A stretch of DNA of 64,000 nt, taken from contig JAPEUQ010000001.1 of assembly GCA_027946365.1 (NCBI GenBank), positions 4,030,001-4,094,000 of the forward strand. Direction: 5' to 3'. The stretch comes from Kalmusia sp. IMI 367209. Lineage: Eukaryota; Ascomycota; Dothideomycetes; Pleosporales; Didymosphaeriaceae. Below are positions 1-64,000 of the stretch, piece after piece; the first letter of the stretch is position 1, and each line of letters starts with the position of its first letter. The notes under the pieces were generated by a model that saw only the letters and a list, made by a program, of their open reading frames with translations, was not told where the DNA came from and ran no database searches. Position numbers and translations under genes: made by a program.

Positions 1-172
1 CATCGTCGACCAGCTGCTTCCTCCACCACTTAACTCACCGCTCACGCCCGCGGCGTTGGTCGGCGGCCTACTCATCATCGGTGCCTTTTGCTTACTCTCG
101 TGGGCGACGTACTGGGAGATGGATGAAGAGCGGCGGAAGAAACTTGAGGTCGAGAGCGATGTGGATGACTAA
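1..172 (+). CDS. C-terminal end of a membrane protein (partial)
   Basis: The reading frame is open from base 2 to the TAA at 170-172 and gives the last 56 residues of a protein whose start lies outside the window. It holds one hydrophobic segment (about residues 19-38 of the fragment, ALVGGLLIIGAFCLLSW). A short, strongly charged tail follows, first basic (EERRKK) and then acidic, ending SDVDD. This is the pattern of a single-pass membrane anchor with a cytosolic charged tail near the C-terminus. I cannot name the family from so short a piece. The frame could also be chance, but its composition and the clean stop favour a real gene end. Confidence 0.5.
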   Translation, partial: IVDQLLPPPLNSPLTPAALVGGLLIIGAFCLLSWATYWEMDEERRKKLEVESDVDD

Positions 173-1144
173 ATTGATTCATGTAGCATTTCCTGGGTAT
201 TTCCACAGTTCGGTTGTTACACAGGTCCTTACACATGAGACATAAATTGGGTGGCTGTATCAAGACCTTGATGTTTACTTGTACCATGGCCTTAGCCTGG
301 GATTTTGCATATTGGATACGGCACGAGCTGATCGATCTCGGCCACTTTCTTTATTTATGTACACGCGAATGTGCGTATTTTAGGCGGATGGATGGGCTGG
401 TCTTGCCCTTGGACCACGGACCTTGCATCTGAAACCCCATGCATCATAGACGGCGTTATGTGACTTGGGTATACGTGCCTCGGACACTTGACTGCTACTT
501 AGCGGACATCCGGGTATATAGGACTTTAACTAGAAATGAGACGAGTGTGGCTTCGCTTCTTACGGATGCAGTATTGGCCATGGCGCGTCATGTTACTTCA
601 GTCGCGTTAATATCATTTTAACCTGCTTAGACTCGCCCGGGTTCGATGGCGCTTCGAGTCGGTATGTCCCTCAGCCAAACGCAATTCAACAAATTTTACT
701 GCCTTGATGTTTGTTTCAACACTATTCAATCTTTATCGATCCAACTTGTCGAATTAACCTGGAGGTGTCTAACCTAGGTCTCGAAACCTAATGTGTCCTC
801 CTTCAAGATGGCCCGTTTCCACCTATCATTGCCAACCTGACCCAGATATTTCCATGCTCCCCTTACTCTGCTGCTATTGCTGATGCGATGTATGATGGCC
901 TAGAATTGGGGATTAGTACGAAAGTACAGAACGTATGGCACATACGCGAAAACGCTACCAGAACCTGCCATGGGTCATGTGAAGAGTAAGAGACTAGAGA
1001 CGACAAGACACAAGATATAAGTCAATGTAGATAGGATTCATAGGGTGCCCGTTCCGTGCTACGCTAATGTTTTAAACGCCATACTTTTTAACGCCGCCCA
1101 ATGCTCATTGGATTCATAGTAGGGCGAGTTGACCAGCCTCTCGC
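173..1144. other. Intergenic region, no gene seen
   Basis: About 970 bases lie between the partial gene and the 3' end of the PP2A activator. Short frames occur but none has an ATG start with protein-like composition or splice signals. I see no RNA gene. It probably holds the 3' ends of two convergent transcripts. Confidence 0.5.
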
Positions 1145-2422
1145 TCAATCAAAAGGCACCCTCCTCAGGCGTTGCCCACCCCCCATCTTCCTCTCTTCAC
1201 CCTCAGCCCCTACTGCAGCCGGCACCCGAATCCCACAGCAGTCTCCCCACCCCTTGCTTGCATGGACGTGCCTCTTTCCACCTTCGTCCGTGAAGACCTT
1301 GACCTCGCCGCCTTCCTCCTCCTCTTCCTCATTCTCCAGGTCGAAATCCTCTTCGTGGCTCATACCCTCTTCTGCCGGGATGAGAGATCCAAAGAGGAAG
1401 TGCTGCATCACTGGCAGTTTCTGGAGGATCTCAGCAATGAACATCTTCCGCATGCCTGCCTCGATCTTGATCCATGACTTGGAGGCGGAGATATCGTCCA
1501 GCATGGGGGAGTGCCAGCGTAAGCCGTCGACATTCTTTACGCTATTGACGTAGGAGACTTGGTCGAGGTATAAGAAATCCTTGCTCTCCTCTTCGAGAAT
1601 GAGCGCATTGTGTATCGCTTTTGGTGTAATGTACGCGTGATGGAGTAATTGGGAGGCGCCAAACAGGAACGGCAAGAACTGGTAGTCGTCTAGACCCCAG
1701 ACGCCGTGGCTGCCTGCTGGCTCGAGGTAGTATGCCCCTTGTATCCTACGCATAAGGCGGAGGTATGTTGGCAATACGGCGAGCGCGAGCGCAGGGAAGG
1801 TATCGGGAGGCAGCAAGCCAAGACGGTTCAGGCAGAACAGCCAGAGGAAGAAGTTGAGCTCATGGCCCGAGCCGTAGTCAATACGGCGCTTGTTACCGAA
1901 CGCATTGTGTAGATACGTCGCTATTTCATCCACCTGTGATTTGTCCGTAAGACCGAGCTGTGCGTGCCATGCGGGTAGCGCTTTCTCGACTTCTTCGAGG
2001 AAGGTCCTGAAGACGGGGTTGCCGAAGCGGGAGCCTGTGTCTTCGGGTGGGCAGCGGTCTAAGATGTGCTCGGCTTCATCAAGTATGCCTAGAACCTTCC
2101 TGACGGTGGGAGAAGTCTGGTCCTCTTTCAGCGTGCTGATCGGTCTATCCCGTACGCTGTCCGATACGCCGAATACAAATGCCGTGACGAGCGTGTGTGT
2201 CCGACTCTTCAGAAATATTTCATGGTCTGCGGGACTGAGGATCCTCCGCGAAGGTGTAGTATACGTGTGGTTCGTCAGGTCTGGTGGCGGCGAAAGCGCG
2301 GGCGTCGGCGGGGGCGGGGCAGACGGAGGTTCGCGGTTCGTTGGGGCGCGTTTGCGAGGGATGAGCTTGGGTAGTTTAGCGGATAGATCGGGCGGAGGAG
2401 AAGACGTTTCTGGAGCAGGCAT
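1145..2422 (-). CDS. rrd1: Serine/threonine phosphatase 2A activator (PTPA family, Rrd1 type)
   Basis: Single-exon gene of 425 residues. The PTPA/Rrd family consists of peptidyl-prolyl isomerases that reactivate the PP2A catalytic subunit and act in stress and TOR signalling. The family core is clear: the YGSGHELNFFLWLFCLNRLG block about residue 185-205, SHGVWGLDDYQFLPFLFG about 235-255, and a late block including WIKIEAGMRKMFIAEIL. The N-terminal 60 residues are Pro/Ser-rich. The C-terminus has an acidic stretch (about residues 362-378), as in the longer Rrd1 class rather than the short Rrd2 class. The start chosen is the ATG at 2420-2422 (MPAPETSS). The frame is open 49 codons further upstream to 2569, but that part looks like untranslated leader. 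A 16-proline-rich N-terminus makes the exact start slightly uncertain. Confidence 0.93.
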   Translation of the reverse strand: MPAPETSSPPPDLSAKLPKLIPRKRAPTNREPPSAPPPPTPALSPPPDLTNHTYTTPSRRILSPADHEIFLKSRTHTLVTAFVFGVSDSVRDRPISTLKEDQTSPTVRKVLGILDEAEHILDRCPPEDTGSRFGNPVFRTFLEEVEKALPAWHAQLGLTDKSQVDEIATYLHNAFGNKRRIDYGSGHELNFFLWLFCLNRLGLLPPDTFPALALAVLPTYLRLMRRIQGAYYLEPAGSHGVWGLDDYQFLPFLFGASQLLHHAYITPKAIHNALILEEESKDFLYLDQVSYVNSVKNVDGLRWHSPMLDDISASKSWIKIEAGMRKMFIAEILQKLPVMQHFLFGSLIPAEEGMSHEEDFDLENEEEEEEGGEVKVFTDEGGKRHVHASKGWGDCCGIRVPAAVGAEGEERKMGGGQRLRRVPFD

Positions 2423-3431
2423 AGTGTGTCGGTTGGAGAGTAGATGGTGTATGGGGAGAGTTGCAGCTAGCTGTGAGCTTGGAGCTTTGATGGAGGGGCG
2501 GCGGCCCGCTTGGCCGTGATGCCCTTGCACTCTTCGACATTCACTGCAAAACCAACCGAACGCTGTCAATGTCTAGGACGTGACTTCGTACCGGAAATTC
2601 GAACCACAACTGCCTACGCAGTTACAAATTGTCCAAGTTGTAGGGGTTGCAAAGTCGTCTAATTCATTATCTCCGACCATTCAACTCATACATCGACCAC
2701 ACATGCACAACACAAACACCTTCCAGATAGACACATATCCCCTAAATCATCTGCCATCTGACGTCGCATTCGAAAGCGGCCCCCCTGACCCTGGATCCAG
2801 GAACACACTCGGCATCAAGGATCGCTTTCAGGCAGAATACACCGCTGACCCTCCGCCAGCCCTACGCATATTCGCGGAGCATAGATATCGCGTCTGCCGA
2901 TGCTTCTTCTCATCTATCAAAGCTTCTGTCGCTTCCATAGCTGCTATAACTTCTATGCCTAGCTTGCGATCGCCGGACTAATGGCTCCGTATCGAGAGTG
3001 CGGCCGGAGGACGAGCCGGATCGACGGCGTATGCACGACATGGTGTTTACATATGCATGACATGGATGGGTTCGGCAGGGAGGGTCAAGATTAGTCGTGA
3101 GGAATTAAAGAGACTGGGGTGGACTGACTGTGATGTCAGCGACGCATACATTTTCATATCCAACCATGGGGAGGATTGGAAAAGGAAGCACTCGCATATC
3201 ATTTCTCCACCAGTGCGATGGCACAATGAGAAGCGGACTTGTAAAAGGTACTTCATGGCGAAGTACCTTTCTCACAAAAGGATGTGGGGACAGCGAAGTG
3301 ACCTGGGGAGACTCAGTTCCTAATCGTAATATTACTCATCAATCAATCCATAAGGAAAGCCAGCCGTGGTATCGTGCATATCCCATCCATTCTCATGTAC
3401 CAGTTTCCTCCTCATGTTCTCCCAAGACGAT
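2423..3431. other. Intergenic region with unconvincing ORFs
   Basis: This 1-kb stretch holds the leader of the PP2A activator and the 3' end of glutathione peroxidase. A plus-strand frame at 2580-2981 has no supporting splice sites or recognisable domain. I see no RNA gene and no repeat. Confidence 0.5.
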
Positions 3432-3997
3432 CTATTTCGCCGCCAACGCCTTCTCGATTTCTCCCTTCAGTGCCTCCGGCTTCGTCGTGCTTGCCCACCT
3501 CTGCTTCACTTTTCCGTCCCTGCCCACCAAAAACTTCTCAAAGTTCCACTTCACCCTCTTGAGCCCCATCAAGCCCGGCTTCTCATTCTTTAGCCACTCG
3601 AACACGGGGTCCGCTTTCTCGCCGTTGACATCGATCTTGCCCAGTACCGGGAACGTGACGCCGTAGTTGACCTGGCAGAAAGACTGGATCTCGTCGTTGG
3701 AGCCCGGGTCCTGCCCGCCGAACTGGTTGCAGGGGAAGCCTAGGATGACAAAGTCGGGGTGGGATGTCTTGAGTTCTTTGTAGAGCTTCTCAAGGCCTTC
3801 GAATTGCGGGGTGAAGCCGCACTTTGAGGCGGTGTTGACAACAAGGATGACTTTGCCTTTGAGGTCTGCGAGGGGGTACTCGTTGCCCTTCTCTATGGCT
3901 CATTGTTAGCTAGGTGACCCTGCAGTATCCCGCAAATAATCGAGGGATACGTACTGTCCTTAGGCTTGAAGTCGAAGAATGTAGTCGCGGAAGACAT
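3432..3997 (-). CDS. hyr1: Glutathione peroxidase-like thiol peroxidase (Gpx3/Hyr1 type)
   Basis: Two exons: 3997-3955 and 3892-3432, joined across a 62-nt intron (GTACGT donor, GCTAAC branch, ATAG end). The protein is 167 residues, the usual size. Fungal Gpx3/Hyr1 enzymes reduce hydroperoxides using thioredoxin and, in yeast, pass the oxidation signal to Yap1. Seen here: peroxidatic Cys39 in NTASKCGFTPQ, Cys69 in GFPCNQFGGQDPGSN, the likely resolving Cys87 in DEIQSFC, and the WNFEKFLV block with the catalytic Trp/Asn. There is Cys and not selenocysteine at the active site. The intron splits the DKKG codon context exactly as the family alignment needs. An upstream in-frame ATG at 4235-4237 would add 80 basic residues (see findings). 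Confidence 0.95.
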
Positions 3998-5072
3998 GGT
4001 TGCAAACTTTCTGCTCTGTGCTCGTCCGTGTAGCTGTGCGGGGTGTTCTTTCGCTCTCGATGCAGCAATGCGCTGTCTTGATGCGGTCACCAAAGTCGAG
4101 CGAAGGGTGTGTGGTGTCGTGACAGAAGGTCTCGCGGCTTTAATACGCAATGTTCGGTGGCGCGATAACTGTTTGAGCTGCGCGACAGAGCAAACGGCTG
4201 CTGGAAGGCGAGGCGGGGCTGTGCAGCTACGGATCATGTGCGAATCGAATGAAACTTTGCCTAGACCGTTACAGGATTACAAAAAGCAGGTCAAAGTCGA
4301 GTGTCCGCCGAGGTTCCCAGGCGCAGATTTGTTGGCATATGCGAAGGTGCCAGCGGGGCACAGGCCAGTGACGTATCCGCGAGCAGCCGGGCGCTGGCTT
4401 TGTCCCACTTCGTCCCACCTGCCGCGTCGAGGTTCGGCCGAGGCCATGCATCGCAAGCTCGTCAGCATCAACATCTGGACTCGAATACTTTGTCAGACAG
4501 TCAGGCAATACGACGGTTGACACGATCAAAATATTCAATAATTCAATGCGCAGATACAGCAACTACGAATAATGAAACACAATCTAGGCCGTAATGATCC
4601 AGTCACTTTGCTCTTGTCCCCCCGTTCAGAGCCCCTCCACACACCCTTCTCTATACTTCGCAATAACCCTTATATTCACCAAACACACCAACGATTTGAC
4701 TTCCGTAACAATACACGATCCTAACAGCCGTGGCCGGCTGGCTACAACATGCGAATACCAATCCTCTTGGAGTTGAGCTGTACGGTAGCCATCCCTCTCC
4801 ACGAACGGGCATCGTGGAGATTTGTCGCGTTTGGCAATCAATCCATGGTCCTTCGGGAAGTATGCTCAATCCAGTCCATGGAGGTGATCCGGCAACGTGC
4901 GTTTATCCTTCCAGAGTAAGATGATGGTCCAACTGGTTCCGTGGCATGACCCATCCAGGTGGTTCCCGGTGAAATGCAGAATAACATGGCATGGTGCAGA
5001 TGCTTCCAAAGCCAATGTGAACAAGCCCTAGTGTTCCTAGTAGACGGTACAAATGTCCTGACAGTGGACCAT
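3998..5072. other. Upstream region of glutathione peroxidase and downstream region of the zinc-finger gene
   Basis: Bases 3998-4237 are an in-frame basic extension of the peroxidase that may be translated. Bases 4238-5072 show no convincing gene, RNA or repeat on either strand. Confidence 0.5.
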
Positions 5073-8027
5073 TCAATCAGCGAGCTCTTCCTTGACACCG
5101 CCCTGGTATTTCTCACGAAGTGCGAAGAGCTCGGTGAAGTCCTTGTGAAGCTGAGCGTTCTCCGCGTCTCCCAGATCGCCGAGGTCGTTGAGGCTCGTCA
5201 ATAGATTGGCAATGCTCTGCTTTTTGGTCGACCATTCTTGGTTCAGCCGAGTGCGTTGTCGTTCGCGCAGCTGCTGCTGTTGAGCTGCCCTGCTGATCTT
5301 GAGCTTCTTTTCAATCTTCTTATCAGCAGTGGCGCTGGCAGTTGCCTTCCTCTTCTGAGCTCTGCCCTTGCGAGAGCCTGGGGCGTGGCCATCCATTGTA
5401 GCGGAAGCCTCTTCTTTATCACCTTGCCAACCATGCACGCGCCTCATGTGATCGAAAAGGTTGTAGCGGCGAGGGAACCCATGGCCAGGGAGAGACCTTT
5501 CACATTCAACAAAGTGGCAGAGATTTGGCCGAGCTCCGTGTCCGTGCAGGCCGTGAGCCTCCCTTTCGTGGCGGAGCAGGCAGGCAGTCGAGGAGAACGG
5601 AATCGACTCGCATCTAGCATCCTTGCACCGGAAGGGTTTCAGATGCGAATCCACATACTTGCTAGTCGTTTGTTAGAGTTGACCTTCGAAGGAATCAAGT
5701 GAGACACTTACTCATAGTTGCATTTCAGGGTGGTCGGCTTGTGGTTGCATCCACTCTCACCCTCTTGTGGGCAGCGATACAGCCCATCTGCGTCCGGTTC
5801 CTTCGAGTACAGTGCGTGACTTCTGGCCACTTTGTGATGTTGCTCTTCCAGGCTCTTCAGGTCCTCTGCATCTTCCAAGGAGAGGTGATCCTCCAATGGT
5901 GAAGGGACTTGAGATGCCTGAGCCGCATCGTCTGCGAATCTACATTTCCATCAATGAACCATTGCTATGCATCTGGGAGAAGGAAACTTACCCTAAGGGA
6001 GCAATTTGTTGCGACTCGAAGTTAGGTTCGGGAAAAGATTGCGATTGAAGAGGCTGCACTGGTGTAACGGATGCCCGACCGCTAGAGGAGTGTGTTGATG
6101 CATGGCTAAAGGTGCGTTCGTTGGCAAAGTAGGATACGGGTCTGGTAGAAGTCTCGAGGCGAGGCCGAGCCAACTGGCGCTGCGGCGAAGTGTGTGTTTG
6201 GAAGAATTCGGTTTCGTTGGGGAGGTTGTAGGAATTCAATGATGGTGCATAGTTGTACGATGATACATCGTTTGTACTCCACGTGAATCCAGCAGTCATG
6301 GAGCTGTTGTGCATCCCTCGCGCCATCGATGGGGAATATGTTGGAAAATCCTGCGCAGCAGAGTTATTAGCAAACCACTGGGATCCGTTCCCGAAGTCCA
6401 GGTTCCCGGCAGCGGTAAGCTGATGGCCTTGGTTGATCTCGTGAGACTCCGCAAATGGAGCGAAAGAGTCGGACGCTAAGGAGGGCGAGATTCCTTGCGT
6501 CATGAAAGATGGAAGTTGGCTGGTTTGGTCCTGGATTGGGGAGCTTTGATACTCCCCCCCGCGCCGACTGGCACCAGATTGACTCTGATATGCGCTGTCC
6601 ATGCTGTATTCCGAGATGGCATCGGATCCTTTGCTGAGCTCCTTGAGTTCGGACATGAAAAACAAATCCTGCCCGGAAAGGAGCGGTCCCGAGATGTCCT
6701 CTCTCCACTTGGCAATGTCTACGGCCGGGCTGGGATTGAGAAAAGAAAAGCTCTCCGGATTGATGTCGAATGCAGACTCGCTAAAAACCGTTGGTTAGTG
6801 TCACAAACGAAAAAACGTAACAAGAAATATGAAAAAGTCTAAAGAGGTAGGAAACGCCATAAGTTAGTAAGGCCGCTCCGGTCACTCGAGCCGTAGACCC
6901 TAAAGATGCCATGTGTTAGTGACTACCCCATACTTTCGTCTGGGTTCAATACCACATACCTGGACAGGCGTTGTCGTGCACACACACCAGGGTTGGGCGA
7001 GATTGGAGAAATCGTCATCACGGCTGTCTGCGAGAGAAGTAGCGGCCTGGCGGTCACTGCACGGGGCGAATCCTGGACACTCCGTGGGTAGGGGAACATC
7101 TCTCCACTGGCATAAGAAAATCCATGGACTCCAGTTGGTAGGAACAGGTAAATCAAATGGTGGATGGACACTCAACCTTGGTAAGCTTCTATGAGCGAGC
7201 TAGAAGTTAGTGCGAGATCAAATGTGGTGGATTGGGATAGGCAAATTCGTGCCTTCTATACGTACTTTGGTCTGACGACTGCTACTGCAACGTCTTCCCA
7301 TTGAGCTCTGGGGAACCTTGAATAGAATTAGATCCTGGGCTAAGATCCGGGTCATCCTTTAGGCAGTTTCCTCAGGGTATGTCAAAAGCGTTTCCTATAC
7401 GGGGCCTATCCTAGATCCATCGGCAGGTTGCATATTCGAACATCATGGAGCTCCGTCGACAGACATTATAGACGACTTCGCTTTTTGATGCGATGTTGAC
7501 CGGCCCACTGGCGTGGGGGTGAGATTTACACTAGTCGCGCGACACTCGCCAAGTAACCGGTACCCGGATGGATCCTCTTGCTCACCGACTTTTTGAGCGG
7601 TTTACGATGAGAGGTCCGAAGTCGGCGCTTGAGAGTTAAGTTACATCCCAAAATGCTGAACTTACCGCCGCAGCGCGGGCATACGGCTGAGCCTCCAGGT
7701 GGAGGCGCAGTCATCTCGCAGAACAAGAACAGGAAACCATGGCAAAACAGAGCAGGAAAACAAACGGCCTTGATGTGTCCTTGGAACGGTAGTCCACTCC
7801 TCCTGGGTTGAGTATATCCTGTGGCTTCCATGAGGGTTGTAGTGGCCTAGGTGCTGTATGGCTCAAAGAAAGAAATAACAGAAACAGAGGAGATTACAAG
7901 ACTTGTGGATACATGATGCTCGAAAGCAAGCGCAGATTCAGCGCAAGATCAGAGCAAGAGAGTCGGGGGTAAAACCGTTGGGCAGTAAGTACCTGGTAGG
8001 GCTTCCGTCTGGGCTCCGAATTGACAT
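5073..8027 (-). CDS. C2H2 zinc-finger protein, probable transcription regulator, many exons
   Basis: Proposed exons: 8027-7993, 7846-7762, 7714-7666, 7627-7606, 7530-7474, 7316-7266, 7188-6960, 6899-6886, 6780-5992, 5939-5712 and 5661-5073. All phases agree and give 715 residues. The last three exons are solid. They encode a long Ser/Gln/Asn-rich low-complexity region, then fingers with the fungal LKCNYDKYVDSHLKPFRC block split by the 5711-5662 intron, then CKDARC...HEREAH and LCHFVEC...HMRRVHGW. A basic tail (KKIEKKLKISR) and a coiled C-terminus follow. The YDKYVDSHLKP(Y/F)RC block is typical of a family of fungal C2H2 proteins of unknown target. The five small 5' exons are weaker: one includes a CPRCG knuckle, and the donor at 7473 (GTCTAT) is not canonical. 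The start ATG at 8025-8027 is therefore tentative. Confidence 0.75.
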
Positions 8028-9922
8028 CCTGAGCAAGGGCTCTTATGTTTACAGAATCTTGTGATTGTTGTCGAAGTTCGCACGAAAATGCGATAGCAGA
8101 GGCGATGTATGCGAGCAAAGTGTTGCTGAGCGTTTGTGGTCGAAGAGTGAGCGAGGCAGAGGAGCGACGAGGGGGGGCGGGAGTAGAAAACCAAAACACG
8201 AGGAGCGGCCGGTCAGCCGTGCGTCTGAGGATACGAATGGGGGATAGCGCTACGGTGACAACGCATCCAAAGGTGGGGCCATAACTTTGCGTAGTCCTTC
8301 GTCTTCCAAGGCAGATTGGCCGGCGGTTGGACGGGGACAGCCATGCTCTTATTCTTGCGCGCCGAGCGAGCGCGAGTGGTGCGAAGTCCCCATGTCCTGT
8401 TCCGTGCGCGAGCGCTGCGAAGCGCCGTCAGGATCGCTGGACGCCAGATTTCGGCGATATGCAGACTCGTCGCCAGAAGGCACAGGCCCCGGGGTGGGCA
8501 ATTTGGAAGTGAGCGAACATCTGTGCTCAGTTACACTACGCCTTTCCAGAAGGGATTGACGCAGTCTCCCCGAAATGCGCGCAGAGGCAAGCCGGCTCGA
8601 TAACGCCGCCAACGTCGCGGACATGCTACGCCCAGGAGTGCGCGATAATTGCGTATTGCTTTTTCGTTATGCGCCGGGCCCACGCAAAAACCTGTTCCCA
8701 GATTGTGCCAGAGCAGCATGCATCACGGTGGATTATTAACGCCGCACTGGCGGACCTAGCAGCATGTGCGAATTTTGATTGAGACGAGCCTTGGTCCAGT
8801 CGAAGGCTGCTGCCCCTCCCTTCAGCCGTCTTAATGGCGGACGCCTTGCAGTACTTCTTCCAGGCCGCGGACGGTGAACGCAATGAAGAAGGTGCGTCAC
8901 TGGCGCGAGAAGAGCTGCATATTGACATAGGAGCAAGAGGAAATGGCCTGTAGGGGTGCAAATCACAGTTACACGGAACAGTTGTAGCAATCATTTTCCG
9001 ACCAGCAAGTGACACATTACACATCGGCGCATCCACGTACAACCTGCTGTCATGGAGCGTGCCGATGCTTGCATGCTTGCATCTGGCAACAGGCTGCCCC
9101 CACTGACGCGAGCCACGCTTTTTTTGTAGTACATAGGGACCTGTCATACTGGAGGCGATATGCGGTCTACTCCAAAGGTTAGCACAAGCATTGGAGAAGT
9201 GGTACAGGGACAGAGTGTGCAGAAGTTATCAGATAGGAGCGAAAGACAATGATGTTTTCTCCGCAGCGACCATAGGCCATCGGTTGAACTATGCTTATTT
9301 TTGTGGAATCATCAGAAGGGATAGGGTTGGCTTGAAAAAAAAAAATTTACGTACCTGTTTTGGAGCATCTAAATTCTCTGTGCACTGCTATGCCATGTCA
9401 GTTGAATAAGCTGTCTTCAATCATCGTACAGAGTCGTTTTCTAGACTGAAGTCGTATGAGGAAGGCTGAATGTTGGCGAACTGGAAGACGCAAAATGCTC
9501 TTTGGCACAAATCAAAACAAGCCCAGGCTGGCGGCCCGACTCGACCCTCGCGTCCTGATCAATCAGTGGTCGTCCGGAACGGCGCCGAAGCGGGAGGCTG
9601 GGAGAGATCTGGCGAGGGCGTAGGGAGACGCGGGTCGGCCCCTGTCAATCTTCGAAACTCGAAGCCCAAAGCTCATTGCTGCCCAACCTTGAGGAGCCTC
9701 AAAACGCTGCGGTCGCCCCTATGCGCTGATCTGTTGCAGAGTCGGCAAGAAAAGAACTGGTCGAAAGTTTAATAGATAGACTAGACATGGTCAAGCTAAA
9801 TAAGTGCGGAAAGCAAGTATTCCGACACAACATGTGTATGAATGAAGATCGGAGGATTGGCCTGAAGTCAAATTTTGTCGCAGTTTCAAGATGGGTTAGC
9901 GCTGATTGCTGACATAAGAAAT
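8028..9922. other. Intergenic region, no gene seen
   Basis: About 1.9 kb upstream of the zinc-finger gene. The frames present (for example 8626-9147, minus) are Arg/Ser/Ala-rich, as expected from GC-rich noncoding DNA, and have no domain. No RNA gene was recognised. Confidence 0.45.
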
Positions 9923-9976
9923 CACGTGGACGTGCCAATGCCCCCAATCCACGTGATGGATCATCTCGCGCACGTG
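9923..9976. promoter_or_regulatory. Cluster of three CACGTG E-boxes
   Basis: Three perfect CACGTG palindromes lie at 9923-9928, 9950-9955 and 9971-9976, spaced 27 and 21 bases start to start. CACGTG is the core site of fungal bHLH factors such as Cbf1/Pho4-type proteins. The cluster is about 850 bases upstream of the small gene at 10825. Which gene it serves is not known. Confidence 0.5.
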
Positions 9977-10824
9977 TCTATGACATCATGCCACTCTTTC
10001 ACCATCGAGAGCGGTCACACACATTGGATGCGTGAACTTGACGATCGTCAGGGCTCCCGCACCGCCAATTAAGCTGCGGATGCAACTCAGTATGACATCA
10101 AAGGAGACACAAACTTTGACTTCGCCGTCATGGACAAGCTAGTCTTTGGCGCTGTACCACACGTACATCAATCGCAAGAGCATGACGCTTATGTATCTCC
10201 ACGACTGAAGTCATTCGGCAGACCCAATGAGTCACAGGCGTCCAACACGACCTGTGTATCATGTTCTCGAGACGTTGATCTCACGCACGCTGGAACAACT
10301 CCTTCCGGACCACATCCATCGTCAGGACCTGGGCTTGTTATCGGTACAGCCTTGGGTAACGCCATTTGGATCGATTGTAGGCCGGAGCACGCAAGCTCCG
10401 ATCCCTCTCGCTGAGTACGTACAAAGCTGACAAAGGAGAAGAGAGCATTCGGCCTTCATCTTATCGCGTTCCGAATGTAACGATGTCTGTAAGTTTCCAA
10501 CACAAGCGGTTCTTTTCTACAAATTTCATTCGTGGTATACAAGACGACCTAGTGATCCTCTTTGTCAATCGCCTTTCATGTCATTGGTACCGTAATGCAG
10601 GGTCTAAGCTACAGGGAGCGGAATGCGGGGACGCTGCGCCTGGACAGTTTATTGGTACGATCGCCCCTCATAGCGTAATGCTCATATGATATGAGGATCT
10701 CCTGAGGGGCACTCGGCTGACTTCTTGGAGCTTATATAGCTCTTGCTATCTATCACTAAACCTCTTTCTCTATCTTCTTTACAAATCTACAACTTCATCT
10801 AACACAACCGTTTCTATCACCACG
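9977..10824. other. Upstream region of the small gene at 10825
   Basis: No gene is supported here. It contains two STRE-like pentamers, CCCCT at 10664-10668 and AGGGG at 10705-10709. A TATA element follows at 10733-10739, then a pyrimidine-rich leader up to the ATG. Confidence 0.5.
10733..10739 (+). promoter_or_regulatory. TATA box (TATATAG) before the small gene
   Basis: TATATAG lies 86 bases before the ATG at 10825 and is followed by a C/T-rich leader, the usual fungal arrangement. Two STRE-like sites lie 24 and 65 bases further up, which suggests stress-inducible expression. Confidence 0.5.
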
Positions 10825-11288
10825 ATGCCTTCTCCATTTCACCAGAAGTATTCCAGTCAAACACACAAAGTGTTCGGAGGTGACACAACTCCCGCCATGC
10901 CCGACGGTCCAAAGCAGGACGTCGACCGCAGGGCGTCAGAGTCTTCCATCGGGTCCAATCCAGGATCGCCCACCGAGCGTAGAAGGGTATGTATACCACT
11001 ATTTGCTCGCTGGCCTAATTAACAATTGTCAGTCATCTGTGAACAGATTCGCAAACCTGGAGGCACTCAAAAGACCCCAAGACGAGCAAAGCGTGAATAG
11101 AAGGGCTAGTCTACAGGACTCGTATGGAAAAGTCGGAATCTTCGGTTCAATGTGGAACAAGTAAGTATTACAATACCTCTCGCTCACTTACAGACTGACG
11201 CTGCATCAGCTTCACGCGCGGGTCAGCCGGCCCGAAGTCTCCTCAGCAGTCGAAGGAGCCGCGCGATACAAGTACACTTCGGCAGTAA
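10825..11288 (+). CDS. Small conserved fungal hypothetical protein (122 residues)
   Basis: Exons 10825-10986, 11033-11160 and 11210-11288; both introns have GTATGT/GTAAGT donors. The protein is 122 residues, hydrophilic, with no signal peptide or membrane segment. It carries RRxS-type sites (DRRASESS, ERRRSSVNRF, NRRASLQD) that fit PKA-like kinases. A compact block YGKVGIFGSMWNNFTRG near the C-terminus looks like its conserved core. I have seen this style in small fungal proteins of unknown function but cannot name it. The TATA box and STRE-like sites upstream suggest stress or development control. An alternative acceptor at 11193 for the last intron is also open, but it would destroy the WNNFTRG block. 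Confidence 0.78.
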
Positions 11289-11760
11289 GCTCTTTGCGTA
11301 CGGGGTTCAGGAATAATCTGATGCTCGTGAAGAAGCGACTTTCTTTGGAAAGATTGAATAAGTCTGGGCTATGTCTGCAACCTACGATCATTTCCTAGTC
11401 TGCCCATTAGGGTCAACTATGTATTATATGAGCTTATTAAATCGACGAAAGGTAATGAATGAATGATTATATGTCTGCAAAAGATGATCTATGTGAATGT
11501 GAGAAGATTATCATCCCTACATGTGAAGAGAATAAATGGAGCTTGGACCATGCGGGGATCCACAGTGCTGTCATTGGCGACTATCGTGCTTCCACTTGTC
11601 GAGAAGCATACCTGTTACTATCATCGACGCGCTCCGCAACTCTAGCAACCTGTTTCCCGCTAAGTACTCCGAAGATTTTATTTCTAGGTACGCGCCCATC
11701 CCCACGCCGCCGTGCTTCGGGCCCGATTTCGCCAGAGAATTTGAGCGTGGCATCGTAAAG
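11289..11760. other. Intergenic region before USE1
   Basis: This is the AT-rich 3' end of the small gene plus the USE1 leader. No gene, RNA or repeat is seen. The frame upstream of the USE1 ATG is open by chance. Confidence 0.5.
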
Positions 11761-12722
11761 ATGGCTACAGCAACCACCACTACGTCGCATCCGCCCACCG
11801 ACTTCCCAGACCCCACACCAATCAACCTCAACCGGTTGCTGTCAAGGCTAGAGCATACAGTACTCATAGACCCGCCAAGCGAACTCCGTAGATCGAGCTA
11901 CACCCGTGCAAAAGTCAGCGCGGTAAGAAGCCAAGCTTCCTGTTGTTAACTTCGACGTACTGATACAAGACCTAGAATATCGAACACGCACGCACGCTTC
12001 TCCTCAGCCTCGAACACTCCGCTACCTCGTTACCGTCCAAATCGAAGAAATCAGCGCTACAAAGCGACCTACAACAGAAGCGCGAACTGATTAAACAACT
12101 AAACCAGCGTCTCTACGAGCTAGACCAACTCAACGATTCTGAAACAGAAGGTTCAGCAGACTCAGAGGATGATGAAGAGGACAATTTCCCCACATATGCT
12201 CCGCACAGGGCAGCAGATGCTGGGATCGAGGTCAACACAACCAGTGGAGAAGGCAACGAGGCGCTTGAAAATGCTGCAAGAGGGCTCACATCAGAATTAC
12301 GGCGGCGAGGTGCAGCGAAGGACGCGGATATAGCAGCCACGGGCAACTCCCTTTTCCCCTCGAAACCTAAAACGACCACGGGCGAATCTTCACATGCGCA
12401 AACAGACGCAGTATTATCAAGCCACCGAAATGAGCAGGAATCTCTAGAGACGAGTTTACTCGACATGGCGAGGCAACTGAAGCAGCAATCGCTACACTTC
12501 AGCCAGACGCTAGAGGGGGACAAGAGCGTCGTTGATCGTGCTATCGCAGGACTAGACAAGAACGCTCTAGGCATGGATGCGGCTGGCCAAAAAATGGGCA
12601 CGTTGCGACGTATGACTGAAGGAAAGGGGTGGTGGGATCGCATGAAGTTGTACGCTATGATATTTGGGCTCTGGGTGTTCGCCTTTCTGATTGTATTTGT
12701 GGGACCTAAGATCAGGTTCTAG
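11761..12722 (+). CDS. use1: Use1-type SNARE of the ER, Golgi-to-ER retrograde transport
   Basis: Exons 11761-11922 and 11976-12722 around a 53-nt intron; 302 residues. Use1 is a Qc-type SNARE that works with Ufe1, Sec20 and Sec22 in retrograde fusion at the ER. Seen here: an N-terminal helical part starting INLNRLLSRLEHTVL, and a coil with QKRELIKQLNQRLYELDQL about residues 85-105. A variable acidic linker follows, then the SNARE-like coil LLDMARQLKQQSLHFSQTL through LDKNALGMDAAGQKMGTL. The C-terminal membrane anchor is MKLYAMIFGLWVFAFLIVFV, followed by only five lumenal residues. This tail-anchored topology is exactly that of the family. The start is the first ATG of a frame that continues correctly across the intron. 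Confidence 0.92.
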
Positions 12723-13008
12723 GTAGCGTTATACCCTGACAGCAGTGCGAAGGGAGTGTGCTATTTGACGAAAACAGGTTATACCCCCAACGATGAAGCC
12801 ATGCTCATCTGCGGTCAATGTGAGCTGTAGTGCCCCACACTTGAGCATTCACCAGATGGGTCTAGACCCCTGCGCGATCTGGCATACACATCTCTTGGCA
12901 CGGTCGATCTTCCGTCCTTGATTCTTGTGCACTCCCAGCAACCACACAATAACAGCACATACCTACCCTAGTCTACCTACGCTTGCTCTTTACACTTTTT
13001 ACCTCATC

Positions 13009-13820
13009 ATGGCTACAGAGATGATGCAATTGGGCTCTCGCGGTACGAATCGAATCCCTTTTCCACCAAAGCTATCCACATTTCCCTTTTTCCGCTGACA
13101 ATCCCCTCAGCGCTCAATCACTCCTCGTCAGACACGGAAGCTGAATATGACCGTCTCCGCGACCTCGCCCGCCAAGAAGCCGCACAGCGTTCTTCCTGCT
13201 TCGACCGCGCACACCAAGCCTACGAATCCGGTGATGGCGCGCGCGCCCACGAGCTCAGCGAAGAAGGCAAGCGCCATGCCGCCGCAATGGACAAATACAA
13301 CAGGCAAGCGCGCGACTTCATCTTCCGCGAGAATAACGCCGAGGGCCGAGTTCCCTCCGACACGATTGACCTACACGGCCTGTTCGTTGAGGAGGCCGAG
13401 GATGTGTTTGAGGAACGGCTGAGGGCTGCACGCCAAAGGGGCGAAACGCATCTACATGTTATTGTGGGCAAGGGAAATCATTCGCGCAACCATGTGCAGA
13501 AGATCAAACCAAGGGTTGAGCAGGTGTGTCGCGAGTTAGGGCTGCAGTATGCGACGGAGGAGAATGAGGGCAGGATCTATGTGAATCTGCAGGGTGGGGC
13601 GGTGCATCAGATGCCGCCACCCCCCCAGGCGCCATCGTATGGCGGGTATCCTGGACAGCACGGTGGGCAGAATTATGGCGGGCACCAACAGCAGCACGGT
13701 GGGCAGCATAGTGGTGGTCATCAGCAACAGCAGAATCAGAACGATGAGATGGAGCAAATGGTTAAGAAGGGCCTGCCGAAATTGTTCAAGGCGCTCAAGG
13801 GGTGCTGCGTTGTCATGTAG
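13009..13820 (+). CDS. Smr-domain protein with DUF1771 and a C-terminal CaaX box
   Basis: Exons 13009-13042 and 13111-13820; 247 residues. Order of parts: a short N-terminus, then a DUF1771 helical region about residues 20-95 (EAEYDRLRDLARQEAAQR, AHELSEEGKRHAAAMDKYN). The Smr domain covers about 100-180, with TIDLHGLFVEEAED and HVIVGKGNHSRN. A Gly/Gln/His-rich linker follows, and then a basic C-terminus LPKLFKALKGCCVVM. Smr domains bind or cut nucleic acids; in eukaryotes they appear in RNA surveillance factors such as Cue2/N4BP2 relatives. The last four residues, CVVM, form a CaaX motif preferred by farnesyltransferase, and the basic helix before it would help membrane binding. That would place the protein on a membrane, which is an inference. 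The CUE domain of Cue2 is absent. Confidence 0.92.
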
Positions 13821-14603
13821 GGAATAGGAACCATTGGATATTGCTATGGGATGAGATGGGATGGGAGGGTTGGTGGATTGATACCCAGAATGAGGTTTGA
13901 GCCTCTGTAAGTAGAATGTCGATTTATGCCGGTATTTACCTGTACATGGAGCAATATACAGCATCTGCTTCGTTTCAAAATTTATCGCAGGAACTGTGAG
14001 GTCTACTATAGTGGGCCACATATGCCTCCTTACCGTGGGTCGTTCCTATCTAGGCATATTGATCACATAGGTATTTCAAGGTCACCAGACTATCAAATTA
14101 GGTAACGGCCGATGCTGATAGTGAGTAGCTGGTCTTGCCAAGATAGCAGTCTGAGGGACAAATCGACGCTAAGAGTCACATTCAGGGCAGATTTAGGAAG
14201 AGAGGCGTTCTGAATTCTCAGCTGCTCGAGCGCCAATGTATCATGAGTTTAGTTGCGCATCGTCAACAGCTCCATTCAACACCAACTTTTGATGAAAAAT
14301 TGGCTGTATACGAGTCAAAAGACTGTCAAATTGGAATAGAAGCAACCGAAAGCGCCGCATTCCATGAGAGTGCATGAACCGGAAACATGCATCTATAATT
14401 GCCCAGTGGGGTGGCTGGACAGATGCGGAAGCATCCCTTGCTTCCGCATTCTACGTCTGCGTGCATGCTCGAAGGACCGGGCTCACCTATATAATTGAAT
14501 CCGTCGCAGTTTTTTGAAAATGCAACCCTTTCATCCTTGAGGATAAGATCTTTTGACATTTCTGCACTCATCTTTGACACGCTCTCCACATTTCGCAGCC
14601 ACT
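13821..14603. other. Intergenic region, no gene seen
   Basis: 3' end of the Smr gene and upstream region of the gene at 14604. The minus-strand frame at 14326-14589 overlaps the leader and has no support. Confidence 0.5.
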
Positions 14604-15481
14604 ATGCCCTCCCAACAGCCGCGCAAGCCCTGGTACGCGAGACTCCGTCGCAGATCTGGTCCCAAGACCCCATCAATGTCTTGGAACACCTCAAGGGAAT
14701 GGCGCGTGAGTACCAGTGGATCAGGGCTACTTGGCTTCTATACGCGTGCCAAACAATATGTCAGTCAGCCCAATGCCTATCTCAGAGGTCGCAGCTGACG
14801 TCCTCGCAGAGAATGACACGATCCAGCATTTCTATAGCACAAAATTCCATGGCCGAAGAGTGTTCAGATTGGGACGAAGAGCAGTCAAATGCGCCGGCAT
14901 CAACCCAGCAGCGTCATTCAGTTTTATCCTTTTATGCAGGTCCAGAATACACAGACACAACACCGGCTTTCGACCCCCGGGCATCAAGCGCGCAGAGTGC
15001 TGCCTCTGCCACTAAAACAAAGGTCATATTTGCAGCTGCTGGACCGACGTGCGAAGCGTCACGCCCCCCATCTTTTCATGTTGGTGGGCTTCTTTCCAAG
15101 ATCCGAACGCCGTCGCCACCAGACAGTCGCATGGAGCAGTTGGTGTCAGAGATACATGCGACTTGGGAAAGCCTCCAATCGAAGGAGTGGTGTCAAGATA
15201 TTCCAGTAGCTATGTCTAGTTTCAATATCAGAGATTTGGCACAGACAAAAGACCTGAGCAAGGATACAAGGGAACTTCTTGAATTGTCATCGACAGAATA
15301 CAAAGAAACATTGAGGATAGAGCAAGAGAAATTAGAGAAGCGACAGATAGAGCGGAAGGAAAGAGAAAAGCATGCAATGATCAAGGAGCAAGATGAAGAG
15401 GAAACGGAGGTTGTCAATAACAAAATTTACCGCTCGGAAGACGGTAATGGAGCTGTCATCAACATAAACGTCTCAGCTTAA
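14604..15481 (+). CDS. Hypothetical protein with C-terminal coiled coil
   Basis: Exons 14604-14705 and 14810-15481 joined by a 104-nt intron (GTGAGT donor, GCTGAC branch, CGCAG end); 257 residues. The N-terminus is very basic (PSQQPRKPWYARLRRRSGPK). The middle is Ser/Ala/Thr-rich and probably disordered. The last 80 residues form a charged coil (EETLRIEQEKLEKRQIERKEREKH region) ending in VININVSA. No known domain is recognised. The single open frame from 14495 through the intron is an artefact: the spliced version gives a better start and restores frame without a stop. Function unknown. Confidence 0.72.
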
Positions 15482-16970
15482 GATATTGATGTCGTCTTGA
15501 GGAGGCAGAGGGACATCTACCCGCTCTTGATCCACGCGCCCGTTCGCGAACAATCATCGACCCGCTCTTAAGTTTTGCGAATCCTCGCGAAGACATCTAA
15601 GCCCCCTCTGCTGAGGCTAATTCATTTTCAGACTAACCACCACGAAAAGGCACCTCATTAGGTACTCCATGCTCCCATGGCTCCTCGTTTCTTGCAAGTC
15701 TGAGTAAGCCAGTGCCTGAAATGGTCAAGATGATTATACGTATCCGATTTCGACCGTCATTCAACAGTACAACACTGCGTAACGGCCGATCAGCTTGGGG
15801 TGACATCGGGTTGCGGCCGTGGAGTCGAAGAAGTAAGCCTTCGCTGAGGTAGGCGGTCTGAGGGGGTGTGATGGAGATGCCTTTGAAGAAAATACAGATT
15901 CGGTCGACGTCGAAAAATGTAAGAGACAGGATCCGGGGCATTCATGGGTAGATGCCCAGTGCGTCTGGGCTCGCGTCAAGACAAACGCAGGAACGAGAGG
16001 ATGAGCGTGCAATATAGCAAGCGGCATACCCAAATATTCTCATGTTGATGGCTGGTAGCATTTTGAAGGCGGTATAGACGAGACCCAGGGTGGCGCAGCC
16101 GCTTGAGTACATTTGTGTACATGCGTTACTGAGTGGTCGTGTCGGCTGCAATAGCGAGTGGGGTTGCATTTTTTTCATTTACACAGAATACCCATGGTCG
16201 CCGTGGGAATAATATTGAATCGATTAACACATTTCAGTAACAGTTTCTAAATTATGAATGGAGCACACGCTACTGATGGCGTAGCATCTATATCTGAGCT
16301 GTGAAAGCGTTGTGACTGCGGGGGGGAGCGATCTCTCCACCACTAGCTAGATTAGGCCATAGAGAGGTTACGTCTGTAGCGCATTGTCTCTCAGAACCTA
16401 ATTGTAAATTTATATCAATGTACACAGCCTGCGCTTATTATAACCTCAAACAGTTAAACGATTCGGAGTCGAGCCTTCAATATCGGTTCAAGTTTCACGC
16501 GCGAGATCTTCGCCATCCCCTTATTCGCCCTACGATGTTAGCGCTTCGTTCATCAGATTTCGCGCGAGAAAACCTCCCTAGCGACGCCTGCAAGGCAGAT
16601 CGCATCGTTCGGGGCGGAATAACTGCATCCGATCTACCCTCCTGCTGCTCTCGCTCGATGGACCTTCAGCTAAATCTCCGAAAGCAGCAGGTCTCACCAA
16701 CGGCCCGCACCCAAGTCCTCTTTAGCAAAGCATGGAGGCGCTCGTGACGACCTGTAAGAAGCCAAAACCTTGCACCCCAGACTACGCCCCATGACATGCC
16801 TGACCGCGGGATTCGGAGCCGCTTTGCAGCTCAGCCGGGCACAACCACTAAGATCTTCGCTTCGTTTCCTGCAATGGAGAATAAGGGCTAAGCCATAATT
16901 CCTTTCAGTTGAGTATATAGGTCAAGCATGGTTCTCAAGTAACGGCTCCGCCGCCTTCAGCTGCAACATC
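15482..16970. other. Intergenic region upstream of the alpha-glucosidase
   Basis: About 1.5 kb. A minus-strand frame at 15633-15941 has protein-like composition but no clear start exon, so I do not call it. The right part is the GH31 promoter, with a TATATAG element at 16914-16920. Confidence 0.45.
16914..16920 (+). promoter_or_regulatory. TATA box (TATATAG) before the GH31 gene
   Basis: TATATAG lies 51 bases before the ATG at 16971. It is the only clear TATA-like element near the start. Confidence 0.45.
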
Positions 16971-19935
16971 ATGCCTGCTTCGATGACAGTCCTTCGGACT
17001 TGGCTTCTTTTGGGGTCTTCGTTAGTGCAATGGACGCAGTCGGCACCGCTTCGTAGGGCTGATGATTGTCCCGGGTATACAGCAAGTAATGTGCAGAAAT
17101 CAAATGGGGGGATCACGGCGGTTTTGACGCTTGGTGGCGCGGAATGTAACATTTATGGGACGGACCTACACGACTTAAAATTCGAGGCTTCGTACCAAAC
17201 AGGTAAGCCGGCGAGGGATTGAAGAGTGTTGCCCATCCCCGTCAGCATCAACTATCAGAAGGCTATGAACCAGAATACCTGACTACATAGCCGCACTGAC
17301 TTCATTTCACTTTGGTCAAATATTGTTACTGACATGTTGTAGATTCTCGCCTCCACGTAATTATATACGATAAAGATGAGCAAGTGTATCAAGTTCCAGA
17401 CTTCGTCCTTCCACGACCCACGGGTTCGATCAGCTCGGACGAATCGCAGGTAGAAGTCACTATTGAAGAATCGCCCTTTTCGTTTACAGTGACAAGGAAA
17501 GCGAACAAGGAGGTGATATTTACAACGAAAGGGTCCCAGATAGTCTTTGAGGATCAGTACATTCGCTTACGAACGACACTGCCTGACGATCCCAATTTGT
17601 ACGGTCTTGGAGAACATACCGATCCTCTCAGATTGCCAACTTCCAACTATATCCGCACGATGTGGAATAGGGATGCTGGAGGGGTGCCTCAAAAATCGAA
17701 CCTCTACGGGCAGCATCCTGTCTACTTTGAGCGGCGTAACGATTATTCTCATGGAGTTTTTCTTCTGAATTCGAACGGGATGGATATACTCATTAACAAT
17801 GATGATGATGGACAATATTTAGAGTATAATACTGTGGGTGGTGTCATCGACTTGTACTTTCTGGCTGGGCCATCGGCAATGGATGTCGCTAGGGAATACA
17901 GCGAGATTACTGGAAGGGCAGCTATGATGCCATACTGGGGCCTTGGCTTCCACCAGTGCAGGTTTGGATACAAGAGCGTAGACGAAGTCGCAGCCGTAGT
18001 CGCAAACTATAGCGCGGCAAACATTCCGCTGGGTATGATCAAAATTCTTCCTGTGTAGCTACTCTAACCGTTGTAACAGAGACAATGTGGACCGATATCG
18101 ATTATATGGATAGTCACAAGGTCTTTACGCTGGGCCAAAACTTCCCTCTCGACAAGATGCGCAGTCTAGTCTCGAATTTACACGCGAACGACCAACATTA
18201 CATTGTCATGGTCGATCCCGCAGTCGCATACCAAGACTATGATGCTTTCAACAAAGGCAAAGACGCGGACATATTCATGAAACATCCCGATGGTAGCATC
18301 TACAAAGGAGTCGTCTGGCCAGGCGTTACTGCATTCCCTGACTGGTTTCACGAGAAAACCCAAGACTATTGGAATAATGAATTTGCGGAATTCTTTGATG
18401 CTGATACGGGCGTGAATATTGATGCGTTGTGGATCGACATGAATGAACCAAGCAACTTTTGCGAATGGCCATGCGACAATCCGCAGAAGAGAAGTATTGG
18501 TGACGGATCTCACTTGTCTCCCCGTCAGGACAGCGGTTCAAAGAAGGGGCTCCCAAACAGGGATCTGCTGGATCCCAAATATCAGATTCATAATGCATTT
18601 GGGGTTCTCAGCAACAAGACTGCGCGGACCGACATTATTCACCAAGGTGGCTGGGCAGAATACGGTAAGTCAAATTCGAATAATCGGCTGTTGTGTAGCT
18701 CTGTGCTGATATCGGTGCGTCTAGATACACATAATCTTTATGGAACGATGATGAGCAAAACAAGTCAAAAAGCCATGCTTGCAAGGCGACCTGGACTGCG
18801 ACCTATGGTAATCACGCGCTCTACTTATCCAGGTGCTGGCACGTATGTTGGCCATTGGCTGGGCGACAATATATCGGTAAGTCGTGACATTCTTCCTGTC
18901 ATCTATGTAGCTTTGGCTGACTCATCTTATTCGGTTTAGGCATGGGACCAGTACATCATCTCGATCCGTCATCTGTTACAATTCGTATCAATCTTCCAGA
19001 TTCCGATGGTGAGTGCGCAGACTACAAGGACGATTCCCAGTTAACGAATATATGTAGGCTGGTGCAGATGTCTGCGGCTTCTTGATGGACACGAACGAAA
19101 ACCTCTGCGCTCGATGGACAACCCTAGGGAGCTTCTATCCCTTCTATCGTAATCATAATGTTGATGGAGCGATCTCGCAGGAAGCCTATCGATGGGAGAG
19201 TGTAGCAGCCGCAGCCCGGAAAGCCATTGACCTGCGATACAGACTGCTCGACTATATATATACTGCCATGCATCTGCAAACCAAGGACGGCACGCCGATG
19301 CTCGCTCCTATCTGGTAAGTGTTTTCACTCAAGTTTTGGCTTAGACTCATCTCTCACACCTTCGTAGGATGCACTACTCCAATGACCCGGCCACACTCGC
19401 CATTGATGCACAATTTTTCTTCGGGCCCGCTCTTCTAGTCAGCCCGGTCACTGAGAAGGATTCAGACTCGGTGACTTTCTACTTGCCGAACGACATTTTC
19501 TACGACCTCTTCACTCTCAAACGCGTGACCCCAACTGCCACAAAGACTACCTACTCCGGCCTCAGCACTAGCGACATACCCGTGCACATCAAGTGTGCCC
19601 ACATCATTCCCATGCGTGTTTCCAGCACTAATACTACAACTGCACTGCGTACTCAAGATTTCGAACTAATCGTTGCTCCAAATGGCGACGATAAAGCTTG
19701 GGGTAAGTTGTACTTGGATGACGGCGTAAGTATTGAGCAGGATGGCGTTAGTGAAATTGAGTTCACATACGATGGGGGTAAGCTTAAAATGGACGGGACA
19801 TTCGGGTATGACGCGAAAGTTGGAATTAAGACTGTGACTGTGCTGGGCGAGGGAGACCCAGTCAAGTATGAGTTGGACGAAAAATTGAGTGAGGCATGGG
19901 AGCACAATGTTGGGAGCTTGAAGAAAAGCAGCTAA
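16971..19935 (+). CDS. agdC: Secreted GH31 alpha-glucosidase (agdC type)
   Basis: Seven exons: 16971-17202, 17343-18032, 18080-18664, 18725-18876, 18940-19008, 19058-19314 and 19368-19935. All phases agree; 850 residues. The N-terminus is a signal peptide (basic MPASMTVLR, then [12 protein letters not shown], cut near TQSA). GH31 enzymes release glucose from maltose and starch fragments outside the cell. Seen here: the N-terminal beta domain starting [22 protein letters not shown] and [15 protein letters not shown]. Next come the barrel entry [12 protein letters not shown] and the nucleophile Asp427 in [33 protein letters not shown] carries the acid/base Asp550, and [19 protein letters not shown] and [12 protein letters not shown] follow. 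Several Asn-X-Ser/Thr sites fit a secreted glycoprotein. One arginine context near the RP-TRS strand differs slightly from relatives (LRPMVITRS). No frame break. Confidence 0.97.
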
Positions 19936-21474
19936 TTGCTCGTGAATCGTGTGGTTGGATAGTATATAATGATGAACATTTTGGCTTCAGTTGTGATTCT
20001 TCTGGCCACGCGCAGCAGCTCAGCTTATCTGCCGACGAAATTCTTCCTATGCATGCTAAAAGTGGCCTATATACATATTTTACTAAATTTTTTAATCTTT
20101 TTTGTGTAGAGGATTGCTTAGATACCTGTTTGCATCAAAACCGCACAATGGTACGGCATGGTGTATGTATATGATTCAACGTTTAAAAAACAATTGATCT
20201 AAGAAAGACTAAAATCGAATACTGTAGTGGATAAAGAAACGTATCTTACGAGCTTCTACAACAATTTTGTAGCTATTGATGATTCTGCATTATACTATTC
20301 CGTTACCTAAGAGAGTAGACTTTGGCATGCACGCAAGAATAATAGACGCGCTTAGCAATTGAAAGACAAAACGGGAAAGTCTCTATCAATATTTTTTATC
20401 ATTGCGACGGTTTCTGACATTGTTCTGTGCGGGACTTAGGGAACGCGAGAGTGTTCGTAGGCGAGGTAGTCCTGAGGCAGACTTTTGAGGCAATAGAATC
20501 TCCATGCTCTGCCTTTCATCAGCATGCGAAGTAAGTCCTGGCCACTTGCACTCTCCAAAAATTGCGATAATCAATCTCAAACTTTATTCCTTCAATAGTT
20601 CAATAAGAATTGATGTTGTCAAGTCACGTGCCGTTCAGTATCTAGACATTAAATCACGTGCTATCTTCGCGATCATATAGTACAACTTTCCAAATTAGGC
20701 TAAGTTAGGAACGAACTAGTGCGACTCAACAGACTCTAGTTACCGCTTTATACACCATATATTTTGACTTAGAGGTATGAGGAAATGTAAAGAGATTTCA
20801 TTCCATACGAGGGAACCTATAAAGACGAAGAATCGCAACGCGCTGTTTGGTTGGCGCTGCGTCCAGAGCACTGAGAAATACTAGGCTCTCTATTACGATA
20901 CTCATGTATTGAATAGCTCATAAGTACGCCATTTAACGTTGCAAAGTATATGCATTGAGATGAGTGCGACCGTACTTGTTGAGATGTATTGAAAAATGCA
21001 AATGCGCAAGTCGATGAGTTAACATGATATTCAAGGTGTCTAGCTTTAGCTTCAACATCGAGATTTCCGCATCGCAAACGTAGTCAAAATTTACCGAGCC
21101 ACCTAGGAGATAATTGCAGTAAGAATGATTATGTTGATTAGAAGCGAGGTCATTACAGTGTCGTTCACGTTATAAGAAGGCCCTGCCTTCAATATGGATC
21201 AACCCCTCTGTGTACAATTGAGTTGACTAAGAAGAGATACATAACAAGACAGAAAGGACGACAGTAGGATATCTAGCTTTTCAAATAGAATAAAGAGACA
21301 TGGGATAAAAAAAGGAAACCTGGACGATACCATTCTTTTTATGCCGCATTTGTAACATGTGAAGCGACACCAAGGTCCCCTATTTCACAACGTGCTTCAA
21401 GTTCGCTGTTGGCATGTACCTTCTGAATTTACCCTATTCCGAGTAAGTAAATGAATAGTAGCTAGGAAAGAAAA
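19936..21474. other. AT-rich intergenic region with two CACGTG sites
   Basis: No gene is supported in this 1.5 kb. TCACGTG occurs near 20624 and again near 20653, a pair that may be regulatory. The rest is AT-rich with no repeat or RNA gene that I can see. Confidence 0.45.
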
Positions 21475-21858
21475 TCAACTGTTACTGACATTTGCAGTAT
21501 TACATTCAACACTATAGCCAAGCGGCGCTGTCGTAAACGTTCCGCCGGGGAGATCGAAGCGTATCATAGGTAAGGTGGCGGCAAGGCGCCTCTCTTGCGC
21601 TTCTTCGATGCGTCTCTCCTGGGCTTCCTCAAAACGTCTCTCCTGGACTTCCTCGAAATGTGTCTCCTGAGCTTCTTGCAGAAGAGCGGGATAATTGCTT
21701 ATCCCTAATAGCATGAAATTCAGCGTCGCTCAATGGATTTTCAACTCGTCGAGTTGAGAGTAAATAAACACAATCTACCTACATGGGTATACCTTTTGCG
21801 TAGTTAACACAAGTATCACAGCAAGAAACGCGATGACGGACCCTTCGCTGAAATCCAT
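21475..21858 (-). CDS. Small membrane protein with Glu/Arg-rich repeats
   Basis: Exons 21858-21783 and 21704-21475, joined by a 78-nt intron with a GTAGGT donor and ATTAG end; 101 residues. The N-terminus MDFSEGSVIAFLAVILVLTT is one membrane segment with short acidic lumenal or outer end. The next part is a run of near-perfect eight-residue units around EEAQERR (HFEEVQER, RFEEAQER, RIEEAQER), encoded by a tandem 24-base DNA repeat at about 21590-21665. This should form a highly charged helix. The C-terminus is uncharged and ends NVSNS. No family is recognised. It is transcribed away from the gene at 22171, with 312 bases between the two starts. The alternative donor at 21792 breaks the frame. 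Confidence 0.6.
21590..21665. repeat. Tandem 24-base repeat inside the small membrane protein gene
   Basis: About three diverged copies of a 24-base unit read, on the minus strand, as eight codons around E-E-A-Q-E-R-R. Copy number is likely to vary between strains. Confidence 0.6.
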
Positions 21859-22170
21859 GTTGTCGTTGTAGAGGATGATGAATGGAGTTGGAAAGTACAA
21901 CCCCGCTCATTTTAAAAGGAGACTCATGTGATCTCGGGGAACATGAACCCTTGCTTCCGCATAAGTGGTTGCCTGATAGAAGACGGAGCCTTGTCCATGA
22001 CTGTGCAGGGATGCTGATCCTGCATAAGCGCCCATGTCAAGGCTTGTAGGTCGGGGGCGCACCTCTCAGGGTCTTTCAGGTGCCCAGTTTTTCTTACAAC
22101 CCACCCAAATTTGTCCTCACCTCACAAATTGCTACTCCATTTTCTTTACCATTCTTATACCATTACCAAA
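21859..22170. promoter_or_regulatory. Shared divergent promoter region
   Basis: These 312 bases separate the starts of two divergently transcribed genes and must hold both promoters. The side facing 22171 has a T/C-rich leader. I see no palindrome strong enough to name. Confidence 0.4.
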
Positions 22171-24036
22171 ATGAGTACAAGCAGCCCTTCAGAGATCTCG
22201 GCAGCACGCATCCCTAAAATCACAGAGCTTCGCGACCAACTGAATTATGGCGATACAAGACTCGCACGCTGTACAGCGTTTACTGATGATCTACGCGTCT
22301 TTCGGCGACGACACCCTGGTGGAACCGACCTCTGGGACTGGAAATCGTCTGAACAGCAAAATGCACTCAAACAGATGACTGCAGTCTTCCTAGATAAGAA
22401 AAAATATGGGGAAACATATTGGCCCAGCGATCCCCTTGCGCCCAACTTCAACACGCTTCAATACTCGAAGGATCGTACATTGTAAGACTGCACCCAACAA
22501 AATGAACGAAATCCGATCATCTGATGTGTTTAGTATCACCCAAACCATGAGAAAGCTGATCTTCCGATTAAATCTTCAACAATATCGTAACAACAAATAC
22601 AAGAAGAAGGAACATCCACCTGCCACTCGTGCTCCCGAAATAATTGATTTGGACGCTGAGGGGTCACCGACAGAGTATTTCTTCCCAAAAGAGCGCAACA
22701 ACCCGCCACTGACATTTGCACGTTAGCCTTCCGAGGCCAAGCCTACCCACCAAGAATGCCGTGCCAATCACTATTGCCTCTACCGAGAACGATACACATC
22801 TACCGAACACGTATTCTTCGAAGGGTCTTGCAGGCCAAGAATTGCCTCATTTGCAGTACAATGTGTACGATGTTCCACCAAGCCCAGATCATGAACCCGA
22901 GGTACGTGCTCCTCTTTTGGTCGATCGTACAATATCAGCACACTAACGACATGTAGCCCCGCCCTACAAAACGAAAACCGAAAGCCCTGAGACAACCTCA
23001 ACCTGCGAAGCGATCGAAAATAGTGACCTTGAAAGTCCCTAGTAGCAGAACTTCTGTCGCCGATTCAGGACAAGCAACGGAGAAGATTACACGGACGTCG
23101 CAGCGGGCAAGGAAAACGCGTCAGCGCGAAGATTACGCTGGTTTGAATGATCTCAACCAGGCCATCGCTTCACAAACAACGACAGATGAACCACCATTGC
23201 ATCGCGACAATGATATCGGCCCTGGCCACCAAACTTATACCAGACAAAGCTGCGGAAGCGTCGAACGAGCCTTGAACCACATTAGAACAGTTCAGCCTTC
23301 GGTAACAAGTGAACCTCCTACACCCTCCATTGGACAAACAAAGTCGACGCCTGACTCTCACATTGATCCAAATCTAGAGCGATTCGTATTACCATCTTCC
23401 ACTATACATCAATCCCAGCCTAGTCACACATCTTCCACTGCACCGATCATGAGTTCGGTCCAAACTGGCGTCCAATCATCTCTATCTCCTACCCCTACAA
23501 TGTCAGCATTTGCATCAGTGCGAGAAACGACCCAGCAGACCTCGGTTACTTTACAACATAGTACACCGGATGTTCAGAGCACACAAGGTCAGAAATCGGC
23601 CTCTGTTGCATCTGAAATTCCAGCGCCGGCCACATCCACTGCGCCCAAACCCATTGTTGACTTCAATTACATTGTGATACTATCGCATGCACCGATATAT
23701 TCATGGAAGGCGTGGAATCCGAAGGGCCATTTCATGGAGAAATCTCTCCAGGAACTCGTCCGCGAGCTCCCTTTCGACAGTAAGAAAGACATTAGAGGTC
23801 TTACAATTCGGCTGAAGGGACCCGGGGTTGTTGGTGAGGAGACTGTAGACTGTGGAGAAGAAGAGAAGTTTGAGAATGCCAAAGGCCGCTTCTTGCGCAC
23901 AGTCAAGATGTGCATCAAGAATCATAACAAGGCAAATGCAGGCAATAAGTTGAGTCTGGAATTCGAAATCGAAGCCGTGAGGGAAGGCGGGGTAGAGGAA
24001 GAGGACGATGAGGACGACGATAATTTTGTGTTTTGA
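22171..24036 (+). CDS. Hypothetical nuclear-looking protein with SUMO-interaction-like motif
   Basis: Exons 22171-22481, 22534-22674, 22727-22901 and 22957-24036; 568 residues, all phases consistent. The introns are 52-55 nt with GTAAGA, GTATTT and GTACGT donors and CTGAC/CTAAC branches. Residues 1-130 form a compact region (TDLWDWKSSEQQNALKQM, PLAPNFNTLQYSKDRTFITQ). Then comes APEIIDLDAEGSPTD, which matches a SUMO-interaction motif (IIDL plus acids). A basic block TKRKPKALRQPQPAKRSKIV fits a nuclear localisation signal. The centre is Ser/Thr/Pro-rich and disordered. The last 130 residues form a second folded region (FNYIVILSHAPIYSWKAWNP, ELPFDSKKDIRGLTIRLKGP) ending in an acidic tail. Family unknown to me; probably restricted to fungi. 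Chromatin or SUMO-linked roles are only inference. Confidence 0.83.
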
Positions 24037-25251
24037 GCAAAGCGGGGCTCATGGAACTCTTGTGTGAGTGTAAGCCTGCTGTATAATCATTTCTCTGTAA
24101 ATGTACCCCTTGCGAATTGTCCGGTCTTCGTTCGTATTTTTCAAGACACGTGCTTGCCTTGTGTGCCTAGGTAAATTTCTTCTTTCAAGCAAGCGCACTT
24201 TAACGGCATGGAGGCTTGTACATCGGGCTAATTCGCTAGGTTCACCACCTTCATTATCGAAGACAGCCTTGTAGCCTTGTCACTAGGCAGACAAGCTTCA
24301 CGTAGCATGCTCAAAGTCCAATCACGTGATAGTCCATATTCAGACACCAACCATATCTCGCGGCAAAGGCGAACTCAGACTCTCAGGAAACAAATGCATC
24401 GCACAGTGCTGAGATGATCATTGTGCTGCAATATACATGTTTCGGTGTTCATACATCTCATGTTCTATTAATAGTAACAAATTGTTCCTGAAGATAAGTC
24501 ACAGCTTAATGTGCTTCGGTCTACGTATCAGAATATTTTGTTATTCTATCTACTTTACGATGTAAGGTCATCATGCAGAAGAGTCATAAGGCCAGCGCAT
24601 CATAGTAATAGGAGACACTGTTCAACATTGGCAGGGCCCTATGGCTGCGCGCACGTATGCGAGCATAGCTAGGTCTCGCGATAGCATAGCATAAACTTCG
24701 GATGTCAGGTACTACATCATTACCACAGTGTGAACTGATCTGAAGTTATTTGAAATAATATTTCGTACTTAGGGCGATATGTGCGTAAATCAATGAATCC
24801 GAAAATAAATCTTTCCATCCAACGCGAGCATCCAGACACGATCACGCCTTGATTGACTCACTTAATATTCTCAGATGATACAGAGGACTTCGTCGACCGA
24901 TATAGTAAAGTGAGTCATATAGTCGTTCACATGAGCCACATCATCTTTACACCTTTAGAACATGTCGTATATATCGATATATTTAGAAGGAAATATTACG
25001 AGCACAACGAAGAGCAATAGTCGATGCGAACTGAATAAGATAAAAATTGCAGGGTTGCAAGGTGTACTGTAAACACAGAAGCTGCTTCGATCTACGAAAG
25101 CACAGATTTATTACTGTCTATTTGTCAAAAGCCATGGAAAAACGGCATGGAACCTTGGAAGACGAATTTTGACAACATCTGTTAGCATGGGATACGTCTT
25201 GCATGCATTGTAACAGCGGACAACTCTATTCGATCATACAACTATTGGTGG
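24037..25251. other. AT-rich gene-poor region
   Basis: No gene, RNA or repeat array is seen. One TCACGTGA site lies near 24323. Composition is AT-rich by eye, unlike the coding regions on either side. Confidence 0.45.
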
Positions 25252-25698
25252 CTAATGAAGTACAAAGTCAATCTTGCCGAAGCCTTCTCTTTCCTTGATG
25301 TTCTTGTCCTCATCTTCATATAAGCCGAAGGCCGCTAGATAGCGCTCATCCCATTGCCTAGTAGTGAACCAACCTACTCGCACGCATTCCACCACTCCAG
25401 CAGTGGAATCGTTGTGGTTCGCTGGACGAACCATGACACCTTCACTACATTCCAGATTGTAAGTATCACCAAATCAATAGCTTTTTGGTACCATTCCGAA
25501 GCGCAAGAGCAGTAAATATAGATCTTTTTGAGGGGGTCTATATGGTAAGAAGTATTGATCATCAATGATTTCGGATATGGCGAGAGTTTCCGAAAAGTCT
25601 GGAGGGCCGTACATGGGCGCAAAGTCTCGCAGGATTAGCGAAGAAGCGGCGGATCGTGCAGACGAATGACCATCTGAGTTTACAAGCGAAAACGGATG
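25252..25698 (-). pseudogene. Decayed protein-coding ORF with one internal TGA
   Basis: On the minus strand one frame runs from about 25698 to the stop at 25252 with a single TGA at 25476-25474. Both sides read like one protein: SARSAASSLILRDFAPMYGP and LPYRPPQKDLYLLLLRFGM before the stop, ECSEGVMVRPANHNDSTAG and RQWDERYLAAFGLYEDED after it. No pair of GT/AG sites removes the TGA and keeps this frame: the candidate intron 25492-25446 is 47 nt and shifts phase. A spliced alternative in another frame for the first part exists but reads less well. I read it as a recently inactivated gene or the 3' part of a longer decayed one. Family unknown. A TTG or ATG start cannot be fixed. Confidence 0.45.
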
Positions 25699-28000
25699 CT
25701 ACGTCTTTTGGTAATGCGAAAGGGCTTAATTGACGGCACAGTCGATAGAAAGCCACGAAAAAGACGGTGCTCCTTTCAATCCGGGTATGGTTAGAGGCTT
25801 AGATCCTTCGAGTTTCCAGGCCAGTGACTTCCATATCTGAGACTTCAAAGGCCAAACAAATATTCATCACTGCTTGCATGCCTGTAAAGATCAGCCAACC
25901 CACTGACGGCGACAGACTTATCGCTTGCTTTGGAAAGGCTGCATTGAGTATAGGCATCCACTATATGGAACCATACTTCTAAAATATCCCGACTCGTCGT
26001 GTCTTTCAGTCTCTTTGCCAGGCGCGGTGCCAGCTATAGGAATAGAGTCGCCCTTGTTCGAAGGTTCCTACATATTCTAATGGAGCTTTACCCGGGAAGA
26101 CTTCGCTGTGTCGATGAGTACCGCACTCAAAAAGTATTCGTTATTAGGTGAAGAATAGGATTTGCGCAGGTAAGAAACGCTCTTGCAATGCCCACCTTCG
26201 GGTATGCAAAGGTGAGCGCCTGATCAAATTGTTCCAGCAATTCAATTCAAAGTACTCTAACAGTTGATTGTCCCAGGCGTCTATGGATATTTCCGCAACG
26301 AATGGCCTTAATTACTCTGATGGTGAAGAGACCTGTCGTGGGATTGGTGCCCTACGAGACAGCAATGGTACAACACGAATTAGCATAGACAGCGCGTATC
26401 TTCATACCCTCCGCGCTCCAATCCTCGAGAAAATCTTGAATGATACACAGCGCGTCGATCCAGAGATATTCAACGAAAAAAGACGAGCAACATAGGCAAG
26501 GTATTGAAACGATTTCAGTAGCGTAGTGAAAATGGGGAAACCTTGTCGTAACTGCGAAATGCTTGATAGTCGCAGTACCAGTTGCTGGTGCTGGCCCAAC
26601 ATATAGCTAAGTGCGATGTAGCGCGGAGGCGTTGATAAACTGTCCAATTGGTCTTGAAATTCACATAATGTCCACTTGCCGCCATGATTGCCGACGTGAA
26701 TCAAGCGAGTTGGAGTATAAACCGGCTTGTCATGACCTTTTCCGCAGTGATCATGCTTGGACGCACACTCTTCGTCTCAAGCTTGCGCTTAAATGAGGCT
26801 ACGTGTTGACGATGTTTTTGCCCCGAGGTCTTTACATTTAGGCGTATCCCACACCGAGTAGCCTGTAAGTAATAGTCAGCATTGTGACATGTGCACCAAA
26901 GGTTCTTGAGTCAAATTGACTGTTATTGCGTGAGACACTATACGAGACAACGCGTTTACTAGTCTCGAATAGAAAGATAATCTCAACACTACCTCCCTTA
27001 TATCTGCCAAATGTATACCAGCCGTATGATAGGTTTGATGGTCAGCAAAGGTATGTGACAGATCCAGCATTCCGATAGTGCAGCGTTTGTGAAGCCTGCC
27101 AACGTCTAATGATGAGGTTGAGGTTTCGAGGGACTGGAAGCACTTTCGGCGCAGAGCTTGTCGAGTGGCATTGAAAAGATGATGTTGCTCTCCGAACATA
27201 GGTGGTCACAGGTCACACATCTGCTCTGTCGACATAAGTGATGATGAAATCAAATAATGGTGGTTCGACGAGCGGGGCTGGGCTCGAGTCCTTTCGTAGG
27301 ATAGCAGAAGGCTGTAGTGCTTGATGAGCTGCAGCATAATTCAATTTCTCCTTCCATAGGTCCCGTTGATTTTTGTTTAGGAAACATCAAGGATTTGCGA
27401 GTGGTATCTCGAAAAAATCTGACACGGCGGCCGTGCTATATGTTACGACATACAGTGAGCTACAACATTTGTAGATTGCGCGCGGGCAGGGGAAGTAGAG
27501 ACTGGATTAATCCATGCTGGTACCCGAACGAAGACGTCTAATTGTTCGGTACAACCAAGTTGAACCAAGTTTGCTGGGTGATTGGAGATGCGACAGGCTA
27601 ATTCTGACGGCGACAACAACACAATGTTAAGAGCGCGCAATTATGTGATTCGTAGCGCCATTTGATTTAGAAGTAGCTTTGACCAGCTCTCGACCAAGGG
27701 AGCATGATGGGCGATCAGCCGTGTTCGTGAGAGAAAGCCCAGGTTGTGCATGTTCGAAAAGAGACGTTTCGTGTAGGCGAGGGGCATTGGTGGACGGACT
27801 AGTAGCACCAGGAACGAAGCACGGTTCCTGCGGCTGGGGCCTGGGGCTCTTGCCAGGCCACTCTCATCTCAAAAGGCGATCAATACTTGGCTTATGCATC
27901 AGGTTCCGCGCACCATAGGTTCAGTCATCTCTAGTGGTGTTTCGGTTGTATACGTGATCTCTATTGTCGAGATAACGATGCAAATAGTCGTGCAGTGTAT
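25699..28000. other. Gene-poor region, only weak ORFs
   Basis: Frames at 26268-26495 (plus, no ATG start) and 26876-27199 (minus) have protein-like stretches but no splice context or domain. They may be further remnants. No RNA gene is seen. The sequence is AT-rich up to about 27.6 kb. Confidence 0.4.
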
Positions 28001-29182
28001 TTGGAGCTTTCGCGATGGGTGAAAATGATTGACTAGACACGGGTATTTTTGGCATGGTTGACGTTGAGAGCTCGAAGGCTGTGCGTTGTGCGTGCGAGCT
28101 CTTGCGGCAGGGAGGATGGAACAACAGCTGATGTCATTGATGACAGGGCAGGTTGGTGCAAAACGAGTACAGGATGGCAAGGCGATCGAATGTTTCGGCG
28201 ACGAGCTCAGGCTTGCCACCCAGTCTCGTGTTTGATGGGATGATGGTTTGAATAGTCGGGAGCGAGATGACATGACTGGCATCGGTCCTCGGACTCGATT
28301 CATGACTCGAGTTTTGTGCACAACGATGACGAACCACGAGTTTGGAGCAATGAGGGATTGCTCGAGCACATTCACAAGCTCGTGCGACTGCAACAATGGA
28401 CTGGGCGTGGGCTGCGTTATCGACAACGATCCCCGGCACGCGTAAATTCCCGGGCCTCGGGGTGCACGCGGAAGCGGGGAGGCCGCGAATGGCAGACGTG
28501 TTCATGAAACGACGCGCCGAAGGTCTATCCGCGGCGTAAGGCTGTGTGACGACGCTGCTGTATGGTTCTGTTCGCGCAGGTTGCTGTGGATGACGTTGTT
28601 GGCACGAGGAACGTGTGTCTGCAGGCAACCGTTCAACAGCAGCGATGTCAGCACAGTCACGTGCCAATCCTGCAGAAAGGCTTTGCGATGCGAACACGCG
28701 ATGGAGAGAGCAAAGCGCAAGCCCAGGCAGAGGACAGATGTTTCAACGGCTCGTTGGGCGGGCGTTCTTGGCAAGGGCTTGTGTTCCTGCGCGGGTTTTG
28801 GCGAGATAAGCGTGGTGTTGGTGAGACGAATGTCTGATATTTGATACGGGGATCCCTGACTTGAAACAGGCATCCAGCATTCAGGGTGAGGTCTCCAAAC
28901 ACAAACGAAATTGGCGCATGGACGGAGTTGGTTCAATGGAGCAGCTGGATAGTTTCTGCGCCGCTAGAGGGCCACAGTGGGCGACGGTCGGGGGGGTTTG
29001 TGCTGGTATTCGCCGGCGACGTGCTTTTGTCCGGCGCCGGCAGTAGGAGAGAGACAGGACCACTCCCACCACTTGGACGGCAGCTGATGGGGCAGTCTTG
29101 GGGGAAGGGGTGCGTAGAATCCTGACGCTCATGCGCGATTCTGACGACGGCATGGCGAAGCACACCTCTGATGGGCGGGCAT

Positions 29183-29206
29183 ACACACACACACACACAC
29201 ACACAC
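29183..29206. repeat. (AC)12 microsatellite
   Basis: Twelve perfect AC units in noncoding DNA; length is likely to vary between isolates. Confidence 0.9.
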
Positions 29207-30485
29207 CAACGCAGCACCGTGGAGCCGGACGGCGATGGTCTCGGTGGGTGTGGGCTTATTATTAGACGTGCCCTCGTGGCTGGAGCGGGCGGACGCGGTC
29301 TTACTGGCTGGCGGCGACGGACGCGGTCGCTGTAGCCGCCGTTGGCTTGGTGGTAGCGGCTGTTCACTGGCTGGCCGCGCATCCGCTACTGGGAACGCTG
29401 TGCAGTCGAATGCCGGGCTGCGGTGTGCTGGACTGGCGCTTGTCGAGCAATGAGGATGCCGTGTGGGCGTGGTGGCGGAGGTTGGCTGCTCCTGCTTATC
29501 CTGGGCGGCGGCAGCAGCGTCGCTCCATCGCTGCTGCTCAAAACAGGCCGTAGTCGTCGTAGTCGCGGTGAATAGCAGCAGTAACAGCAGCAGCAGTAGA
29601 CCACCACCAGCGCGGCCAACGAACCGCATCGTGAGATGTTCGCAACGCATTTCTGACGGCCCGCAACGGGCATGGCGGTGCCTGCGCGCATGGCAGCCGT
29701 GGTTTCAATTTGCACCCGTTGCAGCAGCCCACAGGGCTGGATCGTCGAGTGGCCCGCCCCTGAATGGGCGCGCACGGGCCGCTCGCATGTCCGGCCAGGG
29801 CCCTCTGCCCACTTAACTCGGCTTCGAGACGCCAGTCGCCCGCTCTACTTCTTGTCGTCTCCTTCCTCCCTCCTGGCCCCCGCCCTTTCCTCCCTCGCGC
29901 CCTCGCTCTCTTCTCTGCCCTCGCGCAGCTTCTGCTTGCATCTTATAGTTGTCCCTTGGACCAGCATTACCCTCTCCGCCTAATCTCCCTCCCTTCGAGC
30001 GCGCAAGTCCCGCCGCTCACCTCCCCAGCCAGCCAACCAGCGAAAGAAACGAAAGAGCCCGCAAGCCGACCTCTCCAGCTCCCACGCCAGCCTTGCTGCG
30101 CTTGATCCTGTCCTTGACACACCCTTCCTGTATTCAGCTTCACCCACTTTTCCATTCGACATACTTTGTGCGCGCCTGCCCGCACTGCAACTTCCGTCGC
30201 GGCCCGACAACTAGTGCCTCACCCCGATCTCAGCTCCCACGCCCTCCGTGTGCCAGCCCCGACTGAATCCCGCAGCTACGGCGACTCCGCCTTTTGTTAA
30301 TAGCCCAACTCAACATTGCCCGTCGGCCGGTTTACGATCCAAGCACAATACTACCAGATCAATACGATCCTTAATCTTCTAATCGCGCGACAACTCTTCC
30401 ACGTCTGTCTCGGCAAACGTCCTGTACCATCACCAATCCATCTACCCGGTGCGCCCGCCATCTCTACGCGCCTACACAAACAGAG

Positions 30486-30492
<7 letters not shown>

Positions 30493-30516
<24 letters not shown>
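30493..30516. repeat. (CT)12 microsatellite in the leader of the gene at 30660
   Basis: Twelve perfect CT units about 145 bases before the ATG, inside a C/T-rich stretch. Such tracts are common in promoters and leaders of strongly expressed fungal genes. Confidence 0.85.
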
Positions 30517-30659
30517 TCACCGCCGCTCGTACATTCGCGCGTTCGGCTACTCTTTCGATTCGGTATCCTTTCATCACGTGTCCTTGACACACGCACCTCT
30601 TTGTTCAGCCTTACTCTTTGTTTGCGAGCTTCGCACTCCGAAAAGGAAATCCAGACAAA

Positions 30660-32324
30660 ATGAGCATGGACGCTGGCGGTCTTGCTCAGATGACCTACAA
30701 CAACTTCCAGTCCGGTGGCATCGGCATGCCTACTGGCGGCTTCGGATCCCGCGGCAAGGGTGCTTCGTTGAAGCGCCTGAGCGTTGCGTCTCCTCCCAAG
30801 GTTGCCTCGATTGCCGAGAACTCGGTCGAGGTGCCCACGCCTCGCACCAGCCGCTCTCATCTTCTCGCCGGTCTTCGCACTGCCCCGAAGACGCCTACTT
30901 CCGCCCAGCCTCCTGCGTCGGCTCCGTACAGCCAGCGTCAGCACAATGTTGGAGGCGACGCGTCCCGATTCGCCAGGCAGGGCTTCAACGGAACCCAAGG
31001 CATGCCGCAGACTGCCATCGGTTCTGGTTTTGCCGGTGCAAACCAGTACAATCAGCAACATATGATGTACGACCAGGTTCTGGCGCCTCCCTCGCTCCAG
31101 TTCGAGGACGGTGAAATCGACCCCAACATCGCCGCCCAGCTGCTTGCCACCGAGATCTACCTCGCCCAGCGCCAGCAGCAGCTCCAGCAGCAACTTTTGA
31201 CCCTGACCGCTCAGCAGTTTGGCAACATGAACCTGGGCGGCGGCATGCGCCAATCTCAGCCGTTTCCCTCCACTCCCTTCACTCCCCAGGTGAACGCGTA
31301 TGGCCAGCAGGCTCAAACTCCATTGATCCAGGAAACGGGCCAGCCCGGTCTTTACCTCGTCTACAACCAAATGACCGGCCAGTACCAATATGTCATGGAC
31401 CAGAACCTGCAACAGGAGGTTGCCGATTTCCAGGCCGCTGGTCTGTCCAACTCTCCGCCTCCACCCACTCCAGGCTTCGCGCCTTCTCCACCGAAGTCGA
31501 ACACCCCGACTGTGCAGGTGTCTCCTCCCAACGAGTCCAACCCCAGCCCGTGGGCTTCTCGCAGCTCTTCTCCGCCGAAGAAGTCGTCTACTCCGCCCCA
31601 GGACTTTGACCCGCTTCCGCCGCCTTCCGCCAATGCTTTCCGCCGCGGCGCCAGCCATAAGAAGACACTCTCCACGCTTGCCTTGGACGCAAAGAGCGAG
31701 ACGCCCGAAGGTCCCAAGTCTGCCTTCACCCGCCCTGTCGGTTTCCCCGCCACGCCCAACACTGGCACCTTCGGTCCCGGCCAAGCACGCGCCGGAGAGC
31801 ACCCGCTCCGTCAACCTCGCGGACCGCCTCCTCTAGAAGAGCTTCAGGCCAATCCTACCACCAAGCACGAGGGTAGTAAGAACTTTGCCGCTCGTCAGCG
31901 CCGACAGGCCGTGAGCAACCTCGTACGCGCTGGCATGGGCCGTCGTACTCAACACCCAGGCAGTGCCGGTAGCGGAAGCCCAGTGAGTGAGACTGAGATG
32001 TCTTTCCCGCTATCCGACAATGATACCGATAGCGTGCGCAGCGCTGGTAGCGGAAGTCTTTCCGGCAAGCCAAGCATTGGAAGTTTGCGTGCTGTTGCCA
32101 ACGGCGCCATTGGCTCCGAGCGAAAGGCGTCCAAGGAGCGATCCCGCGATCGTACCGTTGACCGATCCTACACTGCCAACAGTGTGAGCAGTGACGAGGG
32201 CGCTTCCATTGGTGGTGGTCTCGTGGAGATCCGTGTCGAGGAGCAGAGGCAGGCCGGTGAGCGCCGCACGATGCCAAAGCTCGTTCTCACCAGCGCCGAG
32301 AAGCGCAAGAGCTCCATGTTCTAA
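30660..32324 (+). CDS. Conserved fungal hypothetical, disordered Q/P/S-rich protein
   Basis: Single exon of 554 residues from the ATG at 30660 (context CAAAATGAG). An upstream in-frame ATG at 30618 would add 14 residues, but its context is poorer. Features in order: a Gly-rich start, then a Ser/Pro-rich stretch with SLKRLSVASPPK and RSHLLAGLRTAPKTP. A short helix EIDPNIAAQLLATEIYLAQR runs into a Gln run about residues 175-190. GQPGLYLVYNQMTGQYQYVM follows, then a Pro-rich region and FAARQRRQAVSNLVRAGMGR. The Ser-rich tail ends LVLTSAEKRKSSMF. There is no enzyme domain, signal peptide or membrane segment. The blocks look conserved rather than random, which suggests peptide motifs in a disordered scaffold. 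I do not know its function. Confidence 0.83.
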   Translation: MSMDAGGLAQMTYNNFQSGGIGMPTGGFGSRGKGASLKRLSVASPPKVASIAENSVEVPTPRTSRSHLLAGLRTAPKTPTSAQPPASAPYSQRQHNVGGDASRFARQGFNGTQGMPQTAIGSGFAGANQYNQQHMMYDQVLAPPSLQFEDGEIDPNIAAQLLATEIYLAQRQQQLQQQLLTLTAQQFGNMNLGGGMRQSQPFPSTPFTPQVNAYGQQAQTPLIQETGQPGLYLVYNQMTGQYQYVMDQNLQQEVADFQAAGLSNSPPPPTPGFAPSPPKSNTPTVQVSPPNESNPSPWASRSSSPPKKSSTPPQDFDPLPPPSANAFRRGASHKKTLSTLALDAKSETPEGPKSAFTRPVGFPATPNTGTFGPGQARAGEHPLRQPRGPPPLEELQANPTTKHEGSKNFAARQRRQAVSNLVRAGMGRRTQHPGSAGSGSPVSETEMSFPLSDNDTDSVRSAGSGSLSGKPSIGSLRAVANGAIGSERKASKERSRDRTVDRSYTANSVSSDEGASIGGGLVEIRVEEQRQAGERRTMPKLVLTSAEKRKSSMF

Positions 32325-33384
32325 GTCACACCAGGCTGAGAGAGTTCATCAACCATTCTCAAGAGATGCCATCGAATCTCGCTTGTGCATATTTCTGCCG
32401 CGTCATGTCTGACGCTTCCATGTTACGGCCACTCACGACTTGTTTCTTTGTCTTTTTATCATTGCTTTGTTGGTGCATTCAGGGTGGGTTCGGTTGCTTT
32501 TCAGCTTTATCATTTTCTTTTCAAACAATTACCATTCGTCGCCTCTCTAGCCGTGCAGCGTACTTGTATGCCACTACCTACCGAGGTTCCTCTTTCCGAA
32601 CTTCTTGTTTTCAAACTATGCGAACTGTTTTAATGAGCATGCGGACGGCTTTTCTTTCAGTTTGTTGGGACAAGATTGGACAGAAGGATACATGTGTTCG
32701 GTTCGGTGGATTCTTATCGTAGGAGATGGCTTCATATCCAACGAGCATCTTAGCCTGTGGCTGGAGCTCCTTGCATTCGTTTGCAATTATTTCTCTTGGG
32801 GAGAGAGCGGAAGAAGCTACATCCATGACCACTCCGATGACGGGAAGATGGCATGGCATTCGTTGAAGACGAAGATATGAGTGGGTCATGTAGGATGACA
32901 ACCTAAATGCTATCACACTCATTCACACAAATCTGCCATTCGTGACTTTTGGCTCCATGTTGAGATTCCTCCCATTTCTGAAAATGCTCACCCGGCCCAT
33001 CTCAGCATTGCACATGTTGAACCCTGATCTGCAAAGCGGCTACAAGTCGCCGAAGTAGTGGCCCAGGCAGATCAGCTGTTCTAGATCGGTTTCGAGCGAG
33101 ATGTCGACATAGCGGCATCTTCAGCCCTATGCTCCACGCGTTCGCTTTCACAGTGTCCGACGATGTCTATGACGATCATCGCACGTGGTGGTGAACTTAT
33201 CGATAGGGTCCGCACACCTTGAGCTCTAGCGGGGCGAGGTGCGACTGTTGTAAACACAAAATTCCACCTTCATTCTACACCAAACTCGCAATACCCTTTC
33301 GTGTAGTCATCACCCCTTTCGCAAGCTGTTGCCGTTTCCATAATATTTTCCTGCCCCTCCCCCACCCCCTCCTCCGTCTTTCCG
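32325..33384. other. Intergenic region between the disordered-protein gene and BUD32
   Basis: 3' region and BUD32 leader. The BUD32 reading frame is already open from about 33219 but has no ATG in that frame. No other gene, RNA or repeat is seen. Confidence 0.5.
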
Positions 33385-34364
33385 ATGCCACAGACCGTGG
33401 AGCCAACCGCAGAACCCCTCAACCGCCTTCGCCGCCGCCGACCGATCGCCCGCTACATACCCTCCCTCCACCCTTTCCCGACTCAAATCTTGAGGTACTC
33501 ACCCAAGGCGCCGAAGCCCTCGTCTACAAGACCGTCTTCCTCTCACCCCAAACGCCCTGCGTCGTCAAATATCGGCCGCCCAAACCATATAGACACCCCA
33601 TCCTCGACAAGCGGCTGACGAAAGCGCGGCTCCTTGCCGAAGCCAGGGTGCTAGTACGATGCAATAGGGATGGCGTAAAAGTGCCGGGAGTGCTGAGTGC
33701 CGACTGGGAGGCGGGCTGGTTGGTGCTGGAGTGGATCGAGGGTCGGACGGTCAGGAAAGTACTGGATGGATGGGCAGAAGAGGTCGCAAGGTTAGAGAAG
33801 GAGGGCCAGAATGTGAATAAGAAACAGGACGAGGGCATGTTGGATCTCATGCGGAGGGTGGGGAGAGCGGTGGGAAAGCTGCATGAGATCGGCGTGTGTC
33901 ATGGGGATCTGACAACGAGTAATTTAATGTTGACAACCCCCGAAAAGAAGACATCATCTGGAGCGGTCACACAAGGACAGCAGCAGACGCAGAGGTCTAG
34001 AGGGCGGCTGACAACTTCAGAGATGCGAATGATTGCAGAAGATGGTGGATACCCTGAATTACCATCGCTATCCCAACCGAACACACCAACTCAATCACAG
34101 ACACACTCAGAGTCTCTTGAAGGCGAGATTACGCTCATAGATTTTGGTCTCGCGTCACATTCCACGCAGAATCTACAAGACGAGGACCGCGCTGTCGACT
34201 TGTACGTGTTGGAGAGAGCCTTTGCAGCCACGCATCCTGCAGCTGAGCCGCTGTTCAAAGAGGTGCTCAAAGCGTACGGGGAAAGCTTCAAAGGAGGAAA
34301 AGCAGTATTGAAGAGGCTAGAAGATGTCAGACTAAGAGGAAGGAAGAGAAGTATGCTGGGCTAA
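33385..34364 (+). CDS. bud32: Bud32/PRPK atypical kinase of the EKC/KEOPS complex
   Basis: Bud32 is the small ATPase/kinase of KEOPS, which with Kae1 makes the t6A base of ANN-decoding tRNAs and also affects telomeres. The kinase frame shows SNLEVLTQGAEALVYKTVFL (start of the core), PCVVKYRPPKPYRHPILDKR and LTKARLLAEARVL. It also shows the catalytic loop HGDLTTSNLML, the metal-binding IDFGLAS, and the C-terminal RLRGRKRSMLG typical of the family. Between the catalytic loop and IDFG sits an insertion of about 55 residues, rich in Ser/Thr/Gln (33936-34122). The only nearby ATG (33385) is in another frame. The C run at 33410-33413 with one more C would join MPQTVEPTAEP to the kinase frame. So the start is unsettled: a 1-nt assembly error, a missed 5' exon or a non-AUG start. 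Confidence 0.9.
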
Positions 34365-35044
34365 GCATGACATAAGGGTACGTGGTCAAAGTTGAGTTGG
34401 CGCTGTAGCCATTCTCCAAAGAGTGCCACACAGCACTCCACGCAGCTTGCCACAGACGAAAGTCGTTAATGCAATCAATTCAGAGAGAACAGCCTGGAAA
34501 CTGTGACGTCATTACCAACATAATTTTTCGAATTCTCACTGTCACTCTAACACCTCTCTATCAATTCGTTCAACTTCCCTTCACTCGTGTCCGTATTAAT
34601 ATTGTTCTCTTCTACCAGACTCACTTTTTGCGACATTCTTTGCCCGATCTACTTCACCACCTTTCAAGAGACCATACTTTAGTCGCAGACTCATCCGCTA
34701 GCATTGTCCAATCATGTTCCACTCGAGCCAATAACAATACTAAGCATTCCCCGAAATGCGCGAAGGTACCCAACAGCTGGCGAGGCTTAAGTGGCACCTA
34801 CGTGTAGCTAAAACAATATGAAGCACGGCAACAATACTAAGCAGATGGGTCGGTATATATCTTTCTTCTCGCCGCAACATCTTCTACCATACTCACAACG
34901 CAAACTACGATTTCTTTAGCACCGAAATAAGTCATCGAAACGTCTACTTCTTTGACCTTTTCAGTCGATATACTTTTCCTTAAGAGCGTTTCCAAATTCC
35001 ATAAAGCCTTTTCTGAACACGAATATCGGCTTCAGCAGGACAAC
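34365..35044. other. Intergenic region with a TATA element
   Basis: No gene is supported. TATATAT at 34854-34860, followed by a C/T-rich leader, probably belongs to the gene at 35045. Confidence 0.45.
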
Positions 35045-35473
35045 ATGTCGACAACGCTCCTCCTTACGTTCATCTACATTCTCGCCTACCTCTCCCTATT
35101 CGCTGTCTTCAGTCTTTTGGTTGATAGAATCTGCAATATGACAATGATCAGTACCCTCTTCAGGGTGCTGCGCAAGTTCACCTACAAGGCTCGCTACTTG
35201 TTCGCCGATCATATTGACATCGACGCCAAGGCTAGCAACTCATTCGTGGACAGCAGCAACGCCACGACCAAGGTCAGCAACCTACTCGCCAACACTATCA
35301 ACCTCGGGGTCAAAGGTTCACTCAGCAAATTCAGCACGTCGCCAACCGTCAATGTTCGACGTGTAGACATGGGCATGTGCGATCAACGCATCGCAAGCAA
35401 GAGGCCCGCGGTGCATGGCAGGCCGGCCATTGTGCAGGCGCCCACTGGAGGGTACAATTGTGCAGTCATGTGA
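35045..35473 (+). CDS. Small membrane protein ending in a CaaX box
   Basis: 142 residues from the ATG at 35045 (context ACAACATGTC). The frame is open further up but without ATG. The N-terminus MSTTLLLTFIYILAYLSLFAVF is a membrane segment or uncleaved signal anchor. A basic stretch (RVLRKFTYKARY) follows, then an Asn/Ser-rich part with Asn-X-Ser/Thr sites. The tail is GGYNCAVM. The last four residues, CAVM, fit a farnesylation motif. Sixteen bases after the stop there is an intron-like sequence (35490-35541, GTGTGT donor, CTAAT branch, GCAG end), probably a 3' UTR intron. No family is recognised. The low length makes it possible that this is not a gene, but the start context, the TATA element and the CaaX end support it. 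Confidence 0.65.
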   Translation: MSTTLLLTFIYILAYLSLFAVFSLLVDRICNMTMISTLFRVLRKFTYKARYLFADHIDIDAKASNSFVDSSNATTKVSNLLANTINLGVKGSLSKFSTSPTVNVRRVDMGMCDQRIASKRPAVHGRPAIVQAPTGGYNCAVM

Positions 35474-36759
35474 AGAACGCGAAGATGAGGTGTGTTCTCC
35501 CATTAGCTGGCTCATGTTTACTTTGTGACTAATTGTTGCAGGATAGCAAAGACCCCCACGACGCACCTCTTAGTCTGCGTTGAGCTGGCATATCATGGAC
35601 GCGTCAGCGGGCCTGATGCTTGGAGGACGTTCCTCCAAATACTGGTCATTTCTTGTTTACCTGCTATCTGTTTATCGAGAGATCTGAACACAACGGTCAG
35701 ACGATGCGGAGCGAAAATCACTGGTTATTTCTGGCGTTCACGGTCCTTTTAAGTCACTGCAAGCTATACTGAAAACAGTCTTTGCTAACAAAGGCTGGTA
35801 TCGGTGTTCCCATCGGCATATTCTAGTATTTTGAGATAGTGCATAGAGCTTTACTTTTCTCTTTCTTTACTCTGTTCAAGCTGCGTGGTGTCGTCTGTGA
35901 CCCGGCATATATCTGCCGACCTTCTTTCCGGAGACTCGGATGCAGGTCTTTCTTCTCCTCATATCTATATGATTCAAGCACCTTCTCAAGGGTCGGCGAA
36001 GACGTGGTCCCAGTAGTTTGCAATCATGTCAAGGTTTGGGCTCTTCGGTCTACTCTCTCCGTGCCTCGATCCGCCCATCTACGCTGAACATCGGCAAAGC
36101 CGTAACTAGGCATCACTATAGCAGACGCAATATGCACACAGATCATGCCACCTCGCGTCTGGCATTCATCCCCAAGGGCATACTACTGCATGCGGTAGGC
36201 AGTCAGCTCCCAAGACAGAAATCCCAAGCACAATCTCCCAATCCGAAATACCCATACTCTGCTCTCCGCGCTCGAATCTGACACCGCACCCCCATATTTT
36301 CATTTGCTGGGAACGGATAAGGTCACCCAACGACCGAAAGTGCAAAAGTGTTGTACGGGAGGAGTCGGGCAGCGTTGCGCCGGGCGGCGAACCTCGGCGT
36401 CGTGCCGGTACGTCATGCGGGGTTCACGATGCTGGTGTGCCGACCAGATGTCAGCCCATAGGGGTAATTTTTTCGATTGGAATGCGGGTGCGATGTGATG
36501 TCGGCGGCGTGGTGCCGCGGTGACTCGGGCGGTTTGCCGAGCGTGGGAGCGGTGCGTTTTGTTGGTATAAGGTACGGGAGGTGCCTCATGTTGAGGACGG
36601 GCGCATCGAGATTTTTTTCTCCAGAAAGAACGATTTGTTGCTTTCCCTTCTTTTTCTGTCGAAGTTTACGGTATTGGGCTTTTGTTTTGTCTGGATAGAG
36701 TTGGAACTTGAAGAGCGTCAAGCTGCTGGTTTGTGGATATTGCAAGAGCGGGATTCAAG
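35474..36759. other. Intergenic region; 3' UTR intron at its left end
   Basis: Apart from the intron-like sequence at 35490-35541, no gene is supported. Frames at 35525-36281 (plus) and 36413-36745 (minus) show no domain. The right end is the leader of the gene at 36760. Confidence 0.45.
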
Positions 36760-37782
36760 ATGGCGCAAAGTAATGGCGTGAAGCCAGTGACGGTGGTGCA
36801 GAAGCTGAGAGCGATGCTGGCGGACCCAGATAAATTCGTCGTGTGTCCTGGTGTGTACGATGGGTACACGGCGCGCATCGCATTAGCAGAAGGAGCAGAG
36901 TGCTTGTACATGGTATGCTCCTGCTCTTCCATCTCCCTTTCCCTCTTCAACGACCAAGCCCCTCTCAATACACAAGACATTAGTCATGCTGATGAAATTC
37001 AGACTGGAGCAGGAACCACCATGTCCCGCCTGGGCATGCCTGACATGGGCATTGCAAGTCTTCCGGACATGCTTTCCAACGCTTCTATGCTTGCCTCCAT
37101 CTCCCCCACCACTCCTCTCATTGCAGACGCAGATACAGGATACGGATCCGCCCTAATGGTCGCCCGCACCGTGACATCCTACATCCGTGCTGGTGTGGCG
37201 GGCCTGCACCTTGAGGATCAAGTTGTTACCAAGCGATGTGGACACCTCAAGGGAAAGCAACTCGTCGACGTGGACGAATTCGTGAGTCGGATCCGCGCAG
37301 CAGCCATGGCTAGGGAAAAGAGTGGTGGTGACATTGTGCTTATTGCGAGAACGGATGCGCTGGCGGGCGAGGGGTACGACGAGGCCCTGAAGAGATTGAA
37401 GGCTGCGATTGAGATCGGTGCAGACGCAGCGTTCCTTGAGGGCGTGACGACGCGCGGGGAAGCGGAGAGGCTTACGCGCGATCTGGCGCCTACTCCGTGC
37501 CTCTTTAACAGTGTGCCTGGTGGCGTGTCGCCTGACTTCTCGGTCAAGGAGGCCAGGGATAGTGGATACAAGATTGGGATTTACCCGCTGTTGGCGCTCG
37601 AGGTGGTGTATCCAGCTGTGAGAAAGGCGTGCAGACAGCTTTTTGACGATGGAGAGGTATCGAGTGTAGAAAAGGATGGAAAGAGATGGGGTCCGAGGGA
37701 ATTGTTTGGGGTGTGTGGGTTGGATGAGTTGATGGAGTTTGATCGGAAAGCTGGGGGGACGGGGTATGTTGATGGAGCATAG
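36760..37782 (+). CDS. Isocitrate lyase/PEP mutase superfamily enzyme
   Basis: Exons 36760-36912 and 37003-37782; 310 residues. The superfamily includes 2-methylisocitrate lyase, oxaloacetate acetylhydrolase and PEP mutase, which cut or rearrange C-C or C-P bonds next to a carboxylate using Mg2+. Seen here: VCPGVYDGYTARIALAEGAE, then after splicing LYMTGAGTTMSRLGMPDMG. The Mg2+ site is PLIADADTGYGSALMVARTV, and LHLEDQVVTKRCGHLKGKQL carries the active-site KRCGH signature Cys. IVLIARTDALAGEGYDEAL and PTPCLFNSVPGGVSPDFS follow. No mitochondrial presequence is seen, so it is probably cytosolic. The exact substrate cannot be read from sequence; oxaloacetate hydrolase-like or an uncharacterised fungal paralogue are both possible. 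The 90-nt intron has no stop and keeps frame, so an unspliced form would carry 30 extra residues. Confidence 0.92.
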   Translation: MAQSNGVKPVTVVQKLRAMLADPDKFVVCPGVYDGYTARIALAEGAECLYMVCSCSSISLSLFNDQAPLNTQDISHADEIQTGAGTTMSRLGMPDMGIASLPDMLSNASMLASISPTTPLIADADTGYGSALMVARTVTSYIRAGVAGLHLEDQVVTKRCGHLKGKQLVDVDEFVSRIRAAAMAREKSGGDIVLIARTDALAGEGYDEALKRLKAAIEIGADAAFLEGVTTRGEAERLTRDLAPTPCLFNSVPGGVSPDFSVKEARDSGYKIGIYPLLALEVVYPAVRKACRQLFDDGEVSSVEKDGKRWGPRELFGVCGLDELMEFDRKAGGTGYVDGA

Positions 37783-38331
37783 AGGGCGTTGAAATGCACA
37801 TTTTTGAAGGCATTAGCGAGCATAGTCCGGAGTTGGGAAACGGTGCATATTGATGGACGCATTGCAGCAGATATGATACCTTCAATTTTTTGATTCATAG
37901 GGTTGATATGAACAGACTTGCATAAACGACCACTGCAGTCTGACAAGTAAAATATAATCTAGTATGTGTTAGTCAAAATTAGCATCATAGCATGGGGGTG
38001 GGCTGAAAGCGTTCTATCATGATGCGCACGACATACTGTTTTTCTCACAGTGACCGCGATTGTACCAACAGTGTTTAGGTCTATGAGATCAGTTAATTCT
38101 CTTCATCAAATTTCCGTGCTAGCGAATGATTTTTAGCTCTGAAGACGCTATCTCCACCCCTGCCCGTGACTCATGCTTAGGCACCACCTCTCGTTTGTTC
38201 CCCCACATTGCGAAAATTTTGCAGACCAAAGCTATCACTCTCTCTGTTACTTTGGCGTTGTTAACCTATCTCTAACGATATGTATTTTGCAGTTCAATCT
38301 CATTTCAACAATTACTAAGCAATTGGAACAA
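37783..38331. other. Intergenic region before the tRNA gene
   Basis: No protein gene is seen. AT-rich sequence leads into the tRNA-Asp gene. Confidence 0.5.
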
Positions 38332-38476
38332 TCTTCCTTGGTCTAGTGGTCATGATTTCCGCTTGTCAAACGTCCTACGACGTTAACAAGCGCGGGAGAC
38401 CGGGGTACGTTAACTTCCATTCTGAACATAGACACCATTCCTAACTTGTGAAAAGGTTCGATTCCCCGAGGGAGAG
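38332..38476 (+). tRNA. tRNA-Asp (anticodon GTC) with anticodon-loop intron and T-arm insertion
   Basis: Acceptor strands TCTTCCT (38332-38338) and AGGGAGA (38469-38475) pair with one G-T wobble; the discriminator is G38476. The anticodon stem TCCGC pairs with GCGGG, and the loop reads TTGTCA, giving anticodon GTC. A normal intron of about 22 nt follows position 37 (about 38369-38390). The T arm is CGGGG / TTCGATT / CCCCG once the 51-nt segment 38405-38455 is removed. That segment starts GTACGT, has CTAAC at 38441-38445 and ends AAAAG. Pol III signals are intact: A box TGGTCTAGTGG at 38339-38349, B box GGTTCGATTCC at 38455-38465, and a T6 terminator at 38484-38489. The A-B spacing drops from 106 to 33 if both introns are discounted. 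A disrupted tRNA pseudogene is the main alternative. Confidence 0.85.
38405..38455 (+). other. Spliceosomal-type intron inside the tRNA-Asp T stem
   Basis: 51 nt with donor GTACGT, branch CTAAC ten bases before the acceptor, and AG at 38454-38455. Its exact removal joins ACCGGG to GTTCGATTCC and restores a perfect T arm. Size and signals equal those of the mRNA introns in this window (for example 22675-22726). Confidence 0.7.
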
Positions 38477-38483
38477 TAAATAC

Positions 38484-38489
38484 TTTTTT
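38484..38489 (+). terminator. Pol III terminator (T6) of tRNA-Asp
   Basis: Six T residues starting eight bases after the tRNA 3' end, the usual RNA polymerase III stop signal. This supports an active gene. Confidence 0.8.
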
Positions 38490-40936
38490 GGCATTTGTTC
38501 GACTCGTCACTGCGAAGAGTCGGTTTTTTTGTTTTGCTTAATTCACGCTAGAGCGTTTAAGGTCTTCGCTTTTTCCAGTTTGAACAAATGTTCATTGAGG
38601 TCATGGGATTGGAAGGCGCGTGCCCGAGCGCTACTGGGCCGTGCACCTGCTAAAAGTTCCCTGGTCGCTGCCTCCGGCGGTAGGTTCCTTCTATATCTAC
38701 TCCCCCCGAGGGAAAGACTTCATTTTAGTCCTATATGTTGCTCTTTGCCTTTCAAATGTCGATGTTGCGCTGCGTTTTGGATAGTGGAGCAGTGTGTGTG
38801 GTGTAGGCGACACTTCGGCAGCGACAATCTTTTTTGGTCTTAGCAATCTGTAGATTTTCATAAATGATAATAAACGACGACTAATATTTGGACTGATCAG
38901 CAGGTAAAGGGGGAAAAAGTATCTGAGATGAGTGGGCTGAGAATCTCGTGATAGACAAACAGGAAGATTGGAATCTGCATAGATCATCAGAAAGCGATTG
39001 ATATTCAGGGTCATAAACGTTGATCTTCACTAGAGCAGCCTATGATCAGTGAATCGGCCACTTCGCAAATGAAAGAAAAGGGGTGAAAAGTATTATGCTG
39101 TGCTGAACGAAGACATGAATAATCGTACGCTGTGAACGCATACTCCCTAACTTCCCGTGCGCAGTTTTAACGATTGCTGCATCGGTTGCTCACTCGCCAC
39201 AGGTGTCGCCATCTTCCTCATTACAAGAACCTAATAAATGATCTGTTGCGCAGAACATTGCATGCATCCAAGAAACGCCAAGTCCTTTGCCGCATCCTTT
39301 TTTTCGTGCGTATCACGATCAGGCCAACAAGGCCACTACAATGTCGCGTGTTACATGTGCTATACTCTGATCATGAGCCGTGTAGTTGGTTTTAAGGATT
39401 ATTAGCATGTTTCATACGATGTTGTCAAAGTGTTCACTTTCGGTTCCTTCGACGGCTGACCCGTACCAGAGGAATCAGATGCCTCCAAGGATGATACTGT
39501 TCGTTAATTTTTATGAAGGCCTTTGATGCAACGTAGTCGCCCCACATCATTCAGGACCCCTTGAGTGAGCTCTCTTCCATCCTGAGATTGCACGGCTGGG
39601 CGCCCGGATTCACAAACTCATCAAATTCAAAATTCACCCAGGATGAGCTGCAGGGATTCAACCAAATAAAAAAAAAACGAGATCCTCATCTATATCTCCG
39701 ACCGGGGAAATGGGAACGCGAGAATTACGGGGTCCAGGGTGTCGTAGAAGACACTCTTCATCTCTTCGACCCACCACGTCGCCGACCCACGCAGATCCAG
39801 GATCTACGCGACAAGGAGTGGGATACGCACTGGGATGCGTCCGCAACTATCGTATCATGCCGTCTTCCCCCCTACCTTCGAATCTTCCAAAGCCTTCGAG
39901 GCCCACCATCGTACCATGCCACGCAGGTGCAGGCCCGCGCAGGTGCCGCCGGTAAGGATACCGCTGCACGGCACCTGCAGCACATCGTTGCTTGTCAGTG
40001 TCGAGCCACACGCCCGCTTACCCCTGAGCTAGAACGAGTCGCAGGCCCACTCATTCTCCTTGTCTTGACGCAGGCTCCACCCCGCTCCCCCAACTGGGTG
40101 CATCCCCCTCTCCCCTGGGCAGGGCGTTGTGCTAACCGCGCGGATGGCATCCCGTAACCATGGTTTTGAGCGCGCGGCACAGAGATTAGAAGGTTTGATA
40201 AACGGATGCACAGCGTGCGTGGACATGTGTGGCTAGGCTTCGTGGAGAGCGCGGCTCTCAAGTTGAAACGACCGGAGTGTGCCCCGGGGGGTGAGATTTG
40301 TTGAAGTGGCGAGTTGCGTGGCATGGACTGATGGATGGAAGGGAAAGTCACAAGCGGCGCGGATTGAGATTTTTTCCTAGATCCGTTGGGCGGGAGTCGG
40401 GCCGATGCTCACCGAAGTCACACTGGCCGAACCGAGCGGAATGTACAAGTCGTAGCAGTAGGCTGTTGAAGTGTAACTATGGGAGAGGGCTATGGGTAAG
40501 AAGAGAGCGGAGATAAATGTGGGGGGTGCCAGCTTCGGTGGGAATAATGACCTATGCTGAAGTGAACATGGACTTGAATGAATATACTAGTGGCTCGAGG
40601 ATGGTAAATGCGTGACTTGGTATTGTTCAAACTCCCTTTTGAAAAATCATCAACCATACTTATAGGTACGTAGAGAACAAATTTTAACGAGATGATGTAG
40701 ATTTATTGGTAGGTCTATGAGATAAATCGTCGTTGAAAATGCAGTTCTATGCTGCTTGGTATCATAAGGTTCTACGGCTCTTCTCTAAGGGAGCCTATGA
40801 CTTAGGTAAAAGAAAAAAAGGCGCCATTTGCATATGGGCCAGAATAGTAGTAAAGAGAGTAACGCCGGTTGCTATGCCGTGAGGATCAATAAGGATCCAA
40901 ACTCCAAAAGGAAATCAAAGTTGAAGGGAAACACGT
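38490..40936. other. Intergenic region with one doubtful ORF
   Basis: About 2.4 kb. The plus frame 39561-40157 begins with TTG, not ATG. It has some protein-like composition early (FTQDELQGFNQIKKKRDPHL) and then becomes low-complexity, so I do not call it. No RNA gene other than the tRNA is seen. Confidence 0.4.
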
Positions 40937-42224
40937 TTACTCTTCGCTGATGACACCTGTCTGCATCATACTTGCGCGCAGAACCTTCTTGTACTCACGT
41001 TCCATGCCGTGCCGAACAGCGTCGAGAACCGTGTCGACTGTCGCCTTGGGTTGGAAACGCGGTTTGGTGCCTTCTTGGAAAACACCAGTGCGCACCAGAA
41101 TGGAGTACCAGCTATTGTCAGCATGCTTATCGTACTCATTGGTGCCTCGGATATCGGACTCGGGAGTATCTCCAACAAAATAAACAGTGTCCGGAGGGGA
41201 GTCAATACTGTGGGTCTCTTTCCTCCATTGCTGGAGAAGACGTGTAGCGAACTCGAAGGTCCCAATCTGAGGTTTGCCAAATGCAGTAGTCTTAAGATCC
41301 TTGCCGGTTACAGCCTTGAACATAGCTTCGAGACTCACGCGGAGAGCACCCATACCAATGCGGGTTAGGTCGTGACTGGCAGACCAAACGACATCGTTGT
41401 GACTGAAGAAGACTGGTGGACCCTCGTCGTAGTTCTCGGACCTTGTTCCGAGGTAACCACCCTTGGACATGAGCAAGTCAAGAATGATCTGTTGGTCTGA
41501 TGCCCAGTCGCGAGAGTCGGCGAAGACAAAGATAGCTTCAATCTTGACTTCGGCAAAGTTTCTTGCTCGAGAATTCTTGTATTCATCCACAGTCAATTTC
41601 CTGAAGGGGTGTGGTGTCTTGATTGTCCTTGATGATGTCACCGGGCGTGACGACATCTTTGAATCCGTAGCCTTCAGCAACATGGCGACACTTCTCGCCT
41701 TCGCCACCAACGACAAGGACGGTGCCGTAGCGTTCTGCCATCTCCCTCATAGGGGTGTGGCCGCAGATAAATTGACCGGGCGAAACTTCCAACTCAAGCT
41801 GCTGGCTCAGTTGTACGCAACGCTCAGCTTCGGTTTTGCCACCGCCATTGGTAACAAAAATGTAAGGCACCTTGATGCCGTATTCGTTTTGTCCGTTGAG
41901 CACTTTCATGGCTTCAATGGCTTCTGGGATGGGTCTTCCTCCTCGGATGAGAACACCATCAATGTCGAAGGCAAAGGCGTATTTGTCGGTGACTGTTGTT
42001 TCCGGGGGCGTTGGGGGTGTGCCAGGGGATACGGGTGCATCGACATGGTACCTAGCTGCTTCGAGCGCGGTCGCAACTTCGGAAGCATCGCTGGGGGCCA
42101 TCAAATGTTTTGGGGGGACCACAACGGTTGGCCCCATATTGATGGCTTCCCGAGTGGCTTCGGTAGATGAGAGTCGGCGGGCATACCTGCTAGCGCCAGT
42201 AGGCACAGCAAGTTGAGTAGTCAT
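40937..42224 (-). CDS. Mitochondrial HAD-superfamily hydrolase (CECR5/Cut-1 type), with a 1-nt frameshift
   Basis: Subfamily IIA HAD hydrolase; relatives of human HDHD5/CECR5 are mitochondrial proteins of unclear substrate. The first 206 codons run from ATG 42224 and the remaining 222 codons lie in the next frame from 41605; together they give 428 residues, the family size. Seen: a basic presequence (LAVPTGASRYARRLSS). Motif I is FAFDIDGVLIRGG with Asp87 and Asp89. Motif II is IFVTNGGGK, motif III FGKPQIGTFEFA, and motif IV VYFVGDTPESDIRG. The break is at a run of four G (plus strand 41606-41609), where three would give the family-like TTPFRKLTVDEYKNSRA. No intron fits. Either an assembly error, a real mutation, or a +1 shift. 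It diverges from the ORF at 42514. Confidence 0.9.
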
Positions 42225-42513
42225 GGTGTTCGGAACTTTGCGAGGGGCAGCTTAGAAAAAAGATGATTGATTGGTTGGTTGATGATAATTGGGATGCTGC
42301 GTGGGTTTGCTGTAGGTAGGTGGATGGCGGTTATATAGGTCGAACGCGTGGGGAGGTGGCAGGAGGTACTACTCCAGATATGCCTCAAAGAAGTGGGTGC
42401 TAGTTGTGGAGATGGATGTACTCGGGGACAAGGTGCGGAGATTTATACACTCAAGGCTCAGGCTCACCGACACACCTTCTGTACCGGACGAACGATGATA
42501 GGCGAGGGATGCG
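42225..42513. promoter_or_regulatory. Promoter region of the HAD gene
   Basis: 289 bases upstream of the HAD start, possibly shared with a divergent ORF at 42514. No clear TATA or named site is seen. Confidence 0.35.
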
Positions 42514-42939
42514 ATGCCGCGGTCATCGCCATCGATTGTGGACCCTGAAACTTCCTTATCGACCGATTCTCATTCTGTGGAGCATCCTGCGTCATACTTC
42601 GCGGTAGCTGCGATAGAAGTTGAGCAGTTACTGACCGAATCGTTACCAGGCCCTGATGATCGAGCGCGGCACCTCGATCAATACGTCTCACTCAGGCATG
42701 TGCTGCGAGCCAGTGGGCGTTCTCGAGCCTCTGATTTGATGCGTGCTGCGATGGTGTTGCAATGGAAGTGGATACGAGCCCGGTGTTTTCACAAGCTAAA
42801 GGTGGCCGGATTGCAGGCAGGGCGTATGGGATTGGGGGCAGAGGCAACAGCGCACAGGCGACCCTTGCAATTCCATGTGGTTGACGGCCGCGCGTGGGAG
42901 TTTAGATGGGTCTCGAGTGAAAAGTCTGGCGTACGATGA
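42514..42939 (+). CDS. Possible hypothetical protein (141 residues)
   Basis: An ATG-started frame with balanced composition, including VEQLLTESLPGPDDRARHLD and LMRAAMVLQWKWIRARCF, which look helical and coding-like. There are no introns, signal peptide, membrane segment or known domain. It could be the first exon of a longer gene or a chance frame in GC-rich DNA. I list it because its composition differs from the Arg/Ser-rich noise nearby. Confidence 0.3.
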   Translation: MPRSSPSIVDPETSLSTDSHSVEHPASYFAVAAIEVEQLLTESLPGPDDRARHLDQYVSLRHVLRASGRSRASDLMRAAMVLQWKWIRARCFHKLKVAGLQAGRMGLGAEATAHRRPLQFHVVDGRAWEFRWVSSEKSGVR

Positions 42940-44704
42940 CGCCACTGGCCCAGCGTGCGCAGCTGTTATCGGCCGGCGCTTGCTTCCGACTGAACACGGT
43001 TAGGGACTCTTGCATCCGAAGAGGCGAAGCGCCATTTGTTGGTGGATCAACACGCTTCATTGCCTCTTTTATGACGAGTGCTCGAGAAAGACCCGGATGC
43101 AGCGCCCTCGCCAAGCTGCCGCGGCAGGCTTTTCCCCGACGCGCTCGATCAGCGAACATGTCGGAAGGAGGAGAGAGCCTCATGATCGCTTGACAGCCGC
43201 CGAGCCGCAAGAGCCGCAAAGGGTGCACGCCACTGCCGGACGCTGCAAACATCTACCATCGCGACACTCGTAGCACTCGAAGGCGACCGCATCACCGCGC
43301 GACCACGCCTGCCGACTGCTGTGGCATGTTCTGCAAGTGCAGGCGCTGCGCCATGGCTGCAGTCACTTCTACAAGAGATTGCGAAAGAGGGTCCGCATCC
43401 TGGGTGAAGGCCACCTCTTGCAGCCGCCCGCCCACCGTTGACATCATTGTACATGTTGGTACATTATCAAGCCCTCTGGACGGGCGCTATCCTCGACTGG
43501 GCCCTACCATCTAGCGTGGACAACTTATGGCCACGTTGTCGACCGCGAATGAAAATTGCTATCTTGGCTTGGTGGATATGCTCTGGATTAAAGAGCAATG
43601 CGTTGTGCGGTACGAGAAACCATTTGCCCGTAATTCTTATCATGTTTGCAAAAGCTCGTAGATGTTCGTCCAAGGGCTACAGCACACAGTGAGCCATCTT
43701 TCCGCATACCGGCCGAACGGGAAGGTTGATTGCCATGTCTCGCGCCGTCTTTCGTTTTCGGTGCTATTCAGCACGTCGGTCGTTTCGACCATGTGGTGCG
43801 CCTTGAATAGTGGAGCGCTTCGTACGGTGTAGGAAGTCGGTGACGGCTGAGAGAGGCTCGAGGGGACCCAGTGTGGTTCGTAATGGAAATGATGAGCATA
43901 GCGGTTGACGCGCTTGCAATTATCAGTAGCTGAGTCCACTCCTCGACTCTTGTCCGTTGGACCGCATATGGAACGCAACGATTCTTAGAATACCACGAAT
44001 GCGAATTCGAGACGGCCTGTGACTATCCTAGTACGGGACATGATGGTGATGATACAGCTCTTCACAGGGGTTTCGGCGCGCACCAAACTACCTCGAGCTT
44101 GAGGTCAAGGTCGCCCGCACTCCAACAGTCGAAGTGGAGCTATGTCACGCAACCTTCTCGGTGTGATGTGAAAAGCACATCCGCATACAGAAGGCATCCG
44201 TTGGGACGAACGAGGAAGGAGGAACAATATCCACACATGGAGCCCGCGCTCATGTGGGTTGCTAATTTCCCCAGACTGCCTTCTCCAGCTTCTCCTCAAG
44301 CTGATCAACTCGGATGTTCGGCGCAGGGACTGAGTGTATCCACTTTATCTCCACTTCTCCGCACGAAGCAATGCGAGACGCTGAACATGGATGGATGGGG
44401 GCAATCGCAGCTGTTTACTGGTCGATGGCCGTGTTGGCCGTGTAGTTGATTCTCAACATAAACAATGGAGCACTGCTTGGGGTTAGTCGGAAGATGGTGC
44501 TCTTGTATAACGGGGTGGTCGACGAGATGAGCGTTTCAAAATGAACGCGACGCATGTGACGAGGAAGGAAGCAACGACAGCGAGAGATGGCAGGTGGCGC
44601 ATCCTTGTAACCCCAGGTTCTGGGGGGACTCAACCCTCACACTCGACAACGCTCATCACTCTGTTACCCGCGGGCAGCCAGTCCCATCTGCCGTCGCATC
44701 GAGT
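42940..44704. other. Intergenic region, no gene seen
   Basis: Upstream region of the gene at 44705. Frames on both strands are short and overlap each other without support. No RNA gene or repeat is seen. Confidence 0.45.
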
Positions 44705-46951
44705 ATGAGTTGGACCGGCGGCAGGCTGCAGCGGTCCAAGAATGCAAACAAAGGTGTCATCCAGAAACAGAAGGCACATTTTGCACGGGCAAGGACACAG
44801 CTACAGAACAACGCCACCGCAAGCTCCTCAGCGATTTACCCTAGCTTCTTCCGTGATGAAGAAGTAAGCCTAAGTCGTCAGCTTTCATCGTTCAGCTCCT
44901 CGCGCACCGCTCGCCACATGGGCTATAATAGAACACTGCAAGGCCGTGGCAAAATGGGGACTTCGCCGGCTCACCACATCGTGCCTGGAACGCGCCGAGT
45001 CGCTGAAAAAAGACCACTGCATGGGCATGAGCAAGATGACACTGCGGCCTCCAGAAATGCGGATGGTGAGTTAGTGCCGCACTTCTCACCGATCATATGC
45101 ACCTCGTCACGCAGCCAGCTGATATCTCTCGTAGGCAGATACTCTCAGGACAGGAGAACAGCGGACAGCGACCCTGAGGAGAGCCTTATGGAGGCAAGGA
45201 AGAAGAGATTACTACAACAGAGCGATTGGGCCGGCTTAGTGCGACCGAAGCCAGCTGTGATGGATTTCAAAGCGAAAGAGGACCGGGGGAAGATAGGGAA
45301 GCGCAGAAAGATCAGAGATCCCCACGCATTGACCATCCCAAAGGCCCACTCTAGGCTCGTGCCGCGCCCGTTCCAATTTGGAACCAGCAGGCAGCCAGGG
45401 CAGGATACGAGTGGCGCCCCTCGAGACTACGATATCAGAATTCGTATCGGTACGGATGCATTGACGCGAGATTGGACAATGCAACAGACTCCCTCGCAAT
45501 CACAAGCAGCCGTCACGTCGTACGAGGCCTCGTCCAACAGCATGCTAATGGACAATGAAGACCTGCATATATTTGCCCCAAAGCCGGGGCAGCAAGGACA
45601 TGACCCACCTCGCGAGTTCGTGGGGGCGCACTTGCATGCCCATAAGAGCCTTCATCAACAAACGCGGGGTGAGTCGCCGCGGAGCCACCAGCCCTACCGC
45701 TGGGGCGGATCAGTAGACAGCGAACACCCAGGCCGGAAGCAAGACTTGGATATATCGTCGAACGACCGGGGCCGGACCAACCCCATCGACCCGTTCTCTG
45801 CAAACAAGGTAAGCCCAAACGAATTGGGTGAAGTTCCAGTGTGCTATATTGCGCAGCAGATGGAAAGCATTGCCCGCCCTTTGCGCCTCACTTTTGACAC
45901 GGCGTCCGATTCTCTAGCAGCTGTCCTGATGAATAACGCGTCACCGGGCAACACGATCGGTGAACCGAATCATGACCGTGTTACCGCTAATGCAGCCTCG
46001 ATAGAAACAGGCAATGTACAGATAGAGGTCGAGGCCGGCAGTGCTGGAGCTAGGCCGTCTGGTATCGATGATGGCCCTTGGAGGGCTTTCTTGCCTGCGC
46101 GTGCGGGTAGCTCGAAACTTTCGATAGCAGAGGATTCATCTGCAATTGATCGGGCGCATGATCGACCGTCGTCGGTTCCAAGTGCTGAGTCTGTGCCCTG
46201 GTCGCAGCAAGCCACGCAAGACGTGCAAACGCTAGTCAACTTGTCCTCTGGCGTCTCCCCGTCGTTGCCTTCCCTCACACGAGAAAGCGACGAGGACGAG
46301 CTACGAAAACGACCGCATATGGGAACCGAGGTCCTGGGACGTCCTCCGAAGAGGCAATGCAATGAAGACGATGGATTTTGGCAGAGACTTGTGTTCGGGA
46401 ATGACAGATTCGAACCAACAGATTCTATTCTTGAGCGTAAGGTAATTCTTGGAGAGATGCACACGATGGCCGAAAGGAGCATTCCCTCATCTGTCGCTGT
46501 GTCACTCAGCTTTACTACACCGTTCGACTCGCTCTGTGGACCCGGCTCTTGCGTAAGCGACAGCGCACAAGATGCAACAACCCGTGCGCCACTCGCAACG
46601 TCCTCAGGGTCCATGCTACCCATGATCACCTCATCGACAGCTCCACTTGATGGTCGTGGTCAGAGCATAAAGTTGAGCGAGGACGAGAGTGGAGACAGAG
46701 CACCGCAGTCGGCTGAGGACAGCGGTTTCGGGCTGCGATCTGTGACTCACACATCAATGCAAAACAACGTGTCTTGCAATAGCGGTGCAAGTCTCTCTGA
46801 AAATTCCGGTGACCATGCACGACCATCAGGCATCGACTCTGGCGGGGTGGAGGTCTGCAGGAATGGTCGTTTTGGTTCGGCTCGGGCGAACAGAAGGGTC
46901 TCTGCATCTATCTATGACATCCCGGTGAGCAGCGACGACGGGGATGGCTGA
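44705..46951 (+). CDS. Conserved fungal hypothetical protein (MSWTGGRL family), likely nuclear
   Basis: Single exon of 748 residues. The start at 44705 gives MSWTGGRLQRSKNANKGVI followed by QKQKAHFARARTQLQ, a block I recognise from the N-terminus of uncharacterised fungal proteins; the open frame further up lacks ATG. A second conserved block about residues 160-210 reads MEARKKRLLQQSDWAGLVRP and KEDRGKIGKRRKI. The rest is Ser/Asp-rich and probably disordered, with scattered basic patches (RKRPHMGTEVLGRPPKRQ) that fit nuclear import. The C-terminus SIYDIPVSSDDGDG is acidic and hydrophobic, like a SUMO-interaction motif. No enzyme fold is seen. Function unknown; a DNA repair or chromatin role is only a guess. 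Confidence 0.85.
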   Translation: MSWTGGRLQRSKNANKGVIQKQKAHFARARTQLQNNATASSSAIYPSFFRDEEVSLSRQLSSFSSSRTARHMGYNRTLQGRGKMGTSPAHHIVPGTRRVAEKRPLHGHEQDDTAASRNADGELVPHFSPIICTSSRSQLISLVGRYSQDRRTADSDPEESLMEARKKRLLQQSDWAGLVRPKPAVMDFKAKEDRGKIGKRRKIRDPHALTIPKAHSRLVPRPFQFGTSRQPGQDTSGAPRDYDIRIRIGTDALTRDWTMQQTPSQSQAAVTSYEASSNSMLMDNEDLHIFAPKPGQQGHDPPREFVGAHLHAHKSLHQQTRGESPRSHQPYRWGGSVDSEHPGRKQDLDISSNDRGRTNPIDPFSANKVSPNELGEVPVCYIAQQMESIARPLRLTFDTASDSLAAVLMNNASPGNTIGEPNHDRVTANAASIETGNVQIEVEAGSAGARPSGIDDGPWRAFLPARAGSSKLSIAEDSSAIDRAHDRPSSVPSAESVPWSQQATQDVQTLVNLSSGVSPSLPSLTRESDEDELRKRPHMGTEVLGRPPKRQCNEDDGFWQRLVFGNDRFEPTDSILERKVILGEMHTMAERSIPSSVAVSLSFTTPFDSLCGPGSCVSDSAQDATTRAPLATSSGSMLPMITSSTAPLDGRGQSIKLSEDESGDRAPQSAEDSGFGLRSVTHTSMQNNVSCNSGASLSENSGDHARPSGIDSGGVEVCRNGRFGSARANRRVSASIYDIPVSSDDGDG

Positions 46952-48012
46952 AAGTGCGATGGTTGGGAATGAATATTGGTACTCTCTTTTTCGAATGCCA
47001 AATTCGCAGTGCAGCATCGTGTTGTGTGACAAGCGTATCAGCGGCCTGGTTGCAACATGTTATCCATCAACATGGAAAGCGAGCACAAAAATAATGAAAC
47101 CAATTTCTGTGTACCGGCATGTTCGCGTTTCGATTGGTCGCCGCACGTTCACAGCTCAAACGGGATCAGCTGAGCTCGCATGCAGAGAACATTCTTTTGT
47201 GCATCTGCACTGTTCATTGGCCTGTCCTTTTCGCGAGCAAAGCGTCGTAGCCCGTAGATCGGAATGGTGCTGGATCTCTGAACACGACGCGTCGCTCACC
47301 GCAGGACGCCAACTGCAGGCAATGTCGCGCACAAAGCGAAGGCTAGCTTGACCCTTTGCGTTCGGGACGGGAAGTAAATTTCTTTTTCCCCCTTTCCGTG
47401 GATGCGTGGCATGCATGTCATTCTGGTGTTCGCTTGACGTCGGAGCAGGGTGCGCTACGTGCGAGCCCTATATCGGGACGCCTCAGGGTGACACATGGCT
47501 GGGTAGCCCGTGCCCAGGCGCAACAGGATCCAGCATTGCATTCCTCAGGCCGCGTGGACCGTGTGCAGCCAGCGATTGCGCAGGGAGCGCAGGCACGACG
47601 AATTGACGCCGGGATTCGGTTGCATTCAGCTGATGCCCAGGTGGGTGTCGGACGCGGTGTGCAAGGTAAACAGGAAACAAACCCAACTCGGGGCAAGGCA
47701 TGAAAATGCAGACGCAAGATTGCACAGTGCGAAGGAGCGATTGGATGCGAAACGAGCAGAGGAAAATATCATCACACCGCCGCTGGCTGCCCATGTGACC
47801 TAGCTGGGGAATCCCAAGAGTGGCTTGGTTGTGGGGAGCATGGGCAATGATTCGTGGACGCCGGGGTCGACTCCTGCTGAGGAGATGCCGGGCTTCCAGA
47901 ACACCCTTGGAATAAGCCGCCGTCACGCGACCGGCGTGCATGGCAGCGAACGGTACAGACGGATACGGAGCAGCAGAGCACGTCGTTGTGCACGCGCGCT
48001 CGCGGTGCCAGC

Positions 48013-48036
48013 AAAAAAAAAAAAAAAAAAAAAAAA
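48013..48036 (+). repeat. A24 homopolymer tract
   Basis: Twenty-four consecutive A in otherwise GC-rich DNA. Length is likely to be unreliable in an assembly and variable between strains. No target-site duplication that would mark a retroposed element is evident. Confidence 0.85.
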
Positions 48037-48258
48037 GCAGACCAACAGAACGGCCGTGGCAGCGGTCGTTGTCGCAGGGCAGCCTCTTTCGAGTGACGCG
48101 GCGGGGCCTTGACCTGGTGGGCGAGATCGGCAACAGGGGCAAACCAGAGCGTCGGCATCACTTGTTTCAATGTGACGGGCCCGCGCCACGTGTGGTGTGC
48201 GTGTGTGTGGCAGAACAAAACGGAGCCGCTTCGTAGCGGCGCTTTTGGGAGACGAGGA

Positions 48259-48282
48259 GCCTCGACGATGACTCGTCGAGGC
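48259..48282. repeat. Perfect 10-bp inverted repeat with 4-base spacer
   Basis: GCCTCGACGA at 48259-48268 and its exact complement TCGTCGAGGC at 48273-48282, separated by TGAC. It could be a hairpin or a dimeric protein site. No gene lies within 300 bases with certainty. Confidence 0.6.
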
Positions 48283-49093
48283 CGCTCCACCGTCGCCGCC
48301 CAAGGGCTCCCCGTCAGCGGATACGCTGAGCGTACGCTGGGCCACTATCAAGTCGTCCGCTGGCAGGGCAGGGCCGGTAATGTGTCGGTGAGAACGGAAA
48401 GGGTAAACGGCAGAGAGGGCCCCCCTGGGGCGGTCGTGAAGCTGGGTGTGCTGGGCTGGGGCTGGCAGGCCAGTGTCTCCCGAGGCTCCCAGTCAGCGTG
48501 GTACTCGTGCTGCCAGGCATGCATGCGAGACCCGCTCGTACTTTGCCGTCCTTTGCGGAGCATGTTGGACGCGGCGACAGGCTATTATTAACCCGGTCCT
48601 CCTTTCCCCTCCCCTCCTCTCCCGCCAGAGGGCCATGCTGCGTGGCAGCAGGAAGGATGAATCGAGCATCGGGGCCACGCGCATCAGACGGCCACTCACT
48701 CAGCCTTGCTCAGCGCTGACTGGGCGGGCGCTCTGTGTGGGCGTGATGTGCGGGTGCCTGTCTCCATGGCATCGCAGATCTGGCTGCAGGCGGCTGGCCG
48801 TCGAATTGCGGCGTGCGGCGAGCAGTGGAATGATGAGGCGGAGATTTTCAGGCGCCCTCCCCTCGGTCAGAGGAGGTGGAGCCGGGGTTGGCAGCCCAAC
48901 GTCATGGCCGCCGCGACAGTCGGTTTCACCAACAAAGCGGGGCGGGAGAGTGGGAGGAGCGGCACGAGCAAAGGGCAGAAAGCAGCTCAGCCGTAACATC
49001 CGGTAGCGCCATCAGACGAGGGCATGCTGGCGCGCACGCCGGCGCAAAAGCTGCCAGGGGAAATGGGAAATGCGGTGCGGCACAGCACACAGC

Positions 49094-49097
<4 letters not shown>

Positions 49098-49124
<27 letters not shown>
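49098..49124 (+). repeat. (CAG)9 microsatellite
   Basis: Nine perfect CAG units about 820 bases before the PLC start, apparently noncoding. Confidence 0.85.
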
Positions 49125-49127
<3 letters not shown>

Positions 49128-49943
49128 GGGGGGGCCCGGCATCAGGCCCAGCCAGCAAAGACACCACCGCGCTCACCCCCGGCCAGCAACGAGAGCCCAG
49201 CAGAGCCCAGCAGAGTCCCAGCATGTCCCAGCAAGAGGCTCGCCCCAGGCCCAGAGCGGTTGGTGCAGCGTGTCGCCGTTGGGAAAGTCGTTGCACGTCC
49301 CCGCCTGCCATCTGGTAGCTCCGGCAGGCGCGAGCTATTTCGTAAGGAGCATCGCCCGTCCACACGTTCCTCAAATGTAGCCGCTCCACCATTCTGCTTT
49401 CTCCATTCTGCATTCAAACACTGCATTCCGCGCCAATTCCTCCCCCTCGCACAGCCAGCTGCATCGTCAATCCTCCTCCACACGGCCACCTGCAGCCTGC
49501 ACCCCGATCTGGCCGGCTACAGATTACTCCTCACCCCACCCCACGACCACGCCTGCGCGAACGCCCCGCCAGAGCACCCTGCCCGCCGCCTCCTGCGCTC
49601 GCCTGCACTCGCCTGCACCTCTGCTGCACCTGGCTGCTTCCTGCATGCAGCGCGCCTGCAAGAAAGCCCTTCGCAGCTGACCAGCCTTTTCGCGCATCGC
49701 GCTTCGTGGCCCCGACACAGCTAGAGGTCCACGCTCCCTCCCGCCGCCGCGCCATGCTCGATTGGTAGCGCAGACCTTCACAGCCGTCCGTCTTCTCTAT
49801 ATCATCACCGACTCCGCTGTGGGCGCGGCCTCCCGAAAAAGAAATCGCACCCTCCGCTGTGCTGCCCCCCATGCTGCCCCCATGCTACCTCCAGCATGCC
49901 GGCCATTGACTAGACGCCGCCCTCGCTTTGTTCTACCTTCACA

Positions 49944-52900
49944 ATGACGCTCCACAACGGAGACGTAAAGGCGGCCCGGCCGAGGCTGCCCTCGCCGCAG
50001 CCGTCCTTTGCGCGCGCAATCACCATCCCGTCCGCGCGAGGCAGCCCTGCGAGCACTTCCAGCCGCTTTGGCAACAATGGCAGCCTGACCTCCACCCCCG
50101 AGGGCATGGTCCCCTTCACGAGCTGCTCTTTGCCTGCCGTGCCTTCGTACATGCTGCCCGAGCCCTATGTCCAACCGCCCTTGAGCACCCCGCCAACATC
50201 GTCACCCTCTGCCATGGCCGAGGCTCTGAGCAGGGGCCCCGGCCTGATACGAAGAGTCAGTCGCGGCGCCCAGGGCATACCCAACAGGTTCCGACGCAAC
50301 GGATCGGCCGCGCAACGTGACAAGAGCTCCGGGCCCGTCATCATGCGCCGGCGAAGCGACAGCAGGACCGCCGTCGAAACCGCCCTGGACCTCTCCGACT
50401 TCGATGCGAATTATCTTGACCAAGAGATAGCTGTGGATGAAGAGGGTGACCCCATGACGGATGCTCTCGGCATCATCGCTACCCGGCCCCTGTTCAGCTC
50501 CATCCCTTCCTCCACCGTCTCGGCGCCGAAACGGAACTCTCGGGTGGAGCAAGGCACGCTAGTATGGAAGGTCACCAAGAAAGTCAAGAAATCTATTATT
50601 CTGCGGCTCGACTTAGACTCTGCCAAGGTCTTTTGGGATCCGCAGCGGCCCTCGAAATCCTTCTACATCGATGATGTCAAGGACTTGCGTACGGGGGCCG
50701 ACGCGAAGCACTATCGCGAAGAACTCAAGTGTGACGAGAGATTCGAACACTTGTGGTTCACCATCGTCTACTCTGACACGAGCCGGTCCAAGGGCAAGAT
50801 CAAAACGATGCATTTGATTGCGCCAGATGTAAACATCTTCAATCACTGGACTGAGACGCTCAACGCCGTGTCACGCGACCGCATCGACATGATGGCAGGC
50901 TTGATGGGCTTCGCCGAAAAGAGTGCCCGTCTCGTCTGGCAACGCCAGATGAAGAAGCGCTTCCACGGACAGGGCCATTTTCAACAAGAGGAAACGATGG
51001 ATCTGCAAGGTATCATCGAGCTCTGCCGCAGCCTCCACATCAACTGTTCCGAGAAGACCCTCCAGTCATACTTTGTTGAAGCCGACAGGGATCATACCAG
51101 TAGCCTCAACCAGGAAGAGTTCTTGCACTTCGTGCGGAGGTTGAAGAAGAGGAAGGATATCAAACAAATCTACAAGCAGTTCACGCCTGCGCCCCACTCG
51201 GGCATGGACCAGTACACCTTCTTCGAATTCCTCCAGAGAGAGCAGGACATCGACGTGTACGCCGACGTCGAACACTGGACAGCCACCTTTGAGAAGCTAG
51301 CCGGCGCCACCAAGCCCAAATCGACACCCCCGGAAGGTGGCGAAATCCCTCTGCCCTTGACCATGAACTTTCCTGCATTCCAAACTTTCCTCACCTCGGA
51401 CGCTCACAATTCCATCTTCAAGCCTGTCAGCTCAGCGTTGGAGCTCGATCGCCCGCTCAACGAATACTTCATCTCAAGCTCCCACAACACGTACCTCCTC
51501 GGTCCTCAAGTAGTCGGAGTGTCCAGCACCGAGGCTTACATTACTGCGCTCCAGAAAGGCTGTCGTTGTCTCGAGATCGACTGCTGGGACGGCAGTGACG
51601 GCAGGCCCATCGTCACGCACGGCCGGACATTCACCAAGCCCATCACCTTCCACGATGCGATCAAGGTCATCGACAAATATGCCTTTGTTGAATCCGAGTA
51701 TCCACTCATCTTGTCTCTCGAAGTGCACTGCTCGCCCGACCAACAGCACATCATGGTCAAGACCATGGTTGACGAGTTCGGTGATAAGCTCGTGGTACAA
51801 CCATTGAAGGATGACTACCAATTGCCATCGCCCGAGGAACTCAAAGGCAGAATCTTGATCAAAGTCAAAGGCCCTCCGGAAGAGCTTGATGCAAAGGCGT
51901 TGAGGCAGGAGTTGTCTGCACGCAAACGCGAACGTAGCTTCAGCTCGCCTTGGTCGCGCCCCGTGCTACTGAACGACACCATCATTCCAGATTCCCCACT
52001 CATATCCAGCCCTCATTCGCTGAGCCCTCCGGAGCGTAATGGCGTTCTTTGGGCATCGCCACGGACTTCGGCCACGTCGACAACGTACATCCCCACACCA
52101 TCTCTTCTCAGTTCTGCCGACGACAGCGACAGCCCTCATGCAACCGCTGCCGAAGACCGAGACAAAAGGAAGCCTAAGAAGTCCAAGACGAGCAACATCA
52201 CCGAAACGCTTGGTCGCCTAGGCGTCTACACGCGAGGCATCAAGTTTTCCGACTTCGATGCAGCCGAGGCCGAAACTCCCAACCACGTCATCTCCTTCAA
52301 CGAGCGCATGTTCGACAAGCTCACCAAACCTGGCGCACGGGAAAAGCAACGCCTAGAAGAGCACAACATGACATGCCTGATGCGCGTTTACCCTGGTGGC
52401 CATCGAATCACGTCTTCCAACTTTGACCCACTCCGGTTCTGGCGTCGCGGCGTCCAGATGGCTGCTACCAATTGGCAGACATACGACCTAGGACAACAAC
52501 TCAATGAAGCTATGTTCGCTGGCGGCGACGATCGGACCGGCTACGTGCTCAAACCTGCCGAGCTCCGCCTCCATGATCAGACCCCTGTAGTTGGGCCGCG
52601 ACGAGCACCGAAGATGGAAGTCAAATTCACCGTGCAAATCATTTCTGCGCAGCAGCTTCCTCGTCCAAAAACTCTGGCAGCAGATGCGAGCATCAGCCCG
52701 TTCGTCCAATTCGAGATGTATTGCGCCGAGGATGCCGGTCCCAATGCAACTGGTATTGGCGGCCAGGATGTCTCTACCCGAAAGGATGGATACTCGGGCA
52801 TTGGCCAACCCTTGAAGAAGAGGACTCGCACCGTCGACGGAAACGGATACAACCCCGAATTCAAAGACGAGATTGAGATGACAGTAACGACCCGATATCC

Positions 52901-53321
52901 TGACCTTGTCTTTGTACGCTGGACAGTATGGAATACCGTGGATGGAAGGACGCCGGACAATGCTCCGTTGGCACAGTTCACGGCTAAATTGAACGCTCTT
53001 CAGCAAGGATATCGTCACATTCCCTTGTTTGATGGCAACGGAGAGCAGTACTTGTTCTCTAGACTGTTCTGCAAGATCAAGAAGCAGGACATTGTTCATG
53101 CCTCCATGTCTTCCATGCCCGGGTACGGCTCGCGTCGGGCATCTGTGGAACCAATGAGCCCGCCGCCGGAGCAGCCCACTCCCAGGTCCAATAGCAGCTT
53201 CATCAAACGCCTGATCAGGGCTCCTAGCGAGCGCAAGAAGCGCAAAGAAGAAAAATACAACGGCGAATGGAAAGAACAGGAGTGGGACGTCATAAGTCGC
53301 AGCAGTACATTTGATCGATAA
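49944..53321 (+). CDS. plc1: Phosphoinositide-specific phospholipase C, delta type
   Basis: Single exon of 1125 residues. The enzyme cuts PIP2 to IP3 and diacylglycerol at the plasma membrane in a Ca2+-dependent way. Order of domains: a disordered Ser/Pro-rich N-terminus (1-195), then a PH domain about 200-315 (GTLVWKVTKKVKKSIILRLD). EF hands cover about 345-450 (EADRDHTSSLNQEEFLHFVR). The X box, about 500-650, holds the catalytic His in FISSSHNTYLLG, CLEIDCWDG, the second His in PIVTHGRTFTKPITFHDA, and ILSLEVHCS. A long Ser-rich X-Y linker covers about 655-745. The Y box, about 750-870, holds YTRGIKFSDFD, NHVISFNE and RVYPGGHRITSSNFDPLRFW. A C2 domain starts about 890 (FTVQIISAQQLPRPK). The tail is basic (IKRLIRAPSERKKRKEE). 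All catalytic residues are present. The length exceeds yeast Plc1 because of the long ends. Confidence 0.97.
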   Translation: MTLHNGDVKAARPRLPSPQPSFARAITIPSARGSPASTSSRFGNNGSLTSTPEGMVPFTSCSLPAVPSYMLPEPYVQPPLSTPPTSSPSAMAEALSRGPGLIRRVSRGAQGIPNRFRRNGSAAQRDKSSGPVIMRRRSDSRTAVETALDLSDFDANYLDQEIAVDEEGDPMTDALGIIATRPLFSSIPSSTVSAPKRNSRVEQGTLVWKVTKKVKKSIILRLDLDSAKVFWDPQRPSKSFYIDDVKDLRTGADAKHYREELKCDERFEHLWFTIVYSDTSRSKGKIKTMHLIAPDVNIFNHWTETLNAVSRDRIDMMAGLMGFAEKSARLVWQRQMKKRFHGQGHFQQEETMDLQGIIELCRSLHINCSEKTLQSYFVEADRDHTSSLNQEEFLHFVRRLKKRKDIKQIYKQFTPAPHSGMDQYTFFEFLQREQDIDVYADVEHWTATFEKLAGATKPKSTPPEGGEIPLPLTMNFPAFQTFLTSDAHNSIFKPVSSALELDRPLNEYFISSSHNTYLLGPQVVGVSSTEAYITALQKGCRCLEIDCWDGSDGRPIVTHGRTFTKPITFHDAIKVIDKYAFVESEYPLILSLEVHCSPDQQHIMVKTMVDEFGDKLVVQPLKDDYQLPSPEELKGRILIKVKGPPEELDAKALRQELSARKRERSFSSPWSRPVLLNDTIIPDSPLISSPHSLSPPERNGVLWASPRTSATSTTYIPTPSLLSSADDSDSPHATAAEDRDKRKPKKSKTSNITETLGRLGVYTRGIKFSDFDAAEAETPNHVISFNERMFDKLTKPGAREKQRLEEHNMTCLMRVYPGGHRITSSNFDPLRFWRRGVQMAATNWQTYDLGQQLNEAMFAGGDDRTGYVLKPAELRLHDQTPVVGPRRAPKMEVKFTVQIISAQQLPRPKTLAADASISPFVQFEMYCAEDAGPNATGIGGQDVSTRKDGYSGIGQPLKKRTRTVDGNGYNPEFKDEIEMTVTTRYPDLVFVRWTVWNTVDGRTPDNAPLAQFTAKLNALQQGYRHIPLFDGNGEQYLFSRLFCKIKKQDIVHASMSSMPGYGSRRASVEPMSPPPEQPTPRSNSSFIKRLIRAPSERKKRKEEKYNGEWKEQEWDVISRSSTFDR

Positions 53322-54885
53322 CCGATACCTGTCGATGTCACTATAACCACCCCGCGCTCCATTTGATATCGGACTTGTACACTCTTTACCACTGTCCGCG
53401 TCTGGGAAGCAGGGATTCCCTTTCTTCTGTACTATATTATACTCATGACTTGTCCGCCGCCTTCCCGGAAGAGTTGGTGTTATACGGCGTTTGGTTTCAG
53501 GATCGGAGCGTTGGGCCGCGTTGTTTTGCCAGGTTGGCACTCCCGCTGTGGGGGGCAATATGCGCGCAATGCGGGACGAACGGGCGGCTTCGACCCGCAT
53601 ACTCCTTTCGGACAGCACACGTGCGGCACGTCGAATCAATCAGCCGAAGTACGAAGATCTTGCATCTGCCGAATTTACAGCGGAGCGACTTCCACGTCAC
53701 AACCAACGCCTCGGCACATCGGCACAGTAAAAGTTATTCGCTGGTCGTACGATCAACTCGTCTTGCCTGGTCCCCCATCTCCGCCTGCACGCACCATTGT
53801 CGTTTTCTGTCTGCGAAGAATTAGGCGGACATTTCCTTTTGTCACATTATCTGGTATCCCCGCACTATATACCCCACGTCTTCCACCGTTTCTTTTACCA
53901 CATATTGGGATTAATCGTTCTTCTCGGCGTTACTATCGGATACAGCAACAGCGACATCACATTTGGGGGAACATGCATAGACTCGGGATCATTGACTTTC
54001 ATCAGAGCTTCGTTGCTCGCTCGTTTGATACCACCCGCTACCGGAGCAGAGCTTCGCTCATTCAAAATCCTTTTCCTTTTTTGGTATTTTCTTTAGTCTG
54101 TTCTGCGAAGCGGATATCATACTTCACGAAGCCATGAACCTGGGTCGCGCATATTAATTTTACATGCGTAAAGTTTGTTATGGGTACCTTGGGTGGCTAT
54201 TCGTTGATTTGACTCATTTGTTCTTAGTGCTATTTCGTTTCTGATGTAGCGGGCATCCTCGTCTTTTAGCGATATTTGTTTCGGTTTTTCTTCTTCGATT
54301 CAATTCGACGACCGCCTTGATGGGGTCTTTAGGGTTAACCAGGTCGCTGACTGGGCGAAGTCGGACCGGTGGCGAAAAGTAGGGATATAGATGGAATGAT
54401 ACCATGGCCATACATCGAGATGATGTTTGGATCAATTTCGTGCGCGTTGTACGCGCTGAAACCACACAACGTTGTTACTTGTTGTTTACTCTGAGTGGTG
54501 CTTGTGTCGCGTGTTACGTCCCACCTACGCAAGGCTGGTTGCGGTTACGGTTACCTACTTTGCCTTTCCCTTTACGACGCATACATGCACGCGGCGCAAC
54601 CCTTGACTGTTCGCCTCACTTCAGCTTACCACCCGTCGTCCCTCGTCCCTCGTCCCGCCTCTCGTTCTCAACACATTCAACGAGAAGAAAAAAAAAAGAC
54701 GCACCTACAGCATGGCTAGACCCGCCCCATTGGTTCACCACCAACACCGGCAGATCACCACGCTCCGCACCCGTCGTAGCGGCGCCCAGCCGCACTTCCC
54801 CCCGCTCAGCCAAACGCCACCGAGCGGTGACGCGCAACAGCTGCACGGACGGCGCTCGGGGGCCACTGCTTGCTTTTTCTTGAGG

Positions 54886-54918
54886 GATTGCATTGGATTG
54901 CATTGGATTGGCCATTGG
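54886..54918. promoter_or_regulatory. Tandem ATTGG (CCAAT-box) cluster
   Basis: A ten-base unit GATTGCATTG is repeated two and a half times. Together with the next bases this puts four ATTGG pentamers (54892, 54902, 54907, 54914) within 27 bases. ATTGG is the complement of the CCAAT site bound by the fungal Hap complex. No nearby gene can be assigned. Confidence 0.4.
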
Positions 54919-55802
54919 GAACTGCAAGGGCCATGCCTACTATTGAGGCGATATGGCTGACGGAGGGAGGGAGGCGGGGGGGAGAAAGGGTGGTCTGATT
55001 CCCAGACCGCAGAACCAAGTACCTTGCGACGCGCGAACGAGGTACCTTGCACTGTAGGCGTGCCGTACCGTGCCGTACAAGGCAAGTACGCGCGTGTGTG
55101 CAGGGGTGAAGAGGGCGCTGGGTGAGCGTGGGCTTGAGCTCCGGGCCAATGGTTGAGGGCGGGCGCTGAGCGACGACAGAGGCAGCTGAAGATGGCTGGG
55201 GTCTGGGATGTGGAAGTGAGCGGAAGGAGAAGTGAGGTGAGAGAGGGGAGGGGGAGGGGGAAGAGGGGGCCTGGGAAACCACCAGCTGGGGGCGCAAAAG
55301 ATTGCGTCGCGTCGAGCTCAGTGGAAAGTGCCGGGGGCGAAACTTAGTTCGGACGACGGTGATGGGTTGAGTGAGGCATTGCTGCTGGGTGTAGTGCAAG
55401 GTAGGACGGGGTAGCATGTTCTCACGCTTCGCATGAACATGCACTTGTCGACGTGAGAGTTAGTGCGGAATGACTGCAGGATATGCGTTCTGCTTGTGCG
55501 TGAGGTCGTCTAGTCGCTTTTGGGGGTGAAAATGCGTGCAAACACAACGATGAGTTCGCGGTACGCAAGGCCCCATTTCGCCGTGAAACCACAGCCTGTA
55601 GTTTCGGTATAAGATATGCAATATATTCCCCGCAAGCAGCAAAAAGAGCGAGCCGCGTCCCGAGAATTGAACAGCTTGAATAGGCGCGAGGGTAACGCAT
55701 TTTGGCGCCATGTAGCGAGTACGACATGTTCGGATGTCGTACAGCACAGCATGCATGCGGGCGCGGTATTCGCTGGCCCTGGTCTGGAGTCTCGTCCGCT
55801 GT

Positions 55803-55832
55803 ACACACACACACAAACACACACACACACAC
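55803..55832. repeat. Interrupted (AC)n microsatellite
   Basis: A 30-base AC tract with one AA interruption, in noncoding DNA. Confidence 0.85.
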
Positions 55833-58761
55833 GTCCCTCCGCCTCAATCGGCCGCTCTCGTATCAAGCTTAGACCACCGGTGAAGAAGGTTCTAGTCTGT
55901 CGCACCGCAGGCTGTCCTGGAAAGAGCGAGGTGCATGGTAAGCTGTGCATGGGCTCGTGCCTCCAGCTCAATCTGGGGAACGCGAGGTCGCACGACAGAC
56001 GCGGTGACATGGGTTTCGTGTGGCTTCGGATTATTGACGCGAGGTGGAGACATGCTGTGTGTCATGGAGGATTCGAGTCGAAAAATGCGGGGCGTAAAAG
56101 ACGTTGGCGAGGGGTCGAGATCAGATCGTATTACACGACATTGATCGGTGAAGTCGCTGCGGCGCACAAGCCGGGATCCAGTTTGAGTTTGAATTGAGGC
56201 GGTGAGAAGAAGACTCGCTGCAGGGGCCAAATAGCGCAGTAAAGGAAGCCGCTGGGCTTTTGTATGTACGGTGAATGTGAATAGAAACATGCAGTGGCGC
56301 GTGTAAGGCGGGCTCGAAGGATCGTGTTGCATCCGTGCACCGATGTGATTGCGCTGCCTTACGTGCAGAACCATGTGAGTAAGAATGTGCTTCGCCTCCC
56401 GTCGTACTCCGAATTGCGGAGTATTCTTACGCGGAGAAGAGCGTGGCTCATGTCGGTCATAGGGCATGCCGTGTGAGTTGGCTGCGACAATTTGCTCCTG
56501 GAGGAAGCAGATGGCGCCAGCGTGTACCATTGGCAAATCTCCATGTCAATTGGAAAGCCGAAAATAGCCGCCGTGTGTCCTATCAGCAATGACTGAACAA
56601 TCAAGCGCTGTGATGACGTTGATTTTAGCTCTGTTACACCTGCAGTAATTGACATCTATAGCCTACTGCTGTGCTCAGCGGCGACGGCTAGCCTGCCTTG
56701 TACAAAAACTTCCGGTGAGGGAGTTCTGGTTCCCTGGGTGCTGTTTGTGCACAATACCTTTTTCGTCGAGGAATGAGATCAGAATCAGAGGCGGCGGCTT
56801 GAAAGCTAAGTGCCACCCATCCGCAGTCATGCTGCATGTCATTATTGATTCGAAGGATCTACAAAGTGAAGCTGACGCTCGTAGGAAGAAGGTGTGGTTC
56901 AGTCTCAGCTAGGCTTCGCTTATTTACGAGAAATAGGAACGTCTCAGAGTCACTGCTTCGCCGTATGCAGTGTGACTATCTGCAGGAGCGGGATGGATTG
57001 AGGCGATCATGTCTCCCTGGAATATGTTACCTTGCGTTTGACATTGTGTGAACTGTACTGCTACGAGTCATACAGGATCACCCTATCATTCTGATATTGG
57101 CACGGGATTCTCATCATCCAAATTGCTCGATCGTACCTGTTCATGCGCGCGGCGCGGCAGGCGCCCAAGGATCAAAGTCACGCGCAGGCTCTCATCATTG
57201 CTGGCACCTTCATCCAGCTCCTTCGGGGCTCAGAGCTAGATAATAGGCAGGGATGCTGTGGAGCGGATCTTGCGGCATCCAGAATAAGTTTCTGTATGAG
57301 TTTGTAAGAGGTGTGGGAGTGCCCCGCGATGATTGGCTAGCGGACGAAAGGTGTGGTAGTTAGTGTAAACGTGGCATCGCGGGAGCGTTGAATTGCGTGC
57401 ACGATCTTCAATTAACAAGCCATCTAGCCCCACTCTGAATCAGGTGCGCTGGGGTTCGATAGTGCGAGAAGAGGGCAAGAAAACGACAGTAAGGCGAGCA
57501 TAGCACAAGCGAAGAGTAATGCGTTTGGCCACCCTAGGTTAGCCGAAAAGGAACGAACAGCTGCAACCTCATATCAATGCCGCGAATATGCACCACACTC
57601 GGGTCAGCTAGAGCGCCAGGATTGGTCAATGTGCCCGACTCCAAATAGCGTCCAGCTGCACCTGTGACGCGGTCTACGCGATCAATATCGCAAAGCAAGC
57701 GTGACCTGAACATATCGATAACGCAGGCTCGCGCGGTCTGGCCGTATATACAATACTTTAAGCTTGCATAGAGGTTGTCCGAAGGGGTTGGCGTTGTATC
57801 GCGTACTCCGCAGTTCCCACACATTCTATACGTGAGGACGCTCAGTTGCTTTTCTATGATATGAGGTCCATTTATACTTCTAGCCAGGCTGTTGGCAGGT
57901 TCATCCGTTTGGACGGCGCCGCACACCAGCCAGCAGGTTCGGGGAGACGGGGGGCCAACCGGTGGTGGATGGCAATATGCTTTTTTCGGGTCGAAGGGAC
58001 GGCGGAATTGGATTGGCGGGCGGCATCCTTGCCGAGCGTTACGCTCCGAAGTAATTCGGACCGAGCCGAGAGGGTAATCCTTCGGCACGGAAGACCAGAG
58101 GCAGGACGCAAGGCTGAGCACACGTGATCTGAACCCTGCGGATGACCAGAATCTGGCGGACATGTCCACTTCTTCGAGCTTTGATGGCTGAGGCTTGACG
58201 AGTAGTGCTTAGGTAGCTCCTGCTGTTCTTTGCCTAGGTAGACCGTTCTGTGCCCTCTTTAGTCCACCTCATCGTTGCCCGAATACATTGCAAAAATTAT
58301 AAAGGCCTACTAGGTCCAGACAGCATATACCTTGGAGACTTCTGGAGGTTAGCGAGACTTGAGAGCGGGTTGAAAAACACAACAAAAAAATGTATCAAAA
58401 TGTGATGATAGGCAATAGTCGTCGTGCGGTGCAGCCTTAAGAGATTTGGACATGGTGGACCCTGAGAGAAGAGGTACATAGATATATGGGGCGGGCGCTC
58501 GTGCCCGCCAAGACCTAAGCTCCGACAGCCGACTGAATTGCGGCAGCCCACTTCGTCAACAGACAATCTTTCGTCGCCACACCACGTCCACCGCGCGCAA
58601 ACTTATCGCGCTCCCCATGTTCCCCCAAGAGATGGCGTAAGCAACCACACTCATAAACATCTCACAAATACCATCCGCCAGCAGAGCCTGGCCACGCACC
58701 CGCTGTTTGACCACATAAAATTCCACACACTGCTCCCTCCGGTGGACGCGGCTCAACAGTT

Positions 58762-61700
58762 ATGGAGGGCGCCTTTACGCACATGGGCAACCACCTGGTG
58801 TCCGACTCTGCCGCCACCATCAATGCCGGCGCCGGCGACGACGAGAGCATCCTGGACGGTGATCTCTCCCGTGGCATGACAACCTCAAGAAGGCGCCGCA
58901 TGGACGATGAAGAGACGGAAATGTACGATGATGACGACGATATCGAGAGCATGGTCAGCATGCCCGTAGATGGTCGAAATGGCAAGGCAGGCGTCAAACA
59001 AGAGGAGGAGGTCGAGCTCCCCGCACATGCGTGCGCGTAAGTAGAGAGGCCCTCGCCCTGGATGAAGCTAAGCGCTGGTAGATATTGCGGCATCCACAAC
59101 GCCGGTAGCGTCGTCAAGTGCCTGGCCTGCAATAAGTGGTTCTGCAGCGCCCGTGGCAACACGTCGTCCTCGCATATCATCAACCACCTCGTTCGCGCCC
59201 GCCACAAGGAAGTGCAGCTGCACCCACTCTCCTCGCTCGGCGATACCATCCTCGAATGTTACAACTGCGGTACCAAGAACGTCTTTCTGCTAGGTTTTAT
59301 ACCCGCCAAGTCGGACACCGTCGTGGTGCTCCTGTGCCGCCAACCTTGCGCCGCTATGCCTTCGCAAAAAGACATGAACTGGGACACGTCGCGCTGGCAG
59401 CCGCTAATCGAGGATCGCTCTTTCCTTCCCTGGCTTGTGCCTCCACCGACCGACCAGGAACAGCTTCGCGCCCGCCATCTCAGCCCGCAGATGATCGCAA
59501 AATTGGAGGAGCTGTGGAAGGACAATGCGACCGCTACCATTGCGGATTTGGAGAAAGGCGCCGGTCAAGAGGAGGTCATTGCAAAGGTGCTGCTCCGCTA
59601 TGATGATGCGTTCCAGTACCAGAACGTGTTCGGACCGCTTGTCAAGATCGAAGCCGACTACGACCGGAAGCTGAAGGAATCGCAGTCACAGGACGGGCTC
59701 GTTGTGCGCTGGGATATGGCGCTTAACAATAAGCACACTGCTAGTTTTGTCTTGCCCAAGCTTGAACTCGGCGATGTGAAGCTCGCCGTGGGCGACGAAA
59801 TGCGCTTGAGATACACGGGCGAGCTCCGTCCGCACTGGGAAGGGGTCGGCTATGTCATCAAAATTCCAAACAACCAATCCGATGAAGTTACTATCGAGTT
59901 GCGGACGAAGGGCGACCACAAGTCCGTTCCGACTGAATGCACCCACAATTTCAGCGCAGACTATGTCTGGAAGGCCACCTCATTCGACCGCATGCAGCAC
60001 GCCATGAAGACATTTGCCATTGATGAGATGAGTGTTTCAGGCTACATTTTCCACCGTCTGCTTGGCCACGAGGTTGCTGCGGCACCTATGAAGATTCAGT
60101 TACCCCGCAAATTCAGCGTCCCTGGACTACCTGAATTAAACGGCAGCCAAATCAATGCAGTCAAAAGCGTATTACAGAAGCCGTTGAGCTTGATACAAGG
60201 ACCGCCCGGTACTGGAAAGACTGTTACTTCTGCGACCATAATCTATCACTTGTGCAAGATCAACGGGGGCCCAGTCTTGGTCTGCGCTCCTTCAAACGTC
60301 GCCGTCGATCAGCTTTGCGAACGTATCCACTTGACTGGGCTGAAAACAGTGCGTGTCACCGCCAAGTCTCGCGAAGATGTTGAATCCTCGGTCAACTTTT
60401 TGTCGCTTCATGAGCAGGTCCGCATGAACGATACCAACGTGGAGTTGAACAAGCTCAACCAACTCAAAAGTGACGTCGGAGAGCTCTCGAGCCAGGACGA
60501 GAAAAAGTTCAAGCAGCTCACACGTGCTGCGGAACGCGAAATTCTCAATGCAGCCGATGTCATCTGTTGCACCTGTGTCGGCGCTGGTGATCCACGTCTG
60601 TCGAAAATGAAGTTCCGAACTGTTTTGATTGACGAATCGACGCAATCTGCGGAACCGGAATGCATGATACCACTCGTCTTGGGCTGCAAACAGGTCGTGC
60701 TGGTAGGCGACCATCAACAGCTTGGGCCTGTGATCATGAATAAGAAGGCCGCTACTGCGGGTCTCAACCAGTCTCTTTTCGAGCGATTGGTCATCCTTGG
60801 CTGTTCTCCGATCCGACTGCAGGTGCAGTATCGTATGCATCCTTGCCTTTCTGAGTTCCCCTCAAATATGTTTTATGAAGGTTCGCTGCAGAATGGTGTT
60901 ACCATGCAGGACCGCATTCGTCGCGATGTCGACTTTCCGTGGCCTGTTGGCGATAACCCCATGATGTTCTGGTCCAATATTGGCGCGGAAGAAATTTCGG
61001 CATCTGGAACATCGTACCTGAACCGTACGGAAGCTCAGAATGTGGAAAAGATTGTTACTCGCTTTTTCAAGGCTGGCGTCCTACCCGGTGACATTGGTAT
61101 CATAACGCCATATGAAGGGCAGCGCAGCTACGTTGTCAGTTCTATGCAGGCTACAGGAAGCTTCAAAAAGGAGAACTACAAAGAAGTTGAAGTTGCTTCC
61201 GTCGATGCTTTTCAGGGACGCGAAAAGGACTTCATCATTCTATCATGCGTTCGCTCCAACGACCATCAAGGCATCGGTTTCTTGAGCGACCCGCGCCGCC
61301 TCAACGTGGCTCTTACTCGAGCCAAGTATGGTCTTGTCATACTTGGCAATCCCAAAGTGCTTTCAAAGCATCCCTTGTGGCATTACCTGCTTCTACACTT
61401 CAAAGAGCGCAATTGCCTCGTGGAGGGCCCTTTGACGAATTTGCAGGTGTCACTTCTCCAATTCAGCCGGCCAAAGCAATCTTATCGCGGTCCGCAGCGT
61501 TACCAGATGGCCTACCAACATGCCAACGCAATGACTGCTGGTCGGCAACCTGCCGGTTGGAATGCCAACAAGCGTCAAGAATACAACGATAATGGCTCCA
61601 TTGTTGGATACATACCCGATGATGTCTCCTCGGTCCATTCTTCAGCCCTTGGTGGTGGTGGTATCAACGTTCCTTCCAACTACCCTCCTATGTTCTCCAA

Positions 61701-62061
61701 CTTCCAAGACAGTTGGCCTTTGCCTGGCCGCAATGGCGCCCATAAGGGTAAGAACGGCACTCCTAGCATCGCTGGCGAATCGGTCGCTGCTAGTGAGATG
61801 ACAGATACAAGGAGCAGCATTGCCGATAGTCCCGGTGGTATCAGCTTAACTGGCTTGAGCTTGAACGAGTACAACAAGCCAACGTCTCTGAGCCAGTCTG
61901 ATCGCTTGAACCGATTTGTAGAATCTACCCGACGTAACGAAAATGTTCCTGGTGGCTTTCCCGGCACCCGCGGACTTCGAGGCGGACTCGATGATGACGA
62001 CGCTAGGAGCGTCTCTACGGCGTTTGCCAGCCAAATCGGCGGTCCCGCGAACTATGACTGA
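58762..62061 (+). CDS. upf1: Upf1/Nam7 RNA helicase of nonsense-mediated mRNA decay
   Basis: Exons 58762-59036 and 59082-62061 around a 45-nt intron; 1084 residues. Upf1 is the ATP-driven superfamily 1 helicase that binds terminating ribosomes with Upf2/Upf3 and triggers decay. An acidic N-terminus ([12 protein letters not shown]) leads into the Cys/His domain, whose first knuckle HACAYCGIHN spans the splice junction and is completed by CLACNKWFC and [14 protein letters not shown]. Helicase motifs: [94 protein letters not shown]. The C-terminal 190 residues are Gly/Ser/Asn-rich with SQ-type sites. The ATG at 58762 is the first in frame. Just upstream, a conserved-looking stretch LFDHIKFHTLLPPVDAA lies in another frame (58694-58757), so the true N-terminus may be longer. 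Confidence 0.96.
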
Positions 62062-62782
62062 TTGCGTTACAGCATCTCTATATCCTAGGATTGTGTCTCC
62101 AGTACTGATTAAACCTATACTGTCACTGATGTGAGCACATTCGCTCTTCGCCGGACTGTTTCTGGAAGCTTGTCTCGGCCACATTTTAGATGGGGCAACA
62201 TCAGGCACCCAATCCAAGAGAAGTCGTCTCACAATTTTGTATCGACACTGCAGACAGCTCAATCAGCAGCTTGTACGACAGCATGTCCAACTCACGGGTG
62301 CCCGCTTGGGACTTTAGGTGGCTCAGCTTGTCTCGTCCATGCGAGAAGATGAAGGAAAGCCAGGTACTCGTCGCTATGGTATACTGGGTTAGCCTCAGTT
62401 GCCATGATTCCATGTCAACTCGAACATGCAAACAATCACCGCACTAGGCCGAAGCAATGTCTCTCCGCTATGGTGCTCGGAAACTGCGTTCGAAGGGCGC
62501 TATTCGGTCGCTATTGGCGAGTTCATGCGTGTCAGCATCGTGCTTTGGGGCCTGTGAGCTAGTGGTCTTCTTACTACGTCTTTGTTGAAAGCGCCTAAAA
62601 AAGTTAGAAAATCATACTTGTGTTGCGTTCCCTTTCATCCTTCGATATCCATGAAATGCTCTGAGCATGCTTACCAACCTCATGTGCACGCCAATTATCT
62701 GGGCGTCAGGGTGTTTGTACAACACTGCGCCTTCTGACACCGCCATTGTCTCTGCTCTGTATGCTAATGCCAACATTCTGCC
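62062..62782. other. Intergenic region after UPF1
   Basis: 3' region of UPF1 and leader of the next gene. No gene, RNA or repeat is supported. Confidence 0.5.
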
Positions 62783-63808
62783 ATGATGTCTGCAAGTAAC
62801 AACGCTGACGAGATCTCTCGGGAACAGCTCGTCCTATACAATGATCCACGCGAGCGCCTGCAAGCATGCCCCACCGGCTCCAAGTTTCTGGGCCTGCCTT
62901 GCGAGCTACGACAATTGGTGAGTGATTCAGAGATGCATATTGCACACGTAGACGAGGCTTACCATTAGCAGGTGAGTTGGCTCAGGTAGAACTATAGTAT
63001 GAGCGCCTACTCATCATTTCCTCACTCAATAAATATACAGCTACGTCGTGGGTGACAACCGCGCCAAATTTCCAATCTTCGTCTTAAACCTGTACTCAGA
63101 GCCGTACGTAGCAAAGATACGATCATCGCCTGCATCATGGACCGAAGTTTCCGGAATCCTAGGTGTCAACCCTCAAGTACACTCAGAGGCGTTAGACGCA
63201 ATGTACAAAGGGAACACCTTCTGTATTGAACTCGATGGTAGCAACAGGTCCGACCTCATGAAGAAAGGTATCAAGGATGATTACATCACGTGACTCTCGA
63301 TATGTATTAGTGTGGAGGGGATTGTTTTGTATGACAGGAATTTTTACGATTTCTTGCGTGCAACGAAGAGTTTGCGTAAGGTCAACCTTTGTGTTCAGAT
63401 CAAACATGGTAAGATGGACCCTGAGTATGTGCCTAATATCATTGATCTCATGGCCAGAATTTTATAGAGTAATAACGTTGATTCTAGTTTTTTCAACCTA
63501 TTAAACTTCTGGCGCTTTGGGTAAGGACATAATGTTGTAAATTTATTGAAAGCGGACTAGAAATGTGATAGACTCAGCAACAGGCACACAGATACCATCG
63601 CGCATCATATAAATTAATGATGGACCGGTTCGTGCTTGCTTTGTCGGGATTTGTGGACATTGAGGTTGGGTTTAAGCTGGGCTATGAGGAGCAAGATTGG
63701 GTTCTCGATGAGAACGGACTCAACGCCGTCTACTATAGATCTTTTAATAAGCCCAAGCCCAAAAGAGGTGCGGAAGTCCTAAGAGAAGGCGAAAACTACA
63801 GATGCTGA
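62783..63808 (+). pseudogene. Decayed multi-exon gene, possibly of the fungal 2EXR/F-box-like class
   Basis: A first exon from 62783 (reading CPTGSKFLGLPCELRQL) ends at a GTGAGT donor. After a region with several intron-like signals, coding-like sequence resumes at about 63043 (YVVGDNRAKFPIFVLNLY, GVNPQVHSEALDAMYKGNTF). FLxLPxELR... followed by NxQVHSEAL is the pattern of a large fungal family of 2EXR/F-box-like proteins of unknown function. The frame then meets TGA at 63291-63293 and continues coding-like (DRNFYDFLRATKSLRKVNL) to TAG at 63466-63468. A last piece (RFVLALSGFVDIEVGFKLGY) ends at 63808. The junction after CELRQL lacks the expected I-Y-S codons. With two stops and one unjoinable exon, I read it as a pseudogene, though heavy alternative splicing or assembly errors could mimic this. 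Confidence 0.5.
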
Positions 63809-64000
63809 ATACGCTGTCCACTGATAGTAGCAATTTGTCAACCGGTCGGTCTAGTCTCTCCGGTGCTTAGGGCCTATACGGTTTATGTTAGAAGGAGCTC
63901 CCTCGAGTTGCTGGAAACAGGCTAAGTAGATGCAAGCTATACTGGAAAAAATCTCAATCGCGCTTTTCAATGTGCTCCAAAATAGATCAGGCCGAGGGCC
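63809..64000. other. Window end, nothing seen
   Basis: The final 190 bases carry no supportable feature. Confidence 0.5.

Follow-up and report, generated by a model that had tools for sequence, protein, structure and literature searches.

Splicing of tRNA precursors by an endonuclease and a ligase and splicing of mRNA precursors by the spliceosome are taught as two separate processes. Among small RNA genes, introns are found in the U1, U2 and U5 genes of basidiomycete yeasts. An mRNA-type intron that is spliced from a Pol III RNA is known from U6 of Schizosaccharomyces pombe (Tani and Ohshima, as cited in PMC10484740), and in 2017 U3 and U6 were described as the only small structured RNAs so far known to be often interrupted by introns (PMC5832005). 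Spliceosomal introns have also been reported in the 18S rRNA genes of ascomycetes (Cubero 2000; Bhattacharya 2000; as cited in PMC11889510). With regard to tRNA genes, the string "spliceosom" is absent from a review of tRNA introns, in which insertions into the arms are mostly treated as pseudogenes apart from those of nucleomorphs and Cyanidioschyzon merolae (PMC4090602), and it is also absent from a paper on disrupted tRNA genes (PMC4390854). No earlier report of spliceosomal introns in tRNA genes was recognised in the literature, as judged mostly by titles and the beginnings of abstracts and with few subscription papers included. Pattern scans for relatives in a viral and a genome contig collection, neither of them fungal, returned nothing.

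The window analysed here, a stretch of 64,000 nt from Kalmusia sp. IMI 367209, contains a tRNA-Asp(GTC) gene that invites comparison with these systems. Its T-stem insert resembles the S. pombe U6 intron in being an mRNA-type intron in a short structured Pol III RNA, and a U6 intron was found in this genome too. Unlike U6, which is a component of the spliceosome, the hosts here are tRNAs, whose A and B boxes are internal, and tRNA-Asp has a second, canonical intron. The introns of fungal U3 snoRNA are similar in combining GT-AG ends with a CTRAC motif, in lying within an independently transcribed structured RNA and in differing between paralogues (PMC5832005), although the host RNA here is a tRNA, and the ascomycete 18S case likewise involves spliceosomal introns in a non-mRNA transcript, but in an rRNA. 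C. merolae also has a nuclear tRNA T-arm intron besides the canonical one, at 53/54, which is the site used in tRNA-His of the present genome (PMC9602550). However, the ectopic D-, anticodon- and T-arm introns of that alga are reported to have bulge-helix-bulge (BHB) motifs, whereas here no full motif was seen and spliceosomal signals are present instead. The sequence-only reading of this locus knew of no nuclear tRNA gene with a spliceosomal-type intron in the T arm; this stands as far as the spliceosomal type is concerned, but T-arm introns as such had been described in C. merolae (PMC9602550). It is the spliceosomal nature of the tRNA intron that would be new.

Read directly from the sequence, positions 38332-38476 of the window (forward strand, as are all features of this gene) form a tRNA-Asp(GTC) cloverleaf once 38369-38390 and 38405-38455 are taken out. 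Exon 1 (38332..38368; supported by the sequence and by ARAGORN on the spliced form) comprises the 5' strand of the acceptor stem, the D arm and the anticodon stem-loop to base 37, with the anticodon GTC at 38365-38367. It is followed by the canonical anticodon-loop intron of 22 nt at position 37/38 (38369..38390), which ARAGORN reports as an insertion of length 22 at 37-38 and which in the usual model is taken out by the tRNA endonuclease. Exon 2 (38391..38404) carries base 38, the 3' strand of the anticodon stem, the variable loop and T-stem bases 1-4, and exon 3 (38456..38476) the last T-stem base, the T loop, the 3' strands of the T and acceptor stems and the discriminator G. Between them, separating T-stem bases 52 and 53, lies a U2-type spliceosomal-like intron of 51 nt (38405..38455) with the form GTACGT ... 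CCTAAC ... AAAAG. Its 5' splice site GTACGT (38405..38410) is the same in all four tRNA-Asp copies of the genome, its branch-point motif CTAAC (38441..38445) ends 10 nt before the intron end, and it closes with CCTAACTTGTGAAAAG; its borders can slip by a few bases without changing the product. The segments that we take to be the A box (TGGTCTAGTGG, 38339..38349) and the B box (GGTTCGATTCC, 38455..38465, the first G of which is the last intron base), judged by their consensus sequences, are intact, as is a T6 Pol III terminator at 38484..38489, all as the sequence-only reading had described.

No tRNA was called at 38332-38476 by ARAGORN or Rfam in the unspliced window, nor was there a tRNA match in a search of 38200-38900 with Rfam at E values up to 1. 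When the T-stem insert alone is taken out, the ARAGORN call is tRNA-Asp(gtc), its intron of 22 nt lying at 37/38, and when both introns are taken out the program returns a full cloverleaf with five T-stem pairs. The coordinates and the second intron proposed earlier to complete the cloverleaf are thus correct within the few bases of slippage, the ARAGORN call requiring removal of the insert. The gene shows the sequence features of a functional tRNA-Asp, namely a spliced cloverleaf with the GTC anticodon, an A box, a B box, a terminator and a conserved mature sequence.

The genome (42.8 Mb in 30 contigs) was searched with the whole 145-nt gene, identifying four full nuclear tRNA-Asp genes, on contigs C1, C23, C26 and C8, all four of which possess both the anticodon intron and the T-stem intron. 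The 72 bases of the mature tRNA are identical in the four copies, while the T-stem intron varies in 12 of 51 columns (Fisher p 1.1e-5) and the anticodon intron in 11 of 22 (Fisher p 1.0e-8); within the T-stem introns GTACGT, TCCTAACTTGT and the final AAAAG are invariant. Identical exons beside drifting introns indicate a tRNA-Asp gene that is in use rather than a pseudogene, and a T-stem intron common to four diverged copies must be older than the tRNA-Asp duplications. The earlier suggestion of a recent insertion is accordingly not supported, since the copies sharing the insert have T introns that have diverged at 12 of 51 columns.

That the interrupted genes are pseudogenes, with the real tRNA-Asp made elsewhere, would accord with eukaryotic D- and T-arm insertions as characterised in the review, where the affected gene mostly has many synonymous counterparts and is supposed to be a pseudogene (PMC4090602), and with the single interrupted copies of tRNA-Ser and tRNA-Pro that lie next to insert-free ones in this genome. 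We nevertheless regard it as very improbable, as all nuclear genes found for tRNA-Asp (4/4) and tRNA-His (2/2) are interrupted, the Asp introns have drifted next to exons that are identical, and the A and B boxes as well as the T6 run are all intact. A whole-genome query with the mature tRNA-Asp returned, beyond pieces of the four genes, only two 3' fragments, and no full nuclear tRNA-Asp gene without the insert was found in the genome searches. A genome scan for the T-arm pattern without insert gave two exact places, which are these same fragments, and two places with three mismatches, around which no tRNA could be seen by eye. No uninterrupted tRNA with a GTC or GTG anticodon was present among 65 ARAGORN calls (some repeated) from 229 examined loci, a tally kept separate from 13 loci of contig C22. 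This contig, taken for mitochondrial on account of its tRNA cluster, carries its own uninterrupted tRNA-Asp and tRNA-His, which we take to serve the organelle. An uninterrupted tRNA-Asp gene could be missing from the count because the tRNA inventory is partial and the assembly is in 30 contigs. Intact tRNA-Asp genes elsewhere together with drift in this copy had been put forward as grounds for rejecting a used gene; what was found is the insert in all four nuclear genes identified and exons that have not drifted.

The other element of the earlier proposal, an introner-like mobile intron newly inserted into the T stem, has a precedent in the introner-like elements known in Dothideomycetes (PMC4457414), but it is hardly credible here. 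The T-stem intron predates the tRNA-Asp duplications, and the search with the whole gene, intron included, returned the four tRNA-Asp copies only, at the sensitivity of that search. The introns of different tRNAs share only chance-level matches of 8-9 bases, and even the two tRNA-Ala(CGC) introns are dissimilar; for these comparisons the Asp intron was searched genome-wide and the other tRNA introns were compared with the window and the examined loci. The label of introner-like is not supported by these comparisons.

In total 11 interrupted tRNA genes were identified, comprising those for Asp (four), His (two), Ser(AGA), Trp, Ala(CGC) (two) and Pro(CGG). The genome search with the Rfam tRNA model RF00005 scored 63 of 1270 first-look candidates, and the interrupted genes therefore number at least 11; its 63 matches included 18 on C22, and three outside C22 stood out, namely the two His genes and the Ser(AGA) gene. 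The two tRNA-His(GTG) genes (L086, L087) have inserts of 69 and 71 nt at 53/54, and a genome query with the mature tRNA-His returned no nuclear gene besides them. The tRNA-Ser(AGA) gene (L084) has a 54-nt insert between the variable arm and the T stem, tRNA-Trp(CCA) (L164, C23:759080-759500, minus strand) a D-loop insert of 54 nt at 15/16, the two tRNA-Ala(CGC) genes (L170, L179) inserts of 50 and 53 nt at 25/26, and tRNA-Pro(CGG) (L222) an insert of 54 nt separating anticodon bases 34 and 35. Clean presence and absence of the insert at the predicted joint was seen for Ser and Pro, for which the insert-free paralogues L063 (of L084) and L175 (of L222) have exactly that joint. In L024, a third gene for tRNA-Ser(AGA), no insert is present either, but the exact joint string is missing because of a different T stem. 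The interrupted Ser and Pro genes could be dispensable, being single copies beside insert-free ones.

Removal of the insert led to an ARAGORN tRNA call for all 11 genes, with the expected anticodon in 10. The exception is Trp, for which a four-base anticodon is called, probably due to an A31.C39 mismatch, read by eye, in the anticodon stem; also by eye, spliced tRNA-His has a T27.C43 mismatch. Unspliced, none of the eight Asp, His, Ser and Trp genes was called, while the three Ala and Pro genes were called with a misplaced intron. As eight of the 11 genes were overlooked by ARAGORN and three were misread, fungal tRNAs that seem to be "missing" may in some cases be genes of this kind.

Scans for an intron lying just 5' of a B box gave 78 and 45 places against 94 and 84 in the controls, so that in neither scan was the intron motif enriched upstream of B boxes. 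Of these 123 places 65 were screened (7 already known, 58 newly examined), yielding one new gene, that for Trp, which was partly luck, its intron being in the D loop. A B-box scan gave 108 places against 66 in the control, and among the 100 listed (77 newly examined; 23 already known, on C22 or seen before) were both Ala genes and the Pro gene. Some further features of these loci were observed. The D-loop intron of the Trp gene splits the A box, whose missing bases seem to be provided by the GTAAGG with which the intron begins. No sequence similarity was found between the two Ala(CGC) introns at their common 25/26 site, which may represent either an old intron or parallel gain. A tRNA-like gene at L213 (C23:1747480, minus strand) is split by what is apparently a MITE-like insertion, a long inverted repeat.

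The inserts of the 11 tRNA genes have the signals of spliceosomal introns. All 11 begin with a GTANG donor, which agrees with the GTRNG-type fungal donor, and have GT...AG ends; in all 11 a CTRAY motif ends 8-11 nt before the terminal AG. They are 50-71 nt long (n=11), and their longest run of T is 3. The chance of a random insert having the pattern GTRNG..CTRAY(6-15)..AG is P ~2e-5, and shuffles of seven of the introns (Asp1, His1, Ser, Trp, both Ala and Pro) reproduced it at frequencies of 0 to 5e-5 each. Self-splicing group I and group II introns were considered and rejected, a length of 50-71 nt being far too short for either. The acceptor is CAG or TAG in seven of the 11 (both His, Ser, Trp, both Ala and Pro) and AAG in the four Asp genes, which speaks against a spliceosomal intron there, the acceptors of U3 introns being reported as YAG in all but one (PMC5832005).

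The lengths overlap with those of other introns in the same genome, namely the U2 and U6 introns (49-58 nt, n=4) and the mRNA introns of the window (47-62 nt, n=4), the His introns (69 and 71 nt) being longer than both of these ranges. The window mRNA introns come from a heuristic that gave seven candidates, four of them sound-looking at 47-62 nt and three apparently unsound; as the heuristic demands the same signals, it informs on size and lends no independent support to the signals. Such support comes from the intron at 18033-18079, on either side of which lies part of a single GH31 Pfam domain. The claim that the T-stem insert shares both signals and size with mRNA introns of the window thus holds for size, and for signals it is independent only as regards this one intron. 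TTTT occurs in one of the seven heuristic window introns and in none of the 11 tRNA introns, a comparison that decides nothing.

The T-stem insert of tRNA-Asp could also be an ectopic endonuclease-type intron with a BHB motif, as in C. merolae and nucleomorphs, its GT..CTAAC..AG pattern being coincidental. Archaea have endonuclease-type introns at 53/54 and 25/26, and C. merolae has them at 53/54 (PMC4090602, PMC9602550). If G-T pairs are counted, one register of each of the Ser, Trp and both Ala inserts forms three of the four pairs of the central helix. In none of the 11 inserts, however, were all four pairs found in any of the same-product registers tested. The Asp T introns reach 0-1 of four, although the canonical anticodon introns themselves score only 1-2 of four, which makes this a weak test. 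In addition, the six kinds of tRNA insert and the U2 and U6 introns have the pattern of donor, branch and acceptor in common. The T-stem insert lies away from 37/38 and lacks the endonuclease-intron motif as far as a BHB test of limited power can tell; a BHB fold, which the sequence-only reading had named as evidence against its proposal, was likewise sought without finding a full central helix in this low-power test. Removal of the T-stem insert by the endonuclease is unlikely on these sequence features, and we consider this reading as a whole to be quite improbable.

Spliceosomal-type introns were also identified in snRNA genes. Three U2 genes were examined (L090, C29:1641600-1642600; L092 on C6; L093 on C28). 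Introns of 58 and 49 nt interrupt the C29 copy, and the C6 copy lacks both at the exact joint. At the first of the two C29 sites the C28 copy carries an intron of 51 nt; a probable third U2 intron near the 3' end is common to the C29 and C6 copies. A U6 gene on C28 (L091, C28:664000-671000) has a 50-nt intron, GTGAGT..CTGAC..CAG, and at 4.4 kb from it lies a 5'-truncated U6 copy that has the exact spliced joint and no intron, and which looks like a retrocopy of spliced U6. The branch distance in the U2 introns (58, 49 and 51 nt) and the U6 intron (50 nt) is 8-11 nt. The U2 and U6 introns indicate that small RNAs of this genome carry spliceosomal-type introns more widely, and the U6 intron that at least one further Pol III RNA does so.

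Judged from sequence, at least ten further tRNA genes as well as U2 and U6 of the same genome bear introns of predicted spliceosomal type, and the presence of such introns in Pol III tRNA genes, for six isoacceptors and at six positions, is strongly supported. It is very probable that tRNA-Asp(GTC) is a functional gene transcribed by Pol III, with a 37/38 intron for the endonuclease and ligase and a T-stem U2-type intron for the spliceosome. Pol III would transcribe the precursor from the intact A and B boxes, U1 and U2 would recognise the GTANG and CTRAY motifs of the tRNA inserts, and the spliceosome would excise the T-stem intron as a lariat, by analogy with U6 of fission yeast. The T arm would fold only after this intron is gone, and the 37/38 intron would be taken out by the tRNA endonuclease. 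For C. merolae the D- and T-arm introns are supposed to leave before the anticodon intron (PMC9602550). This suggests that the machine that splices mRNA also finishes essential tRNAs.

A wider reading, which we put forward tentatively and think slightly likelier to be wrong than right, is that the spliceosome has become obligatory for tRNA maturation in this lineage, all cytosolic tRNA-Asp and tRNA-His passing through it and tRNA-Asp precursors also needing the endonuclease and ligase, and that the introns arose when reverse splicing placed them in abundant structured RNAs (tRNAs, U6, U2), which were subsequently copied back to DNA. If such gain took place, retrogenes of spliced copies would be expected, and this is the appearance of the U6 fragment and of the tRNA-Asp 3' fragments, all of them intron-free. 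Unrelated introns at six tRNA positions would put the idea of gain by reverse splicing to a sharp test, because the target is abundant as RNA and yet only ~72 nt long.

A number of other features were observed around the tRNA-Asp genes. A trailer of ~80 bp (38490-38567 in the window) is conserved 3' of all four genes and carries a B-box-like GTTCGAYTC and a second run of at least 7 T; the window copy gave no Rfam match. The two intron-free fragments (L044, C23:298906-298955; L045, C26:487028-487077) consist of a 31-nt tRNA-Asp 3' half fused to a 19-nt stretch, which by eye, without scoring, is like the branch-recognition region of U2. They are nearly identical and each lies at most 0.7 kb downstream of a tRNA-Asp gene, and they may be template-switch retrocopies of spliced RNA, relics of an intron-free ancestor or small functional units. 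The segment 38620-38720 of the window is shared with the C23 locus and ends in an apparent deletion remnant (CCCCGAGGGAAAG) of an intron-free tRNA-Asp 3' fragment. The window also contains a UPF1 gene; with 99% of the query covered, it is 97% identical to a protein from Pseudopithomyces chartarum (Pleosporales, Didymosphaeriaceae).
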